NCBI RefSeq assembly: GCF_031501865.1
Contig: NZ_JARRCW010000001.1
Coordinates: 3,744,501 to 3,808,500 of the forward strand
Direction of reading: 5' to 3'
Source: Pseudovibrio sp. M1P-2-3
GTDB taxonomy: Bacteria; Pseudomonadota; Alphaproteobacteria; Rhizobiales; Stappiaceae
Length of the DNA: 64,000 bases
The position numbers were made by a program, and so were the translations under genes. The notes beneath the pieces are model-generated. The model saw only the letters and a program-made list of their open reading frames with translations. It ran no database searches and was not told where the DNA came from. Positions 1-64,000 of the stretch are shown one piece after another (position 1 is the first letter of the stretch; each line of letters starts with the position of its first letter).

Positions 1-357
1 TTCGACGAGAAGTCCCTTATTGAGCAATGGGTGATTTCGGCTGCAGCAAGCGGAGCCAAGGGACATTTGGTGCAAATTATCGACCCCATTGAAGAAACAT
101 TTCCATTCACAGGGCGCGCCGAATTCTCAGACCCGGAGAAGGACTTCACCATTACAGCCGGACGAGCGGAAGAGTGGAAACAACAGTATCTACAAGTACT
201 GGCAAGCCACAGGGATTTTCTGGAGACCATCACGACCCGCTCTGGGTGGAGCTTTTCCATTCATCACAGTGACCGCCCGGCGCAGGAGGCCTTGCTGACG
301 CTCTATTCCCGATTATCCAACTCCCCAATGACCAATGTTGGAGGCACCCCCTTTTGA
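1..357 (+). CDS. DUF58 domain protein, C-terminal part
   Basis: The frame is open from the first base of the window, so the gene starts upstream; about 118 residues are visible. The segment runs through a PFTGRAEF stretch, a HRDFLETITTRSGW helix and an ending that matches the C-terminus of DUF58 (von Willebrand-like) proteins. In the family these are partners of MoxR ATPases in envelope or stress functions. The stop overlaps the TTG start of the next gene by four bases (TTGA), implying translational coupling. The MoxR gene expected upstream is outside the window. The family call rests on the C-terminal pattern and on the two downstream genes, which normally follow DUF58. Confidence 0.75.
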   Translation, partial: FDEKSLIEQWVISAAASGAKGHLVQIIDPIEETFPFTGRAEFSDPEKDFTITAGRAEEWKQQYLQVLASHRDFLETITTRSGWSFSIHHSDRPAQEALLTLYSRLSNSPMTNVGGTPF

Positions 358-3173
358 CAGGATTACTTTCATCCATTGCCTTCACAAATATCTGGGTTCT
401 TTGGGCTCTTCTTTCCCTGCCTGCCATCTGGTGGCTTTTGCGCCTGACCCCGCCGCCGCCTCAAACAGTTCTCTTTGCCCCCATCAAACTTCTAGCGGCC
501 ATCCAGCATAAAGAAGAAACACCACATCACAGCCCCTGGTGGCTGATTTTAATACGTTTACTGATTGCATCGCTTATCATTTTTTCTTTGTCCGGCCCAA
601 TCTGGAAGCCACTTTCCCCGTTTGGGAGCACCGAAGGGGTCCGCTGGATTGTTCTGGATAATGGATGGGACGCAGCTCCTGCATGGGAAAAGCAGATACG
701 CCTTGCAATCACCTTAATCAATGAGGCCGGTGAAGCAGGGCAACCGGTTCTACTGGTATCGACTGCAGATGGCCCAACCCAATCAATGAGCACTGACAGC
801 GCAACAAAAACCCTAGAGAAATTACGGGCTCTGGAGCCACGAAGTTGGGCAGCTGATCGGGTACAGCTCCTTTCTGGTCTGGCAGACGTCTCCAGCACAG
901 TTCCTCCCAGTGAAATTTTCTGGCTCAGTTCTCTCATTGGCGAAGACGTTAACCCCAACGCGTTTCAAGAGGCCCTACAGGACATAGCTCCCCAAAGCAA
1001 AATTACGATTTTCAATGATCCTTATAATTTGCAGGCCTTAAATGGCATTGTGAACAGTTCCAAGGCCATGGAAGTCTCTATTGAAAGGCTGTTTCCTGAC
1101 ACCGAAGACAACTTGAATATTCTGGCTCAAGATTCGAAAGGAAGAGTAATTGCCCAAGCCTCCGCAAACTTCAAAAACGGAGAAAAATTAGGCTGGGCCT
1201 CTTTTAACCTACCCACAGAATTGCGTAATGACATTGTACAACTCAATATCTCAGGCGTGCAAACAGCGGGTGCTGCTTTTTTGATAGATGATCGTTGGCA
1301 ACGACAAAAGGTGGGCATTGTATCAAGTTCATCCTCAACAAGAGGCCAGCCTCTTCTCTCCCCTACCCATTTTTTGAAACATGCTCTAGAGCCAACCTCC
1401 GATTTGCCACAGTCCCGCAATAAGGACATTGCTCAAGTCATCCCGGATTACCTTAACAAGGGAGTGTCTACCCTCATTCTCGCTGATGTGGGCCGTCTTC
1501 CCACCCCAACAAAAGCGCGGCTTGAGGAGTGGATAGAAGCTGGCGGTACACTTGTGCGATTTGCGGGACCGAGGTTGGCGGCAGGTTCAGATGACCTCAT
1601 CCCTGTTCGCCTCAGGCAAGGAGATAGGAGCCTCGGGGGTAGTTTATCCTGGGAAAAGCCTCAATTATTACATAGCTTTTCGCCAGAGGGCCTCTTCAAT
1701 TCCTTATCTATTCCTCCGGATATCAGCGTCTCCCGACAAGTACTGGCGGAACCCACTGCAGACCTTCAGCGTCAAACCTTGGCTTCCTTGGAGGACGGAA
1801 CTCCATTGGTAACAGCTCGCCGGATGGGGCGTGGCCAGCTCATATTATTCCATGTCACAGCAGATACCACCTGGTCGAACCTTCCACTTTCCGGTACTTT
1901 TGTGGAGATGCTGAATGCAATTGTAACCAGCAGTCATAACCCACGCCCCACATCCCAGAAGGTCCTAGAAAATGAAGACGCAGGCTCACGGCAGCTGGCG
2001 CCTTTCAAGAGCCTCAACGGGTTTGGCCACCTCACCCCACCTCCCATTTCTGCCCGCGCAATCTTAGAAGCGGAATTCTCAAAAACTCGAGCTACACGGA
2101 AAACTCCCGCAGGACTGTACGGAACACAGACAGCTTTCCGTGCTTTGAACCTTCTGTCTGACGGGCAAGGCCTCATACCGCTGGGTTTTCTAAATCTGGA
2201 GGGGCAAGTGGTACGGCCCTACCCGTCCGGCACACCTTTTGACTTGAAGGGGCCCCTTCTGGTTGTTGCTTTCCTTCTGGCCATTTTGGATAGCATTCTG
2301 GTCCTTTTCATCATAGGGAGGCCCACTCGCCCCCGCTTTTTGCGAGGCATGAAACAAAAGACGGTTCTGTTGATAGCCTTATGTATCCTCAGTGCAGGAC
2401 TTGAAGATGCATGGGCACAAGGAGACCTGCGAGCACTCGATGCCACATTGGACACGCGCCTTGCCTACATTAAAACTGGTATCAAAAGTATAGATGACAC
2501 GAGCCGCGCCGGCCTGTTCGGCCTGTCCCGCATGCTTTCCAGCCGTACTGCTCTGGAGCCCAAAGCTCCGGTTTCTATTGACTTATCCAAGGATGAGTTG
2601 GCCTTTTATCCTCTGATCTACTGGCCAGTTGCCCCGCATATGCCAACTCCTTCACAAGAGACCATTTCACGCCTTGATGCCTATATGAGTAACGGCGGAA
2701 CGGTCCTTTTCGATACACGGGATCAATATAAATCTCCCATCAGCGGAGCGGCTTCCACTGAGGAAAAGCGTAAACTCCAGGACATTTTAAGCTCACTAAA
2801 CCTGCCCCCTCTGGAGCCAGTGCCGGAAGACCATGTTCTGACGAAGACATTTTATATCCTCAACACCTTTCCCGGTCGTTATGCCGATGGCCCACTCTGG
2901 GTTCAGGCAAACACGGGTTCCCAGAGCAACGGCAGTCGGCCAGTGCGGTCCGGCGATGGTGTAAGCCCCCTGTTGATTACCAGCAATGACCTTGCAGCAG
3001 CTTGGGCCATTCATCCAGATGGAAGCTATATCTATCCCACAATTCCTGCGGACCCCATGCAAAGGGAGTTTTCCTATAGGGTTGGTATTAACATTCTCAT
3101 GTACACGATGACTGGCAACTACAAAGCCGACCAAGTTCATATTCCTGCTCTACTCGAGCGTTTGGGACAATAA
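354..3173 (+). CDS. BatA/DUF4159 membrane protein
   Basis: A 939-aa protein. The N-terminus carries two hydrophobic segments (about residues 10-30 and 63-83) in the arrangement of the BatA aerotolerance-regulator N-terminal domain. A long extracytoplasmic part follows, then a membrane helix near residues 636-660, and a C-terminal DUF4159 domain (about 700-930) with the typical YPLIYWP and GGTVLFDTRD stretches. It starts with TTG inside the stop of the preceding DUF58 gene. The function is unknown; the MoxR-DUF58-BatA/DUF4159 arrangement is a conserved alphaproteobacterial operon thought to act in envelope maintenance. Inferred to be a membrane-anchored component of that complex. Confidence 0.85.
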   Translation: MTGLLSSIAFTNIWVLWALLSLPAIWWLLRLTPPPPQTVLFAPIKLLAAIQHKEETPHHSPWWLILIRLLIASLIIFSLSGPIWKPLSPFGSTEGVRWIVLDNGWDAAPAWEKQIRLAITLINEAGEAGQPVLLVSTADGPTQSMSTDSATKTLEKLRALEPRSWAADRVQLLSGLADVSSTVPPSEIFWLSSLIGEDVNPNAFQEALQDIAPQSKITIFNDPYNLQALNGIVNSSKAMEVSIERLFPDTEDNLNILAQDSKGRVIAQASANFKNGEKLGWASFNLPTELRNDIVQLNISGVQTAGAAFLIDDRWQRQKVGIVSSSSSTRGQPLLSPTHFLKHALEPTSDLPQSRNKDIAQVIPDYLNKGVSTLILADVGRLPTPTKARLEEWIEAGGTLVRFAGPRLAAGSDDLIPVRLRQGDRSLGGSLSWEKPQLLHSFSPEGLFNSLSIPPDISVSRQVLAEPTADLQRQTLASLEDGTPLVTARRMGRGQLILFHVTADTTWSNLPLSGTFVEMLNAIVTSSHNPRPTSQKVLENEDAGSRQLAPFKSLNGFGHLTPPPISARAILEAEFSKTRATRKTPAGLYGTQTAFRALNLLSDGQGLIPLGFLNLEGQVVRPYPSGTPFDLKGPLLVVAFLLAILDSILVLFIIGRPTRPRFLRGMKQKTVLLIALCILSAGLEDAWAQGDLRALDATLDTRLAYIKTGIKSIDDTSRAGLFGLSRMLSSRTALEPKAPVSIDLSKDELAFYPLIYWPVAPHMPTPSQETISRLDAYMSNGGTVLFDTRDQYKSPISGAASTEEKRKLQDILSSLNLPPLEPVPEDHVLTKTFYILNTFPGRYADGPLWVQANTGSQSNGSRPVRSGDGVSPLLITSNDLAAAWAIHPDGSYIYPTIPADPMQREFSYRVGINILMYTMTGNYKADQVHIPALLERLGQ

Positions 3174-3186
3174 AGGGAATTGCAAC

Positions 3187-5268
3187 ATGTCATGGTCCCT
3201 GTCTTTCGCCCCTCTCATTCCTCTCAGTCTTCTTATTACACTTGGCATCGCCGCTCTCTTGCTTCTTACCGCCTTCTTCATTGCACACCCACGAGGGGTA
3301 GGTGTGCGAGCCCTCAGCTTTGGCCTTCTCTTACTTACCCTTTCCAACCCCTCAATATTGCAGGAAGAGCGGGAACATCTGGATAGTATCCTTGCATTGG
3401 TTATCGATGACAGCCAGAGCCAAAAGCTGGCCAATCGTGAGGCAGAAGTGCATGCCGCGCTTGCACCTCTAAAAACCCGCCTTCAGAAGCTGGCCCAAGT
3501 GGAACTGCGTGAACTTCACACCTCCCGCAACCGAGTGGCAACAGAAGATGGTACCAACCTGTTTTCCTCGTTAAAAGCTGGATTGGCTGATGTTCCCGCC
3601 GAGCGTATTGCAGGCGCTATTCTTGTGACAGATGGCCAGATACATGACATTCCGCAGAGACTTACAGAGCTGGGATTTAACGCGCCAGTACACACCTTGC
3701 TGACCGGCTCAAAAAAAGAGATGGACCGCAGGTTGGAAATCATATCACGTCCCCGTTTTGGCTTGGTCGGGTCCAAACAGCACGTGGAGTTAAAAGTACT
3801 GGAGGACGGGCATCTACCTGTCCTTGCAAGTGAAGTTGAATTGACAATCCGCCATGACGGGAAGTTAGCGGACAGGCGGCACATACAAGTAGGCAAAACA
3901 ATAGACTTGGAGCTGTCTGTAAATCACGCGGGTGACAATATCTATGAGTTTCTGGTATCCCCTATAAACGAGGAGGTAACCCCAGTTAACAACCGAGCCG
4001 TCTTGATCATAGAAGGCATCCGAGAAAACCTGCGGGTTTTACTTGTATCGGGCTCGCCGCATGCGGGCGAGAGGACATGGAGAAACCTTCTCAAGTCCGA
4101 TGCGTCCGTGGATCTTGTCCACTTTACCATTTTGCGACCTCCGGAAAAGCAAGATGGAACCCCCATAAACCAGCTCTCTCTCATCGCTTTTCCAACACGA
4201 GAATTATTCTCTCAAAAGATTGACGAGTTTGATCTGATAATCTTTGATCGCTACGAGCGCCGCGGGGTACTACCACTCTTATACTTTGAAAATATTGCCA
4301 AATTTGTCGATAATGGCGGAGCTGTTTTAATGGCGGGTGGGCCAGACTATGCTGAAAACCGCAGCTTATTCAGAACTCCACTCAGCAGGGTTTTACCTGC
4401 AGCCCCTACAGGCCGCGTGCTGGAAAAACCCTACCATGCTAGAATCTCCAAGGCTGGCCAAAAGCATCCGGTTACCAGAAACCTTGCCGGAGGCAAACAA
4501 TCACCACCTAACTGGAGCCGTTGGTTCCGCCTTGCCGATACCACTGTAAAAACGGGAGATATTCTGCTTACCGGCGTAGATTCGCGGCCCGTTCTCGTTC
4601 TCAGCAGAGAGGGAAAGGGGCGTGTTGCCACCCTGCTTTCCGACCATGTTTGGTTATGGGCAAGAGGATATGAAGGGGGTGGGCCCCACGTTTCCCTCTT
4701 GCGCAGGCTCTCCCACTGGTTAATGCAGGAGCCGGACCTTGAGGAGGAAGCCATTCGCCTGCATGTGCAAGGCACTTCTATTCAGGTTGAAAGGCAAACC
4801 CTCGCATCCAGTGTAGACCCCATCGTCATTACAGAACCATCCGGCGATACCCAGACACTTTCCGTGAAAGAAGAAGAGGACGGCATGTGGCGGGGCACAA
4901 TTGTTGCAAAAGCGCTAGGGCTTTACTCAGCAAGCGACGGGCAGCTGACAGCTATCACAAATGTGGGTCCTGCCAATCCAAAGGAGTACAAACAAGTCAT
5001 TTCAACAGGGCAGCTGCTTGCAGGTCTCAGCAAGGAGACGGGAGGGACAATCAAACGACTGGTCAGTGCCGATGGAAATATTGACTTGCCCCAGATCACC
5101 ATGATGGGCAGTGCCGCCCGTTATCATGGTGGAAACTGGATTGGCTTCAAACGATCCGAGGCCAGTAATCTGACCGGCGTTACGCGGTACCCTGTACTTA
5201 ACGGGTTTTTGGGCCTTGCACTGTTGCTGGGGGCTTTGTGTTTTACCTGGTTCCGCGAAAGCCGATAG
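3187..5268 (+). CDS. membrane protein with VWA/amidotransferase-like fold, MoxR-operon partner
   Basis: A 693-aa protein 13 bp after the BatA/DUF4159 gene, with a GGGA ribosome site before ATG. There are two N-terminal membrane helices (about 10-30 and 38-58), a von Willebrand-like strand ILALVIDDS near residue 78, then a large extracytoplasmic part containing a ThuA/glutamine-amidotransferase-like segment (DLIIFDRYERRG and NGGAVLMAGG). The last 20 residues form a membrane helix (FLGLALLLGALCF) before a short basic tail. It is the usual third member of the DUF58-DUF4159 operon. Catalytic residues of a true amidotransferase are not evident, so an enzymatic role is doubtful. Confidence 0.8.
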   Translation: MSWSLSFAPLIPLSLLITLGIAALLLLTAFFIAHPRGVGVRALSFGLLLLTLSNPSILQEEREHLDSILALVIDDSQSQKLANREAEVHAALAPLKTRLQKLAQVELRELHTSRNRVATEDGTNLFSSLKAGLADVPAERIAGAILVTDGQIHDIPQRLTELGFNAPVHTLLTGSKKEMDRRLEIISRPRFGLVGSKQHVELKVLEDGHLPVLASEVELTIRHDGKLADRRHIQVGKTIDLELSVNHAGDNIYEFLVSPINEEVTPVNNRAVLIIEGIRENLRVLLVSGSPHAGERTWRNLLKSDASVDLVHFTILRPPEKQDGTPINQLSLIAFPTRELFSQKIDEFDLIIFDRYERRGVLPLLYFENIAKFVDNGGAVLMAGGPDYAENRSLFRTPLSRVLPAAPTGRVLEKPYHARISKAGQKHPVTRNLAGGKQSPPNWSRWFRLADTTVKTGDILLTGVDSRPVLVLSREGKGRVATLLSDHVWLWARGYEGGGPHVSLLRRLSHWLMQEPDLEEEAIRLHVQGTSIQVERQTLASSVDPIVITEPSGDTQTLSVKEEEDGMWRGTIVAKALGLYSASDGQLTAITNVGPANPKEYKQVISTGQLLAGLSKETGGTIKRLVSADGNIDLPQITMMGSAARYHGGNWIGFKRSEASNLTGVTRYPVLNGFLGLALLLGALCFTWFRESR

Positions 5269-5286
5269 AAACTGTATACCCCAGTT

Positions 5287-5778
5287 TTAAAGCGCTTTTA
5301 CCATGCCGTATGGCAGAGGGGATCCATTCAGATTTAGGGCCAGAAGGCGCGTCGGGTCTACCGGGCCCGGCAACCGTATTTGGCCTACAGGCACTTTTTG
5401 ATAGCCAAGCGGCTCATAATAGGGAGCATCTCCAACCAGTAAAATGGTCTCAACCCCAAGTTCACCGGCAGCACTATGGGCGGTGCGCATCAAGGCCTTG
5501 CCCAGTCCCTTGTTTTTAAATCTTGGCGACACGGTCAGTGGCCCAAGCAGCATTCCCGCACAGTTTCCAATCGCAATCTGTGTCAACCGCACTGACCCTG
5601 CAATTTCACCATTAATCAAACCTACAAAGGAAAGACGAGGATGCGGAGAGGTTCCCTCTCTGATTTTATGGGAAGTTTTTTCGAAGCGTTCTGCCCCGAA
5701 CGCTTCATCCTGCAGTGCATCGATAATTTCATTATCTTCCGGCAATTCAATCCGGATCAACCAAGAGGGTAACATCAT
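5287..5778 (-). CDS. GNAT N-acetyltransferase (YhbS-like)
   Basis: A 163-aa single-domain acetyltransferase. The acetyl-CoA binding stretch is LLGPLTVSPRFKNKGLGKAL, with the RxxGxG-type loop altered to KNKGLG, followed by VETILLVGDAPYYEPLGY, which is characteristic of the YhbS subfamily. Substrate unknown. It is convergent with the preceding operon, its stop lying 18 bp from the end of that gene, and is not obviously linked to its neighbours. Two consecutive ATG codons open the frame; either may be used. Confidence 0.85.
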   Translation of the reverse strand: MMLPSWLIRIELPEDNEIIDALQDEAFGAERFEKTSHKIREGTSPHPRLSFVGLINGEIAGSVRLTQIAIGNCAGMLLGPLTVSPRFKNKGLGKALMRTAHSAAGELGVETILLVGDAPYYEPLGYQKVPVGQIRLPGPVDPTRLLALNLNGSPLPYGMVKAL

Positions 5779-6100
5779 ATTTTCAAGATCACATATCAGA
5801 GCAAACGACAGCGCCGCCCCTCATGTTGCTTAGAAACTATGTAAGCCAAGGGGACAGGCAGCACCGAACAACACGGGAAGATGACTCCCGTGTGATCATT
5901 CGTCGTCGCTGATCCCAACACTTTAGCAAAGCAGTTCCTCAAAACCGGTCTATGATCTATCACAAATCAGATAAATGCGGTTAGCATGCTTTTTTTTTTA
6001 GGTAAAGTGAGAAATAGCAGATATTTGGTTGGTTATCTCCTTGATCCCAGTGAAACACATGGAAGATAAACTTAAACTATAGAGATCAACTCTCGTTTTT
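5779..6100. other. non-coding gap with a GC-rich hairpin
   Basis: This gap lies upstream of the GNAT gene and downstream of the Nudix gene. At 5871-5892 there is a perfect 8-bp dyad, ACACGGGA, a 7-nt loop, then TCCCGTGT, with no T-tract after it. Around 5990-6000 is a run of nine T on the + strand. I see no coding potential. The hairpin could be a weak terminator for the Nudix gene or a regulator site. Confidence 0.4.
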
Positions 6101-6637
6101 CTACCAGTATTTATCTTGGGGTACAGTACCTTGAATTTCTTCAAGGCGCCGTTTTGTAGCAGAGCTAGTCCCTTCCGGCAGCGCGCTAAGCGGATAAAAC
6201 TGCGCATCGACAATTTCCAGAGAAGGGCGTTTCCAGCTCTGGTCCCTCTTCCACGTTTTTACCAAATAAAGGGCCACATGATCTCGGTTATTTCCCCCGC
6301 GATTATAATAGATGCCTTTTAGCTCCAGTTCATGAGTGGTATTAATTCCGGCTTCTTCCTTCAATTCGCGGCGCGCCGCGTCTTCAAGGGTCTCCCCTTT
6401 TTCAACGCCACCTCCGGGAAGATACCACCCTTTCAAATAGGTATGTTTTACCAATAAAACCCTACTCTCACCGTCAAGAACAACCACTCTAACGCCCAAA
6501 GTCATAGCTCTGCAAAACAAGGCAGAATACTGTACTAACCGACTGACGAGTTTTGTTTGAAAAGCACCTGTAAGAGAGGGCAACCTGGTTTTCCTGCCTA
6601 TCCGAATTCTGGTCTTTATTAGTCTTTTGTTAACCAT
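6101..6637 (-). CDS. Nudix hydrolase
   Basis: A 178-aa protein with an intact Nudix box: GGGVEKGE, then RRELKEEAGI, matching GX5EX7REUXEEXGU, at about residues 75-97. The family hydrolyses nucleoside diphosphates linked to another moiety; the exact substrate cannot be told. The N-terminal 44 residues before MTLGVRVVVLD are basic and hydrophobic; alphaproteobacterial relatives usually have a short extension there, so the first ATG is kept, but a start at residue 45 is possible. It appears monocistronic. Confidence 0.85.
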   Translation of the reverse strand: MVNKRLIKTRIRIGRKTRLPSLTGAFQTKLVSRLVQYSALFCRAMTLGVRVVVLDGESRVLLVKHTYLKGWYLPGGGVEKGETLEDAARRELKEEAGINTTHELELKGIYYNRGGNNRDHVALYLVKTWKRDQSWKRPSLEIVDAQFYPLSALPEGTSSATKRRLEEIQGTVPQDKYW

Positions 6638-6994
6638 GCACTAAATGCATATCACCTGCGCAAAACTGTGTATTGTCTTCCGACAGTTAAAGCATAGAAA
6701 GTGGCTATGAATTAAGCGCTTACACAAATCTTAAGCGCAGATTCTTCAACATTTCCTTATCCCTGCATGTTCCACGGAAACACCACCATGCTTACAAAAC
6801 TTTTCGCACCACGCCACAAAAAAGCACGCTTTCACTGGAAGCCAGCAACTGACCTTTCCAACACGCGCATTGCTTCCACTTTACGCACATGTAACTACTG
6901 CTAAAACTGCCGAACCTGCTGTTTTCTTGGTGTAGGGCCTAAATAAATTAGATTGCCTACTTGACCATTACAGAACAGCCATGACAATTCCGGC
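6638..6994. other. non-coding gap, divergent promoters
   Basis: The region lies between the divergent Nudix and metallophosphoesterase genes and should hold both promoters. I found no strong dyad. A 38-codon frame beginning at 6788 lacks a ribosome site and is not called. Confidence 0.4.
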
Positions 6995-7924
6995 ATGTTC
7001 AAGCTTATTCATTTATCCGACCCGCATTTGGGGCCTTTGCCTGCAATCCAAAAACGGCAATTGGCGTCCAAACGTATTCTTGGTTACATTAACTGGCAGC
7101 GCAACAGGGCGCATTCACTGACATCCAAATATTTGGATGGTCTCTTGGATGATATTGGCGACATGAACCCTGACCACATTGCCCTGTGTGGTGACTTGGT
7201 AAACATTGCTCTGCCAGCGGAAATTGCAACAGCCCGGGAATGGCTCAAGATTGTTGGATCACCGGAACTTGTCTCCGTTGTGCCGGGAAATCATGATGCA
7301 TATGTACCTGGTGCTGTAAAGTCTGCCTTTACATCATGGCGTCCCTATATGACCAGTGATGAGGAGCAGGGGCATATTATTCCTCATAGTAAAGACCTGG
7401 TATTCCCATTTATCAGGCGGCGAAAAGAACTCGGAATTATAGGCCTTTCCACGGCCAGAGCTACGGGTCCCTTCATGGCAACGGGGTATATGAGCAACCT
7501 CCAGCTTCGTGATTTAAAAACCAACCTTCTGAAAATGAAGAGTGAAGGTTTGTTTCGCGTGGTTATGCTGCATCATCCTCCTGTTCACAATTCCACATCG
7601 TGGCACAAGAGGTTTGTGGGAGCGAGCAGATTCCGTAATGTGATTGCTGAGTGCGGAGCGGAATTGATCCTGCACGGACATACTCACTATGCCACGAAGC
7701 TATCTATAGCAGGCCCAGACGGAGACGTACCTGTTATATGCGTCCCTTCCGCCTCCAATGGTCCCGGACATAAGAAGCCGCCGGCTTGCTACAACCTTTT
7801 TGAAATCAAAAGAAAGCCTAGTGGTTGGCATTGCAAGATGACAGAACGTGGGTACACAGAGGATAAGCTTTTTGTGCACACGGTTCGAGAAACAACATTG
7901 AGTATTCCGTACTCCCCACAGTAG
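6995..7924 (+). CDS. calcineurin-like metallophosphoesterase
   Basis: A 309-aa protein with every metallophosphoesterase block in order: DPH (HLSDPHLG, residues 7-14), GD (CGDLVN, near 65), GNHD (PGNHD, near 98), HHPPVHN (near 195) and GHTH (near 229). These residues bind the dimetal centre. It belongs to the class III phosphodiesterase-like group that includes CpdA and Icc, but the substrate is not predictable. No signal peptide, so it is cytoplasmic. The ribosome site is weak. A dispersed repeat follows the stop, and no neighbour shares its strand closely. Confidence 0.88.
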   Translation: MFKLIHLSDPHLGPLPAIQKRQLASKRILGYINWQRNRAHSLTSKYLDGLLDDIGDMNPDHIALCGDLVNIALPAEIATAREWLKIVGSPELVSVVPGNHDAYVPGAVKSAFTSWRPYMTSDEEQGHIIPHSKDLVFPFIRRRKELGIIGLSTARATGPFMATGYMSNLQLRDLKTNLLKMKSEGLFRVVMLHHPPVHNSTSWHKRFVGASRFRNVIAECGAELILHGHTHYATKLSIAGPDGDVPVICVPSASNGPGHKKPPACYNLFEIKRKPSGWHCKMTERGYTEDKLFVHTVRETTLSIPYSPQ

Positions 7925-7982
7925 GAAAAGCAGAGTTCTCTAACCTGAATAGCCTACCGTTTATTGCTGGCAGCGCCATTAA

Positions 7983-8090
7983 AGCGTATCTTTGAAAAGT
8001 GGATACCAATTTTCGGTTCAAGATACGCGTCTAAACAATAGGCTAAAGCAATGAGCTGTTTCAATAAATCGTCTTACTGCTTTGAAGGCT
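7983..8090 (-). repeat. dispersed composite repeat, full copy 1
   Basis: Read on the minus strand, this runs from GCAGTAAGACGATTTATTG and AAACAGCTCATTGC to CGCGTATCTTGAACCGAAAA and TCCACTTTTC. It aligns over about 95 bp with the stretch at 57993-58090. The first half is a dyad with outer GAG/CTC-type and inner TTT/AAA arms. The second half is the GAAAA-NNGG-CCACTTTTC palindrome flanked by GCGTATCTT/AAGATACGC arms. It lies between convergent genes. Confidence 0.7.
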
Positions 8091-8106
8091 GGTCAGTCGT
8101 CAGCCA

Positions 8107-8727
8107 TCAATTCATAGGGTTTGCAAACCATGCAAACCCTATAAGAGCCGCGGCTCCAATTAAAAGTCCAAGTGCAAACGAAAATAGTCCCTGAGAATTG
8201 TAGCGAGACGATATCGTCGTTTGTTCTCCGAGTTTTCTTATTGCACGTTTTTTCGAATGACGCCCTTTGGTAAGTATATCCAAACGGTGGCTGCCCACCA
8301 TCCAGTCGGCCTCTATCGCCTTATCTCTTTCAAGAATTCGCTCCGCAATATAAAGCGTTACACAATCCGCCATTTCATCCAAACTGCTGCTTTCCAGAAG
8401 GACACTCCGTCCCAAACGGGTATCCTTCAAAAACCGATAGGTTTGCAGATCCCTCCCCATAACCACATGAGACGTAATATCAATCCAAAGGCGCGGCCTT
8501 GTTCCGGACACAAGCTGGAATGAAAAGTAGTCATCATCCTCAGGAATTTCTTTAAAAACCTCCGCGAGCTCCTCATTGAGGAGTTCCAGCTGGGCCCGCT
8601 CCCGCTCGTGCAGACCGACCACGACATCCCCTCGTTCAACATCCGCAAGACGTACCTTGTGAATCGTTTCACGTAGTGACCGTATTTTTGCACGGGGTGC
8701 CACATTGTCTTTTACTTCGGACATCAT
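8107..8727 (-). CDS. conserved hypothetical protein with C-terminal membrane anchor
   Basis: A 206-aa protein I cannot name. The first ~170 residues are soluble and charged, with a heptad-like stretch (HERERAQLELLNEELAEVFKEI, about 42-63). They are followed by a conserved-looking block (RPRLWIDITSHVVMGRD, about 78-94) and a LERDKAIEADW segment. Residues 182-201 (FSFALGLLIGAAALIGFAWF) form a single membrane helix, leaving only NPMN outside: a tail-anchored topology with a cytoplasmic domain. The frame starts with two ATG codons. The short, well-defined layout suggests a real gene. Confidence 0.7.
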   Translation of the reverse strand: MMSEVKDNVAPRAKIRSLRETIHKVRLADVERGDVVVGLHERERAQLELLNEELAEVFKEIPEDDDYFSFQLVSGTRPRLWIDITSHVVMGRDLQTYRFLKDTRLGRSVLLESSSLDEMADCVTLYIAERILERDKAIEADWMVGSHRLDILTKGRHSKKRAIRKLGEQTTISSRYNSQGLFSFALGLLIGAAALIGFAWFANPMN

Positions 8728-9117
8728 TCCCCCAGCCTAGGAAAGCACGTTGCGGCCAAAGTATTGGCGGTTACGGCCCTAACCCATTGTTCCCAGAGCA
8801 TTCCCCGGTAAAGCGATCAGCAGGTAAAAAAGCCCCCTACAAGAAGCAACTATCCTTGCCGCCAGCCAGATTATTCGCCCTTTTTCAGATTGTAACCCGC
8901 TTCATTCTGCAAGCTCAATCCTCAGGTTAATCATATCTGAAAAGAACAGATGTACTTTTAAATATTAACCCAGATAGCTTCTAGGGAATCATAAAAGGAA
9001 GCGCCGACAAAGAGACGACAAAACATAAACATGGGAAAGAAAAAGCACCACGAAACGTGATGCCCTAGAAAAGGCCAAACTTATCGGCCCTTCCAACCTT
9101 GAACGGAAAAGACTTAG
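8728..9117. other. non-coding gap, nothing clear
   Basis: A 390-bp stretch upstream of the tail-anchored protein and downstream of sciP. A short dyad CATCTG/CAGATG-like pair lies near 8935-8955. I see no supported gene, RNA or terminator. Confidence 0.35.
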
Positions 9118-9393
9118 TTAGTTTCGGTAGTCCTGAACACGTGTGGCACGAAGCCCTGCCAAACCATGCTGGTCTATGGATTGCTGCCAAGACAAAAACT
9201 CTTCTACTGTCAGTGTATAACGGCTGCACGCTTCATCAAGCGATAACAAACCACCACGAACAGCAGCCACGACTTCCGCCTTGCGGCGAATGACCCAACG
9301 TTTCGTTGTCGTAGGTGGAAGGTCCGCAATCGTTAGCGGACTTCCGTCGGGACCAATGACATATTTAACTCTCGAACGCATATGTTCGGCCAT
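9118..9393 (-). CDS. sciP: SciP-type CtrA inhibitor (DUF1153)
   Basis: A small DNA-binding protein of 91 residues. It begins MAEHMRSRVKYVIGPDG and contains the DUF1153 signature TKRWVIRRKAEVVAAVRGG, then a helix-turn-helix (LSLDEACSRYTLTVEEFLSWQ). In Caulobacter SciP binds CtrA at its promoters and blocks transcription during G1. The longest frame starts five codons upstream; the inner ATG is preferred because it has GAGAG upstream and matches the family N-terminus. It lies on the minus strand, divergent from mnmA, an arrangement common in Rhizobiales. Cell-cycle role by homology. Confidence 0.88.
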   Translation of the reverse strand: MAEHMRSRVKYVIGPDGSPLTIADLPPTTTKRWVIRRKAEVVAAVRGGLLSLDEACSRYTLTVEEFLSWQQSIDQHGLAGLRATRVQDYRN

Positions 9394-9474
9394 TTTACTC
9401 TCACACACATCATGACCAAGGTGGCTACCAGACTAGACCAAGGCCTTTAAAATTTACCTAAGCCAGCATCAAGG

Positions 9475-9496
9475 TTTCAGTAAGTTTTATTACTGA
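9475..9496. promoter_or_regulatory. perfect dyad upstream of sciP
   Basis: TTCAGTAA, a 6-nt spacer, then TTACTGAA: perfect 8-bp arms about 85 bp upstream of the sciP start. A dyad of this size suits a homodimeric regulator. It is not a CtrA box (TTAA-N7-TTAA); no clean CtrA box was found in this gap. Regulator unknown. Confidence 0.4.
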
Positions 9497-10202
9497 ATTA
9501 CTTATTAAGTATTTAATGCGATTTCGGCCAATGATGGATCAAGAAATCTAGGCCACTCAAATTTAAAAATAAGGAGAAGCTCTGGGCTGCGCCACGGCTT
9601 CAACATGCCACCCAGCTTAGAAAGCAGCTAAATTGCAGTCAATGAAGAATGGAAAAAACGAAAACACCGTAAGTCTCCCAACTTATAATGTTGTCTGATT
9701 ATGAGAAAAGTTTCCGAAACTTTCCTGCCTCAAGTTTGGAAGTGGTAGTGCGCATTCCAGCACTTTTCAAAATAAACGCCTGTAATAATTAAAATTTTAA
9801 CCAAACATCCCAAGCACTATTGACACTTGGACTTCTCTTGATTCCATCACCGGACTCTCAAACTTATTGAATGACAAGAGAATTCACTTGGATATCACCG
9901 GAAATCCCGAGACTGTGCATTGCGGGAAAAACAGGCCCCCTCCCCCAAATAAATCACGGGTACGCCCTTCCGCTTCGCCGCAATCGATTCCCTTTTCGAC
10001 ATGAAATGGTAAGGCGTTACCTGCGGATATAAGAAAGTATCTTCTTCAATTGGTTTTCCTCCAGTTTTTGTGTATGGTCCCGCCAACATAAAAACAAATG
10101 GCGCGGGGGTACAAGACAAAAGCCTCCCGATTGACTTTAAGTCCCAGCCCCTATCGACAGAATAAAGATAAGTTTCGCGCCTGAACTAATGAGGTTTTGA
10201 AG
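9497..10202. other. long AT-rich gap between sciP and mnmA
   Basis: About 700 bp without a supported gene. Several short frames exist, including 74 codons on the minus strand at 9895-10119, but none has a ribosome site plus recognisable sequence. The mnmA ribosome site (ATGAGG, 10189-10194) is at its right end. The rest is AT-rich and otherwise featureless to me. Confidence 0.4.
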
Positions 10203-11396
10203 ATGCTGAACAGCCTTGGTTTGCCAGGCCGTCCGCAAGACACACGAGTCGTGGTCGCCATGTCCGGCGGTGTCGACTCTTCAGTTGTCGCTGGTTTGAT
10301 GAAACGCGAAGGCTATGATGTGGTCGGCGTTACCCTTCAACTTTACGACCATGGCGAAGCCGTACAACGAAAAGGTGCGTGCTGCGCCGGACAGGACATT
10401 CATGATGCCCGCCGTGTTGCCGAAAAGCTTGGCATTCCCCATTACGTTCTGGACTATGAATCCCGCTTCAAAGAGCAGGTGATTGAAAAGTTTGCAGATA
10501 GCTATATCAACGGGGAAACGCCCATCCCATGCGTAACCTGTAACCAGACGGTAAAGTTTAAAGACCTTCTGGAAACAGCCAAGGATCTGGGCGCGGATGT
10601 TCTTGTCACCGGGCACTATGTGCGCGAGAGCATTTCTGGCAACCGCCGCGCCATGTTCCGCCCTGTGGACCTTGACCGGGACCAGAGCTACTTCCTGTTT
10701 GCCACTACCCAAGAGCAGCTGGACTTTCTCCGCTTCCCACTTGGCGGCATGACCAAGCCGGAAGTAAGAGAACTGGCCCGCGAATTCGGATTGGCAATTG
10801 CTGATAAGCACGACAGTCAGGACATATGCTTTGTGCCGCAGGGCCGCTATACGGACGTTATCTCCAAATTGCGTCCACACGCAGCTGACCCGGGCGACAT
10901 TGTACATATGGATGGTCGCGTTCTGGGGCAACATAAGGGCATCATCCACTACACCATTGGACAGCGCCGTGGCCTTGGTGTTTCAACTGGCGAGCCGCTG
11001 TATGTGGTGCAGCTGGATGCAGAGGAACGCCGCGTGATTGTTGGCCCTGCGGAAGCCTTGGCAACCCACAAGCTGTTATTGCGTCAAGTGAACTGGATTG
11101 GTTCTGGCGAGCTTGAGGATATCCCAGAAGACGGACTAGAGGTTCACGCCAAAGTTCGCTCTACCCGCCCACCATCACCTGGACGCTTGTTCTACAAGGA
11201 CGGCGTGGTCACCGTAGACCTCCACGCCGGAGAGATGGGCGTTGCTCCAGGTCAGGCCTGTGTGTTCTTTGATCGGGACGACGAAGAGGCCCGCGTTCTT
11301 GGTGGTGGCTGGATTCAACGGGCCGAGCGCGAAGCCGAAGCCGAAGAAGCTCTTAAAGCCCTCACCGGAAAAGCTTGGGAAGCTGCCAGCCTCTAA
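10203..11396 (+). CDS. mnmA: tRNA-specific 2-thiouridylase MnmA
   Basis: A 397-aa ATP-dependent tRNA thiolase that makes 2-thiouridine at position 34 of tRNA-Lys, -Glu and -Gln. The PP-loop is AMSGGVDSS (19-27). The catalytic cysteines are in PIPCVTCNQ (about 110-118) and DICFVP (about 206-211). VTGHY and DRDQSYFL blocks are present, and the C-terminal TRPPSPG and GQACVFFD segments are intact. The ATG at 10203 is chosen over the TTG two codons upstream because the ATGAGG ribosome site sits 8 nt before it. The C-terminus carries an acidic [12 protein letters not shown] tail. Monocistronic, with its own terminator. Confidence 0.96.
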
Positions 11397-11439
11397 TCAG
11401 TGGCTTCCATCGGATGGGCGTCAATCCAATCCCCCACTC

Positions 11440-11472
11440 ATGGCTCCAAGATTATATTTTGGAGCCATTTTG
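11440..11472 (+). terminator. rho-independent terminator after mnmA
   Basis: ATGGCTCCA, an 11-nt AT-rich loop, then TGGAGCCAT followed by TTT: a 9-bp perfect stem about 45 bp after the mnmA stop. Confidence 0.75.
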
Positions 11473-11645
11473 CCAGGTTCCAGCCCCTCCTCCAATTTAC
11501 CGAGCAAACCATTGCGAACCCATTTTTTCACAGGTTCATTTTTTCCCCATAAAGATCGGAAAAGTCTTCTTGACGGACCAGCTTAACATCCTTATACACC
11601 CCCTCACAGCGCAGCGGCAACAAGCCGAAACACAGCGCACCGGAT

Positions 11646-11722
11646 GGCGGGGTAGCTCAGTTGGTTAGAGCAGCGGAATCATAATCCGCGTGTCGGGGGT
11701 TCAAGTCCCTCCCTCGCTACCA
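11646..11722 (+). tRNA. tRNA-Met (CAT), elongator
   Basis: A 77-nt cloverleaf with CCA encoded. The acceptor stem is GGCGGGG paired with CCTCGCT (two G-U pairs), the D-arm starts TAGCTCAG, the anticodon stem is GCGGA/TCCGC with loop ATCATAA giving anticodon CAT, and the T-arm contains GTTCAAGTC. Position 1 pairs with position 72, as in elongator rather than initiator tRNA-Met. An ATA-decoding tRNA-Ile2 also carries CAT and cannot be wholly excluded. It sits at the left edge of an accessory island. Confidence 0.92.
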
Positions 11723-11889
11723 TCTCTCTTCAAATGAAGATTGAAATGACAAGGCACCGCGAGGTGTCTTTTTTGTTTTCAGCACTTGATATTGTAGCGC
11801 GACAAAAGTTTGCAGCGGTGTGCATTTTGGATTGCACGGGCAGTATGTCGAAAGCAGGCTTCAAGCAGGCGAGCAATAAACGTAATTTT

Positions 11890-11932
11890 AGCGGATCTCC
11901 GAAAACCGGCGCCCACTTTTCGGAGATCCGCT
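11890..11932. repeat. long perfect palindrome of rhizobial type
   Basis: A perfect 16-bp arm AGCGGATCTCCGAAAA, an 11-nt spacer CCGGCGCCCAC, then the complementary arm ending GGAGATCCGCT. The core GAAAACCGG-N2-CCCACTTTTC is the dispersed palindrome familiar from Rhizobiales intergenic regions, and it recurs in the repeats at 7983-8090 and 57993-58090. Confidence 0.8.
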
Positions 11933-12030
11933 TTTGAGCGCATTGCATGCATGCCTCATGACCTAGCTGCTTTAGTTCAAGAGAATTCTTGTCATTTGTT
12001 TGAACTCAACCAAACTGAACGCACTTTAAG
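11933..12030 (+). repeat. ~110-bp repeat, copy 1 (left of tail-collar cluster)
   Basis: Shares ordered blocks with 14887-14997: GCCTCATGACCTAGCTG, then AATTCTTGTCATTTG, TTGAAC-type and CAA-CAAAC segments, ending GAACGCACTTTAAG. It is the more diverged copy. Same orientation as copy 2, so the two form direct repeats around the tail-collar cluster. Confidence 0.65.
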
Positions 12031-12094
12031 TGCAATTAAGGACTGGCGGTATTTTCACACAACCAGCCCTGTAGTATTTCGCAGTATTTGGGTG

Positions 12095-12379
12095 CTACCC
12101 AAACACGATTTGTAGATTTGCCTTATTTTTACAACCCATGACTTTTGAGATAAAAACCGAGTGATTTCCAGTTTTGTCATGGCAGAGAGCTAGGGTGTCA
12201 TGTTCGCCCACGAAGTCATCCGGGCATTCAAACAACAGCGAAAATTGCTCCCTGAACTCAGCTGGGGTCTCTGGCCCCACATTCACCTCGGAAAGTTTGG
12301 CCTGATGATGCCCAATAGTGAAAACCTCACCAACCAGACCTTCAAAGTCCTTATGTTCCAGTTCTTTCATTGTCTTCAT
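12095..12379 (-). CDS. DUF6916-like protein
   Basis: A 94-aa protein with the pattern HKDFEGLVGEVFTI, then L-EV-V-P, REQFSLLFECP and a C-terminal VFISKVMGC. This fits DUF6916, small proteins encoded beside tail-collar (MdpB-like) genes, where the usual FSL-F-G and FL-P blocks are found. Function unknown. The start is set at the second in-frame ATG because GGAGG lies 5 nt before it; the longest frame adds four codons. It is the last gene of a minus-strand cluster after GNAT and three tail-collar genes. Confidence 0.6.
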   Translation of the reverse strand: MKTMKELEHKDFEGLVGEVFTIGHHQAKLSEVNVGPETPAEFREQFSLLFECPDDFVGEHDTLALCHDKTGNHSVFISKVMGCKNKANLQIVFG

Positions 12380-12480
12380 AACAGCCTCCATAAGATTGCT
12401 CTTTTAAACGATGCCCAGAAACCGGAACTGCGACTTCATCAGGCTCTTTCAAATGACTTTCGTCTCAAAATCCGTCTTCA

Positions 12481-13050
12481 TTAAGCGCCGTATTGCTGCA
12501 TTCGCCGGATTGTTACTTCAGGTGGAATAACGTGCCCGTTTACAAACTGCTCATAGCTTGGGTGAAACCAGCGCATTAAAATATGACGATGGTTATTGCT
12601 CTCGATTTCAAACCCTAACCTGTAGTAAAAACGATAGGCGGCAGCATTCAGTGAATGCACATGCAAGGACACGGGCACTTGTTTGCGCGCTGCAGTTGCG
12701 CAAACGCCGTGCATCACTATGGAGCCAATTCCCTCTCCGCGAAAATGCGGTAAAAGAGCAATATCCAAAACCCTGAATTCTTGGTCTCTTTCATCCAGGT
12801 AAAGGCGACCGACCGGCTTCCCACAAAGTAAAATTATTCCATACTTCGCAACGGTATAACAATTAAAATACACGTCATGATGGGCATCATACTGCTGAGC
12901 AACCACCCTATGATAATTCTCGTCATCTCCAGCATAGAGAAGGGGGGCGAACTCCCAAAACCTCTCAGTTTCATGAACTCGTTTCAAAAATGCTTCATCC
13001 CCGGCTCGGGCCGGTCTGATCTTTACGTCCAAGGAGTTAACTTCTGTCAT
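12481..13050 (-). CDS. GNAT N-acetyltransferase of tail-collar cluster
   Basis: A 189-aa acetyltransferase. The acetyl-CoA loop region is DIALLPHFRGEGIGSIVM (about residues 103-120, RGEGIG), followed by VSLHVHSLNAAAYRFYYRLGF, the typical N-x-A---Y---GF ending. Substrate unknown. The ATG at 13050 is chosen because GGAAGG precedes it; the longer frame begins with a GTG that would overlap this ribosome site. GNAT enzymes of this type recur beside MdpB-like and DUF6916 genes, suggesting a shared function. Confidence 0.82.
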   Translation of the reverse strand: MTEVNSLDVKIRPARAGDEAFLKRVHETERFWEFAPLLYAGDDENYHRVVAQQYDAHHDVYFNCYTVAKYGIILLCGKPVGRLYLDERDQEFRVLDIALLPHFRGEGIGSIVMHGVCATAARKQVPVSLHVHSLNAAAYRFYYRLGFEIESNNHRHILMRWFHPSYEQFVNGHVIPPEVTIRRMQQYGA

Positions 13051-13085
13051 CCCATACCTTCCCACTCATATTTTTGAAAAGGCCT

Positions 13086-13628
13086 TCATCCAGATCGTGA
13101 AGGGTAGTCGCCTTTAAGCGCAATTTCATAGCTCATGCACATAAAAGGGTCCATGACTGAGAAGTTGCGACCATACCCAGCGCTAACTGTTCGACTTCCG
13201 CTGTTTGCTAAAGTAACCGCATTGCTGTCCGGTCGCACATAACCATCACCAACAATGTCTCCAACTTTAGGACTAGCAAGTGTCATGGAAGGCCCAGGGT
13301 CTTCAGATCCATCATTTTGGGTAGCGCCGAAAAACAAGTTGCTGTGGGTATGGGCTGGCAAGTTTCCAACAACCAGAGTTTGAGTCTCTATTCCGGCTTT
13401 TTGCCCCAGAAAGTATGTTCCATTGGTATTGCGCTGAACCGCGACACGGCCCCGCATTTCTGGCAGACCAAAGCTCGAAATGCCATTTCCACCAAACGTG
13501 GTCCCCACCAGCGAAAATAGGGCTACATTTTGGGAGACTGCGATCAGTTGACCATCACAATATGCCCAATCTCGGACTGCAAAAAACAAAGGAAAAATGG
13601 AAATTTGAGAAATATAGGGTTCGGACAT
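13086..13628 (-). CDS. tail-collar domain protein (MdpB-like), copy 1
   Basis: A 180-aa protein beginning MSEPYISQISIFPLFFAVRDWAYCDGQ, the signature N-terminus of the phage tail collar / microcystin-dependent protein family. It continues with the ALFSL-G-T-FGGNG and FGLPEMRGR blocks, NLPAHTHS, and a conserved ending MSYEIALKGDYPSR. Such proteins form trimeric fibre-like collars in phages; chromosomal relatives outside prophages have no established role. The inner ATG has GGAGACAGGAA just upstream. Third gene of three tandem paralogues in transcription order. Confidence 0.88.
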   Translation of the reverse strand: MSEPYISQISIFPLFFAVRDWAYCDGQLIAVSQNVALFSLVGTTFGGNGISSFGLPEMRGRVAVQRNTNGTYFLGQKAGIETQTLVVGNLPAHTHSNLFFGATQNDGSEDPGPSMTLASPKVGDIVGDGYVRPDSNAVTLANSGSRTVSAGYGRNFSVMDPFMCMSYEIALKGDYPSRSG

Positions 13629-13702
13629 TTCCTGTCTCCAGTGGGGTAAAACACTCTTTCCCGGTGTCAACGTGACTGAACATGCTGATAAGGGGGGAAC
13701 CG

Positions 13703-14263
13703 CTAGCTACGCGAAGGATATATTCCAATCAAAGCTATTTCGTAAGTGATAACCTGATAGGGTGAGATTGTTGGTATTGGAAAACTGCTTCCTTTGACCG
13801 AAGTACTTGGAGAGCCTTGCGAAGACAGATCAGTGAGGTTTGACGCGGCGGCATACCAATCTGCAGTTATAGGTAAACCAGAAAAAGTACCTTCTGGAAT
13901 AGCCGTGATGGTATCAGCAGTTGGAACAAGATCCGTTCCCGAATATGGTTGCGCCTTTTGCCGAATGATATGGGCATGAGACGGCAACTCGCGTATCGTA
14001 AGCACTTGATCACGCTGGCTATTAAAGCTCCCTATTGGGTACACACCCAAGCCTGGTCCTTGCCCAGAGTGTAACACTGTACGCCCTATCAAGTTTGGGA
14101 CCCCAAAGGACACTCTTCCATCCCCACCATAAACATTGGATATAAGTGAAAATAGCATCTCATTTTGGCTAATCGCCATAATCTGCCCTTGGCACCGGGC
14201 CCAGTTTCTGATTGTAAACTCAAGGCCAAATGCGGAAACTTGAGAAATAAAGGGTTCTGCCAT
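13703..14263 (-). CDS. tail-collar domain protein (MdpB-like), copy 2
   Basis: A 186-aa paralogue of its neighbours, beginning MAEPFISQVSAFGLEFTIRN with WARCQGQIMAIS, LFSLISNVYGGDGRVSFGVPNL and ELPSHAHI, and ending VITYEIALIGIYPSR. The middle (about residues 95-150) is the variable part, as expected for a collar protein's distal domain. The inner ATG is used because GGAG lies 6 nt before it. About 47 bp from copy 3 and 74 bp from copy 1; likely one operon. Confidence 0.88.
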   Translation of the reverse strand: MAEPFISQVSAFGLEFTIRNWARCQGQIMAISQNEMLFSLISNVYGGDGRVSFGVPNLIGRTVLHSGQGPGLGVYPIGSFNSQRDQVLTIRELPSHAHIIRQKAQPYSGTDLVPTADTITAIPEGTFSGLPITADWYAAASNLTDLSSQGSPSTSVKGSSFPIPTISPYQVITYEIALIGIYPSRS

Positions 14264-14310
14264 AATATGCTCCATGAAAAATATGGGAATGCGCGGGAAA
14301 GCCGGTAACC

Positions 14311-14859
14311 TTAATCCCGTGCCGGGTAATATCCCTCAAGAGCGATTTCGTAGGTCACAGACAGATATGGACTGCGTACTGAAAAAGGAAGATTGCCCCC
14401 TATACTCTCGGTATTATCCACCCCAGTACTTATAAGCGCATTTACTCCCGAACTGTCCGAGAATGAGCTGCCAGTTGCGGTGCCACCTGAAGTCGTAACA
14501 GCAGGCTTTGCCATAACAACATTTGAACTAGGCCCGCCTGTACCAGATGCATTTGCGACCGTCAAAATAGTACCAGGATGACTGTGTTGCGGCATAGTTG
14601 CATCATTCAAAGTTACTGTTTCGACGCCGCCAACGGCTCCGCATTTCTCTCCTGAATACCCCGGTCCAAACGCCATACGCCCTTTCAAGTTGGGAAAGCC
14701 AAACGTCGAACGGCCATCTCCACCATACCTGTCTGCAAGTAGAGAGAAAAGTGCCGTATTTTGAGATATTGCAATGACCTGACCATCACAAAAAGCCCAA
14801 CCTTCCACAGCGAAACTCAAGCCCCATAATGAAATTTGCGAAATAAACGGTTGTCCCAT
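14311..14859 (-). CDS. tail-collar domain protein (MdpB-like), copy 3
   Basis: A 182-aa paralogue beginning MGQPFISQISLWGLSFAVEG, with WAFCDGQVIAISQN, YGGDGRSTFGFPNLKGR and MPQHSHPG, ending VTYEIALEGYYPARD. It is the first gene of the operon, with AAGAGG 5 nt before ATG. The central part is rich in Gly, Ser and Thr. All three copies share ends and differ in the middle, which suggests duplication followed by diversification. The surrounding genes are not phage structural or lysis genes. Confidence 0.88.
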   Translation of the reverse strand: MGQPFISQISLWGLSFAVEGWAFCDGQVIAISQNTALFSLLADRYGGDGRSTFGFPNLKGRMAFGPGYSGEKCGAVGGVETVTLNDATMPQHSHPGTILTVANASGTGGPSSNVVMAKPAVTTSGGTATGSSFSDSSGVNALISTGVDNTESIGGNLPFSVRSPYLSVTYEIALEGYYPARD

Positions 14860-14886
14860 TGCGACCTCTTAATGTCACTAGAAATG

Positions 14887-14997
14887 CTTTAGAGCATGTT
14901 GCGTTCACTTCCTTTCACGCCTCATGATCTAACTGTTTTATTTTAAGCAAATTCTTGTCGTTTGATTGAACCCAATCAAACGGAACGCACTCTAAAG
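14887..14997 (+). repeat. ~110-bp repeat with inverted ends, copy 2
   Basis: Begins CTTTAGAGCATGTTGCGTTC and ends GAACGCACTCTAAAG, so its ends are imperfect inverted repeats (CTTTAGAG and GCGTTC blocks). Inside is a perfect hairpin GTTTGATTG-AACC-CAATCAAAC. No coding potential. The layout resembles a small non-autonomous element or a dispersed palindromic unit. It lies just upstream of the tail-collar operon. Confidence 0.65.
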
Positions 14998-15250
14998 AGA
15001 ATGGACACGGGATGTTTGTAGGCCGCGCCTGTAGGGTACTTGTAGGCACCCGGATATCGACCCCCACCTTTAGATTGTTACGATTACAATTAACAACTTA
15101 TAGTTGATGATAATGTTGCGCTATCCTTGCAATTTTCTAATTGAAAACAATGTGAGATATTACAGCAACTACAATTCCTAGAACTTGTTTACAAATAGGT
15201 TTCACAAACCCAGTGATTTGTGATTCAGGGTAGTTTTTAAGGAAACTATC

Positions 15251-15643
15251 TTGGCACGGCAATTGATGAGTGATGATGAATGGGCGTTCTTTGAGCCGTT
15301 TTTAACTGCAATACGGGGACGGGGTGGCCGAAAACCTAAGGATCACCGCCGTGTTCTTGACGGGATATTCTGGATTGCCCGTACGGGCGCACAATGGCGC
15401 GACTTACCCCAAGAGTTTGGCAAGTGGATCAGTGTTTATCAGCAATTTCGCCGTTGGAACCAAGCAGGTCTTTGGGAATTAATCCTGTCAGTTCTTAATG
15501 ATAGCAGTTCTGCTCCCACGAGTGTCCATATGATTGATAGCACTATCATCCGTGCTCATCAGCAGGCTGCGGGCGCAAAAGGGGGACTCAAAAACAGGGT
15601 TTTGGCCGTTCAAAAGGTGGCTTTACGACGAAAGTCCACCTGA
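15251..15643 (+). CDS. IS5-family transposase, frame A (N-terminal part)
   Basis: Encodes the N-terminal 130 residues (SDDEWAFFEPFL, ARTGAQWRDLP, MIDSTIIRAHQ with the first catalytic Asp). Conservation then leaves this frame around CTCAAAAACAGG near 15588-15600 and continues in the -1 frame. Either a programmed -1 shift on the A-run (CAAAAAC) or a mutation. The start is a TTG; a downstream ATG (codon 6) is possible. Confidence 0.8.
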   Translation: MARQLMSDDEWAFFEPFLTAIRGRGGRKPKDHRRVLDGIFWIARTGAQWRDLPQEFGKWISVYQQFRRWNQAGLWELILSVLNDSSSAPTSVHMIDSTIIRAHQQAAGAKGGLKNRVLAVQKVALRRKST

Positions 15644-16002
15644 TCTCCAATATTATGGGACTGCCGGTACGTCTTGAGGTTTCTGGCGGTGAAGTCTCCG
15701 ATTACAAAGGATATGATCTCCTATATGACGGGGATGGACCTACCGCCAAGGTCCTGATCGCTGATCGTATTCGCGAAGATTGCCAAGCAAATGGTGGAGC
15801 AACGGTAATCCCCGGACGCCGGAACCGTAAGGCCTCTATAGAAATTGATAGCTTCATCTACGCTTTTAGAAATCAAGTCGAACGATGCTTCAACAAGCTT
15901 AAAACAGCAAGGCGGGTGGCTACTCGCTACGACAAAACAGCTTGTAGCTACTTGGGTTTCTTACACATTGCTGCTGTCAGGCTATGGTTCCGAAGTATGT
16001 AA
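15595..16002 (+). pseudogene. IS5-family transposase, frame B with internal deletion
   Basis: In the shifted frame the sequence reads QGFGRSKGGFTTKVHLISN and then GLPVRLEVSGGEVSDYKGYDLL, the conserved C-terminal half. The block normally reading ADRGYDADF-IRE is here ADRIRE, missing about six residues next to the second catalytic acid. The RNQVERCFNKLKTARR segment with the catalytic Glu is intact. The in-frame loss suggests an inactive transposase even if the frameshift is productive. Confidence 0.7.
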
Positions 16003-16106
16003 ACAGGTCCTAAGTCATGTCTCTAGCCTGTCCATTTTGGTCAAGCGGATTTTTCCTCTTATTGCCAATCCGCATTTATGAGTGATTACGCCTCAAGATT
16101 TCGCCC

Positions 16107-17381
16107 TCAGCGTTTCGCTACATGTACGAGAAGAGGGCGATCGGGGTAAAGGCAAACGCCTGCCTCCAGCCCCATAGCAGTAGCACCGTCTATTGAAATT
16201 GGCGTTAGTTGGATATGCTTCAAGATAACGGACATGACCTGTACCATCTCTTCTTGTGCGATCGCCGCACCAAGACAGCCATAGGGGCCACCTGAAAATG
16301 GAATAAATGCACCTCGAGGAACATTCATACTTCCAAGAAATCGCTCAGGTTGGAAACTGTCTGGATCCTGCCAATATCTGAGACTGCGATGCAACGCGTA
16401 GATGGAGATAATCAGCAAAGCTCCTGCCTCGATTTCATCGTCTCCTATGCTCAACGGCACTGTAGCATCACGCATTGTTTCAGTACCAGGCGGGAACAAA
16501 CGCATAGTTTCATTAATTACCGCAATGAGTAAAGGGTCTTTTGCGGGCTTCTCGCTGGTAACAATATTATTAAAAAGCTTTTCCTGATACGCTGGAAAGC
16601 GTGTCATCAGCCACAAACACCATGCCAGTGTAATACCGGTTGTTACATGCCCCGAAGCTGCTAAAACCGTTGCATTTGCTTCAACTTCTTCTTTGCTAAG
16701 CCCACCGCTATGGGCTTCGGAAGAACCCATAATAGTCGAAAATGGATTATCTGGCGGCAAGCTTTTCCAGCGACCACTTGAAATCAAATACTTGGTAAGT
16801 TGTCGAATAATTTTGGCATTTCCAATAAAGTTCGCTTTATGAGCCTTAGAAAGTTGCTGAGTAACGTCTGTTATAAGTGATTCTCGCCCCTGATATTTTC
16901 CCGTTCCAAAGAGCGTTGCCCAAGCGACTTGTAGTGTGAGCTCTGACATTTCCATGCTCAGGTTTATCACGCCTTGTCGCAGCCAGCGCGTGATTGCATC
17001 TTTTGTTGCCTCTGCAGCGACCGAGTGAATGGAGTGTTTCAGAACTGAGCTAAACAAAGGGCGGATGGCACGCCTTTGCTTGGAGTTCTGTGCTCCTGGC
17101 GTTCCACTTAGTCCTTGCCCCAAAGCTGCGAAAGCTACCTTGCGCTGGACTTCCGCTTTAGGAAAGGCGTAGGGGCTTCGAAATAAAGTAAGTTCCGCAG
17201 CAGCTGCATCTGCGATCAATGCAATTTTCCGACCTTTAATTTTCCTGGTAATGACCGGCGTTTCTAGCAGTTCCGATGGTCGTGTGTGTGCACGAAAACG
17301 CATAATCTGGGAAAGGCTTCCCCAGTTTATGCGATCAGCTGACAGGAAAGACATTCTAGGAACTGGGGTCACAGCACTCAA
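16107..17381 (-). CDS. cytochrome P450
   Basis: A 424-aa soluble P450. The heme loop is PFSGGPYGCLG (361-371, Cys369 as thiolate ligand), the K-helix ExxR is NETMR (290-294) and the PERF block is at 345-348. The I-helix reads AASGHVTTG (241-249), where the usual acidic residue of AGx(D/E)T is replaced by Val, so proton delivery may rely on the substrate or another residue. The start is a TTG overlapping the radical SAM stop (TTGA) with GGAGG 7 nt upstream. Last gene of the carbamoyltransferase operon, and a candidate tailoring hydroxylase. No redox partner is encoded nearby. Confidence 0.9.
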   Translation of the reverse strand: MSAVTPVPRMSFLSADRINWGSLSQIMRFRAHTRPSELLETPVITRKIKGRKIALIADAAAAELTLFRSPYAFPKAEVQRKVAFAALGQGLSGTPGAQNSKQRRAIRPLFSSVLKHSIHSVAAEATKDAITRWLRQGVINLSMEMSELTLQVAWATLFGTGKYQGRESLITDVTQQLSKAHKANFIGNAKIIRQLTKYLISSGRWKSLPPDNPFSTIMGSSEAHSGGLSKEEVEANATVLAASGHVTTGITLAWCLWLMTRFPAYQEKLFNNIVTSEKPAKDPLLIAVINETMRLFPPGTETMRDATVPLSIGDDEIEAGALLIISIYALHRSLRYWQDPDSFQPERFLGSMNVPRGAFIPFSGGPYGCLGAAIAQEEMVQVMSVILKHIQLTPISIDGATAMGLEAGVCLYPDRPLLVHVAKR

Positions 17382-18556
17382 CTGGTGGCCTCCTCCAAAA
17401 TTGGATTATCTTTTTCTTCAGGTTGGCCTTTCTTTACCAAAGGATTTTCATAAAGGAAGATACGACCCAACGTATCCATGGTATCCAACCAGCCCTTAAA
17501 CGCAGAAATACTCTCCAGATCTTCAGGTTTTGGAACAAAGCGTGAGGACCATCCACCGGAATAGAGCCGACAATAGCGACAATCCACGTCAGGTGTGCAG
17601 CACTTTACCTTCATGGGCTGATGGTCCGTCCCAAAGTAGCGCATAGGCTCCACGATTCGAGAACCACAGCCCTCTGCTACTCCCGTTTGCGGATTAACGA
17701 CATGTGGGGCACGCGCAGCACTCATCATCTTGTTATAGCCGCGGTCATATACAACCACATCAGGAAACTTCTCGATGGCCTCTCCAATAGTCTCTTTCAT
17801 GCGGCACAGGTCGCTAAGACCAAGTTGCGGGTTGTCCTGAAGTGTACTAACCCTGAAAAATGCCTGATCATTGACTTGCATTGAGCCCAGCTTGCGCAAG
17901 TAGCTTTGGGTTGGCGAATAAATATTGAATGTGAGCGGCAGACCATGTTCACGACATAAATGGGCAACATGTGGAATTTGATCTATTGTCCAACGTGATA
18001 CCGTTAGAAGAATAATCGCCCGAGGATCACCAGCATAGTTTCGGAGTGCTTTGGGAAAAGCCCCTGATCCTCGCAGCAGCCTATCCGTTTTTTCATCTGC
18101 TGCCCAGACAGACACCCCGATCCGATAAGGCACTTCCGAAGGGATCTTTACAGTTCCATTACTTCCAATATTTCCATAGGGAAAACACTTCGCTGCTGAA
18201 AGAAGACGCTTGGGCTCCAATGCGGGTTCCGCACCCACAAAGTAGGCCATGGAAACACCGCGCCGCTGTTCACTTTTGAAAAAACGGCCCCACTCCGTAT
18301 CATCTCTTCGCGCATCTTGAACCGCCTCTCCCCCCCCTTCAAAATAGTAGCAGCCTTCACATTTGAGGTTGCACCGCGTCGAGGTTTCGTAAAAGGCCGG
18401 GCGGCGGAAAGCACGAACGACTTTTTTCGCAGTCCTATACCGAGTGTTTAGCTGTGGAGTTACTTTAAGAAGGTGACCAATGCGCTTTGCGACCCATTTT
18501 TTATAGGCAGGGCTACGAAAACTCGCAAAATTATCCGTTGGAGAGACAGTATTCAT
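17378..18556 (-). CDS. radical SAM enzyme with C-terminal cysteine cluster
   Basis: A 392-aa protein. The radical SAM motif CNLKCEGC has Cys62, Cys66 and Cys69, and VGAEP (about 113-117) stands for the GGEP SAM-binding block. Near the C-terminus are CGSRIVEP, KVKCCTPDVDCRYC (about 290-335), a group of at least five cysteines suggesting an auxiliary iron-sulfur cluster as in SPASM/twitch proteins. The reaction is not predictable. It lies 18 bp after the TPR-acyltransferase gene and overlaps the P450 start. No short peptide gene lies in the operon, so peptide modification is not supported. Confidence 0.85.
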   Translation of the reverse strand: MNTVSPTDNFASFRSPAYKKWVAKRIGHLLKVTPQLNTRYRTAKKVVRAFRRPAFYETSTRCNLKCEGCYYFEGGGEAVQDARRDDTEWGRFFKSEQRRGVSMAYFVGAEPALEPKRLLSAAKCFPYGNIGSNGTVKIPSEVPYRIGVSVWAADEKTDRLLRGSGAFPKALRNYAGDPRAIILLTVSRWTIDQIPHVAHLCREHGLPLTFNIYSPTQSYLRKLGSMQVNDQAFFRVSTLQDNPQLGLSDLCRMKETIGEAIEKFPDVVVYDRGYNKMMSAARAPHVVNPQTGVAEGCGSRIVEPMRYFGTDHQPMKVKCCTPDVDCRYCRLYSGGWSSRFVPKPEDLESISAFKGWLDTMDTLGRIFLYENPLVKKGQPEEKDNPILEEATS

Positions 18557-18574
18557 AAAACCCCTTCGGTTTAA

Positions 18575-20074
18575 TTAGTTTGGGTAGGCACCTAATGCCC
18601 TTGCCCAGAATTTACGAGAATAAATGAAGTTCTTTGGTCCTCGACATAGGTGCCTCTCAAGCTTTGAAACAAAGCAACGTGCCCATTCGGTTGTTGCTGA
18701 AGCAGAGTCTCTTAATTGGCCGGAGATAGCTATCTCTTCGATTTCAATGTTAATTTTTTCTCCATGCCAATAGGCTTGGCACCAGATTGTTGGAATCCCG
18801 TAGGTAACTGACAAACGGGCTGGTAGGTCCCATACTTTTAAAGAACCTCGTAAAAAATCGACTTCGACACTTGAGCTTGATGAAAAGCCATCACAAGCTA
18901 TACCCAAAACACAGTTCTGTTGCAGTGCGTCCAGGAGCGAACGCAACTGCATCTTAGACTTCCCGCCCAATATAATAGATGTCGCCGAAGCGGGCCGTAT
19001 GGATGATTGCGGCCGATGCGAAACTGAAAGGATTCGCTCGTCCCCCACTCGCTTGAATTTAGGGAAATGCCGTTCCAGAAACCAACAAGCTGCCATGTTC
19101 GGTCCATGGTGGGATGTTACCAACATGCATCCCTTGCCTTTTGCCAATGCTGTCTCAATCACACTCAGATCCGGCTGACAAAATAGTTCTTGCATGTCTT
19201 CCGCATCATCTGGCAAATTAAAAAATGTATGCGCTGCAAGTCTTCCAGCCGCTATACCCCAAGCCATCTCCTGTTCATAGGTGCGGGCACTCGTCTCTTT
19301 TGAGCACAATAGCGCTTGAATACTACGGCAAAGAACTTTGGTTGTTTCGGGTATGGCCGGAACCTCATTGAGACGGGTCCGAAATTCCACTGCAGTTCTA
19401 CACTCCCCCTCCTGCTGCCGTGCTTGCTTATATTTGGATATTGCCTGTTGTTCTTCTTTTTCCAAGTTGAAATGGCGAAGGCACTCTAGATAAAAGGAAA
19501 TATAGATCCTGTCTGCGGGAGATTCTTTGAACCATTCGGCACTTCTAGTAAGCGACTTTTGCGTTAAGGGGAGCACTCTATTTAAGCGTATATAGATACG
19601 TCGCAGGATAACGTCAGAGGGGTGACTTTCCAACGCCCTCTCAATTTTGAGTTCCACATCATCATATTCTCCCAACAATAGCAAGCTGCTTAACTCTGTC
19701 CGGAGGCCTAGTAAGTTCTCGGGATCTTTTGTTAAAAGCTGCCTGGAAAACTCAGCAGCCTTCCTATAATCTCCAAGCGCATTATAAAGCAGAGCGAGTT
19801 GGCGGAGCAATTTTTCTTTCTCTGGCCAGCTTTTAAGCGCTCTCTTTGCAAGGGCAAGAGCCTCCACATACTCACCTAGGGCTTGTTGTGCTCTAACAAG
19901 CCCTAGTGTCGCTGCCAAGTTATTGGGATTTACCTCCCTCAGCTCGGAAAAAAGGCGTGCAGCTCTTGAATAGTTGCCAGTTTTTTGAGCGTCCCGAGCC
20001 TTTTGCCGGAGTTCTTTAAGTTTGGCAAAGCTTGGGCGTTTATCTATTTTCCCTCCAGTTTCTAGATTATCCAT
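18575..20074 (-). CDS. TPR repeat / LpxL-like acyltransferase fusion
   Basis: A 499-aa protein. Residues 20-170 contain about four TPR-like helical pairs (NYSRAARLFSELREVNPNN, EYVEALALAKRAL, DYRKAAEFSRQLL). Residues 255-495 resemble the LpxL/HtrB lipid acyltransferase family: MLVTSHHGPNMAACWF (317-332), CDGF and VDFLRGS (394-411), LPARLSVTYGIPTI (417-430). The family's H-x4-(D/E) dyad is not intact, as the position of the acid is Met. There is no N-terminal membrane helix. It overlaps the carbamoyltransferase stop by 8 bp, with GGAGGAGG before ATG. Likely transfers an acyl group to, or binds, a product of this cluster. Confidence 0.8.
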   Translation of the reverse strand: MDNLETGGKIDKRPSFAKLKELRQKARDAQKTGNYSRAARLFSELREVNPNNLAATLGLVRAQQALGEYVEALALAKRALKSWPEKEKLLRQLALLYNALGDYRKAAEFSRQLLTKDPENLLGLRTELSSLLLLGEYDDVELKIERALESHPSDVILRRIYIRLNRVLPLTQKSLTRSAEWFKESPADRIYISFYLECLRHFNLEKEEQQAISKYKQARQQEGECRTAVEFRTRLNEVPAIPETTKVLCRSIQALLCSKETSARTYEQEMAWGIAAGRLAAHTFFNLPDDAEDMQELFCQPDLSVIETALAKGKGCMLVTSHHGPNMAACWFLERHFPKFKRVGDERILSVSHRPQSSIRPASATSIILGGKSKMQLRSLLDALQQNCVLGIACDGFSSSSSVEVDFLRGSLKVWDLPARLSVTYGIPTIWCQAYWHGEKINIEIEEIAISGQLRDSASATTEWARCFVSKLERHLCRGPKNFIYSRKFWARALGAYPN

Positions 20075-22082
20075 CCGCCTCCTCCAAGTGGTTCAGAAAA
20101 CTATCCGATCTGTTTGAATCCTCCGGTAAGGAGCTAATATTTGTGCCGCCTAAGTCATGGAATAGATCTATAAACTGAAAATCCACTCGTTTTGAAAACT
20201 GCGCCCTGATCCTTCTAAGAAGTTTGCGAAGTTTCGGTTGCTCCTGAGGGTCTTGATGGTCAAAAGTCCGCAAGCGTGGATTTTGCTGCTTTAGGACCAG
20301 CTCTTCCCGGCTAAAGCCAAGCGGATTAACGCGTTTCCTCTCTTGCTCCAAATCAAGTTTCGGAGAGGGCTGAAAACTTCTTGTACTTGACGTCCTTTCA
20401 CGTCCTTTAAGATAGGCACTGTAGTTAGTCAGCTCCAATCGAACCCCGTCGGCATAAACAACACGCAACCTTTTCTTTAAAGCAAAAACAATGGCTGCCT
20501 CAACGCTGTTCAGGATCGGCTCAGCACGATCATTGAGTGAGGTATTGCAAAGCATGGGTACACCAGTACGCGTATAAAAAGCCTCAATCGCCTGATAGAG
20601 TTCCAAATTCTGATCGCCCGTGAGTGTTTGCGCCCGAGCAGTCCCATTTAAGTGACAGATTGCCGGAACTCTGTGCCTTTTCTCTGGCTTCACAGTAAAT
20701 GCTTGGAGCATGTATGGGGATGGGAATGAGTTTTCAAACCAGTCGTTCATACAGCTCTCCAAAATGATTGGAGCAACTGGACGCCACCACTGCCGTTGTT
20801 TGATCCGGTTTAAAATCTCCCTACTTTTTTCAAATCGCGGATCCGCCAAAAGCGAGCGATGCCCAAGGGCGCGCGGGCCGACTTCACCTTGCCCTTGAAA
20901 CCACACCAGCGGCTCAGCAAGAAGATCCTCGGCGAATTGACTTGTTGTAAATTGAGACGTGCTTTCAATAAACTGGTCGTATTCTCCGCCCTTTAATAAC
21001 TCCTCTACAGTTGCTCCCTGCATTGAGCCCAAATATGGAGATGACAACTTGAATTGAAAGTCTTTGTTATCCTTATAAAACCGTAGCAGGCCCAACCCCA
21101 TAGAAAGCCCGGAATCGTTAACGCAAGGCGGTGCGAGAAACCCCTTAAAACCGAATTCATTCATCAAGTAAGTATTGGCAGGACAGTTCAGGGCCGCTCC
21201 GCCTGCCATTGCCAGATAACATTCACGAGCATTCACATTATGGGCGACAAGAGCATTTTCGATAGTCTGTTTCAACTCCATTTCGGTATAAGTCTGGACC
21301 AGTTTTGTCATCATCGCTGCCCTGCTTTCAGCTGGCGTAAAGCGTGTGTCAAAGTGGACTTCGTTCTTTGCAGAGCAAAGACGATCTAGGTCCACTAGTG
21401 TCGATTTGAACCAACTGTCGGCCTGAATAGAATCTGAAATTGTATAAATGGGCGGAGGGGGAGTATTTGCAGGTATAACTTTCCCGTTGCACGCTCCTGC
21501 AAGTGCCATCAAACTCCCTTCTTTCAAGCCAAAATGCATGCGTAGAAATGCCCAAAGGGGTGCTGCAGACGGAACAGAGAAAAGTGAGATTTCACCCTGT
21601 TTGGTCACAGCCCCTGTATAATAGTTCTTTTGGCGGCATTCGGTATCTTCAAGATTGTCCGGCCCACCATCAACAGCAAGAGCCACAATACACTCGGTGT
21701 CAAAAATTCGTTTGTTGACCATGAGCGCACTAAACAGGTGAGCGAGATTATGCTGCGGAAATTCTCCGTAACCGCTCCAATAATCCACTGGGCTGGTATT
21801 AAGGCCCGGGGTGCCCCAAATGTCTTTAATCTGTGAAAGATTTATGCCGAGCGGTTGAAGACGCTCTTGCAAAAAGCACTCAAAATGACGCCGGTCATAG
21901 AAGGGCTGCATGTGATGTTTCTGGCCCGAAAACCGCTCCAGCTCCCAGACCTGAACCAGATCAATGGCTTTACCCTTTTTATGCCACAAGCTGATACTAT
22001 GGTCATGACGTAGAGCAATATCATAAAGATACTCCAGATTTCCAACATGACTATAAACCGAAATATAGTAGCCGTTCTCCAC
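20067..22082 (-). CDS. carbamoyltransferase, NodU/CmcH family
   Basis: A 671-aa protein. The N-terminal Kae1-like domain has a metal-binding HNLAH (His111, His115), followed by ALAVDGGPDN and AMAGGAALNCPAN (291-303). The C-terminal domain has GQGEVGPRALGHRSLLADPR (397-416) and CNTSLNDRAEPI (512-523), the family signatures. These enzymes transfer carbamoyl from carbamoyl phosphate via carbamoyl-adenylate to a hydroxyl of a natural product or Nod factor. About 110 residues extend beyond the catalytic part (560-671), with no recognised domain. Start GTG, with GAGGAG 9 nt upstream. First gene of the coupled four-gene operon. Confidence 0.92.
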   Translation of the reverse strand: MENGYYISVYSHVGNLEYLYDIALRHDHSISLWHKKGKAIDLVQVWELERFSGQKHHMQPFYDRRHFECFLQERLQPLGINLSQIKDIWGTPGLNTSPVDYWSGYGEFPQHNLAHLFSALMVNKRIFDTECIVALAVDGGPDNLEDTECRQKNYYTGAVTKQGEISLFSVPSAAPLWAFLRMHFGLKEGSLMALAGACNGKVIPANTPPPPIYTISDSIQADSWFKSTLVDLDRLCSAKNEVHFDTRFTPAESRAAMMTKLVQTYTEMELKQTIENALVAHNVNARECYLAMAGGAALNCPANTYLMNEFGFKGFLAPPCVNDSGLSMGLGLLRFYKDNKDFQFKLSSPYLGSMQGATVEELLKGGEYDQFIESTSQFTTSQFAEDLLAEPLVWFQGQGEVGPRALGHRSLLADPRFEKSREILNRIKQRQWWRPVAPIILESCMNDWFENSFPSPYMLQAFTVKPEKRHRVPAICHLNGTARAQTLTGDQNLELYQAIEAFYTRTGVPMLCNTSLNDRAEPILNSVEAAIVFALKKRLRVVYADGVRLELTNYSAYLKGRERTSSTRSFQPSPKLDLEQERKRVNPLGFSREELVLKQQNPRLRTFDHQDPQEQPKLRKLLRRIRAQFSKRVDFQFIDLFHDLGGTNISSLPEDSNRSDSFLNHLEEADG

Positions 22083-22219
22083 GAAGATCTACTCCTCATG
22101 CCTCAGTCTGATACCATGTATTTAGATGACTGCGATACCTGAGTACGATATGAGTGAGACCTACGAAATCCTGAAAAAGTAAGGGTAACTCCCCCAAATA
22201 TTTATCAAAGTCTGGGCTC

Positions 22220-23470
22220 CTAAAAATCTATTAGGAACTCCAGACCCACCACGACAGCATCATCAATATCCCCTCGACCAGACGGGTTGGAGATATACTG
22301 TAGGTCAGCTGTTAAATAGGACCACTTCGTGAACTGCACACGGTGATTTACTTCCCAGACCAGTTCGAAATTCTGCCCTTCTAACTCTTCACTGAATTGA
22401 GCAAGGTATGCAGCAGCGGCTGTTATGTCCTCGTCCCGAGTGGGGAAAAGCCCTTTATAGGAAAGCCCCCCATATGCCGCAAATGGTACTGCGTTAATGC
22501 CTTGTTTGGGAAAAAGCGTTGCCACCGCCCAAAGGCTAAGCCCTTGTTCACCATGCTCTTGATAGACCATCTGTCTGCCCATGACGTAGTAGCCAAAGTT
22601 TTTATAGGAGCTATTTTCAGGGTTGTTCAAATTCTCATATTTCCCCGTATCCATAAAGGCTCCCACTGCAAAATGGCCAGGAAGTCTCCCCTGTCCCTCA
22701 AGATAATCGACGTCATACCCAAACTCTCCGATCATCAAAACACCTCTGTTCAAATCCATACTGAAGTCCAAACCGTGTTTATGGGGTGCTTGCACACTCG
22801 GGTCGGCATTAAAAACACCCGCGCTTAAATAGAGGTTGGTATCTGACGAGACGCTCGCTTGTATTCCCAAATTCGCAAGTGGATCCGACGTGAATGAGGG
22901 TACATCATTTTGCAGGCTCAAAGGGTTGGGATTCACTGCCGCATTGACATAGTTTGCGTAAAAATTATCGGAAGCAAAACCATCTCCAACAGGAATTTTT
23001 CCTAGCTTTATCTGTAGGTTATCATGCCACAGGTCCTGTTCAAAATAGACTTTTGCAAGGCGAAGTACATTATCTACATAGGTTTCTGCGGCTATAAAAT
23101 AGTTTCCAATATCATCCTGAGAAAGGTCTCTTCCCTGATCCCAAGATACGGAGATATGAAAACTCAAACCATTGCTTCCAATAATTTTTTCAAGATCAAA
23201 AGTAAGCTCTCCAAGAAGTGATGCAGCATATGCGGCGCTCTGGTTCTGACCGCCAACGGGGTTGGACAGTAAGTCAGCGTCATAAAATAACAGAGGCGTT
23301 ATTCCCGCTTCGACCATCCGGGCTCTCACTCCATTCCAGTCCCCTGTCGCCTTGTCAGAAAAAGGATATGTATCTGCCCACCCAATTGAAGCCCCAAACA
23401 GACAAGCAACTGCAATGGAGAGAAGAGTTAAATTACGTCTGGAGTTTGAAAGGTATACATGCATTTTCAT
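22220..23470 (-). CDS. OprB-type carbohydrate porin
   Basis: A 416-aa outer-membrane protein. A signal peptide (NLTLLSIAVACLFGASIGWA, about residues 13-32) precedes a domain starting DKATGDWNGVRARMVEAGI, the typical OprB entry. IKLGKIPVGDGF and DVPSFTSDPLANLGIQAS blocks follow, and it ends with GLEFLIDF, a terminal aromatic as needed for outer-membrane insertion. The family mediates sugar uptake. It is co-directional with, and 137 bp upstream of, the carbamoyltransferase operon, so it may or may not belong to it. Confidence 0.88.
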   Translation of the reverse strand: MKMHVYLSNSRRNLTLLSIAVACLFGASIGWADTYPFSDKATGDWNGVRARMVEAGITPLLFYDADLLSNPVGGQNQSAAYAASLLGELTFDLEKIIGSNGLSFHISVSWDQGRDLSQDDIGNYFIAAETYVDNVLRLAKVYFEQDLWHDNLQIKLGKIPVGDGFASDNFYANYVNAAVNPNPLSLQNDVPSFTSDPLANLGIQASVSSDTNLYLSAGVFNADPSVQAPHKHGLDFSMDLNRGVLMIGEFGYDVDYLEGQGRLPGHFAVGAFMDTGKYENLNNPENSSYKNFGYYVMGRQMVYQEHGEQGLSLWAVATLFPKQGINAVPFAAYGGLSYKGLFPTRDEDITAAAAYLAQFSEELEGQNFELVWEVNHRVQFTKWSYLTADLQYISNPSGRGDIDDAVVVGLEFLIDF

Positions 23471-23812
23471 CCAGCAAACCAGCCATGGAGCAAGGACCCA
23501 AAAGGCTCATGTTTCATTCCGATCACAGATCGAAGATGAAACTATCCCAGCCTTTTAGCATGTAGAAACTGCTTGAGAAACTGACAGAAATTGCTGGTTT
23601 GGAAGCGCAAAATCTTGCGGGCAAGAACCGGCGTCCTTTCCTTTAAGTTATTCATAAGTGCTCATCCCCCAAGCGAAGAACCTTCAATATTCAGGAGTTC
23701 GCAATAAGTGGTTATCCGTTTAAACTGACCAAGAACTAAGTCAATGCACTCCATTGCGAGCCAGCCCCCGGCGAATGGACCTGCTTAATCGTCAAGCTTA
23801 TAGAGCGTTTCC

Positions 23813-25192
23813 ATGGCAACAGACTTTAATGCTTTTCTTGCTGCCAAACGCTTTGGATTAGGGGCCACCCCCTATGAGATTTCCAGTTATGCGCGGGATC
23901 CACAAGGAAGCCTTTTGCAACAACTGGCACGCCCAAAAGACGCTCTCATCTCTCCTCACCAGCTGTTAAACAACGCAGAAGCGCTCAAAGCCTTCTACGC
24001 ATATCGCAGGAAACGCGATACCTTTGACAAAACAATAATTTTAACAGGTAAAGAAAGGTCAAAAGCCCTGCGGGAACGTCTTGGACAACCACCGCGGGAG
24101 TTTACCTATAAAAGAGAAGTGGAAGCCCGCATCTTCCATGCCTCGCAAACCCGCAGCCCGTTTTTGGAGCGGCTGGTTATGTTCTGGTCAAACCATCTTT
24201 GTATTTCCGTAGGTAAAGGCCAAACCGTAACCACCCTAGCGGGCCCTTATGAGCGGGATGTAATTCGCCCTAATATTTTAGGCCGCTTCGAAGATATGCT
24301 ATTGGCCTCAATTCAACATCCAGCCATGCTGAATTATCTGGACAATAATCGTTCCATCGGCCCCAACTCCAATTATGGACGGAAATCCCAAAGAGGGCTC
24401 AACGAAAATCTCGCACGCGAGATCCTTGAACTTCATACCCTTGGGGTAAACGGCGGCTACACGCAGGCCGATATCATCGCCTTTGCAAAGACTTTAAGTG
24501 GCTGGACCTATTATTCAGCCAAGGATAAGAAATCAGGGCAATTCAGATTTCTTAAAACCCGCCATGAACCCGGCCCAAAAATAGTATTAAACAAGACCTA
24601 CCCTCCTTCGGGAAAAAAACAGGCAATTGCGATATTGAAAGATCTCGCCAAGCATCCCTCAACGGCCCGTTTTCTATCTAAAAAGCTGGTTACTTACTTT
24701 CTAGGTGAGGATCCAGATGAAGACCTCGTTTCTCACCTGAGCTCGGTTTATTTATCTAGCAACGGCAATCTCATGGCTTTAACACAAGCGATGATTACAT
24801 CTGCGAAAATGTGGGCGGGGCTGCCGCACGCCTTTATTTCCCCCTATGAGTTTTTGATCGCAACCAACAGGGCCACAGGGCATGTCCCCAATATCAAGGA
24901 AAGCGTGAGAATGCTCAGAATTTTGGGGGAAGAAACTTGGTCTCCCCCTTCCCCTGCGGGCTGGCCCGTAGGCCCGAATGTTTGGCTCGCACCTGATGCC
25001 CTTTTGGAACGGATTGACTGGGCAACCCGTATAAGCCGCAGTATACGCATTCCAAAAAACATTCTTGCCCATAGCAACAAAATTCTTGAACCCGCGTTGA
25101 GTTCCCAAACCCGAAGAACCATTAGCCGGGCAGAGTCCCGACAACAGGCCCATGCCCTACTTCTCTTAAGTCCAGAATTCCAAAGGAGATAA
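23813..25192 (+). CDS. DUF1800 protein
   Basis: A 459-aa protein with the family hallmarks: FLAAKRFGLGATPYEI at the N-terminus, ERLVMFWSNHLC, NLAREILELHTLGVNGGYTQADI and a C-terminal AGWPVGPNVWL. No signal peptide is visible. The family is nearly always encoded immediately before a DUF1501 gene, as here with a 7-bp gap, and its function is unknown. The start has no strong ribosome site, but the family N-terminus begins here. Confidence 0.9.
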   Translation: MATDFNAFLAAKRFGLGATPYEISSYARDPQGSLLQQLARPKDALISPHQLLNNAEALKAFYAYRRKRDTFDKTIILTGKERSKALRERLGQPPREFTYKREVEARIFHASQTRSPFLERLVMFWSNHLCISVGKGQTVTTLAGPYERDVIRPNILGRFEDMLLASIQHPAMLNYLDNNRSIGPNSNYGRKSQRGLNENLAREILELHTLGVNGGYTQADIIAFAKTLSGWTYYSAKDKKSGQFRFLKTRHEPGPKIVLNKTYPPSGKKQAIAILKDLAKHPSTARFLSKKLVTYFLGEDPDEDLVSHLSSVYLSSNGNLMALTQAMITSAKMWAGLPHAFISPYEFLIATNRATGHVPNIKESVRMLRILGEETWSPPSPAGWPVGPNVWLAPDALLERIDWATRISRSIRIPKNILAHSNKILEPALSSQTRRTISRAESRQQAHALLLLSPEFQRR

Positions 25193-25199
25193 ACTCAAG

Positions 25200-26432
25200 A
25201 TGTCCCTTTGTGTTTCCTCTCGCAGACAGTTCCTTCTGGGTTCAGCCTCTTTGGCAGCCTGGGCATTTCAGCCACGCATTGCTTCAGCTCTTTCCAATCA
25301 TGACCCACGTCTGCTTGTGCTTAATCTGCGTGGTGGCATGGACGGCCTTGGTGTGGTGCAGCCAATTGGCGACCCCCAGTTTTCTATAGTAAGAGCCAAG
25401 TCTATGGATGTAGACCACCAGCTGGGCGCCGTTATACCTCTGGACAATTTCTTCTCGCTTCATCCTGCAATGCCCACCCTTGGCAAGCTTTATAACAAAG
25501 GCGATGTTCTGTTTATTCACGCAGTATCAACGCCCTATAAAAGCCGCTCCCATTTTGACGCTCAAGATTTACTGGAGTCCGGCCTGCCTAACTTGGGGGC
25601 CTCAAAGAGTGGATGGCTTAACCGCGCAATCTCCACCCTTCCAAAAGGAGAGGGATTACCTCCAAAACAAGGGCTTGCGCTCAGTTCATCCCTGCCACTA
25701 CTTCTACGAGGAGATGCGCGCATTCTGTCTTGGATGCCGCCAGGATTTGCCCCCGCACGGCAAGACACCAAACAACGCCTTTTGAACCTTTATGACCGGA
25801 CAGATGAAGCGATGCATGCTGCGATGGAAGCAAGTATCATGCTGGAGGAGGTTACGGGCGGTGAACGGGCTATGCTGCGAGAGATGAAAGCCATGCATGA
25901 ACGCGCAAAGGGGCAAAGCCGCACCCTTTTTCTCACCGCGCAAGCGGCAACAAAATTACTACTTGACCCCATGGGGCCGCGCATTGGTGCTATGGAACTG
26001 GAAGGTTGGGATACACATGTGGGCGGACATCACTACTCCCCGCGTTTTATCGCACTGCTTCAACGACTGGATCAGGTTATTGGTGTTCTCCAACGAGGTC
26101 TTGCCCCCGTATGGGACCAGACAGTGCTATGTATCATGACGGAGTTTGGCAGAACTGCCGAATTCAATGGAACAAAAGGGACTGATCACGGGGTGGGAAC
26201 GCTGTCTATTCTCATTGGCGGCGCTGTGAAAGGGGGGCGTGTGCAAACGGACTGGCCCGGCCTTCGTAAAGAACAGCTTTTTGAGGGAAGAGACTTACTG
26301 CCTACAACTGATATTCGCAGTGTCTTTAAAGGTGTACTTGCAGATCATCTGGGCATTCCTGAGAAGCTTCTTGCCCAAACCGTATTCCCGCAAAGCAGAA
26401 ATATCGCTCCAATGCGGGATACAATCTCATGA
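25200..26432 (+). CDS. DUF1501 protein, Tat-exported
   Basis: A 410-aa protein with a twin-arginine signal (SRRQFLLGSASLAAWAF, residues 7-23). Next come LVLNLRGGMDGLGVVQP, VSTPYKSRSHFDAQDLLE, and near the C-terminus WDTHVGGHHY, VLCIMTEFGRTAEFNGTKGTDHG and MLV-type sulfatase-fold blocks. Relatives have an alkaline phosphatase/sulfatase-like fold. AAAGGAG lies 11 nt before the ATG. With DUF1800 it forms a conserved two-gene operon whose role is unresolved. Confidence 0.92.
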   Translation: MSLCVSSRRQFLLGSASLAAWAFQPRIASALSNHDPRLLVLNLRGGMDGLGVVQPIGDPQFSIVRAKSMDVDHQLGAVIPLDNFFSLHPAMPTLGKLYNKGDVLFIHAVSTPYKSRSHFDAQDLLESGLPNLGASKSGWLNRAISTLPKGEGLPPKQGLALSSSLPLLLRGDARILSWMPPGFAPARQDTKQRLLNLYDRTDEAMHAAMEASIMLEEVTGGERAMLREMKAMHERAKGQSRTLFLTAQAATKLLLDPMGPRIGAMELEGWDTHVGGHHYSPRFIALLQRLDQVIGVLQRGLAPVWDQTVLCIMTEFGRTAEFNGTKGTDHGVGTLSILIGGAVKGGRVQTDWPGLRKEQLFEGRDLLPTTDIRSVFKGVLADHLGIPEKLLAQTVFPQSRNIAPMRDTIS

Positions 26433-26495
26433 TGAAGGTAGTTTTTCGGTGTGCCTGAACTTCCTCAATGGCTATAAAAACCAAGCGTTCAAGCC

Positions 26496-26876
26496 CTATG
26501 CGTAACTGACAATTTCAAACTCAATACCGTCATCATCATCAAAGTAAAAGCGTTTGCCCGGCTCATAATCAGCGTGATTACGGGTATTGTACCCTGCGTC
26601 TAAAACCTTCTTCTCAACTGCATCCAGATCATTCACCACAACACCTACATGATTTAAGCCCCCTTTGGTCTCATAGGTATCACTGGTGGAATCCTGTGAG
26701 TTTCCAAGGGAGTAAACAGCCAGATAGCTCTCGTCATTGCCCACATGAATGGTGGTTCCTCCTGCTCTGGCAAGGCCTTTCCAGCGGACCTTCCATCCAA
26801 ACCAGTCCACCAGACGGTTTGCAGTGGCATCGGGATCTGAAACGGTGATATTTACATGCTCTAAAAAACTAGCCAT
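26496..26876 (-). CDS. VOC/glyoxalase-fold protein, SoxR-controlled
   Basis: A 126-aa vicinal-oxygen-chelate protein: FLEHVNITVSDPDATANRL, GGLNHVGVVVNDLDAVEKKV and KRFYFDDDDGIEFEIVSY. The first His, second His and last Glu are the usual metal ligands. The substrate is unknown; it could be glyoxalase-, antibiotic-resistance- or dioxygenase-like. The start at residue 13 of the longest frame matches the family and has GAAGG upstream. It is divergent from soxR with a SoxR operator in the promoter, so it is probably the SoxR target. Confidence 0.87.
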   Translation of the reverse strand: MASFLEHVNITVSDPDATANRLVDWFGWKVRWKGLARAGGTTIHVGNDESYLAVYSLGNSQDSTSDTYETKGGLNHVGVVVNDLDAVEKKVLDAGYNTRNHADYEPGKRFYFDDDDGIEFEIVSYA

Positions 26877-26924
26877 TGGAGTTGCACCTTCTTGTTTGAC
26901 AACCAATGACACCCTGTTTAATTG

Positions 26925-26940
26925 TTCAAGTTAACTTGAA
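26925..26940. promoter_or_regulatory. SoxR operator within a 19-bp-spaced promoter
   Basis: A perfect 16-bp palindrome TTCAAGTTAACTTGAA, the core of the SoxR box (consensus CCTCAAGTTAACTTGAGG). On the minus strand it lies between TTGACT (-35) and TAAACA (-10) with a 19-bp spacer, the overlong spacing typical of MerR-family-activated promoters. It reads towards the VOC gene. Confidence 0.88.
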
Positions 26941-26969
26941 GTCAAGATCTTTTTTGAAAGTTTTCCAAA

Positions 26970-27446
26970 ATGCGTGGAACAGACCTTTTAACCATTGGGC
27001 AAATGGCGGAGCGCACGGGTCTTTCAACCTCAGCCATCCGGTTTTATGAAGAGAAGGGGCTTGTCACTGCGCTGCGCAATTCTGGAGGTCAGCGTCGTTT
27101 TATGCGAGCCGACATCCGGCGCCTGTCGTTTATTCTTGTTGCGCAGGAATTCGGGTTCACAATTGCACAAATCAGCGAACAACTTGCCCGCTTACCAGAA
27201 GGGCGCGCCCCCAACAAGGCAGACTGGACCAAGCTCAGTAACCAGTTCAAAACACATCTGGACGAACGCATTGCAAAAATGATGGAGCTGAGAAAGAAAC
27301 TCGATAGTTGCATAGGCTGCGGCTGCTTGTCCATGCGCACATGTCAGCTCTACAACGCTGGTGATGCCGCTTCCCACTACGGACGCGGCCCCCGCTATAT
27401 TTTGGGAGACACCCCACCAGAACCTGCGACAAATAAGGCGAAGTAG
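26970..27446 (+). CDS. soxR: SoxR redox-sensing regulator
   Basis: A 158-aa MerR-family regulator. The winged helix-turn-helix is LTIGQMAERTGLSTSAIRFYE (residues 7-27), with a dimerisation helix in the middle. The [2Fe-2S] ligands are Cys114, Cys117, Cys119 and Cys125 (CIGCGC, then C), followed by GPRYIL, diagnostic for SoxR. It senses redox-cycling drugs or superoxide. The C-terminus has a short proline-rich extension. Transcribed away from its likely VOC target. Confidence 0.97.
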   Translation: MRGTDLLTIGQMAERTGLSTSAIRFYEEKGLVTALRNSGGQRRFMRADIRRLSFILVAQEFGFTIAQISEQLARLPEGRAPNKADWTKLSNQFKTHLDERIAKMMELRKKLDSCIGCGCLSMRTCQLYNAGDAASHYGRGPRYILGDTPPEPATNKAK

Positions 27447-27813
27447 ACAATGATAAGATATACTACCTAGGTCAAGTTGTCGCTATATTATTGAAATAAT
27501 TAAATTAAATTTGTAAGTTAAAAACCATAGTCACATGGGATCATTATGTCTTTATTGTGACTATTGCCACATTTCATTTTTCAGAAGCCATAGATTACCA
27601 TGAATATTCTTTAGAATTCCCCCATTTACCCTCCCGTTTACGGCAGTAGTGGATATTCATTATTCTGCCATAGGAAGACCCATTTCAATTCCTAATCAGT
27701 TTGTGGTTTTAGCTCTCAAGATTGCACCTCAATTACAGGTTTATCCATGCACTTAATTGCGGAACACCTAAAGTATTGCAACGAGCATCACTAAAAACTA
27801 AGGAAATATAAAA
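27447..27813. other. AT-rich gap with a 9-bp dyad
   Basis: Lies between soxR and a small secreted protein. At 27527-27564 there are 9-bp perfect arms, ATAGTCACA and TGTGACTAT, with a 20-nt spacer. It could be a regulator site for the downstream gene. No coding frame is supported. Confidence 0.45.
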
Positions 27814-28104
27814 ATGAAAAAAGTACTATGCACAATCACACTTGCAGCCTCTCTTGGCGCCGTTTCCATGCCTGCAATGGCGATGGGTGTTCCCGTTATG
27901 CCAACGCAACCGACAAAAGTCGAAAAAGTTGCTACATCAGCTGAGCAAGCAGTTGAAAAATTGCACCTTTCCGAAGAAAAAGCTGCCCGCGTTAACGAAA
28001 TTCTGAAATCTGAAGAAGTAAAAGACGAAGCTGCACTGAAAGACATGCTGAAAGACGAGTTGTCTGTTGAACAGATCGACCAGCTGATCGCAGCAATTAA
28101 ATAA
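27814..28104 (+). CDS. small secreted protein of unknown function
   Basis: A 96-aa protein. A Sec signal peptide (KKVLCTITLAASLGAVSMPAMA, residues 2-23, cleavage near AMA) is followed by a Lys/Glu-rich helical region (residues 38-96, e.g. EKLHLSEEKAARVNEILKSEE and QIDQLIAAIK). I recognise no domain. AAGGAAATATAAAA precedes the ATG and two hairpins follow, so it is a self-contained transcript, perhaps strongly expressed. Periplasmic location inferred. Confidence 0.75.
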   Translation: MKKVLCTITLAASLGAVSMPAMAMGVPVMPTQPTKVEKVATSAEQAVEKLHLSEEKAARVNEILKSEEVKDEAALKDMLKDELSVEQIDQLIAAIK

Positions 28105-28212
28105 GGCAGGTCTTGTCCTGCCCTATGGCATATAGGGGTACCAATGCCGAAATACTGGTTGTTTTGAGCTAATAACCAGAAAAAACCGGAGGTCAACGCC
28201 CCCGGTTTTTTT
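28105..28212 (+). terminator. terminator pair after secreted protein
   Basis: A small hairpin GGCAGG-TCTTGT-CCTGCC (28105-28122) comes directly after the stop. Then AAAAAACCGG...CCGGTTTTTT (about 28180-28212), a stem ending in a T-run, is a good rho-independent terminator, usable in both directions because of the A/T arms. Confidence 0.75.
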
Positions 28213-28431
28213 ATCGCCCAATAACTATGGCACTTGCTCATCCGTTAAAAGGGCTTCCCAACAAAAGGTCCAGTAGAGTTTGAGAAAGAACAGGTTCATA
28301 AAATGGATAATTTGAAAACAATTTATTCCGTTGTTTTTTATTTTCGAGATACTAGGAAACGAACATTGTATTGCCTCTAAATTTATGTTGCTCCTTAATG
28401 CGCCGCTTATATCCATAGAAGGAGATGGGTT

Positions 28432-29310
28432 ATGACGGTCGTGAAAAAAACCAACATGGAGAGCATTTTTGCTCAAAAGACCCGACTAACAAAACTACTT
28501 ACCCGCACCCCACGAAACGATGAGGACCCTCTACCAATCCCACCTGCGGTTATAGATCCGGAGAACAAACTTCCTGGTGTTACCTACAGCATCTTTCAAA
28601 TGAACGATGCGCCTGAGGAACTGAAGGAAGAAGTCGAAATCGGCAAGGAATTGACGGAAAAGTTCCTTAGCCTTGCTGGCGCCATTGTCCAGAATGAAGC
28701 TGATTTTCGCGGCGACCCTTCCTATGTTCAAAAAGAAGAAGGGTGGCGCGACGCATTCGGTTTCTTTACTGATTTTTTCACGATTAACACCAATGGCAAC
28801 CGCAATCTGAAACTGGAAACAGCAGGGACAAGAGTTGCCAGAAAAACTCTGGATTTCGCCTGCAATGTCATAGCGGCCGAGATAGGAGACTTTCAAACCT
28901 ACTTGCAGGGAGTAGCGGATGTACTTTCTGATGAGGCAAAAGAAACAGAACAGTCGCAGACAATGCTCTACAATTTCTGCCAGCACAATCTGTTTGAGAA
29001 CTCAAGTGGGGTTATTTTCTATCTCCCGCAAATATCCTTCGCCCACACTCACTTTTCATTAAAGGAATCAAAGCACCTTGGCGTGTGCTCAGAGAGCCAT
29101 GAAGTAAAAATGGACCTGGTTCTCAACCAGATGATTATGACATTTGCTATAAAGTCGTACATGAATGACACACTGTTCAGAGAACAGTGCAACGACTTCA
29201 TAGAGAATTTTAGAACAAAATCTATCGAGAAGAAAAAGACAACCCTTCAAGAAAGACTAAACAGAGTGAAACCTGCACCCGAGCAAAAAAAGCTGCTACG
29301 TGCAGCTTAA
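28432..29310 (+). CDS. unknown helical protein, 292 aa
   Basis: I do not recognise a family. There is no signal peptide. The protein is mostly amphipathic helices, with charged ends (TVVKKTNMES and a C-terminal KKKTTLQERLNRVK). A central part reads GNRNLKLETAGTRVARKTLDFACNVI. A probable beta-hairpin follows (GVIFYLPQISFAHTHFSL, about 193-210), then LGVCSESHEVKMDL with Cys219. Size and layout vaguely recall the lipid-binding, S-acylated Evf-type virulence factors, but I cannot support that from motifs. AGAAGGAG precedes the start and a strong terminator follows. Isolated transcription unit. Confidence 0.55.
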   Translation: MTVVKKTNMESIFAQKTRLTKLLTRTPRNDEDPLPIPPAVIDPENKLPGVTYSIFQMNDAPEELKEEVEIGKELTEKFLSLAGAIVQNEADFRGDPSYVQKEEGWRDAFGFFTDFFTINTNGNRNLKLETAGTRVARKTLDFACNVIAAEIGDFQTYLQGVADVLSDEAKETEQSQTMLYNFCQHNLFENSSGVIFYLPQISFAHTHFSLKESKHLGVCSESHEVKMDLVLNQMIMTFAIKSYMNDTLFREQCNDFIENFRTKSIEKKKTTLQERLNRVKPAPEQKKLLRAA

Positions 29311-29331
29311 TGATCTCTCACTGAAAATTCT

Positions 29332-29368
29332 CAGAGGCTCCAACCGGAGCCTCTGCTATTCTTTTTTA
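29332..29368. terminator. bidirectional terminator
   Basis: A 10-bp perfect stem CAGAGGCTCC / GGAGCCTCTG with a 4-nt loop (AACC), followed by CTTTTTTATT on the + strand. It lies between the convergent 292-aa gene and speB. Confidence 0.85.
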
Positions 29369-30220
29369 TTTCTCTGCCGCAGCAGCCATCAGGCGATAAG
29401 TCACCTGCGCTGCGGTAAAGTCCCATGCGGCATTGCCATCTGGGGCGAGTTCCACCACATCGATCCCAACACAGCGGCGGCCTTTCAAAGCGCTTTCAAC
29501 CAAGCGTAATGATTGATAGTAGGCAAGACCACCTGGAACCGGCGTACCTGTTGCTGGCATGAAAGCGGGATCGAGACCGTCCACATCAAAGGACACATAA
29601 ACCAGCTCCGGAAAGTCCTCGGGTAGTTCGATATCCAGAATATTGCCGCAGACCAGTTCTTCCGCATCCATGAAGAAGACATCATATTCTTTGCGGCTAT
29701 CCACTTCCTGTTGGCACAAAGCACGCACGCCGAACTGAGCTAAAGAGTGCCCATTTTCCACCAACAGGTTCATGACAGAGGCGTGGGAGTGTTTCTCTCC
29801 TTGATAGGCAATGCGCAGATCCGCATGGGCATCGATTTGTACGATACCGACCTTTTGACCAAGAGCACGGGATACACCGGTGATTGCTCCGTATGAAAGG
29901 GAATGTTCACCGCCCAGTGTCACAGGAACTTTGCCTGCCAGAACAGCGGCTTGCGTGCGCTGTGCGAGGCGCTCCATCACTTCGGGCAGCGGGCCACTGC
30001 AATTCACGGCCTCTTCTGTATGAATACCTAATGCACATGGCTCACTGCCCTTACACAAGCGCTCTAGCTCGCTGCTTGCCTCGATAATCGCCGCTGGACC
30101 ATTCTGTGTTCCAGAGCCATAAGAAACTGTCCTCTCAAGAGGCATGGGAATGATACAAAAGCGGGCATTTTCCTCAGTGCGCTCAACTTCTGTCAGTTCA
30201 CTATCAAGGAAGATAGTCAT
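29366..30220 (-). CDS. speB: agmatinase
   Basis: A 284-aa ureohydrolase. The binuclear manganese ligands are in GGEHS (103-107), DAHAD (130-134) and SFDVDGLDP (210-218), all intact. It hydrolyses agmatine to putrescine and urea. It follows speA and the carboxyspermidine genes on the same strand after a 197-bp gap, which fits arginine decarboxylase supplying its substrate. Other ureohydrolases (arginase, guanidinobutyrase) share the motifs; the context favours agmatinase. Confidence 0.9.
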   Translation of the reverse strand: MTIFLDSELTEVERTEENARFCIIPMPLERTVSYGSGTQNGPAAIIEASSELERLCKGSEPCALGIHTEEAVNCSGPLPEVMERLAQRTQAAVLAGKVPVTLGGEHSLSYGAITGVSRALGQKVGIVQIDAHADLRIAYQGEKHSHASVMNLLVENGHSLAQFGVRALCQQEVDSRKEYDVFFMDAEELVCGNILDIELPEDFPELVYVSFDVDGLDPAFMPATGTPVPGGLAYYQSLRLVESALKGRRCVGIDVVELAPDGNAAWDFTAAQVTYRLMAAAAEK

Positions 30221-30253
30221 CTAATTGCTATCCTTATTAATTTTCGCCAAAGC

Positions 30254-30305
30254 TTCAAGCTGTGAGACGTTTTATTGAAACAGCTCTCTAATAACCTATT
30301 GTTTA
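30254..30305 (+). repeat. dispersed composite repeat, partial copy
   Basis: TGTGAGACGTTTTATTGAAA and CAGCTCTCTAATAACCTATTG match the first half of the repeats at 7983-8090 and 57993-58090; the second half is absent or too diverged. The GAG-N2-GTTT...AAAC-N2-CTC dyad is intact. Located in the speB-decarboxylase intergenic space. Confidence 0.65.
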
Positions 30306-30417
30306 ACCACACATCGCCTTGAATGGATCCTTGATTAAATCTAGGATGACGCCGGAAAGAGTAACAAAACTCAGCAATCATCCCCTGATCTGCGCACCAG
30401 TTTAATCAATAGCCCAG

Positions 30418-31593
30418 TTACGAAAGTCGTCCTAAAAAGTCCTCATAGGAAAACTCGCGGATCATGCGAAGCTCATCTGTCTTGCTGTTCCATATGGCTA
30501 TGGACGGTAATGGCACACCATTAAACGTGTTGGTTTTTACCATTGAATAGTGAGCTTGATCCAAAAACGCGATGCGATCACCAATCTGCAAAGGCTTTGC
30601 ACGGCTATAATCGCCAATCACGTCACCCGCCAGACAGGACGGACCACCAAAGCGGTAGTAGTGCCCTTGTTTCACTTCATGCAGCATGGCCGGGCGGTAA
30701 GGAGCCTCAATTACATCTGGCATATGGCAGGTAGCGGAGATATCGGTGATGGCCAGATCTACACTATTTTTGGGTAGGTCCAGAACTTCACCAACCAAAA
30801 TTCCAGCATCCAGTGCCACCGCTTCTCCCGGCTCCAGGTAGATTTCCAAGCCGGTACGCTCGCGCAGATCCTTGATGAACGAGATCAAGGCTTCCCTGTC
30901 GTAGTCAGCGCGGGTGATATGGTGTCCACCACCAAAATTGAGCCACTTCAACTGCCCAACGTACGGAGCCAGCTTTTCCTCAACCGCTGCCCATGTGCGG
31001 GCCAGAGGCTCAAAGCCCTGCTCGCAAAGGGTGTGCATGTGAAAACCTTCAACACCATCCATCACCTCATTGCTGAGCTGAGACACAGGAAAGCCCAAAC
31101 GGGAACACGGTGCACAAGGGTCGTACTTGGGAACTTCCCCCTCAGAATGCTCTGGATTGATGCGCAGGCCAACGCTCACAGCTCGCCCGCTTGCCTTAAC
31201 ACTTGGCAGGAAACGATCTTTTTGAGCAGGTGAGTTGAAAATCAAGTGATCGGACAGAGAAATAATCCTATCCATATCACTCGCCTTGTAGCCAGCGCAG
31301 AATGTGGCAACCTCACCGTCATAGTACTCCCGCCCAAGCTTTGCCTCGAAAAAGCCAGAGGCGCAGGTTCCCTCCAGATAGCGGCTTACCAACGGGGCCA
31401 GCGAGAACATGGAGAACGCCTTCAATGCAGAGAGAATGTGAGCGCCTGAACGGTCGCCCACATCTTTCAAAATCTGCAGATTGCGTTCAATCGACGCTTC
31501 ATCCACTACAAAGCAAGGGGATGGAACGCGGTTCAGGTCAAACGAGCAGAACGCTCCCGCACCGCCTGCCTGTGTCTGCATCATCTGTGTCAT
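30418..31593 (-). CDS. nspC: carboxynorspermidine/carboxyspermidine decarboxylase
   Basis: A 391-aa PLP enzyme of the alanine-racemase fold. The Schiff-base lysine is in SALKAFSM (Lys58). GFHMHTLCEQ, NFGGGHHIT and YLEPGEAVALDAG follow, and the catalytic cysteine region is in GPSCLAGDVIGDY near the C-terminus. It decarboxylates carboxyspermidine to spermidine (or the nor-form). Four bp separate it from the dehydrogenase gene, with AGGA overlapping. Part of the putrescine-to-spermidine route that needs no decarboxylated SAM. Confidence 0.94.
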   Translation of the reverse strand: MTQMMQTQAGGAGAFCSFDLNRVPSPCFVVDEASIERNLQILKDVGDRSGAHILSALKAFSMFSLAPLVSRYLEGTCASGFFEAKLGREYYDGEVATFCAGYKASDMDRIISLSDHLIFNSPAQKDRFLPSVKASGRAVSVGLRINPEHSEGEVPKYDPCAPCSRLGFPVSQLSNEVMDGVEGFHMHTLCEQGFEPLARTWAAVEEKLAPYVGQLKWLNFGGGHHITRADYDREALISFIKDLRERTGLEIYLEPGEAVALDAGILVGEVLDLPKNSVDLAITDISATCHMPDVIEAPYRPAMLHEVKQGHYYRFGGPSCLAGDVIGDYSRAKPLQIGDRIAFLDQAHYSMVKTNTFNGVPLPSIAIWNSKTDELRMIREFSYEDFLGRLS

Positions 31594-31597
31594 ATTC

Positions 31598-32809
31598 CTA
31601 GAACTTCACCGGGCCTTTGAGTTCTTTGTACTGCCAAGGCAGGCCATGCTCTAACAGCATCTCCATGAAGGCATCAGGGTCAAGCTGCTCCATGTTCCAT
31701 ACACCCGGCTGTTTCCAAATGCCTTTCAGCACCATAGCCGCGCCGATCATGGCAGGTACACCAGTTGTATAGCTCACGGCTTGAGAGCCAACTTCCTTGT
31801 AGCACTCTTCATGGTCACATACATTATAGATGTAGTAGGTTTTCTCGCCCGAACCGTCTTTTGCCTGACCGGTTACAATGTCACCAATACAGGTTTTTCC
31901 TTTTGTCAATTCACCCAGATCGCTCGGATCAGGCAAAACAGACTTCAGGAATTGCAAAGGAATAATTTCCTTCCCTTCATGCATCACCGGCTCGATGGAG
32001 GTCATACCAATGCCTTCCAACACGCGCACATGATTGATGTAAGCATCGCCAAAAGTCATCCAGAAGCGAGCACGTTCGATTTCTGGGAAGTGGGTTTTCA
32101 AGCTTTCCAGTTCCTCATGGTACATGAGGTACATATTCTTGTTGCCAACCTCTGGGAAGCCGAATTCCACTTTCTGCGTCATAGCAGGAGATGTAACCCA
32201 ATCACCCTTTTCCCAGTGGCGCGCATCGGCTGTCACTTCGCGGATGTTGATTTCAGGATTGAAGTTGGTCGCAAAGGCTTTGCCATTGTCGCCGCCGTTA
32301 CAATCCAGAATATCGATCTGGCGAATGGTTTCCAGCTTGTGCTTCTTGAGCCATGTAGCAAAAACGGAAGTCACACCGGGGTCAAAACCGGAGCCAAGGA
32401 TCGCTGTCAGGCCAGCTTTTTTGAAGCGCTCCTGGTAGGCCCACTGCCAGTGATACTCAAACTTTGCTTCATCTTCTGGCTCGTAGTTGGCAGTGTCCAG
32501 ATAGTTGATGCCAGCCTCAAGGCAGGCGTCCATAAGCTTCAAGTCTTGGTAGGGCAGAGCAAGGTTCACCAGCAGCTCAGCGCCGCTTTCCTTGATAAGC
32601 GCAACAACAGCACTCACATCCATCGCATCCACTTCAGCGGTTTTGATGGTTACGCCAGTTCTTTCCTGTACGCTTTTGGCAATATCATCGCACTTGAAAA
32701 TACGGCGGGATGCCAGCGTAATCTCGGAGAAGATATCCGAATTCATTGCCATTTTATGCACGGCTGCGGAAGATACCCCGCCTGCACCGATGACCAGAGT
32801 CTTACCCAT
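31598..32809 (-). CDS. carboxynorspermidine/carboxyspermidine dehydrogenase (saccharopine dehydrogenase-like)
   Basis: A 403-aa NADPH-dependent enzyme. The Rossmann motif GAGGVSSAAVHKM is at residues 8-20, and LVNLALPYQDL, ANYEPEDEAKFEY and LGSGFDPGVTSVFA blocks are typical of the family, as is DCNGGDNG. It reductively condenses putrescine with aspartate semialdehyde. Located between speA (21 bp) and the decarboxylase (4 bp). Enough context exists to rule out lysine catabolism. Confidence 0.93.
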   Translation of the reverse strand: MGKTLVIGAGGVSSAAVHKMAMNSDIFSEITLASRRIFKCDDIAKSVQERTGVTIKTAEVDAMDVSAVVALIKESGAELLVNLALPYQDLKLMDACLEAGINYLDTANYEPEDEAKFEYHWQWAYQERFKKAGLTAILGSGFDPGVTSVFATWLKKHKLETIRQIDILDCNGGDNGKAFATNFNPEINIREVTADARHWEKGDWVTSPAMTQKVEFGFPEVGNKNMYLMYHEELESLKTHFPEIERARFWMTFGDAYINHVRVLEGIGMTSIEPVMHEGKEIIPLQFLKSVLPDPSDLGELTKGKTCIGDIVTGQAKDGSGEKTYYIYNVCDHEECYKEVGSQAVSYTTGVPAMIGAAMVLKGIWKQPGVWNMEQLDPDAFMEMLLEHGLPWQYKELKGPVKF

Positions 32810-32830
32810 TCTTGAGCCTCCAGTTAGAGA

Positions 32831-34720
32831 TTATTCGTAGTAAGTGTAACCGTTGATGCTGTCCCGATAGGCAGCCATCAAAGTGCGACGATCAGAATTC
32901 TTGATTTTACCCAGTGAAATTGCGCGATCAATCATTTTGCGGAAAGTATCGACACAGTCGCGTGGGTCATATTCCACGTAGGACAGAACCTGAGAGATGG
33001 TATCCCCTTCCACTTCTTGCAGAAGGTCAAAACCGCCATCTTCGCGCAGTTCAATAGTCGCCACATTGGTATCGCCAAACAGGTTATGCAGATCGCCCAG
33101 CGTTTCTTGATAGGCCCCCACAAAGAACACGCCCATGTAGTAGGGCTTATCCTCTGTCAGGCTGTGCACCGGAAGCGAGGGAGACATGCCGTCCGCCAGA
33201 ATGAACTGGTCCACCTTGCCATCAGAATCGCAGGTGATATCAGAAAGTACCGCGCGCCTGTCCGGCTCTTCATTGAGCTGCTGCAGTGGCACAATTGGGT
33301 GGATTTGATCAATGGCCCACACATCTGGCAGGGACTGGAACAGGGAGAAGTTACAGTGATAGATATCAACCTGTTTAGCCAAATGGGTTTCAATCTCCGG
33401 TCGGCTCTCAACAGTGCGGGCCAGAGCTTTAATATGCGCCATTAAATTGAGGTAGATACGCTCCGCCCGCCCCATCTGGCGTAAACCGATATAGCCACGG
33501 CGGAAAAGTGCCCGCAGCTCATTGCGATAGAAGTCTGCATCATTCACACACTCCTGCATGCGCTCGGCGGTCAAATACCCGCGAATAGCAGCGAGGTCGG
33601 AAACCAGATGGTGATCATCCTCTTCCACGTCCGGCGCTGTTGCGGCATCAAACAGGGTTGTTTCCAAAACGTTAAACAGCAGCATCGACGATGTGGCAAC
33701 TACAGCGCGTCCGCTCTCTGTCACCAATACAGGATGATCCAGCTCAGCTTCATCCATGGCATAGCAAACCGTTTCGACCACCGCATCGCAGTACTCTTCA
33801 ACGGAATAGTTGATGGAGTTTTCGCTGGCTTTTTTCTCACCTGTGTAGTCAATACCAAGGCCGCCGCCAAGGTCCAAATGGGTCAGCGGCACCCCTTCAC
33901 TCTTCAACTCGGAAAAATACCGGCAAGCTTCATTCACCGCGCGGCGCACATCGTTCACATCAGGCACTTGCGAGCCAAGGTGAGAGTGCTGCAGCTTCAG
34001 GCAGTGAAGCAGGTTATGGTCACGCAGTTTATCAAGAACCGAAACCAGCTGATCGGTATTCATGCCGAAGGTGGAACGGTCGCCAGAGCTTTCCGCCCAG
34101 TTTCCGCCAATCTGGTTGGTCAGCTTTACGCGCACACCAAGAAGCGGCTCTTCGCCCAATTCCTCGACAACAGAAATAACCGTGTCCAGCTCTTTCGGGC
34201 TTTCCAGAACGATGATGGTGTTAAAACCGATCTTGCGGGATAAAATGGCAAGGCGGATGAACTCTTCGTCTTTCACCCCGTTACACACGATCAAAGCATC
34301 ATCAGGCAAACGGTGCGCCAGCGCGATCACCAGTTCAGGCTTTGAGCCAGCTTCAAGCCCATAAGAATACTCGCGTCCGTATTCAACAATACGGTCTACA
34401 ACCTGCGCCTGCTGGTTCACCTTGATAGGGAACACACCGCGATAAACGCCTTTATACCCCACCCGCTTGATGGATGCGGCAAAGCTGTTGTTGATCCGGT
34501 GGATTTCATTTTGCAAAAACGAACTGACCCGCAGCAACAGCGGCGAAGAAATTCCACGCTGTTCAAGATCTGAAACGATTTCTGGAAGACTGATTTTTGG
34601 AGCATCTGGCTTGAGCGGATTGCTGAGCCCGATATCACCATTGGGCAGTACGGAAATAAGCCCTTTGCCCCAACGGTCTAGTCCATAAACGGAGTGAGGA
34701 GCACCTTCGTGGTTGCGCAA
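32831..34720 (-). CDS. speA: biosynthetic arginine decarboxylase
   Basis: A 629-aa PLP enzyme of fold III. Hallmarks are VYGLDRWGKG (11-20), VFPIKVNQQ with the cofactor lysine Lys100, YGLEAGSKPEL, HSHLGSQ and LDLGGGLGIDY. It makes agmatine from arginine. The only plausible start is TTG with AAAGGG 8 nt upstream. First gene of the polyamine cluster, probably transcribed with the dehydrogenase and decarboxylase. Confidence 0.96.
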   Translation of the reverse strand: MRNHEGAPHSVYGLDRWGKGLISVLPNGDIGLSNPLKPDAPKISLPEIVSDLEQRGISSPLLLRVSSFLQNEIHRINNSFAASIKRVGYKGVYRGVFPIKVNQQAQVVDRIVEYGREYSYGLEAGSKPELVIALAHRLPDDALIVCNGVKDEEFIRLAILSRKIGFNTIIVLESPKELDTVISVVEELGEEPLLGVRVKLTNQIGGNWAESSGDRSTFGMNTDQLVSVLDKLRDHNLLHCLKLQHSHLGSQVPDVNDVRRAVNEACRYFSELKSEGVPLTHLDLGGGLGIDYTGEKKASENSINYSVEEYCDAVVETVCYAMDEAELDHPVLVTESGRAVVATSSMLLFNVLETTLFDAATAPDVEEDDHHLVSDLAAIRGYLTAERMQECVNDADFYRNELRALFRRGYIGLRQMGRAERIYLNLMAHIKALARTVESRPEIETHLAKQVDIYHCNFSLFQSLPDVWAIDQIHPIVPLQQLNEEPDRRAVLSDITCDSDGKVDQFILADGMSPSLPVHSLTEDKPYYMGVFFVGAYQETLGDLHNLFGDTNVATIELREDGGFDLLQEVEGDTISQVLSYVEYDPRDCVDTFRKMIDRAISLGKIKNSDRRTLMAAYRDSINGYTYYE

Positions 34721-35133
34721 CCGTTTATCCCTTTCTAGTCCACGTACGAAGCTATAAACGCCGCGTACTGCTGATCATGAGTGAAAACCGCGCATCCATT
34801 CCTTTTTTAAGCTTCACACGTTGTAACAAACGGTTATCTTGGCCCCTCTTGCACGAAGCCTTTCCGCTCTACTCTTTCCGAAGCGTTTTTGGTAAAAACA
34901 CGGTATTTGCGTAAATTCTCGATTAGCTCTCATATGTCAATAAAAACTATCATTTATGCGCAAAATATCCAGCGAAATGGAAAGGTAAAATGTTGAAGAG
35001 AGGATATATTGAGAGTTTCTCGTATAAAGGGTATCCTGCCCCATTAACCCCTTAATTCCTATATACTGATCCGTAGATTTTTGAAAATCTCAATCTCCTG
35101 TAGGCTTACTCCGTCGTTTAGGGGAGAAGCGCA
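34721..35133. other. non-coding gap, divergent promoters
   Basis: Separates divergent speA and the amidase. The ribosome site of the amidase (GGGGAGAAG) lies at its right end and that of speA (AAAGGG) at its left. No strong dyad, RNA structure or short gene recognised. Confidence 0.35.
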
Positions 35134-36459
35134 ATGCTCTATGAAAACTCAGCCACAAAAAACCTAGGGAAACTCAAGTCAGGAGAAATTACTTCTGTCC
35201 AGCTTGTAAAGTCCTATTTGGAGCGCATTAACGAGACGGATAGATCCATTCAAGCGTGGGCTAGTCTTGATCCTGACTTTGCCCTGGATCAGGCTGAAAA
35301 ATGGGACGAAATATATGCCAAAGGGCTGCCACTTGGCACCTTGCATGGTCTCCCCATCGGCATCAAAGATATTATTGATACCAAAGATTTTCCGACAGAA
35401 TGGGGCACACCGGTTTTCAAAGGAAGACAACCCAAACATGATGCCTTCCTTGTGGCCAGATTAAAGGAGGCTGGGGCCGTTTTACTAGGGAAAACAACCT
35501 GCACAGAGTTTGCACTTTTTTCTCCTTCCAAAACACACAACCCACACAATCCAGACTACACACCGGGAGGGTCGTCTTCTGGTTCGGCGGCGGCTACCGC
35601 CGCAAAACAAATCCCCCTAGCGCTTGGAACACAAACCGACAGTTCACTTATTTGTCCCGCATCATATTGCGGCACTTACGCATTCAAGCCCACCATCGGC
35701 GTCCTTTCCCGTCGTGGTCTTGAACCAATAAGTCAGCATTTCGACCAGCCCGGGATCTTCGCCAATTCAATAGAAGACCTGATTTTACTTGGAGACTGCC
35801 TGAGTGCATATGATCCGCGCGACCCTTTGAGCTACCCTCGACCGCGCCCTCAACTGTCCACGGCTCTCACGTCTCCCTTGTCAAAACCACCTCGTTTTGT
35901 ATGGTTCGACCTACCCTATGCGGACCAGCTGGATGAACAATCAAGGCAACTCTTTGAAGATCTGCTAAGCCGACTGAATGGAAAGGTCACCCGCATTAAA
36001 GCGCCCTCCAGCTTTGATGATTATGTTTCTGCCCTCGTCAGCACCTATTCCTATGAGATTTCCAGATACCAAAACCACATATATTCAAAGAACTGGAATC
36101 AGCTCAGTGAAGAAATGCAGTCTTTTGTAAAGACTTGCGAAGGTTTGACCCAAACACACTATGACAACGCTTTAAAACTGAAGAACCAATGCGATGCCTA
36201 TTTCAGTACATTTTTTGAGAGTTTCGATGCAGTCCTAACGCCCAGCTCAACCGGAATAGCGCCAAAGTTTGAGGAGGGAATTGGAAACCCGGTCTTCTGC
36301 TCTCTTTGGACCTTTGCTGGCCTTCCGGCACTAAACCTTCCTATTTTCATTTCGGAAAATGGAATGCCGGTTGGCTTACAGATGATTGGAGCCAGAGAAC
36401 GAGACAGTGAATTACTTGCCTCTGCCGCTTGGTTAGAAGACGAATTACGTGCTTCTTAA
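35134..36459 (+). CDS. amidase-signature hydrolase
   Basis: A 441-aa enzyme with the Ser-cisSer-Lys triad: Lys in PIGIKDIIDT (about residue 75), cis-Ser in PGGSSSGSAAA and the nucleophile in LGTQTDSSLICPAS. The position after S-x-I that is usually Arg (SVIRPA) is Cys here, an uncommon change. The substrate is unknown; aspartyl/glutamyl-tRNA amidotransferase activity is unlikely because the gene stands alone. Strong GGGGAGAAG ribosome site. Confidence 0.88.
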   Translation: MLYENSATKNLGKLKSGEITSVQLVKSYLERINETDRSIQAWASLDPDFALDQAEKWDEIYAKGLPLGTLHGLPIGIKDIIDTKDFPTEWGTPVFKGRQPKHDAFLVARLKEAGAVLLGKTTCTEFALFSPSKTHNPHNPDYTPGGSSSGSAAATAAKQIPLALGTQTDSSLICPASYCGTYAFKPTIGVLSRRGLEPISQHFDQPGIFANSIEDLILLGDCLSAYDPRDPLSYPRPRPQLSTALTSPLSKPPRFVWFDLPYADQLDEQSRQLFEDLLSRLNGKVTRIKAPSSFDDYVSALVSTYSYEISRYQNHIYSKNWNQLSEEMQSFVKTCEGLTQTHYDNALKLKNQCDAYFSTFFESFDAVLTPSSTGIAPKFEEGIGNPVFCSLWTFAGLPALNLPIFISENGMPVGLQMIGARERDSELLASAAWLEDELRAS

Positions 36460-36505
36460 AGACATTGAAGGGGGCCTTGGCTCCCTCCAACTATTTGGCT
36501 CAGGC

Positions 36506-37888
36506 TTAGGCTCGTGCCACCTGCCAAAGGTTGCCCTTACCTTTTGGCCCGGTTGCCACAACGACCAGCGTCAACAGTGCCACGAGCACCTCTGTCACCG
36601 GCATCACGTACCAGATGCTGTCTCCCCCCACGATCGCCGGAACCACCAGCATGAGAGGGATTGAAAACAGGTAGTTACGAGAGAGGTTCAAAATACTTGA
36701 ACGTTTTGCATCGCCAATAGCTTGAAAATAAGTCCCAACCATCATGGTTGGGCCAAACAGGAACAAGCCCATGGTGCAGATACGCAGAATTTTGGAAGCC
36801 TCTGCCGCGATTGCAACATCTTCAACAAACAGGTAGCCCAGCATATCTGCAGTGAGATAGTAGAAGATCTGAACTCCAACACAGTAAACAATGGCGATAC
36901 CAAGCACGACTTTAAAAGCCTGCCCAGTACGCTGCATATCCCCTGCGCCGTAGTTATTGCCCACGATGCTTTGCAGGGCCAGCGAGACCCCAAGCATGGG
37001 CAGGAACGTAAACGTCAAGAAGCGGGTGATGATGCCGTAAGCCCCAGCCTGAACCTCATAGTTGTCTCCGCCCCAAAGCTGCAGTGAAAAGATCGTCGCA
37101 ACAGACATGAGAGAAACACCGATATACCCTAGGCTAAACGGCGCACCCAGTGCAATAAACGCACGCCAGTTTTTCGTGGTCACCTCTTTGATGTGCTCCA
37201 GTTTCACAACTGAATTCCCGATAAAGGCAAGATATATAAGGAATGCTAACGCGCTGCAGGTTTGGGCTGCGAGCGTGCCATAGGCCGAGCCGGCAACGCC
37301 CCAGTTCAGCTGCACGATAAACACATAATTGAACACCACATTGAGCGCGACGCCAGTTATGGAAAAAAGAGCAACCACCCCCGCTCGGCCGGAACAGCGC
37401 ATAACATCGGAACTGACAGCGAGAAAGAATCCAACCGCACTTCCGTAGATAAGGATGGACATATAGGCATAGCCAAAGCCTGCCAACTCAAGATCCCCCT
37501 TGGCCGCCCAAGTGGTCACCATGCTTCCGCCCCAGCTAAACACCAGCATCAGGAACAGGCAAACAATGGCGGAAAGCGCCAGAGCTTCAAAGTAGGAAGC
37601 TCCCGCCGCTTTTGTATCTCCTGCGCCCAGAAGGCGCGAAAACACACTTGCAAAGCCGCTGGAGACCCAAGTGGAAAAGGCAATCAACAACATGAAGAGC
37701 GGAAACATGAGCGTGACAGCCGTCAGTTCCCGCGGACCGACAAATACACCCAGAAAATAGGCATCAATTAAATTAAACAGGCCATTGACCAACATCATCA
37801 AGATGATGGGGGACGCCGTTTTCGCAAAGAGTTTTGGAAGGGAACCAGACAAGAAGATATTGTCTGTTCCCACTGCCTTTTGTGACAT
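36506..37888 (-). CDS. MATE-family multidrug exporter
   Basis: A 460-aa integral membrane protein with about 12 hydrophobic segments in two similar halves: FAKTASPIILMMLVNGLFNLIDAYFLG near the N-terminus, and LGVSLALQSIVGNNYGAGD at the start of the second half. The second-half NYGAGD block is typical of the family. Exports drugs or metabolites by Na+ or H+ antiport. The start at 37888 is preferred over the ATG nine codons upstream because AAGGAA lies 7 nt before it. Confidence 0.92.
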   Translation of the reverse strand: MSQKAVGTDNIFLSGSLPKLFAKTASPIILMMLVNGLFNLIDAYFLGVFVGPRELTAVTLMFPLFMLLIAFSTWVSSGFASVFSRLLGAGDTKAAGASYFEALALSAIVCLFLMLVFSWGGSMVTTWAAKGDLELAGFGYAYMSILIYGSAVGFFLAVSSDVMRCSGRAGVVALFSITGVALNVVFNYVFIVQLNWGVAGSAYGTLAAQTCSALAFLIYLAFIGNSVVKLEHIKEVTTKNWRAFIALGAPFSLGYIGVSLMSVATIFSLQLWGGDNYEVQAGAYGIITRFLTFTFLPMLGVSLALQSIVGNNYGAGDMQRTGQAFKVVLGIAIVYCVGVQIFYYLTADMLGYLFVEDVAIAAEASKILRICTMGLFLFGPTMMVGTYFQAIGDAKRSSILNLSRNYLFSIPLMLVVPAIVGGDSIWYVMPVTEVLVALLTLVVVATGPKGKGNLWQVARA

Positions 37889-37984
37889 GTATTTTCCTTG
37901 AGAGCCCGCAAACAAAACCCAGCAGCAGCGGACAAAATGAGTTCAATATTCAGTGACCCTAGTCAATGTATTTTATAAAGACAA

Positions 37985-38419
37985 CTAGAGATCGAGCCGC
38001 AAGTGAGGCTCTCCATCAGACGTTTTCTCTCCCGTTTGGCCTCTCGAGTTAATGAGAACCGATATTCGAGAGCGCAAGATTTTCATGCTTTCAAACGCCG
38101 AGACATCAACAGGCTCGATAAGCTGCAGGGTGATCCGGCGCATCTGGCTATCCTGCGCTCCGTGCAGGCCAATGACTTCCGCTTCAAACGGCTGTTTAAG
38201 ATAAGTTCCCCTTACCCGAGCACCCACAGCAATGGGACGGCTCCCATTGCCAGCTTTCGCGTGCAATGTGTTCCAGTTTTTAAAGCCAAGCTGTTTGGAG
38301 AGTATTTCCAAGGACTGGCTGTGCCCCAACCGAACGCCCCGATCTTGCAATTCGGCACGCAGCCGTTTTGCCTGTTCCTTCAGCTCTTGAACGCTTGGAA
38401 AAGTGTATGGCTGATCCAT
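37985..38419 (-). CDS. glyoxalase-related domain protein
   Basis: A 144-aa protein. Residues 5-60 carry VQELKEQAKRLRAELQDRGVRLGHSQSLEILSKQLGFKNWNTLHA, the helical 'glyoxalase-related' domain. A beta-rich half follows (GARVRGTYLKQPFEAEVIGL). No metal-binding glyoxalase residues are evident. Function unknown. The start at the second ATG matches the family N-terminus (MDQPYTFPSVQELK). Confidence 0.75.
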   Translation of the reverse strand: MDQPYTFPSVQELKEQAKRLRAELQDRGVRLGHSQSLEILSKQLGFKNWNTLHAKAGNGSRPIAVGARVRGTYLKQPFEAEVIGLHGAQDSQMRRITLQLIEPVDVSAFESMKILRSRISVLINSRGQTGEKTSDGEPHLRLDL

Positions 38420-38622
38420 CACCGATGCTCCGTTAGCGCATGCTTTTTGATGAATGGTGCCCACATTGCCAATCTACCCCGCATGCTGTGCATGGAAATG
38501 ATCTGACCTTAAACGAAGAACTTCACCATCATGAAACACGGTGGGCGGCAGGTGTCTTCAACCTTCCCCGTGGGTAGCACTCAACTGATCTTGCTGTCAA
38601 GGATGGCCAATTATACCGTCTA

Positions 38623-38670
38623 ACCGAGCGACATCAGAGTGCAAGTGATAACCTCGGTAAAGTCGCTCGG
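38623..38670. promoter_or_regulatory. competing hairpins downstream of TauE gene
   Basis: CCGAGCGAC (38624-38632) can pair with GTCGCTCGG (38662-38670), or its outer part ACCGAG (38623-38628) with CTCGGT (38653-38658). The two pairings exclude each other. There is no T-tract. It lies in the 284-bp gap between the co-directional TauE and glyoxalase-related genes. Confidence 0.4.
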
Positions 38671-38703
38671 ATCTTATTGATATCGCACTCCTTCGGTTTC
38701 ACC

Positions 38704-39438
38704 TCAGAAGCTACGAGTGAGCAAAAGCAGCGCAGATAACGCCGCCAAACCCAGAGCCCAAGGACGGATTTCTTGTCGTTCAAAATTATTTGCCAAAGGT
38801 CGTGACACAATTAAACCCAATAGAACAAAAGGAACCAAAGTCGCTGCGAACACAAGTTGTGATATGGTAAGAACACCCGCTACTGAAAGAGCGGCGATTG
38901 AGATTAAAGTTCCAAATCCATAGAAAGCGTTTTGTGTTGCGGCCGCACGTCGTGTCTCCACGGTTGAATAGAGGATCGCCATCGGCGGTGCTCCAACTCC
39001 CATGAGAGTGCTCATAATACCGCTAATGCCCCCAGCTGCGAAAAGCGACGTCTTTGTAATAGAAATCGTCATCCCGATTAGGCTTAATCCAACTGCAAGC
39101 AGTACAATACTTCCAACTATTATTGGTAGTATTTCCGTACCAATAACAGCCGCTGCTATGTAAGCAGCTATAGCAGCGCCGAAAATTCTCCCAGCAAAGC
39201 CTGGTGGTAAATCTCTCCAGATAACAGCATTATTTGCGTTCAAAAGAGCACCAGCTCCCACCACGGACCCAACCAATATTACAGAACCTGGCAACCATTC
39301 AGGCGCGACCAGAGCCATAACGGGCGCAGCAAACATTCCGTAGCCAGCTCCCGAAAGGCGTTGCACAAGTGTACCTATTACGACTGTAGCCGCACAAATA
39401 ATCCAAGGAACAAATTCAGGTAGAAGTGTTTGAGACAT
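38704..39438 (-). CDS. TauE/SafE-family membrane transporter
   Basis: A 244-aa protein with 7-8 hydrophobic segments and the repeated family motif: RLSGAGYGMFAAPVMALV (about 25-42) and AAGGISGIMSTLMGVGAPPMAIL (about 134-156). The family exports sulfonates, sulfite or related anions. Its substrate cannot be inferred here. It has no cofactor or sulfur-metabolism gene beside it. Confidence 0.88.
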   Translation of the reverse strand: MSQTLLPEFVPWIICAATVVIGTLVQRLSGAGYGMFAAPVMALVAPEWLPGSVILVGSVVGAGALLNANNAVIWRDLPPGFAGRIFGAAIAAYIAAAVIGTEILPIIVGSIVLLAVGLSLIGMTISITKTSLFAAGGISGIMSTLMGVGAPPMAILYSTVETRRAAATQNAFYGFGTLISIAALSVAGVLTISQLVFAATLVPFVLLGLIVSRPLANNFERQEIRPWALGLAALSALLLLTRSF

Positions 39439-39656
39439 TCGTACTTAACATTATTATCAAGGCAAATAGCTGCAACCTAACGATCTTTGCCTGCAATTTG
39501 TGGCGTTTAATATTTTGAGGAGTATCTACAAAATATGCATCTTTATATTGAATGCGAAATCACAACATTAAGGCCACTTAAAGCCATGCGAAATAGTACT
39601 TTAGCTAAATATCCACTATGGCTAAAACTAGCTTCGCCATTGGCAGAATAAAGCCT

Positions 39657-40823
39657 CTACCCAATAGGGATCAGATGATTATCCCAGCTGATGCCTGTGT
39701 GGTAAGCCAGCACCTCGGCATAGTCCTTAGCATCTTCGAGGTAGCGTACTCCGCCATTTCCATCGCTGATCAGGAAGGCTTGCTGGTCTATAGGGGCAAC
39801 TCCGCAGCCATCAGGAATGTCTTGTGCGCCAATCAATGTGAGATCCTCACTCTTCCAGAAGAGAACCTTACCGCCACGAGGGCAACTTGTCGCCACAACT
39901 GAGCCATCCCGATTGGCAGTCACACTGCCGATGTAGTTTTGAAGGCCATCTTGCAAGGTGCCGGGCATCTCCAACAGCTTTGGTTCGCCGTCCCGCGTTA
40001 TGGCAGCAACAAGAGGAGGATTATGGCTCGTTGGACCTTGATATTGCCCACCAATCCATACCTTTCCCTCACCGTCCTGAGACATGTGGCGGAGGGAAAG
40101 TTGGTGCAAGGATGTTGGCAGCTCGTTCCGTACGAGTAACTCTCCCGTCTTGGGATCAACCCAGCTCACGTTAGGTTTCATGCTGTCGATATTCAGCTTT
40201 TCCCTCGCCTTGTCGGGCCGAGTATAGATCCCCCCATTGGCGACGACCAGAGCACCTGTTTTCTGACAGACCAGTACATCATGGGGACCGACCCCGTGAC
40301 TCTCAATCTCACCCAAGCGTTTTGGGCTTGTACCGCTCAGATCATAAATTCCAATCACGCCGCGTTTCGATTGCCAGTCATTTTCCGGTGCATAGAGAAG
40401 CTTTCCATCGGATGAGAAAACTCCATGCCCATAAAAATGCCGGTCATCAGGACTGGTGAAAACCTTGGTGTTTTGCGTCCCGTTCCCGTCCATCAAAACG
40501 GCGAAATTTCCCGGTCGGCGCGCAAAAGCAATCAACTTGCCGGAATTCCGATCAAAGCTGATGGAGTGACCACGATCAGGCAAGGGAGCTGTAAACACAA
40601 TCTGCCCTGCCCCGTCGAAAACAGAAAGGCCAAAGCTGCCATCATTGTTGCGCCGCGCATTAGCAAACAGGGGTTCATTTTCGCCCACACCAAACAACTT
40701 GGAAAAGTTGGCTGCATGCAGGTCTTGGCTTTTTGCAGTGCCGCCAACCAGCGAGGCCACAGCAACACCTGCCAAGCCGCTCAGCAAACCACGGCGCGTT
40801 ATCGCATGGAATTTGGAGGACAT
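39657..40823 (-). CDS. DUF1513 periplasmic protein (iron operon)
   Basis: A 388-aa protein with a twin-arginine signal (ITRRGLLSGLAGVAVASL, residues 8-25). The rest is a beta-propeller-like repeat pattern (HSISFDRNSGKLIAFARRPGNF, FYGHGVFSSDGKLLYAPEN, IGSVTANRDGSVVATSCPRGG). DUF1513 proteins occur at the end of imelysin/di-heme operons and are thought to assist periplasmic iron handling. Its start lies 2 bp after the second imelysin gene. Confidence 0.9.
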   Translation of the reverse strand: MSSKFHAITRRGLLSGLAGVAVASLVGGTAKSQDLHAANFSKLFGVGENEPLFANARRNNDGSFGLSVFDGAGQIVFTAPLPDRGHSISFDRNSGKLIAFARRPGNFAVLMDGNGTQNTKVFTSPDDRHFYGHGVFSSDGKLLYAPENDWQSKRGVIGIYDLSGTSPKRLGEIESHGVGPHDVLVCQKTGALVVANGGIYTRPDKAREKLNIDSMKPNVSWVDPKTGELLVRNELPTSLHQLSLRHMSQDGEGKVWIGGQYQGPTSHNPPLVAAITRDGEPKLLEMPGTLQDGLQNYIGSVTANRDGSVVATSCPRGGKVLFWKSEDLTLIGAQDIPDGCGVAPIDQQAFLISDGNGGVRYLEDAKDYAEVLAYHTGISWDNHLIPIG

Positions 40824-40825
40824 GA

Positions 40826-41923
40826 TCAGTCCCCATCCAGCGCATTAAAGCCGCCGGAAAGGCCAAGGTAGCCCGAGATATCCGTCGCCAGAACCTCTTT
40901 CACACCGTCAACAATCACAATGAGATAGGAAAGCTGATCACGCACATCCGGCTCGCGGGCAGTTTCATTCAACGGCCCCCTGATAGTCTCCAGCGTACGC
41001 TGCGCGTTCATGAATTCAAACGTGAGGCTATCGGTTGCCCATTTCTGATCCTCAGTCAGCCCTTCCGCATAATCTGCAGCTTGAATAGAACTGTCTATGC
41101 CATGCAGGTTTGCAGAAAGGTAGGCCAGCGCATTATGGCTTCTGGCAAAGGGCGCACGGTAGGGCTTGGCTTTTTCCGCAGTTTTTCCAACCACTGGCAA
41201 CAGGATCTGATCTTTCACAATCACCAGAGCTGTCACGAGGGAGTTATAGGTCAGCTCTGCCGCTTCCCGATCCGTCTTGATAAGCTGATGAGACGGATCG
41301 GGATCAAGAAGCTCCTTGGAATATCCATCTGGATCATTCCACTCCGCAACCAATTCCTTTGCTGTCAGAACGAGACGCTGGCCAATCGCATTTGCATAAG
41401 AACAGACAAACGCCTCGTTATCAGTACCCGTTCCCAATATCACTTGCCCGTCACTACCAAAGGCAATGCGCTCCAGTGCTGTCAAACCTTGCAGGGCCAC
41501 ACTTTTGGTTTTCAAGGTCGCTGCCTTGGTCGCTTTTTCATCCGGGTTGGCCAACAGCTTGTTGATTTGCCGTCTGGTCACACTCCGGCTATCTGGCAGG
41601 AACGCCAGACGCTGGGAGCGGTTTTCCGCAGCAAGTGGCCCAAAGCGCAGAAAGTCCACCTGTGCCAGCGCTTTCACACTGGCGGTAAAGGCTCCCGAAA
41701 ACGCTTTTTGTGCACTCTCAGAGGGAGTACTGCACACCACTTCGGTTGCGCCTTCCAGTCCCTCAAACACGCTCACCATTCGGGTAAACTGGGGCCGGAT
41801 ATAATTCTCCACCAGCCGCTTGTTGTAGGTTCTGTAATCCTCAGCCATTACTTGTGGGCTAAACAAAAGACCGGTGGTTACAACAGCAAGACCAAGGAGA
41901 CGAGAAACACGCGCGGCAACCAT
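40826..41923 (-). CDS. imelysin-family protein, second copy
   Basis: A 365-aa periplasmic protein with a signal peptide (LLGLAVVTTGLLFSPQVMA, about 9-27). The imelysin-like helical bundle is recognised by RLVENYIRPQFTRM, RRQINKLLANPDEKATKAATL and LQGLTALERIAFG. The usual GxHxxE motif is replaced by LQGLTALE, as in the divergent operon partners. ATG follows the di-heme gene stop directly. Likely an iron-uptake component. Confidence 0.88.
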   Translation of the reverse strand: MVAARVSRLLGLAVVTTGLLFSPQVMAEDYRTYNKRLVENYIRPQFTRMVSVFEGLEGATEVVCSTPSESAQKAFSGAFTASVKALAQVDFLRFGPLAAENRSQRLAFLPDSRSVTRRQINKLLANPDEKATKAATLKTKSVALQGLTALERIAFGSDGQVILGTGTDNEAFVCSYANAIGQRLVLTAKELVAEWNDPDGYSKELLDPDPSHQLIKTDREAAELTYNSLVTALVIVKDQILLPVVGKTAEKAKPYRAPFARSHNALAYLSANLHGIDSSIQAADYAEGLTEDQKWATDSLTFEFMNAQRTLETIRGPLNETAREPDVRDQLSYLIVIVDGVKEVLATDISGYLGLSGGFNALDGD

Positions 41924-43468
41924 TTACAAGGACTCCAGAAAACGGATCAGGTCTGCCCGATCTTGGCTAGGCATGGAAACAACCGCTTGCTTTGCAGCTT
42001 CCGCCTCTCCGCCGTGCCACAATACAGCTTCCAATAGATTTCGGGCACGCCCGTCATGCAAGAAGAAGGTATGCTTGTTCACGGTCTTGGTAAGCCCAAT
42101 GCCCCAAAGTGGTGGCGTTTTCCATTCTCTGCCATTGGCATAGCCCACAGGACGGCCATCAGCAAGACCTTCACCCATGTCATGCAGCAGCAAGTCGGTG
42201 TAAGGCCAGATCAACTGGAACTGATGCGCTTTTGTTGGCGCATCGCGGCGGGTAACATATTTGGGCGTATGGCAACTTGCACAACCACTTTCGTAGAACA
42301 CTTGCTTGCCCGCAAGAACCTGTGGGTCTGTTGTGTCGCGGCGCCGTGGAACAGCAAGATTTTGAGAGTAGAATGTCACCAGCTCCATCACAGGGTCCGG
42401 CCCTTCGGTTGGCCCAAGGTTTTCCTGCTCTCCCGTTGCAAATTCAAAACACCGGGTCTGTGCTGGCATACAATCGCCATAAGAGTTCGGCTTATCAGGT
42501 GTGGAAAGGCCGATATCTCCGGAAAATGCCCCAGCTGTTTGCGAGCGCACAGTGACATTTCCACCCTTCCAGCCAAACCGGCCCAGTTCGTTTTCGCCGG
42601 ACGCCTCATTGTAAACCCAGCTAACCCGCCCCGAAATGCCATCATTATCAGCATCCTCGGGATCTTGCTTAGCCAGAATATCGCCCTCATGGATGGCTTC
42701 CAGAAGTCCAAGACCAATCATTGGCGGCGCAACACGAGGTGAGACAAGCGTATTGTCCCCAAGAGGGCCATACCCTAGATTTTCGATTGAGTAGGTTGGT
42801 TTGCGTAGTGAGGCCGTCTCACCGTCAGAGAGTTCCACTGGAATCTCTGTATAAGTGATTTTTGGTTCACCCTCACCAGCCAAACCGGTCACGGCAAAAG
42901 ATTGGAGCTGCCCCCCATAAACAGGGTGCGGCAGGCTGGCCACCTTCCCACTTTCCAAAAGCGCCCTTTCTGCATCCGTTGAAGGTTCAACAGACAAACG
43001 CAAGAACAAGGAAACAGCCCGTTCCCCTTCATAGGGAGGACGGCCGCGTCCGTCTTTCAGGTGACACCCCTGACAGGAGCGTGCATTGAACAGGGGACCA
43101 AGGCCATCGGAGGCTTTGGTGGATGCAGGAGAAGAGGTCCAGAGTTTTCGAAAAAGGCCGTTACCGACTCTGAACTTTTGTTGTTCTTCAAAGCTCAGGT
43201 TCTGGCTTGGGTGAGAAAATGCGTCCCGGTTCACACGCTTTCGAGAGGTCGCCTTACCTGCCTGCATCTCTTCAAAGGCTTCACCTTTTTCGAAGCTGGC
43301 CAGTGGGGCGGTGACTTGTGCAGCGCGCTGGCGATCCTTGAGGGAAAGGTCATCGCGATATTCCAAAGGAGACTGAGCACTGGCAGTGGAAAGGAGAAGA
43401 GCACCACAAGAGACGGTGATGGCTGACGCCCTCACAAGAAGGTGCGCGGCTAGACCGAAAGCTGGCAT
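41924..43468 (-). CDS. di-heme oxidoreductase (DUF1111, thiol oxidoreductase-like)
   Basis: A 514-aa periplasmic protein. It has a signal peptide (LLVRASAITVSCGALLLSTASA) and two c-type heme sites, CQGCH and CASCH, within RSCQGCHLKDGRGRP and YESGCASCHTPKYVTR. The protein matches the DUF1111 family linked to imelysins. The inner ATG is preferred because the signal peptide begins there. The electron acceptor or donor is unknown; a role in ferric/ferrous cycling is inferred from context. Confidence 0.92.
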   Translation of the reverse strand: MPAFGLAAHLLVRASAITVSCGALLLSTASAQSPLEYRDDLSLKDRQRAAQVTAPLASFEKGEAFEEMQAGKATSRKRVNRDAFSHPSQNLSFEEQQKFRVGNGLFRKLWTSSPASTKASDGLGPLFNARSCQGCHLKDGRGRPPYEGERAVSLFLRLSVEPSTDAERALLESGKVASLPHPVYGGQLQSFAVTGLAGEGEPKITYTEIPVELSDGETASLRKPTYSIENLGYGPLGDNTLVSPRVAPPMIGLGLLEAIHEGDILAKQDPEDADNDGISGRVSWVYNEASGENELGRFGWKGGNVTVRSQTAGAFSGDIGLSTPDKPNSYGDCMPAQTRCFEFATGEQENLGPTEGPDPVMELVTFYSQNLAVPRRRDTTDPQVLAGKQVFYESGCASCHTPKYVTRRDAPTKAHQFQLIWPYTDLLLHDMGEGLADGRPVGYANGREWKTPPLWGIGLTKTVNKHTFFLHDGRARNLLEAVLWHGGEAEAAKQAVVSMPSQDRADLIRFLESL

Positions 43469-43552
43469 GATTTTACGCCTGATACCTAGAGCATTTTCAA
43501 TTTGTACTAAAGAAAACACCCCACAAATTTGCGGGGTGTTTTGAGGAGTTTA

Positions 43553-44821
43553 TTACTCGAAGACAGCGGACGGGTTGTCGAGACTGTCGGAACCCTCAAA
43601 GGCAATGTCTTCCAGATCCAATATCTGCACTGCGCGCTGAATGGACGCTGTTTGCGCAACCAGAGCATCAACACCGGCTTGAATAAGGGCGTTGCCCTCT
43701 GCGTTGTCTTCACCAATCATCTGGTCGTAGGCTTCACCGCCTTCAGCACGATCCACGATTTTCTGGAAGGCTGCAACGGTAGCGTTCAAATCAGCTTCCA
43801 GCTCTTCAGAAAGTTTCGCGTCTTTTGCAGCAATAAGCTCTTTCAAGGAAGGACCGGAAAGGGTGCTGCCGTCAACGCGGGAATAACCGCCGAGGAACAC
43901 GTTACGAATACCAACCACATCGTTGTAGTGGGAAAAGTGTGTGTTGTCAGAGAAGCAGTCATGCTCTTCTTCAGGATCATGCAACATCAGACCAAGCTTG
44001 ATGCGCTCGCCAGCCAGCTCACCATAGGAAAGGGAACCCATTCCAGTCAGAATGGTTGCCAGTCCGCCAGCTTCACCTTTGTCTGAAAGCTCTTTACGGC
44101 CTTCACCGTTTGCAGACCATGCAGCAACCATTTCTTCCAGATCAGAAATCAGAAGGCTTGTGGCAGCTTGCAAGTACTGCGCGCGGCGTTCACAGTTTCC
44201 GTTTGTGCAGTTTTCAGTATCAAAATCTGTTGCCGGACGGTTGCCAGCGCCAGGGCCTGTTCCATTCAGGTCCTGACCCCACAGCAGGAATTCAATTGCG
44301 TGATAACCGGTTGCAACGTTTGCTTCCACTTCACCAGCTTCCTGCAAAGTATCAGAAAGAAGAGAAGCTGTGATTTCAGTGGCATCCACTTCCTCACCAG
44401 CAATCATCAGCTTGGTGTTGGCAATGACGTTGGCCGCGTAGAACGGGTTTTCTTCAGATTCCGCGCCATAGGAAGCGTCGGTGTAGTCAATGAGGCCCTC
44501 ATCCAAAGGCCATGCATTCACTTTACCTTCCCAGTCATCAACGATTGCATTGCCGAAGCGGTAAACTTCACTCTGCTGGTAAGGGTGACGAGCTTCAACC
44601 CAAGCAGCACGAGCCGCGCCCAGTGTTTCGTCCGAAGGGTTTTCAATCAGAGCGTTAACTGCGGATTGCAAACCTTTTGCGGTTGCCAGAGAATCCTCAA
44701 AGATCGCCTGAGCGATGTCACCATAGTTATCGAGAACTTCATTGGAGCTTGCCGCATGACCGGCGCTAACCATTGTACTCATAGCAACTGCAGAAAGCAG
44801 TGTTGCAGCCATTTTACGCAT
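43553..44821 (-). CDS. imelysin-family iron-regulated protein (IrpA-like)
   Basis: A 422-aa periplasmic protein with a signal peptide ending at AGHAA (residue 24). The imelysin motif GxHxxE is GYHAIEF (172-178). NPSDETLGAARAAWVEARHPYQQSEVYRFG is typical of IrpA-type M75 proteins. These are iron-regulated and bind or help take up iron; no peptidase activity is established. First gene of a four-gene operon with an Irr-type ICE motif upstream. Confidence 0.93.
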   Translation of the reverse strand: MRKMAATLLSAVAMSTMVSAGHAASSNEVLDNYGDIAQAIFEDSLATAKGLQSAVNALIENPSDETLGAARAAWVEARHPYQQSEVYRFGNAIVDDWEGKVNAWPLDEGLIDYTDASYGAESEENPFYAANVIANTKLMIAGEEVDATEITASLLSDTLQEAGEVEANVATGYHAIEFLLWGQDLNGTGPGAGNRPATDFDTENCTNGNCERRAQYLQAATSLLISDLEEMVAAWSANGEGRKELSDKGEAGGLATILTGMGSLSYGELAGERIKLGLMLHDPEEEHDCFSDNTHFSHYNDVVGIRNVFLGGYSRVDGSTLSGPSLKELIAAKDAKLSEELEADLNATVAAFQKIVDRAEGGEAYDQMIGEDNAEGNALIQAGVDALVAQTASIQRAVQILDLEDIAFEGSDSLDNPSAVFE

Positions 44822-44956
44822 TCAAAAACCTCTTTCTAAAAATATCGTCGTATCCCCACCGCTTTTGGAATGCGGCATTGTCCAATCTCGTTTATTGATG
44901 TCTATATCTTCCGCTACATTACAAATAGTCAACATATAAGCGTTAAATTTCAATAA

Positions 44957-44973
44957 TTTAGAAACGTTCAAAA
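44957..44973. promoter_or_regulatory. ICE-like (Irr) box upstream of imelysin operon
   Basis: TTTAGAA-ACG-TTCAAAA differs by one base from the rhizobial iron control element TTTAGAA-N3-TTCTAAA bound by Irr. It lies 136 bp upstream of the first imelysin gene in a 340-bp AT-rich gap shared with a divergent SDR gene. Confidence 0.6.
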
Positions 44974-45161
44974 CTAGACTCACACAATCAACATATTGAA
45001 AATATTACTTTTACAGTCATATTTTACAAAAATGGCCGCTGTGTTTTTATGGGGACTTTTGCTTTTGCAACGCATTCCGAACATTCGCCTCACCTAAGGT
45101 TTCTTAAGGAAAAACCCTTATTTTCTACCGATAAAGGAATCACTTAAGGGAGAAATCAGAG

Positions 45162-45875
45162 GTGAAACAGGCAGCAATTTTCGGTGCCTCTGGTGCAATT
45201 GGTTCAGCCCTTCTCTCTCACCTGAACGCTCAAAATAGGTTTGATCGTATTCATGCGGTCTCCCGCAGCCTGTTACCGCCTACTCTCCACTTTCAAACTA
45301 TGCAATTTCACCACCTCAAAGCAGACAATTTGAAAGCCTGTTGTGATCGCATAACCGAAAGCGGACCTCTTTCCCTTGTCATTGTGACCAGTGGTGTATT
45401 GCAAACACCAACGGCATCGCCCGAAAAAAGTGCTGGCGATATCAATATTTCTTCTATGCAGGAAATTTTTTCAGCAAATACCTTTTTTCCTGCCGCTATA
45501 CTATCTCACTTATTACGTGTCATGCCCCGCAAACAGCCTTATAGCTTTGCAGCTCTTTCTGCTCGGGTAGGTAGCATTTCAGACAATCACCTTGGCGGCT
45601 GGTATAGCTACCGGGCATCAAAAGCGGCACTGAATATGGTTATAAAAACGGCCAGCATTGAGGCTACACGGTTAAACCCAAGATCTGTTATCGTTGGTCT
45701 ACACCCAGGTACAGTCGCAAGTCCACTCTCTCACCCATTTCAACGGTTTGTACCAAAAGGCAAGCTGTTCACGCCTGAGTTTTCTGCTGCCTGCCTCTGG
45801 CGGGTTTTAGATGGTCTAACACCAAAGGAGACAGGGAAATGCTTTGCTTGGGACGGCAAGGAAGTTCCCGCCTAA
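45162..45875 (+). CDS. short-chain dehydrogenase/reductase
   Basis: A 237-aa NAD(P)-dependent oxidoreductase. The cofactor motif is FGASGAIGSALL (7-18), and the catalytic Tyr and Lys are in YSYRASKAAL (near 153-162). Similar to cell-cell signalling CsgA-like SDRs in the C-terminal LHPGTVASPLS block. Starts at GTG with GGGAG upstream. Divergent from the imelysin operon. Substrate unknown. Confidence 0.88.
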   Translation: MKQAAIFGASGAIGSALLSHLNAQNRFDRIHAVSRSLLPPTLHFQTMQFHHLKADNLKACCDRITESGPLSLVIVTSGVLQTPTASPEKSAGDINISSMQEIFSANTFFPAAILSHLLRVMPRKQPYSFAALSARVGSISDNHLGGWYSYRASKAALNMVIKTASIEATRLNPRSVIVGLHPGTVASPLSHPFQRFVPKGKLFTPEFSAACLWRVLDGLTPKETGKCFAWDGKEVPA

Positions 45876-45907
45876 AGAAAAACGTCCCGACCGGAAATAA
45901 TCATATT

Positions 45908-46903
45908 TCATATCAGCTTGGTGTTTGTTCCACGAGATTTGTAAGGCAGCGCTTTTAGAAGCAAAACAGCAAAATATTGTCTGTTATCAGTCTCTAGGAA
46001 TTCAATTTCCCAACCATTCGATTGCACCAGATGCTCCAAACTCTCAGGAGTAAATTTCCTTGAGCTTTCCGTATGAATACTCTCGCCCTTTGTCATGGAG
46101 AAGGTTCGTCCTGCGATCGAAAAAGATTGAGCACTCAGACTTTGAATATGCATTTCGATAGCGCTGTCTTCTGCGTTCCAGCGCGCCACATGAGAGAACT
46201 GGCGGGACTCAAAAGTTCCATGCAATTCCCGGTTTATACGTGTGAGCAGATTCAGATTGAACTCCCTTGTAACCCCCTGTGCATCATCATAGGCCGGAAT
46301 GAGCACGTCGAGACTTTTGCAAAGATCAGCCCCCAAAATGAAATAGGAATCCTCCCCTAACTGCTGCCGCGCGCCCTTCATGAAGGCTGCTATTTCTGTG
46401 TCATTCAAGTTTCCAATGGTAGAACCGGGGAAGAACCCAACATGAGCTCCCTCTGCTCCCAAGCCCACATTCTCTTCCAAAGACAGGAAATCCCCCTCCA
46501 TTGGACGTACACGCAAAGAAGGAAACTCTCGTTTCAGTGGAACCAACCCCTCTTCCATATGATCGAAGGAGATATCAAGAGGTACATATTCAAAAGGGTC
46601 TTGAGTAGCCTCCAGTAGAATTTGAGCCTTCTCCCCTGATCCCGCACCATACTCCACTAGTGATACACGAGGCCCCAGAATTTGACCAATTTTCGCGGCC
46701 AGTTTGTGTAATATGGAAAATTCGGTACGGGTTGGATAGTATTCAGGAAGCTCCGTAATGCGGTCAAAAAGTTCAGAGCCTTTTGCATCATAGAGCCAAC
46801 GCGGAGACGTTTTCTTTTGATCCCTAGCGCATCCCTCCCAAATATCAAAGAGGAAGGGCTCGTTGTAATAAAGTGGTCTTTCGAGTTGAAATGAAAAAGA
46901 CAT
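45908..46903 (-). CDS. egtD: L-histidine N-alpha-methyltransferase
   Basis: A 331-aa SAM-dependent methyltransferase that makes hercynine, the first step of ergothioneine synthesis. Motifs: SPRWLYDAKGSELFDRITELPEYYPTRTE region (substrate lid), VEYGAGSGEKAQILL (motif I), FFPGSTIGNL and LGADLCKS. The start at 46903 overlaps the egtB stop by one base (TGATG); the longer frame would run into egtB. Coupled translation with egtB. Confidence 0.95.
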   Translation of the reverse strand: MSFSFQLERPLYYNEPFLFDIWEGCARDQKKTSPRWLYDAKGSELFDRITELPEYYPTRTEFSILHKLAAKIGQILGPRVSLVEYGAGSGEKAQILLEATQDPFEYVPLDISFDHMEEGLVPLKREFPSLRVRPMEGDFLSLEENVGLGAEGAHVGFFPGSTIGNLNDTEIAAFMKGARQQLGEDSYFILGADLCKSLDVLIPAYDDAQGVTREFNLNLLTRINRELHGTFESRQFSHVARWNAEDSAIEMHIQSLSAQSFSIAGRTFSMTKGESIHTESSRKFTPESLEHLVQSNGWEIEFLETDNRQYFAVLLLKALPYKSRGTNTKLI

Positions 46904-48192
46904 CAAGCATTCTCCGCCAATCGTACTCCGGTAAATTGCCACCTTTTTTCGGGCTGAAAGAAGTTGCGGTAAGTATTTCGAATATGCCCCTCTGGCGTGA
47001 CACAGGACCCGCCCTTCAAAACATACTGACCATTCATGAATTTGCCGTTGTATTCGCCAACCGCGCCTTCAGATAGTTTGAAGTTAGGGTATGCGGTAAA
47101 TGGACTGCGCGTCCATTCCCACACATCGCCAAAAAGCTGACTGAGCCCCTCCCCTTGTACAGGAGCTGGCCGTAAGCGCCCGCTATCCTTGAAGTTTCCA
47201 TTGATGGGGCGATCTTTTCCCGCCAGTTCCAGCTCAAACTCACTTGGCAACCTCTTACCTGCAAAGCTTGCAAAGGCATCAGCTTCAAAATAGCTCACAT
47301 GGCAAACGGGCGCATCCAGGTCCACCGGCTGCATGCCCATTAAGGTCATGGACCACCATTCACCATCACGATTTTCCCAGTAAAGCGGAGCTGACCAGTC
47401 CTCTTCCTTTACAGTAGCCCATCCATCAGACAGCCACAGAGTTGGCGTTGTATAGCCTCCTCCCTCCATGAACTCAGTCCATTCCCTATTGGTGACAGCC
47501 CGTGTTGCCAGACGAAAGGGTTCAAGAAACCGCTGATGCCGCGCTCCTTCACAATCAAATGCAAACATTTTTCCCTCATGTCCAAAAGTCTCCATGCCTC
47601 CGTCAAATGCCTGCCATTGGACCTCATTGAGGGCGCCTGAGTTCACTTCCAAAGGAATAGAGGCAGCATACAGTGGACCTAATGGGTTTTGCGCCAAAAG
47701 ATGCAAAATGTCGGTTAGAAAAAGCTCCTGATGTTGCTGCTCGTGATTGATCCCCAGCTCAATTAAAGCCTTCGCATGTTCATTCAGAGGAGATCGCATA
47801 AGCCGTTCCAAGCCCTCATCCACATGAGTGCGATAATCGAGAATTTCCTTCAAATGCGGCCGCGTAATCATGCCACGCCGAGGGCGAGGGTTCCGAGCAC
47901 CCAAACTTTCATAGTAGGAATTGAAAAGGTACGGAAAGCGATCATTGAAAAGCGTGTAGCCTTTCAAGAACCGCCTCAGGACCACCGTTTCAAAAAACCA
48001 TGTTGTATGGGCAAGGTGCCACTTTGAAGGGCTGGTATCCTCCATTGACTGAACCGTCGCATCCCCATCACTCAGGTTTTCCGCGAGCTGTTTCGTATTC
48101 GTCCGCACATGAAAAAGCTGCTCTCGCAATTTATGGATATTATTTTCCTGCCGCTTAAGGACCTTAAGCGGTGCCGCCCCGTTCTTTTCCAT
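46903..48192 (-). CDS. egtB: hercynine sulfoxide synthase EgtB
   Basis: A 429-aa iron(II) enzyme coupling hercynine with gamma-glutamylcysteine or cysteine and O2. The DinB-like N-terminus holds the iron ligands: WHLAHT (His62) and HEQQHQE (His150, His154). The C-terminal FGE-sulfatase domain has VTNREW, PVCHVSYFEADAFASFAGKRLPSE and GDVWEWTRSPF, ending with TGVRLA. AAGGAG lies 9 nt before the ATG. Ovothiol synthase OvoA would carry an extra methyltransferase domain, which is absent. Confidence 0.95.
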   Translation of the reverse strand: MEKNGAAPLKVLKRQENNIHKLREQLFHVRTNTKQLAENLSDGDATVQSMEDTSPSKWHLAHTTWFFETVVLRRFLKGYTLFNDRFPYLFNSYYESLGARNPRPRRGMITRPHLKEILDYRTHVDEGLERLMRSPLNEHAKALIELGINHEQQHQELFLTDILHLLAQNPLGPLYAASIPLEVNSGALNEVQWQAFDGGMETFGHEGKMFAFDCEGARHQRFLEPFRLATRAVTNREWTEFMEGGGYTTPTLWLSDGWATVKEEDWSAPLYWENRDGEWWSMTLMGMQPVDLDAPVCHVSYFEADAFASFAGKRLPSEFELELAGKDRPINGNFKDSGRLRPAPVQGEGLSQLFGDVWEWTRSPFTAYPNFKLSEGAVGEYNGKFMNGQYVLKGGSCVTPEGHIRNTYRNFFQPEKRWQFTGVRLAENA

Positions 48193-48720
48193 CGGTCCTA
48201 TTCTCCTTTGATTAATCGATCACAAGTGGAGAGTTCTGTTAAGTTTCGAGGGGATTTGACGACAAAGCCAGTTAAATCCATGAATGCTATTCAAAAGCAG
48301 ATTAAGCTTTGCCAACGCGACGTATGCGCCCTTCCTCATCCAGCATTCACAATTTCGTTTGCCAGCTTAAAGGAATAGACAAGTCCGTCAATTTTATGAC
48401 AGACCAAAGGAAGATCATCACACTTAGGTCAACCACTATTAACGACAATTTGCGCAATTATATGCCCTAAGAAGCCTATCTATAAGTGTATATTTATCCC
48501 GTTTTTCCAGATGAATTAAAATTATATCTTAAACTAATCTCTGAAAAACCCGAAATTCCTACCTATTAGTTTAATTTGGACTAATTATACTTTACTGGAG
48601 ATACCTGCACTTGATTAATGTTCTCAAATTGCAGTTACGGCTTTCCTTCGGGCAAAAGGTTATTTTCACCGGAAGGCCAAGACTATTTCAATAGAGATAC
48701 CTTCACTAAAGGGTTTTAGC
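48193..48720. other. AT-rich gap between egtB and panB
   Basis: A 528-bp region. A weak dyad CCTTCGG...CCGGAAGG lies near 48650-48675. Apparent short frames have no ribosome site and no recognisable sequence. It must hold the promoters of egtB (minus) and panB (plus). Confidence 0.35.
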
Positions 48721-49539
48721 ATGTCCAAAATGGCAGAAATAAAAAGAAACACCATAAGAGACATAATTGCAGCAAAGGGGCAAAGGAAGCTTGTCACCTT
48801 GACCGCCTACACGACACCTGTTGCGGAAATTCTGGATCGCCACTGTGACCTGCTGCTTGTGGGAGATTCTGTAGGTATGGTTCTGCATGGAATGAAAGAT
48901 ACCACTGCTGTCACTCTGGACATGATGATCATGCATGGCAAAGCGGTTATGCGTGGCTCTCAAAAAGCACTGGTTGTTGTTGATCTCCCCTTTGGCAGCT
49001 GCGAGGAAAGTCCCCAAGTGGCCTATCGCTCCGCCCTGCGTCTGATGCAGGAGACCGGCTGTCAGGCGGTTAAAATTGAGTATAACAAGTTTGCTGCGCA
49101 AACAGTTGAGTTCCTCGTGGAGCGCGGTATTCCTGTTGTCGGGCATATTGGCCTGCGCCCCCAGTATCTGAATGTTGATGGCGGCTATCGCGTTGCCGGA
49201 AAAACCGATGAAAGCAAAAGGGAACTCGTTCAAAACGCCAAGCAAATGGCGGCTGCGGGTTGTTTTGCAATCGTCCTTGAAGGCGTGGTCAGCCATATTG
49301 CCGGTGAGGTAACACACGCGGTTCCAGTTCCCACTATTGGTATCGGTGCCTCCACCGAGTGTGACGGACAAATTCTAGTAACCGATGACATGCTGGGTAT
49401 GTTCCCGCGGACACCAAAGTTTGTACGCCGCTATGCCAATCTCATGGAGACAATCGACAGCGCTGTCAAACAGTATGCCGATGATGTGAAAGACCAGAGT
49501 TTCCCTTCGGAAAATGAGATGTACGGCGTCAGCCGATAG
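48721..49539 (+). CDS. panB: ketopantoate hydroxymethyltransferase
   Basis: A 272-aa enzyme that converts 2-oxoisovalerate to ketopantoate with methylene-THF, the first step of pantothenate synthesis. Motifs: LLVGDSVGMVLHGM (metal Asp in GDS), DLPFGSCEESPQVA, AVKIEYNK and GHIGLRPQ, then VPTIGIGASTECDGQILVTDDMLG. Full family length. The pantothenate synthase gene panC is not in the window. Confidence 0.95.
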   Translation: MSKMAEIKRNTIRDIIAAKGQRKLVTLTAYTTPVAEILDRHCDLLLVGDSVGMVLHGMKDTTAVTLDMMIMHGKAVMRGSQKALVVVDLPFGSCEESPQVAYRSALRLMQETGCQAVKIEYNKFAAQTVEFLVERGIPVVGHIGLRPQYLNVDGGYRVAGKTDESKRELVQNAKQMAAAGCFAIVLEGVVSHIAGEVTHAVPVPTIGIGASTECDGQILVTDDMLGMFPRTPKFVRRYANLMETIDSAVKQYADDVKDQSFPSENEMYGVSR

Positions 49540-49546
49540 GATATTC

Positions 49547-49579
49547 CCCCTGTGAGATGACCAACTATTTCACAGGGGT
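49547..49579. terminator. convergent-gene dyad, probable terminator
   Basis: A 9-bp perfect dyad CCCCTGTGA ... TCACAGGGG with a 15-nt loop between the converging panB and LysR genes. There is no T-run, so it may act weakly or with Rho. Confidence 0.5.
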
Positions 49580-49587
49580 ATCTACGA

Positions 49588-50514
49588 TTACGCGGGGCCA
49601 ATGACACCAAAGTTTTTGAGACTTGTTTCCTTTTCCAAGGACGCAATGATGTGGTCCACAAACAACCGGGTTATGGAAGACTTGCGCGTATTACTTGCCC
49701 AATAGATATAATTGGAGAACGCTGGGAGCGCCGCATGCTGTAATACACGCTGAAGCCCTTCCGCTTCACCATTCATCTCCACCACAATAGGCAAGGTCGC
49801 AATTCCGAGGCCGCTTATGCAAAACTTCACTGCTGCAAACAGATCTTTAACTGTAATGCGAAAGTCGAGAGGGTCCTGCAAAGGGCCCGCCAGATTTTCA
49901 AAGACCCTATTCCAGCTCTCCTCGGAAAACCCGGGGGATTTTATCAAGGATACCTTTTGAACGACCTCCTCTATGTCCCAGCCCGATATTTTCTCGGCCA
50001 GATCGTTTGAGGCGTAAAAAGACAAAGGAGATGAAAACAGCCTTTTTTGTATGAGGTTGCGGTCTACAATCCGGTCAAATGTGATGACCATATCAAAGCA
50101 ATCATTCACCGGATGAACCGGCTCGTTGGTGAACACGAGTTCAATGGCCACACTCTCATAGAGGGTCATAAAGCTGGAAATGTGATCAACCAGTTCCGTA
50201 TTGGCCATAAAGGTAGGAAGCGAGATCCTTAACCGCCCTGTGGGAGCTGTCTGTGTCTGGGTCACAGCATCCACGCCAGCACTGACTGTCTCCATCATCA
50301 GCCTAGCAGTTTCAGCCAGTACTTTACCATCTTCAGTCAGATCCAGACGGCGGGAGCTTCTGCTGATCAAAGAGCAATCCAGTCTGACTTCAAGCTTGGA
50401 GATATGATGGGATATTACAGAAGGGGAAAGTCCCAGTTTTTTTCCTGCGCCACGAAATGACCCCTGCTCGACCACTGCGGCAAAAACTGCCATAGAACGC
50501 AAATTTTCAATCAC
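49588..50514 (-). CDS. LysR-family transcriptional regulator
   Basis: A 308-aa regulator. The N-terminal helix-turn-helix is MIENLRSMAVFAAVVEQGSFRGAGKKLGLSPSVISHHISKLE, a normal LTTR pattern. The effector domain starts around residue 90 (TGRLRISLP). The target and inducer are unknown; the nearest divergent gene is the DUF427 gene 352 bp away. Confidence 0.9.
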   Translation of the reverse strand: MIENLRSMAVFAAVVEQGSFRGAGKKLGLSPSVISHHISKLEVRLDCSLISRSSRRLDLTEDGKVLAETARLMMETVSAGVDAVTQTQTAPTGRLRISLPTFMANTELVDHISSFMTLYESVAIELVFTNEPVHPVNDCFDMVITFDRIVDRNLIQKRLFSSPLSFYASNDLAEKISGWDIEEVVQKVSLIKSPGFSEESWNRVFENLAGPLQDPLDFRITVKDLFAAVKFCISGLGIATLPIVVEMNGEAEGLQRVLQHAALPAFSNYIYWASNTRKSSITRLFVDHIIASLEKETSLKNFGVIGPA

Positions 50515-50865
50515 TTTATTGCCAGCTTTCTTTTCGCTACAGGAGAAAGTAGCGCTTGCAGTTCTCAGCCCGTCTGATGCAGGAAAACAAAAAATGGATG
50601 GCTTCCCTATGCGTCAAAAGTGACGAAATTATAACCACCCTAATATGTAACATACACTCATATAGGTTTTATGCTGTGGAGTTCAATTTAGAATTTCATA
50701 TTTCTGGAATTTTTGAATCTATCACCTTAGCTTGGTATCAGTGTTGTATTGCGCTTTCCCCGAACCTATGTGGGAACACGATAACCTAGCCTCTTACCGT
50801 GGCGCAAAATGCTGCTTTGCCACCTTCTCCAACGCAGCACAACAAGCCTGTTAAAGGAAAACCCA
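50515..50865. other. gap between LysR and DUF427 genes
   Basis: A dyad-like stretch GCTTTCTTTTCGCTAC-AGGAGAAAGTAGC is at 50525-50560, close to the LysR start; possible autoregulatory site. Otherwise AT-rich and unexplained. Confidence 0.3.
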
Positions 50866-51261
50866 ATGGCCAAACTCTCCGAGAAAGCCTCTAAGTCGGC
50901 GATTGTTAACCCCAAAGACCCAGAGCACTTTATGTTTCTGACCCCAATTTCAAACAGGGTTCGTGTCTACAAAGGTGAGGACCTGCTTGCAGACACGGCA
51001 AAGGCTATATACTTGCAGGAATTCAAGAGTGCTGCAGCGCCTCCTCGGTTGTATATTCCTTCTGAGGACATCAAGGCTCCTTTAACCAAAGAGGAAAAGA
51101 CGACCTTCTGCCCAATAAAAGGCAATGCAAGTTACTATCTGCATGAGGGAATCGAGGTCGCTTGGGCGTATAATGATCCTCTTGATTTTGCTAAGGAAAT
51201 TAAGGGATTTTGCAGTTTCTACGATCAGGAAGTCACGGTTCTTATAGGAAACAGTACTTAG
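50866..51261 (+). CDS. DUF427 domain protein
   Basis: A 131-aa protein matching the DUF427 pattern: NRVRVYKGEDLLADT, LYIPSEDIKAPLTKEEKTTFCPIKGNASYY, VAWAYNDPLDFAKEIKGFCSFYDQEVTVLI. The family function is unknown. The ATG at 50866 is preceded by AAAGGAAAA; the longer frame has no family support. Possibly controlled by the divergent LysR. Confidence 0.85.
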   Translation: MAKLSEKASKSAIVNPKDPEHFMFLTPISNRVRVYKGEDLLADTAKAIYLQEFKSAAAPPRLYIPSEDIKAPLTKEEKTTFCPIKGNASYYLHEGIEVAWAYNDPLDFAKEIKGFCSFYDQEVTVLIGNST

Positions 51262-51289
51262 GTATCACCACCTTCAAAGCCAAGTTCCC

Positions 51290-51316
51290 CGCTCACCCGA
51301 CCATTAGGGTGAGCGG
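51290..51316. terminator. bidirectional terminator
   Basis: A 9-bp perfect stem CGCTCACCC - GACCATTA - GGGTGAGCG between the convergent DUF427 and PstS-like genes, followed by GTTACTTTT on the + strand. Confidence 0.75.
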
Positions 51317-52375
51317 TTACTTTTCATCACTTTTCAAAAGGTTGACGGCGTCAAGACGGACAGCCTTTGGCAGTGAGACATAGCCAAGCGCCAGAGCGGT
51401 TTTCTTAGGTAAGCCCTCCAGCATGAATGTAGCAAGAGCACGAACAGCAGCAGCCTTCTTCGTATTCTTGTAGTGCTTGTCAATGAACAGCCAATAGAAT
51501 GTTACAATCGGATAGGCCTCCGGCCCTTCCGGATCTATCAATAGCAAATTGAGCTCCGGGGGTGGGACAACTTTGAGATGGCTGAGTGCCTTCTGTGTGG
51601 CACGAACTGTTGGAGCCACATACTCACCTGACTTGTTTTGCAGCAGGGCAACTTGCGTGCCATTGGTAATCGAATAGGCAACAGGCACAAACCCGATTGA
51701 CCCAATATCTTCCCCAATGGATTTAACCAGCTCGTAATTACTAGATACATACCGAGCATTTGCAGGCAGTAAAGCTGCAATATCCATAGAGGCCCCAATC
51801 TTGCGCCATACCGCGCTGTACTCTTTTATGTGGTTTGTGAATGCAAAGGTGGAACCACTTCCAATGCCACGCGCTATAATTTCTATGGGAAGGTCTGGTA
51901 GGGCTGCTCCCTGATTATCCCGCAAGATCACGGGATCGGACCAATTGACAATCGAACCGTCAAATATTCCAGCCAAAGCATCCCTGCTCAGTTTCAAGTT
52001 GCCGACATCTTTCAGGTTATAGACAACTGCAATACTGGTGGCCGCCACCGGCACTTCAAGAAACCGGTTATCCGTTTTGCCACTTCCAACGAAATGAAAA
52101 GGGGCGCTTGTAATTGCAAAATCAGTGTTTCCGTTTACGAACTCATAGGCACCACGTGCGCTCCCAACCTGAGAATAACTGATAGATATATTCGGATTCG
52201 CTTTCGAGAAAAGATCTAGGCTCTGCGTGTGCATAAAGGCTGGGAAGCCAGCTCCGGCTCCTTCCAGCATCACTGCCTCCTGCTGTTCAGCTGCACTAGG
52301 GGGCGATGCCAAGCAAAGACAAAATAGTGCCAGAAACTGCAGACTGTTATGAAATGTTCTTACTAGCGGAACCAT
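51317..52375 (-). CDS. pstS: PstS-like phosphate-binding protein
   Basis: A 352-aa periplasmic solute-binding protein with a signal peptide (FLALFCLCLASPPSAAEQ, about residues 13-30). Ligand-loop blocks are GAGAGFPAFMHTQSLDLF, YSQVGSARGAYEFVNGNTDFAITSAPF and the later GIGSGSTFAFTNHIKEY. It resembles PstS but no pstCAB genes are adjacent, so it is an orphan; a role in phosphate or phosphonate sensing is possible. The start at the second ATG puts the signal peptide near the N-terminus. Confidence 0.82.
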   Translation of the reverse strand: MVPLVRTFHNSLQFLALFCLCLASPPSAAEQQEAVMLEGAGAGFPAFMHTQSLDLFSKANPNISISYSQVGSARGAYEFVNGNTDFAITSAPFHFVGSGKTDNRFLEVPVAATSIAVVYNLKDVGNLKLSRDALAGIFDGSIVNWSDPVILRDNQGAALPDLPIEIIARGIGSGSTFAFTNHIKEYSAVWRKIGASMDIAALLPANARYVSSNYELVKSIGEDIGSIGFVPVAYSITNGTQVALLQNKSGEYVAPTVRATQKALSHLKVVPPPELNLLLIDPEGPEAYPIVTFYWLFIDKHYKNTKKAAAVRALATFMLEGLPKKTALALGYVSLPKAVRLDAVNLLKSDEK

Positions 52376-52587
52376 AAACCCTGTTTCCCAGATCAACCAA
52401 CAAAAAAACTATAGATGCGGTAAATTAAAAATCAGGGGCTGGCAGGAAAGGATTTCTCCCCTCAGTAATGAGAGTTTGGAAACCAAAAGCACACTCACAT
52501 ACCGAATTCACGTAAATGCCTTTGCATATGAATTTGAGTTTCATTAAACCTGCGGGCACTTGGTAACAAAAAAAGGCACAACAAGAG

Positions 52588-52908
52588 TTGGCTTGGTTGG
52601 TTCTTTTCATTGCAGGTCTTTTTGAAATCGCATGGGCGGTGGGGCTGAAGTATACGGAGGGGTTCACAAAGCTCGGGCCTTCCGCTGTCACGCTTATTTC
52701 CATGGTTATCAGCATCGTCTTGCTGGGTTACGCCCTAAAGACTCTCCCTCTAGGAACCGCCTACGCCATATGGACGGGTATCGGAACCGTGGGAACAGTT
52801 ATTGTTGGGATGGCGCTGTTTGGGGAGTCTACGGATGTTCTTCGCATAGTTTGTATCCTCCTGATCCTCTGCGGTATAGTGGGACTGAAATTCCTGAGCC
52901 CGCATTAA
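52588..52908 (+). CDS. sugE: SMR-family exporter, SugE/Gdx type
   Basis: A 106-aa four-helix membrane protein starting MAWLVLFIAGLFEIAWAVGLKYTEGF, where the Glu of the third GLFEIAW is the essential SMR glutamate (Glu13). It continues LPLGTAYAIWTGIGTVGT. The Gdx subgroup exports guanidinium. TTG is the only available start between an in-frame stop and the family N-terminus, and the ribosome site is weak. I found no guanidine riboswitch upstream. Confidence 0.87.
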   Translation: MAWLVLFIAGLFEIAWAVGLKYTEGFTKLGPSAVTLISMVISIVLLGYALKTLPLGTAYAIWTGIGTVGTVIVGMALFGESTDVLRIVCILLILCGIVGLKFLSPH

Positions 52909-53454
52909 GGTTACTCTCCAGCACGACCGGCCTCCTCAGTTCGCATTCGCTAGCTTAAGATAGGCCTCAAACCAATAGCTCACGACCTTTAACACCACAC
53001 GGGATCCCTGCAGTGTTCGATCTGGTCTCGCTCTTAACGAGAGTGGCAAGGCGGACAGGCCAGAGCCTGCGCAGTGACTAATAAAATGTTTCTTCGGCTA
53101 TGGCATTCCACCTTGCCCGGGATTATTTTATGCAAAATACTGGGGTAACCAACAGCAGTCGAAAAATGCGGTTTCCCGCAGCTGCTCGCGACTCTGGAGG
53201 GGCTCCTTGTATCCGCCGGACCTTTACAGCAAAGCCCGAACAATATCTCACCGGGCCCCTTGAAGATGCGTTACCTCTCCAACGAACCCCATCCCGACCC
53301 ATAACTTCACGACGGACGGTCCGCCGCTGCTCGTTTTTATGGGCACGAGAGGAATAATAGAGGCATTGGGACAGAGGGGGATAAATTTTGTAGCCCCTCT
53401 TTTACAGCAGTGAGACGTTTCTTTGAAAGAAGAGTTTGGAGCGTGCGCGTAAAC
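52909..53454. other. gap with repeat fragment, no gene
   Basis: A 546-bp stretch without a supported gene. Short frames exist on both strands but none is recognisable. Near 53401-53430 GCAGTGAGACGTTTCTTTGAAA matches the first part of the dispersed repeats at 7983 and 57993. Other contents unexplained; a decayed gene is possible. Confidence 0.35.
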
Positions 53455-54369
53455 TCAACGAGGCCTCTTCAAAATCCCAGCAAGATTCTCTGTCAAATAA
53501 TCCCAGACAACTTTGGTACGTGTTGGCAGGTAAGTTGTTGGTGGGCGCAGGATATACAAATGCATGGGATCACACGCTGCAAACCCCGCTATTTCAACAA
53601 GTTCACCAGAGGCCAGCTCTTTGTCGATGATCATTTGAGGCAGGAAGGCCAACCCGCGCCCTGCAATAGTTGCGGCTTTGAGCAAAGGACTGCTGTTGGC
53701 TTCAATAACCATTTTCGGCGCCACCCACCCCGTTTCCTCTTCGGTTTTCAGCTTCCATTGTCCAGTGGACTGGAGGCCCTTAAACATTAAGGCTCTATGC
53801 TGTTGAATATCGGATAGTTTTTGGGGCACCGGCATGAGCTGCAAATACTTTGGCGACGCACAGAGCACCCGTGGAACTTCTCCAATCTTCCGTTGCAGGG
53901 CGTTACTATCGGGCAGTCTATGAGCTATGCGTAAAATGATATCATAGTCACCGGAGAGTGGATCAACAAAATGGTCGGAGACTGTAAAGTCTAAGCTCAG
54001 ATCCGGAAAACACTCTTGTATACCGCAAATGAGCTCCGCCGGTTTATCCGAAGCCAAAATCCTTGGAATATTTATAGTAATTTTTCCACGAAGTTGTCGG
54101 CTGTCCAGAGCAACAACATCGCGCAGAGAACCCAGTTCCTCCATTACCCGACCGGCAGAATTATAACACTCCTGCCCCGCCGCAGTGAGGTGGAGCTGTC
54201 TGGTTGAGCGGATCAAGAGAGAGGCATTCAAGTGGGTTTCAAGGCGCGTGACCTGCCGGGCAACCCACGCAGGCGTCATATTGAGGTCTCGAGCAGCAGC
54301 AGAAAAGCTCTGCTTATCAACCACAGTGCGGAAGATGCGAAGATATTCGGTAAGGTTCTCAGTGCTCAT
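53455..54369 (-). CDS. LysR-family regulator divergent from OYE gene
   Basis: A 304-aa regulator. The helix-turn-helix is FSAAARDLNMTPAWVARQVTRLE (about residues 22-44), and the effector domain starts around GKITINIPRI. It is of the CrgA/LeuO-like LTTR group. It is divergent, with a 99-bp gap, from an alkene reductase gene, which is the probable target. Confidence 0.9.
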   Translation of the reverse strand: MSTENLTEYLRIFRTVVDKQSFSAAARDLNMTPAWVARQVTRLETHLNASLLIRSTRQLHLTAAGQECYNSAGRVMEELGSLRDVVALDSRQLRGKITINIPRILASDKPAELICGIQECFPDLSLDFTVSDHFVDPLSGDYDIILRIAHRLPDSNALQRKIGEVPRVLCASPKYLQLMPVPQKLSDIQQHRALMFKGLQSTGQWKLKTEEETGWVAPKMVIEANSSPLLKAATIAGRGLAFLPQMIIDKELASGELVEIAGFAACDPMHLYILRPPTTYLPTRTKVVWDYLTENLAGILKRPR

Positions 54370-54430
54370 TATGTAACGATTAGTAAAAGGTCACCATGCA
54401 AATTGCAACATTATCATAGTTTTCATGATG

Positions 54431-54459
54431 CTGTAACGATGTTTGGCAAACAGTTACAG
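54431..54459. promoter_or_regulatory. nested dyad over the OYE ribosome site
   Basis: Outer arms CTGTAAC and GTTACAG surround an inner perfect palindrome TGTTTG-G-CAAACA. The right arm abuts the AGGAAG ribosome site of the alkene reductase gene. It may be a regulator site or an RNA hairpin affecting translation. Confidence 0.5.
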
Positions 54460-54468
54460 GAAGATAAA

Positions 54469-55578
54469 ATGCAACACTCGTCCCTTTTCCAACCGTTCGA
54501 ACTCGGATCTTTAACCCTTAAAAACCGCTGTGTTCTGGCCCCCATGACCCGCGTAAGTGCAAATGAGGAGGGAAGTGTTAGCGCGCAGATGCTACCCTAT
54601 TATAAGTCTTTCGCACAAGGCGGGTTTGCCGCGCTGATCACCGAAGGTGTCTACACTGATAGAGCCTACAGCCAGTGCTATCGCTATCAGCCCGGACTGA
54701 CCGATGGACTTCAAGCTGCAAGTTGGAAACCCCTGATTGAACAGGTACAAGATGCCGGAGCCGCTGTTATTATGCAGCTCATGCATGCGGGAGCACTTTC
54801 TCAATATAACCGCTTCAGTACCTTAACAGGTGGCCCCTCTTCCATCCGTCCAAAGGGCACACAGATGGAATTTTATCGTGGCCACGGCCTTTATGAACTG
54901 CCAAGCCAGATGAGCAGTGCAGACATCGAAACTGCAATTTCCGGCTTTGTGGAAGCGGCACAGCGTGCGGAGGAGACCGGAGTTTCCGGCGTGGAAATTC
55001 ATGGAGCCAACGGATATCTTCTGGATCAGTTTCTTACCGATTATGCAAATCACAGAGAAGACCAGTATGGCGGAAGCGTAGGCAACCGAATTCGCCTCAC
55101 CTGCGAGATACTTGGCCGCGTTCGTGAAAAGGTCTCGCCTGAATTTGTCGTGGGCGTGCGGATCTCCCAGAGCAAGGTGAATGACTTTGAGCATAAATGG
55201 GCGGGTGGAGAGGAAGATGCACGTGTTGTCTTTACGAGTTTGAAAGAGGCAGGTGCCAGCTATATCCATACAACCGAATTTGAAGCGGACAAACCCGCGT
55301 TTGGCACAGGCGCCTCCCTTGCACAGCTGGCGCGGCAGTTTTCCAACCTGCCAGTGATTGCAAACGGCGGACTTGGGAAACCCGACCGCGCTGCGGCCAT
55401 GCTGGAGAGTTCTCAAGCAGATCTCATAGCACTGGGCAAACCCGCGCTGGCTTCCAATGCGTGGCCAAATCAGGTTCGTGCAAACGGGCCTTTGAAAGAG
55501 TTCAACTTTGAAATGTTCTCGCCACGGGCTGATCTGGAAAGTGAAAGCAAGTGGAAAGAGAAAGAAACCGCCCAATAA
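54469..55578 (+). CDS. Old Yellow Enzyme-family alkene reductase 1
   Basis: A 369-aa FMN-dependent ene-reductase. FQPFELGSLTLKNRCVLAPMTR at the N-terminus is the family entry. The catalytic region is GVEIHGANGYLLDQF (His and Asn bind the substrate carbonyl), and LPVIANGGLGKP is the phosphate-binding loop. The ATG at 54469 has AGGAAG upstream; the longer frame runs into the divergent LysR gene. Reduces activated alkenes, quinones or nitro compounds. Paralogue of the second OYE gene. Confidence 0.92.
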   Translation: MQHSSLFQPFELGSLTLKNRCVLAPMTRVSANEEGSVSAQMLPYYKSFAQGGFAALITEGVYTDRAYSQCYRYQPGLTDGLQAASWKPLIEQVQDAGAAVIMQLMHAGALSQYNRFSTLTGGPSSIRPKGTQMEFYRGHGLYELPSQMSSADIETAISGFVEAAQRAEETGVSGVEIHGANGYLLDQFLTDYANHREDQYGGSVGNRIRLTCEILGRVREKVSPEFVVGVRISQSKVNDFEHKWAGGEEDARVVFTSLKEAGASYIHTTEFEADKPAFGTGASLAQLARQFSNLPVIANGGLGKPDRAAAMLESSQADLIALGKPALASNAWPNQVRANGPLKEFNFEMFSPRADLESESKWKEKETAQ

Positions 55579-55694
55579 CGCCAGCGTATAATCGGTAGTT
55601 TGTGGTCAAGATACCGGATCGGCGCTTCGCTTGTCCGGTATGACCCCAAGGAAGCCGCCTGCCAGTCCGCGCTTGGAACTCCCTCTTTATTTCA

Positions 55695-55725
55695 CTTAAG
55701 GTGGAGAAATTTTCTCCACCTTAAG
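55695..55725. terminator. long perfect hairpin after OYE gene 1
   Basis: Two 14-bp perfect arms (CTTAAGGTGGAGAA / TTCTCCACCTTAAG) with a 3-nt centre, followed on the + strand by CTGTTGTTTTTG. Most likely the terminator of alkene reductase 1. It is unusually long, so a regulatory or repeat origin is possible. Confidence 0.65.
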
Positions 55726-55815
55726 CTGTTGTTTTTGCGCATACCTTTATCCGAAATCCCGTATGCATGTCCCCCCCTATACGCTGTAGGCGATATTTTT
55801 CTCGCCCCATGTGGC

Positions 55816-55867
55816 TTGACTCTTTTAGGTCAATCGTCCTAATTCTATTTTTAGGACAATGGTCCTA
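55816..55867 (+). promoter_or_regulatory. promoter with two 16-bp NemR-like operators
   Basis: TTGACT (55816-55821) and TAATTC (55840-55845) form a promoter with an 18-bp spacer. Operator 1 TAGGTCAATCGTCCTA (55826-55841) is within the spacer. Operator 2 TAGGACAATGGTCCTA (55852-55867), a perfect TAGGAC-N4-GTCCTA palindrome, is just downstream. Their centres are 26 bp apart. The TetR gene two genes downstream is the obvious ligand-responsive repressor. Confidence 0.75.
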
Positions 55868-55891
55868 GAGAATTTATCCCGAGGAATGACA

Positions 55892-56974
55892 ATGGCTGCA
55901 GACTTATTTGAGAAATTTAACCTAGGTAATATTGAGTTATCCAACCGGATGGTTATGGCGCCCATGACGCGCAATCGTGCCAATGAAAATGGTGAAGTCA
56001 CTGAGATGATGGTGACTTATTATCAGCAACGGGCAAGTGCTGGACTGATTATTGCCGAATCTTCACCCGTCTCCGCACAGGGCATTGGCTACCCGATGAC
56101 CCCGAATATCTTTAGTGAACCTCAGGCTAAAAGCTGGAAGAAACTAACGGATGCGGTGCACGCGGAAGGCGGGCGCATTTTCATACAGCTGCAGCATTGC
56201 GGACGTATTTCTCACCCATCCATGCAAGCTGGCGGCGCCCTGCCCGTTGCCCCCTCGGCAATAAAGCCCAGCGGACAGGCTGTGACATATCAAGGAATGC
56301 AGGATTTTGTGGAGCCGCGCGCACTGGAAACCTCTGAAATTTCCCAGATTGTTGCTCAATTCAAGCAAGGTGCAATTCTGGCAAAACAGGCCGGGTTTGA
56401 TGGTGTCGAAGTGCACGGCGCCAATGGATATATCATTGACCAGTTCTTGCGTGATGGCTCCAATCAGCGTGATGATGCTTATGGTGGCAATGTACAAAAC
56501 CGCCTGCGTTTGCTGAGCGAAATCCTTGATGCGGTGTGTACCGTTTGGCCCGCAAAAAGTGTCGGCCTTCGTTTAACACCTGAAAACAGTTACAACGACA
56601 TGCGCGATAGCGACCCTCAAACGCACTTTGAGTATTTCATTGAGCAGGTCAGCTCATTTGGACTGTGTTACCTGCACGTTTTGGAAGGCGACATGATGAC
56701 AAAAACCAGCAGTGTCGATTATGGGGCGTTGAGGGGAAAGTTTTCCGGTCCCTATATCGCCAACAACGGTTATGATCTGGAAAAAGCGCAGAAGTCCTTG
56801 CAAGATCAAAATGCTGACCTGATCGCCTTTGGTCTGCCGTTTCTTGCAAACCCGGATCTGGTTCGCCGCTACAAAGACAAACTGCCTCTTAATGAAGTGG
56901 ACCATTCCACATTTTATGGAGGCAACGAGCGGGGCTTTACCGACTATCCTTTCTATCATAGTGAAGAAGTCTAG
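55892..56974 (+). CDS. Old Yellow Enzyme-family alkene reductase 2 (NemA-like)
   Basis: A 360-aa FMN ene-reductase: FEKFNLGNIELSNRMVMAPMTRNR, VEVHGANGYIIDQFLRD (substrate His/Asn), GPYIANNGYD, with a C-terminal FYGGNERGFTDYPF typical of the NemA group. NemA detoxifies N-ethylmaleimide, quinones and nitro compounds. The ATG at 55892 is preferred: GAGGA lies 6 nt before it, whereas the ORF's first ATG is inside operator 2. First gene of a TetR-regulated operon. Confidence 0.93.
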   Translation: MAADLFEKFNLGNIELSNRMVMAPMTRNRANENGEVTEMMVTYYQQRASAGLIIAESSPVSAQGIGYPMTPNIFSEPQAKSWKKLTDAVHAEGGRIFIQLQHCGRISHPSMQAGGALPVAPSAIKPSGQAVTYQGMQDFVEPRALETSEISQIVAQFKQGAILAKQAGFDGVEVHGANGYIIDQFLRDGSNQRDDAYGGNVQNRLRLLSEILDAVCTVWPAKSVGLRLTPENSYNDMRDSDPQTHFEYFIEQVSSFGLCYLHVLEGDMMTKTSSVDYGALRGKFSGPYIANNGYDLEKAQKSLQDQNADLIAFGLPFLANPDLVRRYKDKLPLNEVDHSTFYGGNERGFTDYPFYHSEEV

Positions 56975-57015
56975 TTTGATAAAAGTATAAATAACATGGC
57001 AAAGGGCGTCTTCTC

Positions 57016-57603
57016 ATGAGTGCAAAGACAACACGAAACCGCATCATCGAAGCGGCTGACAAGCTGTTCTATGAGCAGGGCTTTGAAAAGACTTCCTTTG
57101 CTGACATTGCCGACACGGTGAAGATTTCCCGCGGGAACTTCTATTACCACTTCAAAACCAAGGACGACATTCTTTCGGCAGTTATACAGCAGCGTTTGTC
57201 CGATCGGCAAAACTGGCTGAAACAGTGGGAAGATCAGGTTGAAGATCCGGCAGAGCGAATCCTGTGCTTTGTCAAAATCCTTCTGCGCAACCGTGTGAAC
57301 ATCATGGCCTTCGGGTGTCCACTGGGCACACTGAGCGCGGAGCTGGCGAAGCTAGACCACGCCTCTCAGGATGAGTATCGGGAGATTTTTACCCTGTTTC
57401 GAGACTGGCTGAAGAAGCAGTTTTTCGACCTTGGACATGAAGCCGATGCCGACAGACTGGCAATGCACATCCTCTCTCATTCCCAAGGTGTGGCCACAAT
57501 GGCAAACACCTTCAAGGACGAGAAATTTATAGAAGATGAAGTGGCCCAGATAACCCTCTGGCTGCAAACATATTCCCGCGATCCATTAACCCTATCAGAC
57601 TAG
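57016..57603 (+). CDS. TetR-family regulator (NemR-like)
   Basis: A 195-aa repressor. The N-terminal helix-turn-helix is TRNRIIEAADKLFYEQGFEKTSFADIADTVKISRGNFYYHF (about residues 5-45). The C-terminal domain has one Cys at FVKILL and FGCPLGT. It lies downstream of the OYE gene in the operon, with two candidate operators at the operon promoter. Cysteine-based electrophile sensing is possible: two Cys are visible (near 88 and 103). Confidence 0.9.
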   Translation: MSAKTTRNRIIEAADKLFYEQGFEKTSFADIADTVKISRGNFYYHFKTKDDILSAVIQQRLSDRQNWLKQWEDQVEDPAERILCFVKILLRNRVNIMAFGCPLGTLSAELAKLDHASQDEYREIFTLFRDWLKKQFFDLGHEADADRLAMHILSHSQGVATMANTFKDEKFIEDEVAQITLWLQTYSRDPLTLSD

Positions 57604-57615
57604 GACCAAGCCCCT

Positions 57616-57906
57616 ATGTTTATTGTACTCTTGAAATTTTCCGAGAATAAATCCCAAGCACCCCAGTTTATGCAGGCCCATAAAGACTGGATAAAGCAAG
57701 GCTTTGATGATCAGGTCTTTGTTATGGTTGGATCCTTAAAGCCCAATGCAGGGGGGGCTATTATTGCCCATGGCACCACTTTGGATGATCTCCAAAAAAG
57801 GGTAGATGCTGACCCATTCGTTATTGAACACATTGTTACAGCAGAAATTCTGGAAATTGACCCAGCACGCGCAGAAGAGCGCCTGAATTTCCTGCTTGCC
57901 TCTTAA
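57616..57906 (+). CDS. YciI-family protein
   Basis: A 96-aa protein, MFIVLLKFSENKSQA, then HKDWIKQGFDDQVFVMVGSLKPNAGGAII, and DPFVIEHIVTAEILEI; the family His and Asp are present (HKDW, VDADPF). These are small ferredoxin-like-fold enzymes or domains of ill-defined activity. Only 12 bp after the TetR stop. In an electrophile-response operon it may process a breakdown product. Confidence 0.87.
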   Translation: MFIVLLKFSENKSQAPQFMQAHKDWIKQGFDDQVFVMVGSLKPNAGGAIIAHGTTLDDLQKRVDADPFVIEHIVTAEILEIDPARAEERLNFLLAS

Positions 57907-57992
57907 AGGTAAGAGACATTTATAGCGATGCAAAAGGCAAGGCGAGACGTGGGACCCTACTGCATTGCGCCTCTCCGTCCTTATCACAGCCC

Positions 57993-58090
57993 TAAAGTAG
58001 TGAGGCGTTTTATTGAAACAGCTCACTGCTTTAACTTCGTATTTAGGCGCATATCTTTAATAGAAAACCGGCCCCCACTTTTCAGCGCAC
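57993..58090 (+). repeat. dispersed composite repeat, full copy 2
   Basis: Aligns with the reverse complement of 7983-8090: AGTGAGGCGTTTTATTGAAA, CAGCTCACTGCTTTAAC, a GCGCATATCTTTAATA stretch and GAAAACCGGCCCCCACTTTTC. In the gap between the YciI and sqdB genes. The remaining ~200 bp of this gap is very AT-rich, with an inverted repeat ACAATAATAATATT/AATATTATTGT around 58180-58230. Confidence 0.7.
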
Positions 58091-58308
58091 CATCATCTAA
58101 AAGTTGAATATTAAATAATACAACAATCAAAAATAGATAAACCGGACCAAATCTACGTTAATCATAAACTTTGTTTAATATAACAATAATAATATTCAAT
58201 TCCATTGAGTTAGTACTAATATTATTGTAACCTTAAGAAATACTTCTTCTTAGAGAATGAAAGGTATTTCTTACAGCACTCTCACCTACAAAGTATTTGG
58301 AGCAACCA

Positions 58309-59454
58309 ATGCAGAAAGTTCTGGTTTTAGGGGGAGACGGATTTTGTGGTTGGCCAACCTCCCTTTATTTATCTAGCTTGGGGTATGAGATTATAATTCT
58401 TGATAATCTCTCCCGAAGAAAAATAGATATTGATCTAGAGGTTTCTTCATTAACACCCATAACAAATGTAGGCGAAAGACTTTGTGTCTGGAAGGAGCTT
58501 ACAGGGGCGACTATTCGGCATATCCCCATGACGCTGGGCAAAGAGTTTAACCGGCTCGTTTCTTTGTTATCCGATGAGCAGCCAGAAGCTATTATTCACT
58601 TTGCCGAACAAAGAGCGGCTCCCTATTCCATGAAGTCCGCGCGGCATCGCAGATACACCGTTAATAATAACCTAAATGCAACGCACGATCTTCTTGCGGC
58701 GATTGTGGAAAGTAAAACGGACCCACATCTTCTGCATTTGGGTACTATGGGGGTCTATGGCTACAATACAACTGGCATCAAAATTCCGGAAGGGTATCTG
58801 GATATTCAAGTGGGAGGAGAACACAAGGAAATCCTCTACCCATGCAGTCCTGGGTCAATCTATCATATGACGAAAACTCAGGATCAGCTCCTATTTCTTT
58901 TTTATAATAAGAATGATCTCGTTCGTATAACCGACCTGCACCAAGGCATCGTTTGGGGGACACAAACGCCGCAAACACAGTTGGATGAACGCCTCATAAA
59001 CAGATTTGACTATGACGGGGACTATGGCACCGTTCTGAACCGTTTCCTGATGCAGGCCGCCATTGAGTACCCGTTGACGGTGTACGGAACAGGTGGTCAG
59101 ACGCGCGCCTTTATTCATATTCAAGATACATGCAGGTGCATTCAACTGGCCCTTGAAAACGCCCCGCAAAAGGGAGAGCGGGTAAATATCTTGAACCAGA
59201 TGACGGAAACACACCGTATTCGTGATTTGGCCAAGATGATCTCTGCAAAAACCGGAGCAGAGATTTCTTATCTAGAGAACCCTAGAAAGGAAGCAGCCGA
59301 AAATGACCTTTTGGTTGCCAATGACCGGCTATTGAAAATGGGGCTCGAGCCAAAAACACTTAGCAACTTCCTGCTGAATGAAGTGACTGAAGTGGCAATG
59401 AAATATACAGACAGGTGTGACCGCTCAAAAATACCCTGCGCTTCTAAGTGGTAA
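58309..59454 (+). CDS. sqdB: UDP-sulfoquinovose synthase
   Basis: A 381-aa SDR-type enzyme that converts UDP-glucose and sulfite to UDP-sulfoquinovose, the head group donor for sulfolipid. Blocks: VLVLGGDGFCGWPTSLYL (Rossmann), HFAEQRAAPYSMK, LGTMGVYGYN and SIYHMTKTQDQ (catalytic Tyr and Lys), YGTGGQTRAFIHIQDT. The ATG at 58309 has GGAG upstream; a TTG four codons earlier overlaps the ribosome site. Precedes a glycosyltransferase by 60 bp. Confidence 0.95.
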   Translation: MQKVLVLGGDGFCGWPTSLYLSSLGYEIIILDNLSRRKIDIDLEVSSLTPITNVGERLCVWKELTGATIRHIPMTLGKEFNRLVSLLSDEQPEAIIHFAEQRAAPYSMKSARHRRYTVNNNLNATHDLLAAIVESKTDPHLLHLGTMGVYGYNTTGIKIPEGYLDIQVGGEHKEILYPCSPGSIYHMTKTQDQLLFLFYNKNDLVRITDLHQGIVWGTQTPQTQLDERLINRFDYDGDYGTVLNRFLMQAAIEYPLTVYGTGGQTRAFIHIQDTCRCIQLALENAPQKGERVNILNQMTETHRIRDLAKMISAKTGAEISYLENPRKEAAENDLLVANDRLLKMGLEPKTLSNFLLNEVTEVAMKYTDRCDRSKIPCASKW

Positions 59455-59514
59455 AGCCTTCATGATAATCGCCTAATATTGCCAGATCTACCTCCGTTAA
59501 AAGGCAGCTGCATC

Positions 59515-60528
59515 ATGCGAATTTTGATTGTGACAGACACCTATTCCACCCAAATCAACGGGGTAGCAAGGGTTCTGTCGCAAACCGAGAAAGAGCTAAT
59601 AAAACAGGGGCATACATTAGATATTCTGGACGTTAAGGATTGCGTGACAGTTCCTTTCCCACCTTACCCGGAGATCAAAGTCGCAGTATTTCCCAGAGGC
59701 CAAGTGAAGCGTAGAGTTGAGGCTTTTCAACCAGACTCCATTCATATTCTAACAGAGGGCACACTCGGTTGGTCGGCACGGGCTTACTGCATGCGCAATA
59801 ATATCGCTTTTACCAGCTCATTTCTTTCAAAGTTCGCTGAGTACCTCTCCTTAAATTACAAAGTTCCTCATAGTTGGCTACACTTATTATTTAAGCGTTT
59901 TCATAGGGCCGCTGCACATACAATGGTTACAACCGAGGGAATGAGGCAAGAGGCGTACGAGTTCGGTATTGAGCACGTTCGCCTATGGCGCCGTGGCGTA
60001 GACTTTTCTCAATTCAGATCAGTGGAAGCAAATCTATTTTCAGACCATCAAGGGCCAATAATGCTTTATGTAGGCCGTCTTTCCTTTGAAAAAAATATTG
60101 AGGCGTTTCTTTCCCTACAAGCTTCAGGAACAAAAGTTATTGTCGGGGACGGCCCCCGTCGTAAGTACTTAGAGCAAAAGTTTCCTGATGCTGTGTTTTG
60201 CGGTGTGCGCGAAGGGGAGAATCTGGTTCAGTGTTATAACAGCGCTGATGTTTTTGTTTTCCCCTCTCTCACAGATACCTTTGGTCTGGTCAATCTGGAG
60301 GCCTTGGCCTGCGGGCTTCCTGTGGCAGCCTTTCCAGTAACAGGCCCCAAAGATATAATAGGAAATGCCCCTGTAGGAGCACTGGACAAGGATCTGGGAA
60401 AAGCAATTACAGAGGCTTTACGCATGAAGCCGGAGGACTGTATCAAGCATGCCAGTCAATACTCCTGGCAAGCGGCAGCAGAAGATTTCATCTCCAACTT
60501 GGTACCTGTTACTGCCAAACACTCGTAA
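59515..60528 (+). CDS. GT4-family glycosyltransferase, probable sulfoquinovosyltransferase
   Basis: A 337-aa GT-B enzyme. It begins MRILIVTDTYSTQINGVARVLSQTEKEL, with LYVGRLSFEKNIEAFLSL and the nucleotide-binding PSLTDTFGLVNLEALACGLPVAA. These are typical of GT4 enzymes acting on lipids (SqdX, PimB and rhizobial lipid glycosyltransferases). The position behind sqdB suggests transfer of sulfoquinovose to diacylglycerol. The start at 59515 is set by the family N-terminus, with AAGG upstream. Acceptor inferred, not proven. Confidence 0.82.
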   Translation: MRILIVTDTYSTQINGVARVLSQTEKELIKQGHTLDILDVKDCVTVPFPPYPEIKVAVFPRGQVKRRVEAFQPDSIHILTEGTLGWSARAYCMRNNIAFTSSFLSKFAEYLSLNYKVPHSWLHLLFKRFHRAAAHTMVTTEGMRQEAYEFGIEHVRLWRRGVDFSQFRSVEANLFSDHQGPIMLYVGRLSFEKNIEAFLSLQASGTKVIVGDGPRRKYLEQKFPDAVFCGVREGENLVQCYNSADVFVFPSLTDTFGLVNLEALACGLPVAAFPVTGPKDIIGNAPVGALDKDLGKAITEALRMKPEDCIKHASQYSWQAAAEDFISNLVPVTAKHS

Positions 60529-60601
60529 GCCGGAATTTTAAAATCAGTACTACTCTGCACACTACTGGCCGAAAGTCGAACGCAAAAAAGTTATTGCAAG
60601 A

Positions 60602-60635
60602 AAGGCCAGCCTTTGAAAAAGGCTGGCCTTCCTCT
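60602..60635 (-). terminator. terminator of adhE
   Basis: A 10-bp stem AAGGCCAGCC / GGCTGGCCTT with a 9-nt loop; on the minus strand it is followed by TCTTGCAATAACTTTTTT. It also ends any transcript arriving from the sqd genes. Confidence 0.75.
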
Positions 60636-60657
60636 CATTCACTTTACCAAATAAACA

Positions 60658-63333
60658 CTACTCGGCAGCCTTGATACCTGCTTTCGAGCTAGCCTCTTTC
60701 TCCTGAGTTGCAAGAGTGTGGACGTTAGTGTCTTCAACAAACACGTTGCCATAGTACGCGTCTACCAGAAGTTGCTTAATCTCGCTGATCAGAGGGAAGC
60801 GCGGGTTGGCGCCTGTGCACTGATCATCAAAGGCTTCTTCTGCCACTTCATCCAATCTAGCCATAAACTCGGCCTCAGGAATACCCAGCTCCTTGAGAGA
60901 GGAAGGAATGTCCAGCGCACGCTTAACCTCTTCAATCCAGGCAATCAGTTTTTCGACCCGAGCACCTTCACTGTCAGAGGCGTTTGTGAGCTTTAAATGA
61001 TCCGCAATTTCAGCATAACGGAATCTGGAATGCGGGCGGTCATACTGGGAAAAAGCAGTCTGCTTGGTTGGGTTGTTATTAGCGTTATAGCGAATAACAT
61101 TGGCAATCAGCATTGCGTTGGCAAGACCATGCGGGATGTGATAGGCCGCACCGATCTTATGGGCAATTGAGTGACAAACCCCTAGGAAAGCATTGGCAAA
61201 GGCAATACCGGCAACAGTTGCCGCGTTGTGAACCTTTTCCCGAGCATGCGGCGCATCCCTGCCTTTTTCATAGGCTTCGACAAGATTTTCCTTCAAAATC
61301 TTAAGCGCCTGAAGGGATTGCCCCTCGGAATACTCGTTGGCAATGACAGAGACGTAACTTTCCAGAGAGTGTACAACCGCATCCAATCCGCCATAGGCAG
61401 TCAGGGATTTTGGAAGATCCATAACCAGATTGGCATCCACAATCGCCATATTGGGTGTGAGTTCGTAATCGGCAATAGGATACTTCATGCCGGTCTTGTC
61501 ATCGGTCACCACTGCAAACGGTGTCACTTCCGATCCGGTTCCTGAGGTGGTTGGAATGGCAACCATCTTTGCCTTGATACCCAGTTTCGGGAAGGTATAG
61601 ATCCTCTTGCGGATATCAAGAAAGCGCAGGGCAAGGTCGGCAAAGTCCACTTCAGGGTGTTCATACATCACCCACATGATCTTCGCCGCATCCATTGGAG
61701 AGCCGCCGCCCAATGCCACGATTACATCGGGATTAAAGGCATTACACAGTTCAACGCCTTTGCGGACAATAGACAAGGTCGGATCCGCTTCAACTTCAAA
61801 GAAAACCTCGGTTTCCATGCCAAGATCGTTCAAAAGAGAGACGGTCTCATCCGTATAGCCATTCTTGAACAGGAAGTTATCTGTCACAATCAAAGCCCGC
61901 TTTTTGCCCTTCAAGTCTTCAAGGGCCATAGGCAGGCAACCGCGGCGGAAGTAGATGGATTCGGGTAGTTTATGCCACAGCATGTTCTCGGCCCTCTTGG
62001 CCACTGTTTTCTTATTGATTAAGTGCTGAGGTCCCACATTCTCGGAAATAGAATTCCCGCCCCATGAGCCACAGCCCAGTGTCAAAGAAGGCGCAAGAGA
62101 GAAGTTATAGAAATCGCCCATTCCGCCATGAGATGCCGGAGAGTTTATCAAGATACGCGCCGTTTTCATGACCTGACCGAATTCACGGATACGGTCCTGA
62201 CAGCGGTCCTGATCGGTGTAGTACACGGAAGTGTGGCCAATACCGCCAAATGTGACCAGCTCTTCGGCTTTGGCAAACGCGGCCCGGTAATCTTTTTCCC
62301 GATACATGGCCAAGGTTGGAGAGAGTTTTTCATGGGCAAACGGCTCTTTCTCGTTCACCTCACTCACTTCGCAAATAAGAACCTTAGTATCTGCGGGAAC
62401 GACAACACCGGCCATTTCGGCAATTTTCGCAGCGGGCTGGCCAACAATCGCCGCATTAACACCCCCGTTCTTGAGCAGGATGTCTTTAACCGCCTTAACT
62501 TCCTTGCCCTTGAGAATATGGGCTTTGTGCGTGGCAAAGCGAGCCTTCACCGCTTCATAGACCTCATCAACAACGACAACAGATTGCTCGGAGGCACAAA
62601 TAACGCCATTGTCAAATGTCTTGGACATGAGAACAGAAGCCACCATGCGCTTGATATCGGCATGTTCATCAACCACAACAGGTGTGTTGCCAGCCCCCAC
62701 ACCGATCGCAGGTTTACCGGAGGAATAAGCCGCTTTCACCATACCCGGACCACCGGTGGCCAGTATCAGGTTAATGTCATCGTGGGTCATCAAGGCATGG
62801 GACAATTCCACCGTCGGCACATCAATCCAGCCGATGATATCTTTGGGAGCACCCGCCTTGATGGCCGCTTCCAGAACTATGCGGGCTGCCTCATTGGTGG
62901 AGTGCTTGGCTCTTGGGTGCGGGCTGAAGATAATACCGTTACGGGTCTTCAGCGAGATCAAAGACTTGAAAATGGCTGTTGAGGTGGGGTTGGTTGTGGG
63001 AATAATTCCACAAATCAGGCCTGTCGGCTCGGCTATGGTAATGGTGCCGAAAGTATTATCTTCAGAGAGAATACCGCAGGTCTTTTCGTCCTTGTATTTG
63101 TTATAGATGTACTCTGAGGCGAATTGGTTCTTGATCACCTTGTCTTCCATGATGCCCATGCCGCTTTCCTCAGCGGCCATACGTGCAAGGGGAATGCGGG
63201 CATCGGCGGCAGCGAGCGCTGCGGCACGAAAGATCTTGTCTACCTGTTCCTGAGTGTAGTTTGCGAAAACCTTTTGTGCGGCGCGTACCCGCGCGACAAG
63301 GGCATCCAATTCCTTATTATTTGTTACAGGCAT
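60658..63333 (-). CDS. adhE: bifunctional acetaldehyde-CoA/alcohol dehydrogenase
   Basis: An 891-aa fusion. The N-terminal half (about 1-440) is an aldehyde dehydrogenase with catalytic Cys in GVICASEQ (near 243). The C-terminal half is an iron-dependent alcohol dehydrogenase with GGGSPMDAAK, TSGTGSEVTPF and the HGLANAM metal site. It converts acetyl-CoA to ethanol in fermentation. The inner ATG has GGAGATAGG just upstream. An FNR-type box lies upstream, consistent with anaerobic induction. Unusual for a strict aerobe. Confidence 0.96.
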   Translation of the reverse strand: MPVTNNKELDALVARVRAAQKVFANYTQEQVDKIFRAAALAAADARIPLARMAAEESGMGIMEDKVIKNQFASEYIYNKYKDEKTCGILSEDNTFGTITIAEPTGLICGIIPTTNPTSTAIFKSLISLKTRNGIIFSPHPRAKHSTNEAARIVLEAAIKAGAPKDIIGWIDVPTVELSHALMTHDDINLILATGGPGMVKAAYSSGKPAIGVGAGNTPVVVDEHADIKRMVASVLMSKTFDNGVICASEQSVVVVDEVYEAVKARFATHKAHILKGKEVKAVKDILLKNGGVNAAIVGQPAAKIAEMAGVVVPADTKVLICEVSEVNEKEPFAHEKLSPTLAMYREKDYRAAFAKAEELVTFGGIGHTSVYYTDQDRCQDRIREFGQVMKTARILINSPASHGGMGDFYNFSLAPSLTLGCGSWGGNSISENVGPQHLINKKTVAKRAENMLWHKLPESIYFRRGCLPMALEDLKGKKRALIVTDNFLFKNGYTDETVSLLNDLGMETEVFFEVEADPTLSIVRKGVELCNAFNPDVIVALGGGSPMDAAKIMWVMYEHPEVDFADLALRFLDIRKRIYTFPKLGIKAKMVAIPTTSGTGSEVTPFAVVTDDKTGMKYPIADYELTPNMAIVDANLVMDLPKSLTAYGGLDAVVHSLESYVSVIANEYSEGQSLQALKILKENLVEAYEKGRDAPHAREKVHNAATVAGIAFANAFLGVCHSIAHKIGAAYHIPHGLANAMLIANVIRYNANNNPTKQTAFSQYDRPHSRFRYAEIADHLKLTNASDSEGARVEKLIAWIEEVKRALDIPSSLKELGIPEAEFMARLDEVAEEAFDDQCTGANPRFPLISEIKQLLVDAYYGNVFVEDTNVHTLATQEKEASSKAGIKAAE

Positions 63334-63471
63334 ACCTATCTCCATACGGATTTGCTGAATTGGAGAGGTCTGTTTTTAAAGAGAGGGTGCACAACTGACC
63401 CCCTCTCTAAAAAAGGGAGGATACAAAGCTCTCCAATGAACTAAGCCTACGAAATGTAATGCGCTTATCTT

Positions 63472-63485
63472 ATGATAAAGATCAA
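63472..63485 (-). promoter_or_regulatory. FNR/FixK-type box upstream of adhE
   Basis: On the minus strand TTGATCTTTATCAT matches TTGAT-N4-ATCAA at 9 of 10 positions. It lies about 139 bp upstream of the adhE start and is positioned to activate it under low oxygen. Confidence 0.7.
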
Positions 63486-63646
63486 AAAGCGTCTAATATA
63501 TGAGTTTAAAACTGGCAATTTCCTGCGGCGGGTTACACTCCTTGAAGGATCTATATAAAAACCCGAAGTGACTGAATTATGAACGTATAGCAACACTTCG
63601 ATACACCGGGAAATTTGAAGGGTGGTGCTTTGTGCCTGCTTCTGCC

Positions 63647-64000
63647 CTAGAACGGGCAGGAACTGGAAAAACTTTGCCAAGCGCCGCCGTCGGGGTGGTA
63701 GAACTCAAGCGTATGGGCGTGTAGCTGCAGGCGCTGCGAAAAGTTCAAGGCCTCACCATCCGCATAAAATCTATCCCCAACGATAGGGTGCCCGAGCTCC
63801 AGCATATGAACTCTCAACTGATGGGATCTACCGGTCACCGGCATCAGCTTCACCAGTGTCGTGTGCTCTTCCCTCTGGATGATCTGCCAATTGGTTTGTG
63901 CCGAGCGCCCCAGCTCATGATCAACCATCTGTTTGGGCCGGTTGGGCCAATCGCACCGAAGTGGCAAATCCACCTGCCCTTCGTCTTCACAGATCTGCCC
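63647..64000 (-). CDS. rluA: RluA-family pseudouridine synthase, C-terminal part
   Basis: The frame is open to the window end. Visible residues include DLPLRCDWPNRPKQMVDHELGR, TNWQIIQRE, LMPVTGRSHQLRVHMLELGHPIVGDRFYA, and LQLHAHTLEFYHPDGG. This fits RluA, which modifies U746 of 23S rRNA and U32 of some tRNAs. The catalytic HRLD motif is outside the window. Confidence 0.9.
   Translation of the reverse strand, partial: GQICEDEGQVDLPLRCDWPNRPKQMVDHELGRSAQTNWQIIQREEHTTLVKLMPVTGRSHQLRVHMLELGHPIVGDRFYADGEALNFSQRLQLHAHTLEFYHPDGGAWQSFSSSCPF

Follow-up and report, generated by a model that had tools for sequence, protein, structure and literature searches.

A four-gene unit encoding a carbamoyltransferase, an acyltransferase, a radical SAM enzyme and a cytochrome P450 was found in Pseudovibrio sp. 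M1P-2-3, and its best reading is that of an undescribed tailoring pathway. We put the chances at about even that it is a biosynthetic operon which spread by horizontal transfer and whose product is a small molecule bearing acyl and O-carbamoyl groups. The genes lie in a stretch of 64,000 nucleotides, which was analysed as a whole and is called the window, as follows.

20067..22082, minus strand: Cmt, O-carbamoyltransferase of the NodU/TobZ/CmcH type, operon gene 1; 671 aa, GTG start with AGGAG upstream
18575..20074, minus strand: TPR-LPLAT acyltransferase (TPR-acyltransferase), VexE-like; 499 aa, TPR and PF03279
17378..18556, minus strand: radical SAM enzyme (rSAM) with auxiliary-cluster cysteines, SPASM/twitch-like; 392 aa, assigned by cysteine motifs, SkfB profile and fold
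16107..17381, minus strand: cytochrome P450; 424 aa, TTG start, PF00067

The genes are read in the order Cmt, TPR-acyltransferase, rSAM and P450. An earlier reading made from the letters alone (the sequence-only reading) had described four ORFs on one strand, with an 8-bp overlap between Cmt and the TPR-acyltransferase, an 18-bp gap between the latter and rSAM, and a 4-bp TTGA overlap between rSAM and P450, and all of these values proved exact. Co-translation of the operon, as judged from the gene overlaps, is plausible. Scans for promoters and terminators gave site counts no higher than in shuffled sequences and were silent on internal promoters either way. The search for a PKS, an NRPS or a recognisable precursor peptide within or beside the operon was negative, in agreement with the same reading, and nine proteins gave no match to the PADLOC defence models at 1e-5. 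The genome carrying the operon is 4.96 Mb.

The set was found by tblastn in P. exalbescens, Leisingera, Amphritea, Oceanobacter and Stappia, i.e. in both Alpha- and Gammaproteobacteria, and the gene orders were shuffled. The order was Cmt-TPR-rSAM-P450 in P. exalbescens and rSAM-P450-Cmt-TPR in Leisingera, Amphritea and Oceanobacter, while Stappia had TPR-rSAM-P450 with Cmt in the opposite orientation. It had been proposed that conservation of the set in distant genomes would support one pathway, and the joint occurrence of the homologues in these distant bacteria bears this out. A pattern-based scan of 84,980 species genomes, which detects close relatives only, yielded 31 loci. The TPR-LPLAT gene lay near the rSAM gene in 19 alpha- and gammaproteobacterial loci, and P450 came after rSAM in 16 loci, immediately in all except that of Marinobacterium (L013), where an extra methyltransferase-family ORF stood between the two. 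Cmt was present in eight loci and the methyltransferase family in four others; a methyltransferase or an MBOAT protein can take the place of Cmt, as in tailoring sets, and an MBOAT protein adjoined Cmt in one genome. The core of most loci is composed of rSAM, P450 and the TPR-acyltransferase, and Cmt belongs to a number of tailoring enzymes that can stand in for one another.

Furthermore, the protein distances of the core enzymes were strongly correlated with one another and stayed so after regression on RecA, with partial r values of 0.82 for rSAM-P450, 0.77 for P450-LPLAT and 0.68 for rSAM-LPLAT (each p = 0.0002; 9-12 genomes). The covariation of Cmt after RecA correction gave weaker support (p 0.02-0.09; 5-6 loci). 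Correlation with the RecA distance itself was weak for rSAM and P450 (0.08-0.33) and reached 0.48-0.51 for LPLAT. These findings support the four genes as one co-inherited unit, and since the distances are correlated independently of RecA, the unit is apparently transferred horizontally. Its occurrence is rare, in about 1-6% of the sampled genomes: strong rSAM matches (E<1e-60) were found in 3 of 385 genomes of the class, and rSAM was found in 5 of 87 genomes of the window's family and in 4 of 296 genomes of Leisingera's family. No paper describing this gene combination was found among open-licence papers. A polyprenyl synthetase adjoining the Amphritea locus was set aside as probable housekeeping, and a TPR/methyltransferase protein upstream in one P. 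exalbescens locus (L003) was not found to recur elsewhere.

The operon is followed, beyond an insertion sequence, by a second group of genes. Orthologues were identified in two P. exalbescens loci (L003 and L007) and in the Leisingera locus (L004), to which the identities below refer.

15180..16011, plus strand: IS5-like element; 832 bp, with transposase ORFs and terminal inverted repeats
14311..14859, minus strand: tail-collar protein 1; PF07484 at 1.8e-21 and 76.3 bits, orthologues 61-70% identical
13703..14275, minus strand: tail-collar protein 2; PHROG tail protein, orthologues 60-67% identical
13086..13670, minus strand: tail-collar protein 3; PHROG tail protein, orthologues 59-70% identical
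12481..13065, minus strand: GNAT N-acetyltransferase-like protein; PF00583 at 3.6e-11, orthologues 68-78% identical in the same place
12095..12391, minus strand: DUF6916 protein; PF21880 at 1.8e-15, orthologues 60-71% identical in the same place

In these three relatives, the three collar genes, GNAT and DUF6916 began about 280-315 bp after the operon on the same strand, and the IS5-like element was absent from the junction; the window has the same genes after the operon, with the element sitting in the gap. Hence, the operon boundary given in the sequence-only reading was too narrow, because the block at 12095-14859 continues the locus in relatives. We take the element to belong to the IS5 family. 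Its transposase is split into two frames (15251-15643 and 15655-16002), and its terminal inverted repeats are AGAACTTGTTTACA and AGGACCTGTTTACA, with the inverted ends AGRACYTGTTTACA. These ends were missed by an inverted-repeat finder and were matched by a pattern written from reading them, so that its chance expectation is no independent test.

Compared with Leisingera, the window showed identities of 67-78% for the collar, GNAT and DUF6916 proteins, 60% for rSAM and approximately 40% for P450 and Cmt, that of RecA being roughly 71%. A second locus of the same genome (L034) contained a divergent rSAM (34%), a TPR-LPLAT gene, one collar gene (PF07484, 89.5 bits), GNAT and DUF6916 within 6 kb, in a different arrangement and without P450 or Cmt. 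Cassettes of collar (PF07484) and GNAT genes, some with DUF6916, are common in the window's family without the enzyme operon (20 such loci examined); their proteins are of the same kinds, GNAT being 30-40% and collar 39-50% identical. A single ancestral joining may underlie both the Pseudovibrio and the Leisingera loci, so that the collar association is based on two independent events, or three at most. The collar/GNAT/DUF6916 block is a recurrent, non-required partner of the enzymes. A search of the literature found no function for bacterial collar cassettes.

Cmt matched PF16861, the C-terminal domain, at 3.3e-52 (176.9 bits against a cut-off of 27), and PF02543, the N-terminal domain, at 2.4e-5 (24.3 bits, barely above the cut-off of 24). 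The closest solved structures were the carbamoyltransferases 7xb6, TobZ and GdmN in the PDB. The motifs RHD, KHH, HxxxH, DGxPD, NDSG, E(V/I/M)GPRALGxRSLL, WWRPVAP and NTSLND were present in all seven aligned sequences, and HxxxH, NDSG and GPRALGxRSLL among them would correspond to the conserved His and Asp of the metal site and to the carbamoyl-adenylate motifs. Thus, Cmt shares the C-terminal domain and the N-terminal metal-site motifs with TobZ, NodU, CmcH and GdmN, but its N-terminal domain has diverged, and its score against the NodU equivalog NF041651 (NCBIfam) was 144.3 bits against a cut-off of 1000. NodU carbamoylates GlcNAc. A Nod-factor-like identity of the operon was rejected on that score and on the lack of any recognisable NodABC-type gene beside it. 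Matches to the Cmt subfamily at E<=1e-60 occurred in 3 of 385 genomes of the class, two of them adjoining rSAM. The nearest plasmid relatives (40-42%) were Streptomyces genes adjoining a cupin-annotated protein, and one relative lay near YcaO/TfuA genes in Streptomyces.

The TPR-acyltransferase carries TPR repeats and a PF03279 match of 23 bits (cut-off 22.3). In its structure model (pLDDT 85.7), the C-terminal half matched PatA (Z 21, 236 residues) and LpxM (Z 20). H322 and D/E395 were invariant in 18 sequences, whereas residue 327, the acid of HX4D/E, was acidic in none of the 18; H322-x-G-P was kept in the homologues, with P325 replaced by A in one. In VexE, the Vi antigen beta-hydroxyacyltransferase, the acid of HX4D/E is likewise replaced, by Tyr, and His466 and Asp532 are required for activity; the donor is acyl-ACP and the acceptor is C-6 of UDP-GlcNAc (PMC9597891). 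Both proteins have a TPR superhelix fused to a PatA/LpxM-fold LPLAT domain, the catalytic His and a distant Asp. The spacing between His and Asp is 73 residues in the TPR-acyltransferase and 66 in VexE, and D395 was equated with D532 by spacing and conservation rather than by residue-level structural alignment. The VexE model NF011721 (NCBIfam) aligned across both domains, but at 41.7 bits against a cut-off of 1200, and hence the TPR-acyltransferase is VexE-like and not VexE. It also differs from VexE in having a radical SAM enzyme and a P450 as neighbours, and Vi polymerase, export and capsule-locus genes were not recognised in the subset of window ORFs examined. By analogy with VexE, the donor is probably acyl-ACP.

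For rSAM, no Pfam match was obtained up to 0.001, including the radical SAM and SPASM models. Nevertheless, the CX3CX2C motif (C62, C66 and C69) and C319, C326 and C329 were invariant in 18 sequences. A profile match to SkfB (8e-11), a weak NCBIfam match to ScmE and the top Foldseek matches SkfB, anSME and SuiB identify it as a radical SAM enzyme, and it shares the CX3CX2C cluster, the extra C-terminal cysteines and the fold with SkfB, SuiB and ScmE. It differs from these three in lacking the Pfam match, in its identity of approximately 13% across the fold match and in that no precursor peptide was found. As further profile and fold relatives include BlsE and DesII, the substrate class is not readable from the fold. 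The contexts of distant relatives speak for a role in biosynthesis, on substrates that are small or carrier-bound: the neighbours of a Methylomagnum relative (35%) include an ACP, a TauD dioxygenase and an NRPS that also has sulfotransferase and TPR domains; in Desulfobacterota, relatives occur as tandem pairs, with ketosynthases, ACP-like proteins and a B12-radical SAM enzyme around them; and a Burkholderia relative (24%) shares its region with carrier proteins and a chlorinating enzyme.

P450 matched PF00067 at 3.6e-44. Its I-helix reads SGHVTT, with the acid missing, and HVTT is found in its clade in the alignment; its heme loop, FSGGPYGCLG, has Tyr in place of Arg/His. These replacements hint at unusual P450 chemistry, and are no proof of it. 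The nearest curated model was ApyO of aminopyruvatide biosynthesis (NF050147; PMC11117315), at 142 bits against a cut-off of 525. The operon P450 differs in its missing I-helix acid, and neither an MNIO or B12-radical SAM partner nor a YLY precursor was recognised at the operon.

From the single inherited unit, the enzyme families and the intact catalytic residues, we infer the following order of steps, scaffold and product, the ACP donor being taken over from VexE. rSAM would activate a C-H bond in the core or in a carrier-bound precursor, and P450 would then oxidise it further and may supply a hydroxyl. The VexE-like enzyme would use H322 and D395 to place a fatty acyl group, whose donor is probably acyl-ACP, on an acceptor hydroxyl, and Cmt would convert carbamoyl phosphate and ATP to carbamoyl-adenylate and place the carbamoyl group on another hydroxyl. 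Because no assembly line is encoded, the scaffold is likely to be a cytosolic metabolite, such as a sugar nucleotide, an amino acid or a carrier-bound acyl chain. A carbamoylated and perhaps acylated product had been suggested in the sequence-only reading. The intact catalytic residues of Cmt and the acyltransferase support that suggestion, and with an enzyme that is specifically VexE-like, acylation is more than a "perhaps".

Several points speak against a small molecule as the product. The operon encodes neither an enzyme to form the scaffold nor a carrier protein or exporter, peptides are the substrates of the nearest solved relatives of rSAM (SkfB and SuiB) and of ApyO, the nearest P450 model, and a diffusible metabolite leaves the recurrent collar/GNAT/DUF6916 block unexplained. 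We therefore weighed whether rSAM, P450 and the acyl- and carbamoyltransferases decorate the phage-derived tail-collar proteins of the same locus, giving displayed or secreted fibres with unprecedented modifications. The block stands directly after the enzymes on the same strand in P. exalbescens and Leisingera despite the differing enzyme order, the divergent second copy again pairs rSAM and TPR-LPLAT with collar, GNAT and DUF6916, in family f1 each of the four GNATs that reach 50% identity adjoins rSAM, and rSAM itself is closest to the peptide-modifying SkfB and SuiB. However, three rSAM-bearing genomes (Pelagimonas, Acuticoccus and one Nioella) yielded no collar protein, many others have no collar gene near rSAM, the cassettes are common without these enzymes, and the enzyme-linked collar proteins, inspected by eye, have no distinctive residue or core motif. 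Collar modification is unlikely on this balance, with some weight left to it. A RiPP pathway, whose unrecognised precursor peptide is encoded nearby or elsewhere in the genome, would suit the best matches of rSAM and P450, both RiPP enzymes, and the Cmt relative near YcaO/TfuA genes; the ApyO score is nevertheless far under its cut-off, a TPR-LPLAT protein is unusual among RiPP enzymes, and the gap that follows the enzymes, compared between the three relatives and the window, showed no small ORF common to them. An all-against-all comparison of small ORFs from 22 loci was too noisy either way, the matches listed being mostly out-of-frame GC-rich genes and near-identical locus pairs. We regard such a pathway as quite unlikely.

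Decoration of a surface glycolipid or polysaccharide, in which, by analogy with Nod factors or Vi antigen, a VexE-like acylated sugar is further modified with carbamoyl, methyl or acetyl groups, appeared improbable. The activity of NodU on GlcNAc and the MBOAT protein adjoining Cmt in one genome accord with it. The same is true of the acylation of UDP-GlcNAc by VexE (PMC9597891), but the operon neighbours examined included no recognisable gene for a glycosyltransferase, a capsule exporter or sugar-nucleotide synthesis, and the Vi and Nod pathways have no role for rSAM or P450. That four unrelated genes became adjacent by chance is scarcely credible: nothing was found in its favour, and recurrence in shuffled orders and RecA-independent covariation refute it.

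If the reading of the operon as a tailoring pathway for a small acylated and carbamoylated molecule, or the alternative in which proteins are modified, is true, the locus would represent a class of gene cluster, for natural products or for protein modification, that is as yet undescribed and is based on an rSAM family matching no Pfam model and common to distant, mostly marine genera. VexE-type TPR acyltransferases would gain a setting outside capsule assembly, and tail-collar proteins would be tied to a definite enzymatic context.

The genome that holds the window also carries a second, divergent locus (L034), at about 2.967-2.972 Mb of G000:C1:

L034:9719-14885, rSAM (radical SAM) paralogue, TPR-LPLAT acyltransferase of 601 aa, a single collar protein, a GNAT and a DUF6916 protein

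This locus is flanked by a hut-like (histidine-degradation) cluster on one side and by an ABC transporter set on the other. We also observed a locus in genome G040 (L098:4169-11629) in which two adjacent proteins precede the O-carbamoyltransferase (Cmt), one an MBOAT protein and the other a protein of 332 aa that matches no Pfam model. The rSAM-P450 pair there is divergent, TPR-LPLAT was not found, and three collar genes lie at a distance of about 7 kb.

In the window P450 (16107-17381), the usual I-helix acid is absent and the heme-propionate Arg/His is replaced by Tyr. The I-helix acid position is variable among the P450 homologues, being occupied by V, A, T, K or E.

Relatives of Cmt (40-42%) were observed on Streptomyces plasmids (L109 and L111), where they adjoin a cupin-annotated protein, that of L109 having a JmjC domain; YcaO and TfuA genes were also present beside the Cmt relative in one of these two cases. 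Two rSAMs of the same family as the operon's rSAM stand in tandem in Desulfobacterota clusters (L022 and L024-L031). In L022 they are accompanied by ketosynthases and ACP-like proteins, and also by a B12-radical SAM and a polysaccharide-deacetylase-like protein. On a Methylomagnum plasmid (L110:8401-17193), an rSAM of this family occurs together with an ACP, a TauD dioxygenase and a C-A-T NRPS bearing sulfotransferase and TPR domains.

Cassettes of collar and GNAT genes are widespread in the bacterial family of the window's genome (L076, L077, L078-L093, L100 and L101), and those at the two loci read, L076 and L077, adjoin very long repetitive beta-helix-like ORFs. In the window, the following element lies between the enzyme operon and the collar genes:

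15180-16011, IS5-like element whose inverted ends match and whose transposase is divided between two reading frames

This insertion may uncouple the collar genes transcriptionally from the enzyme operon.
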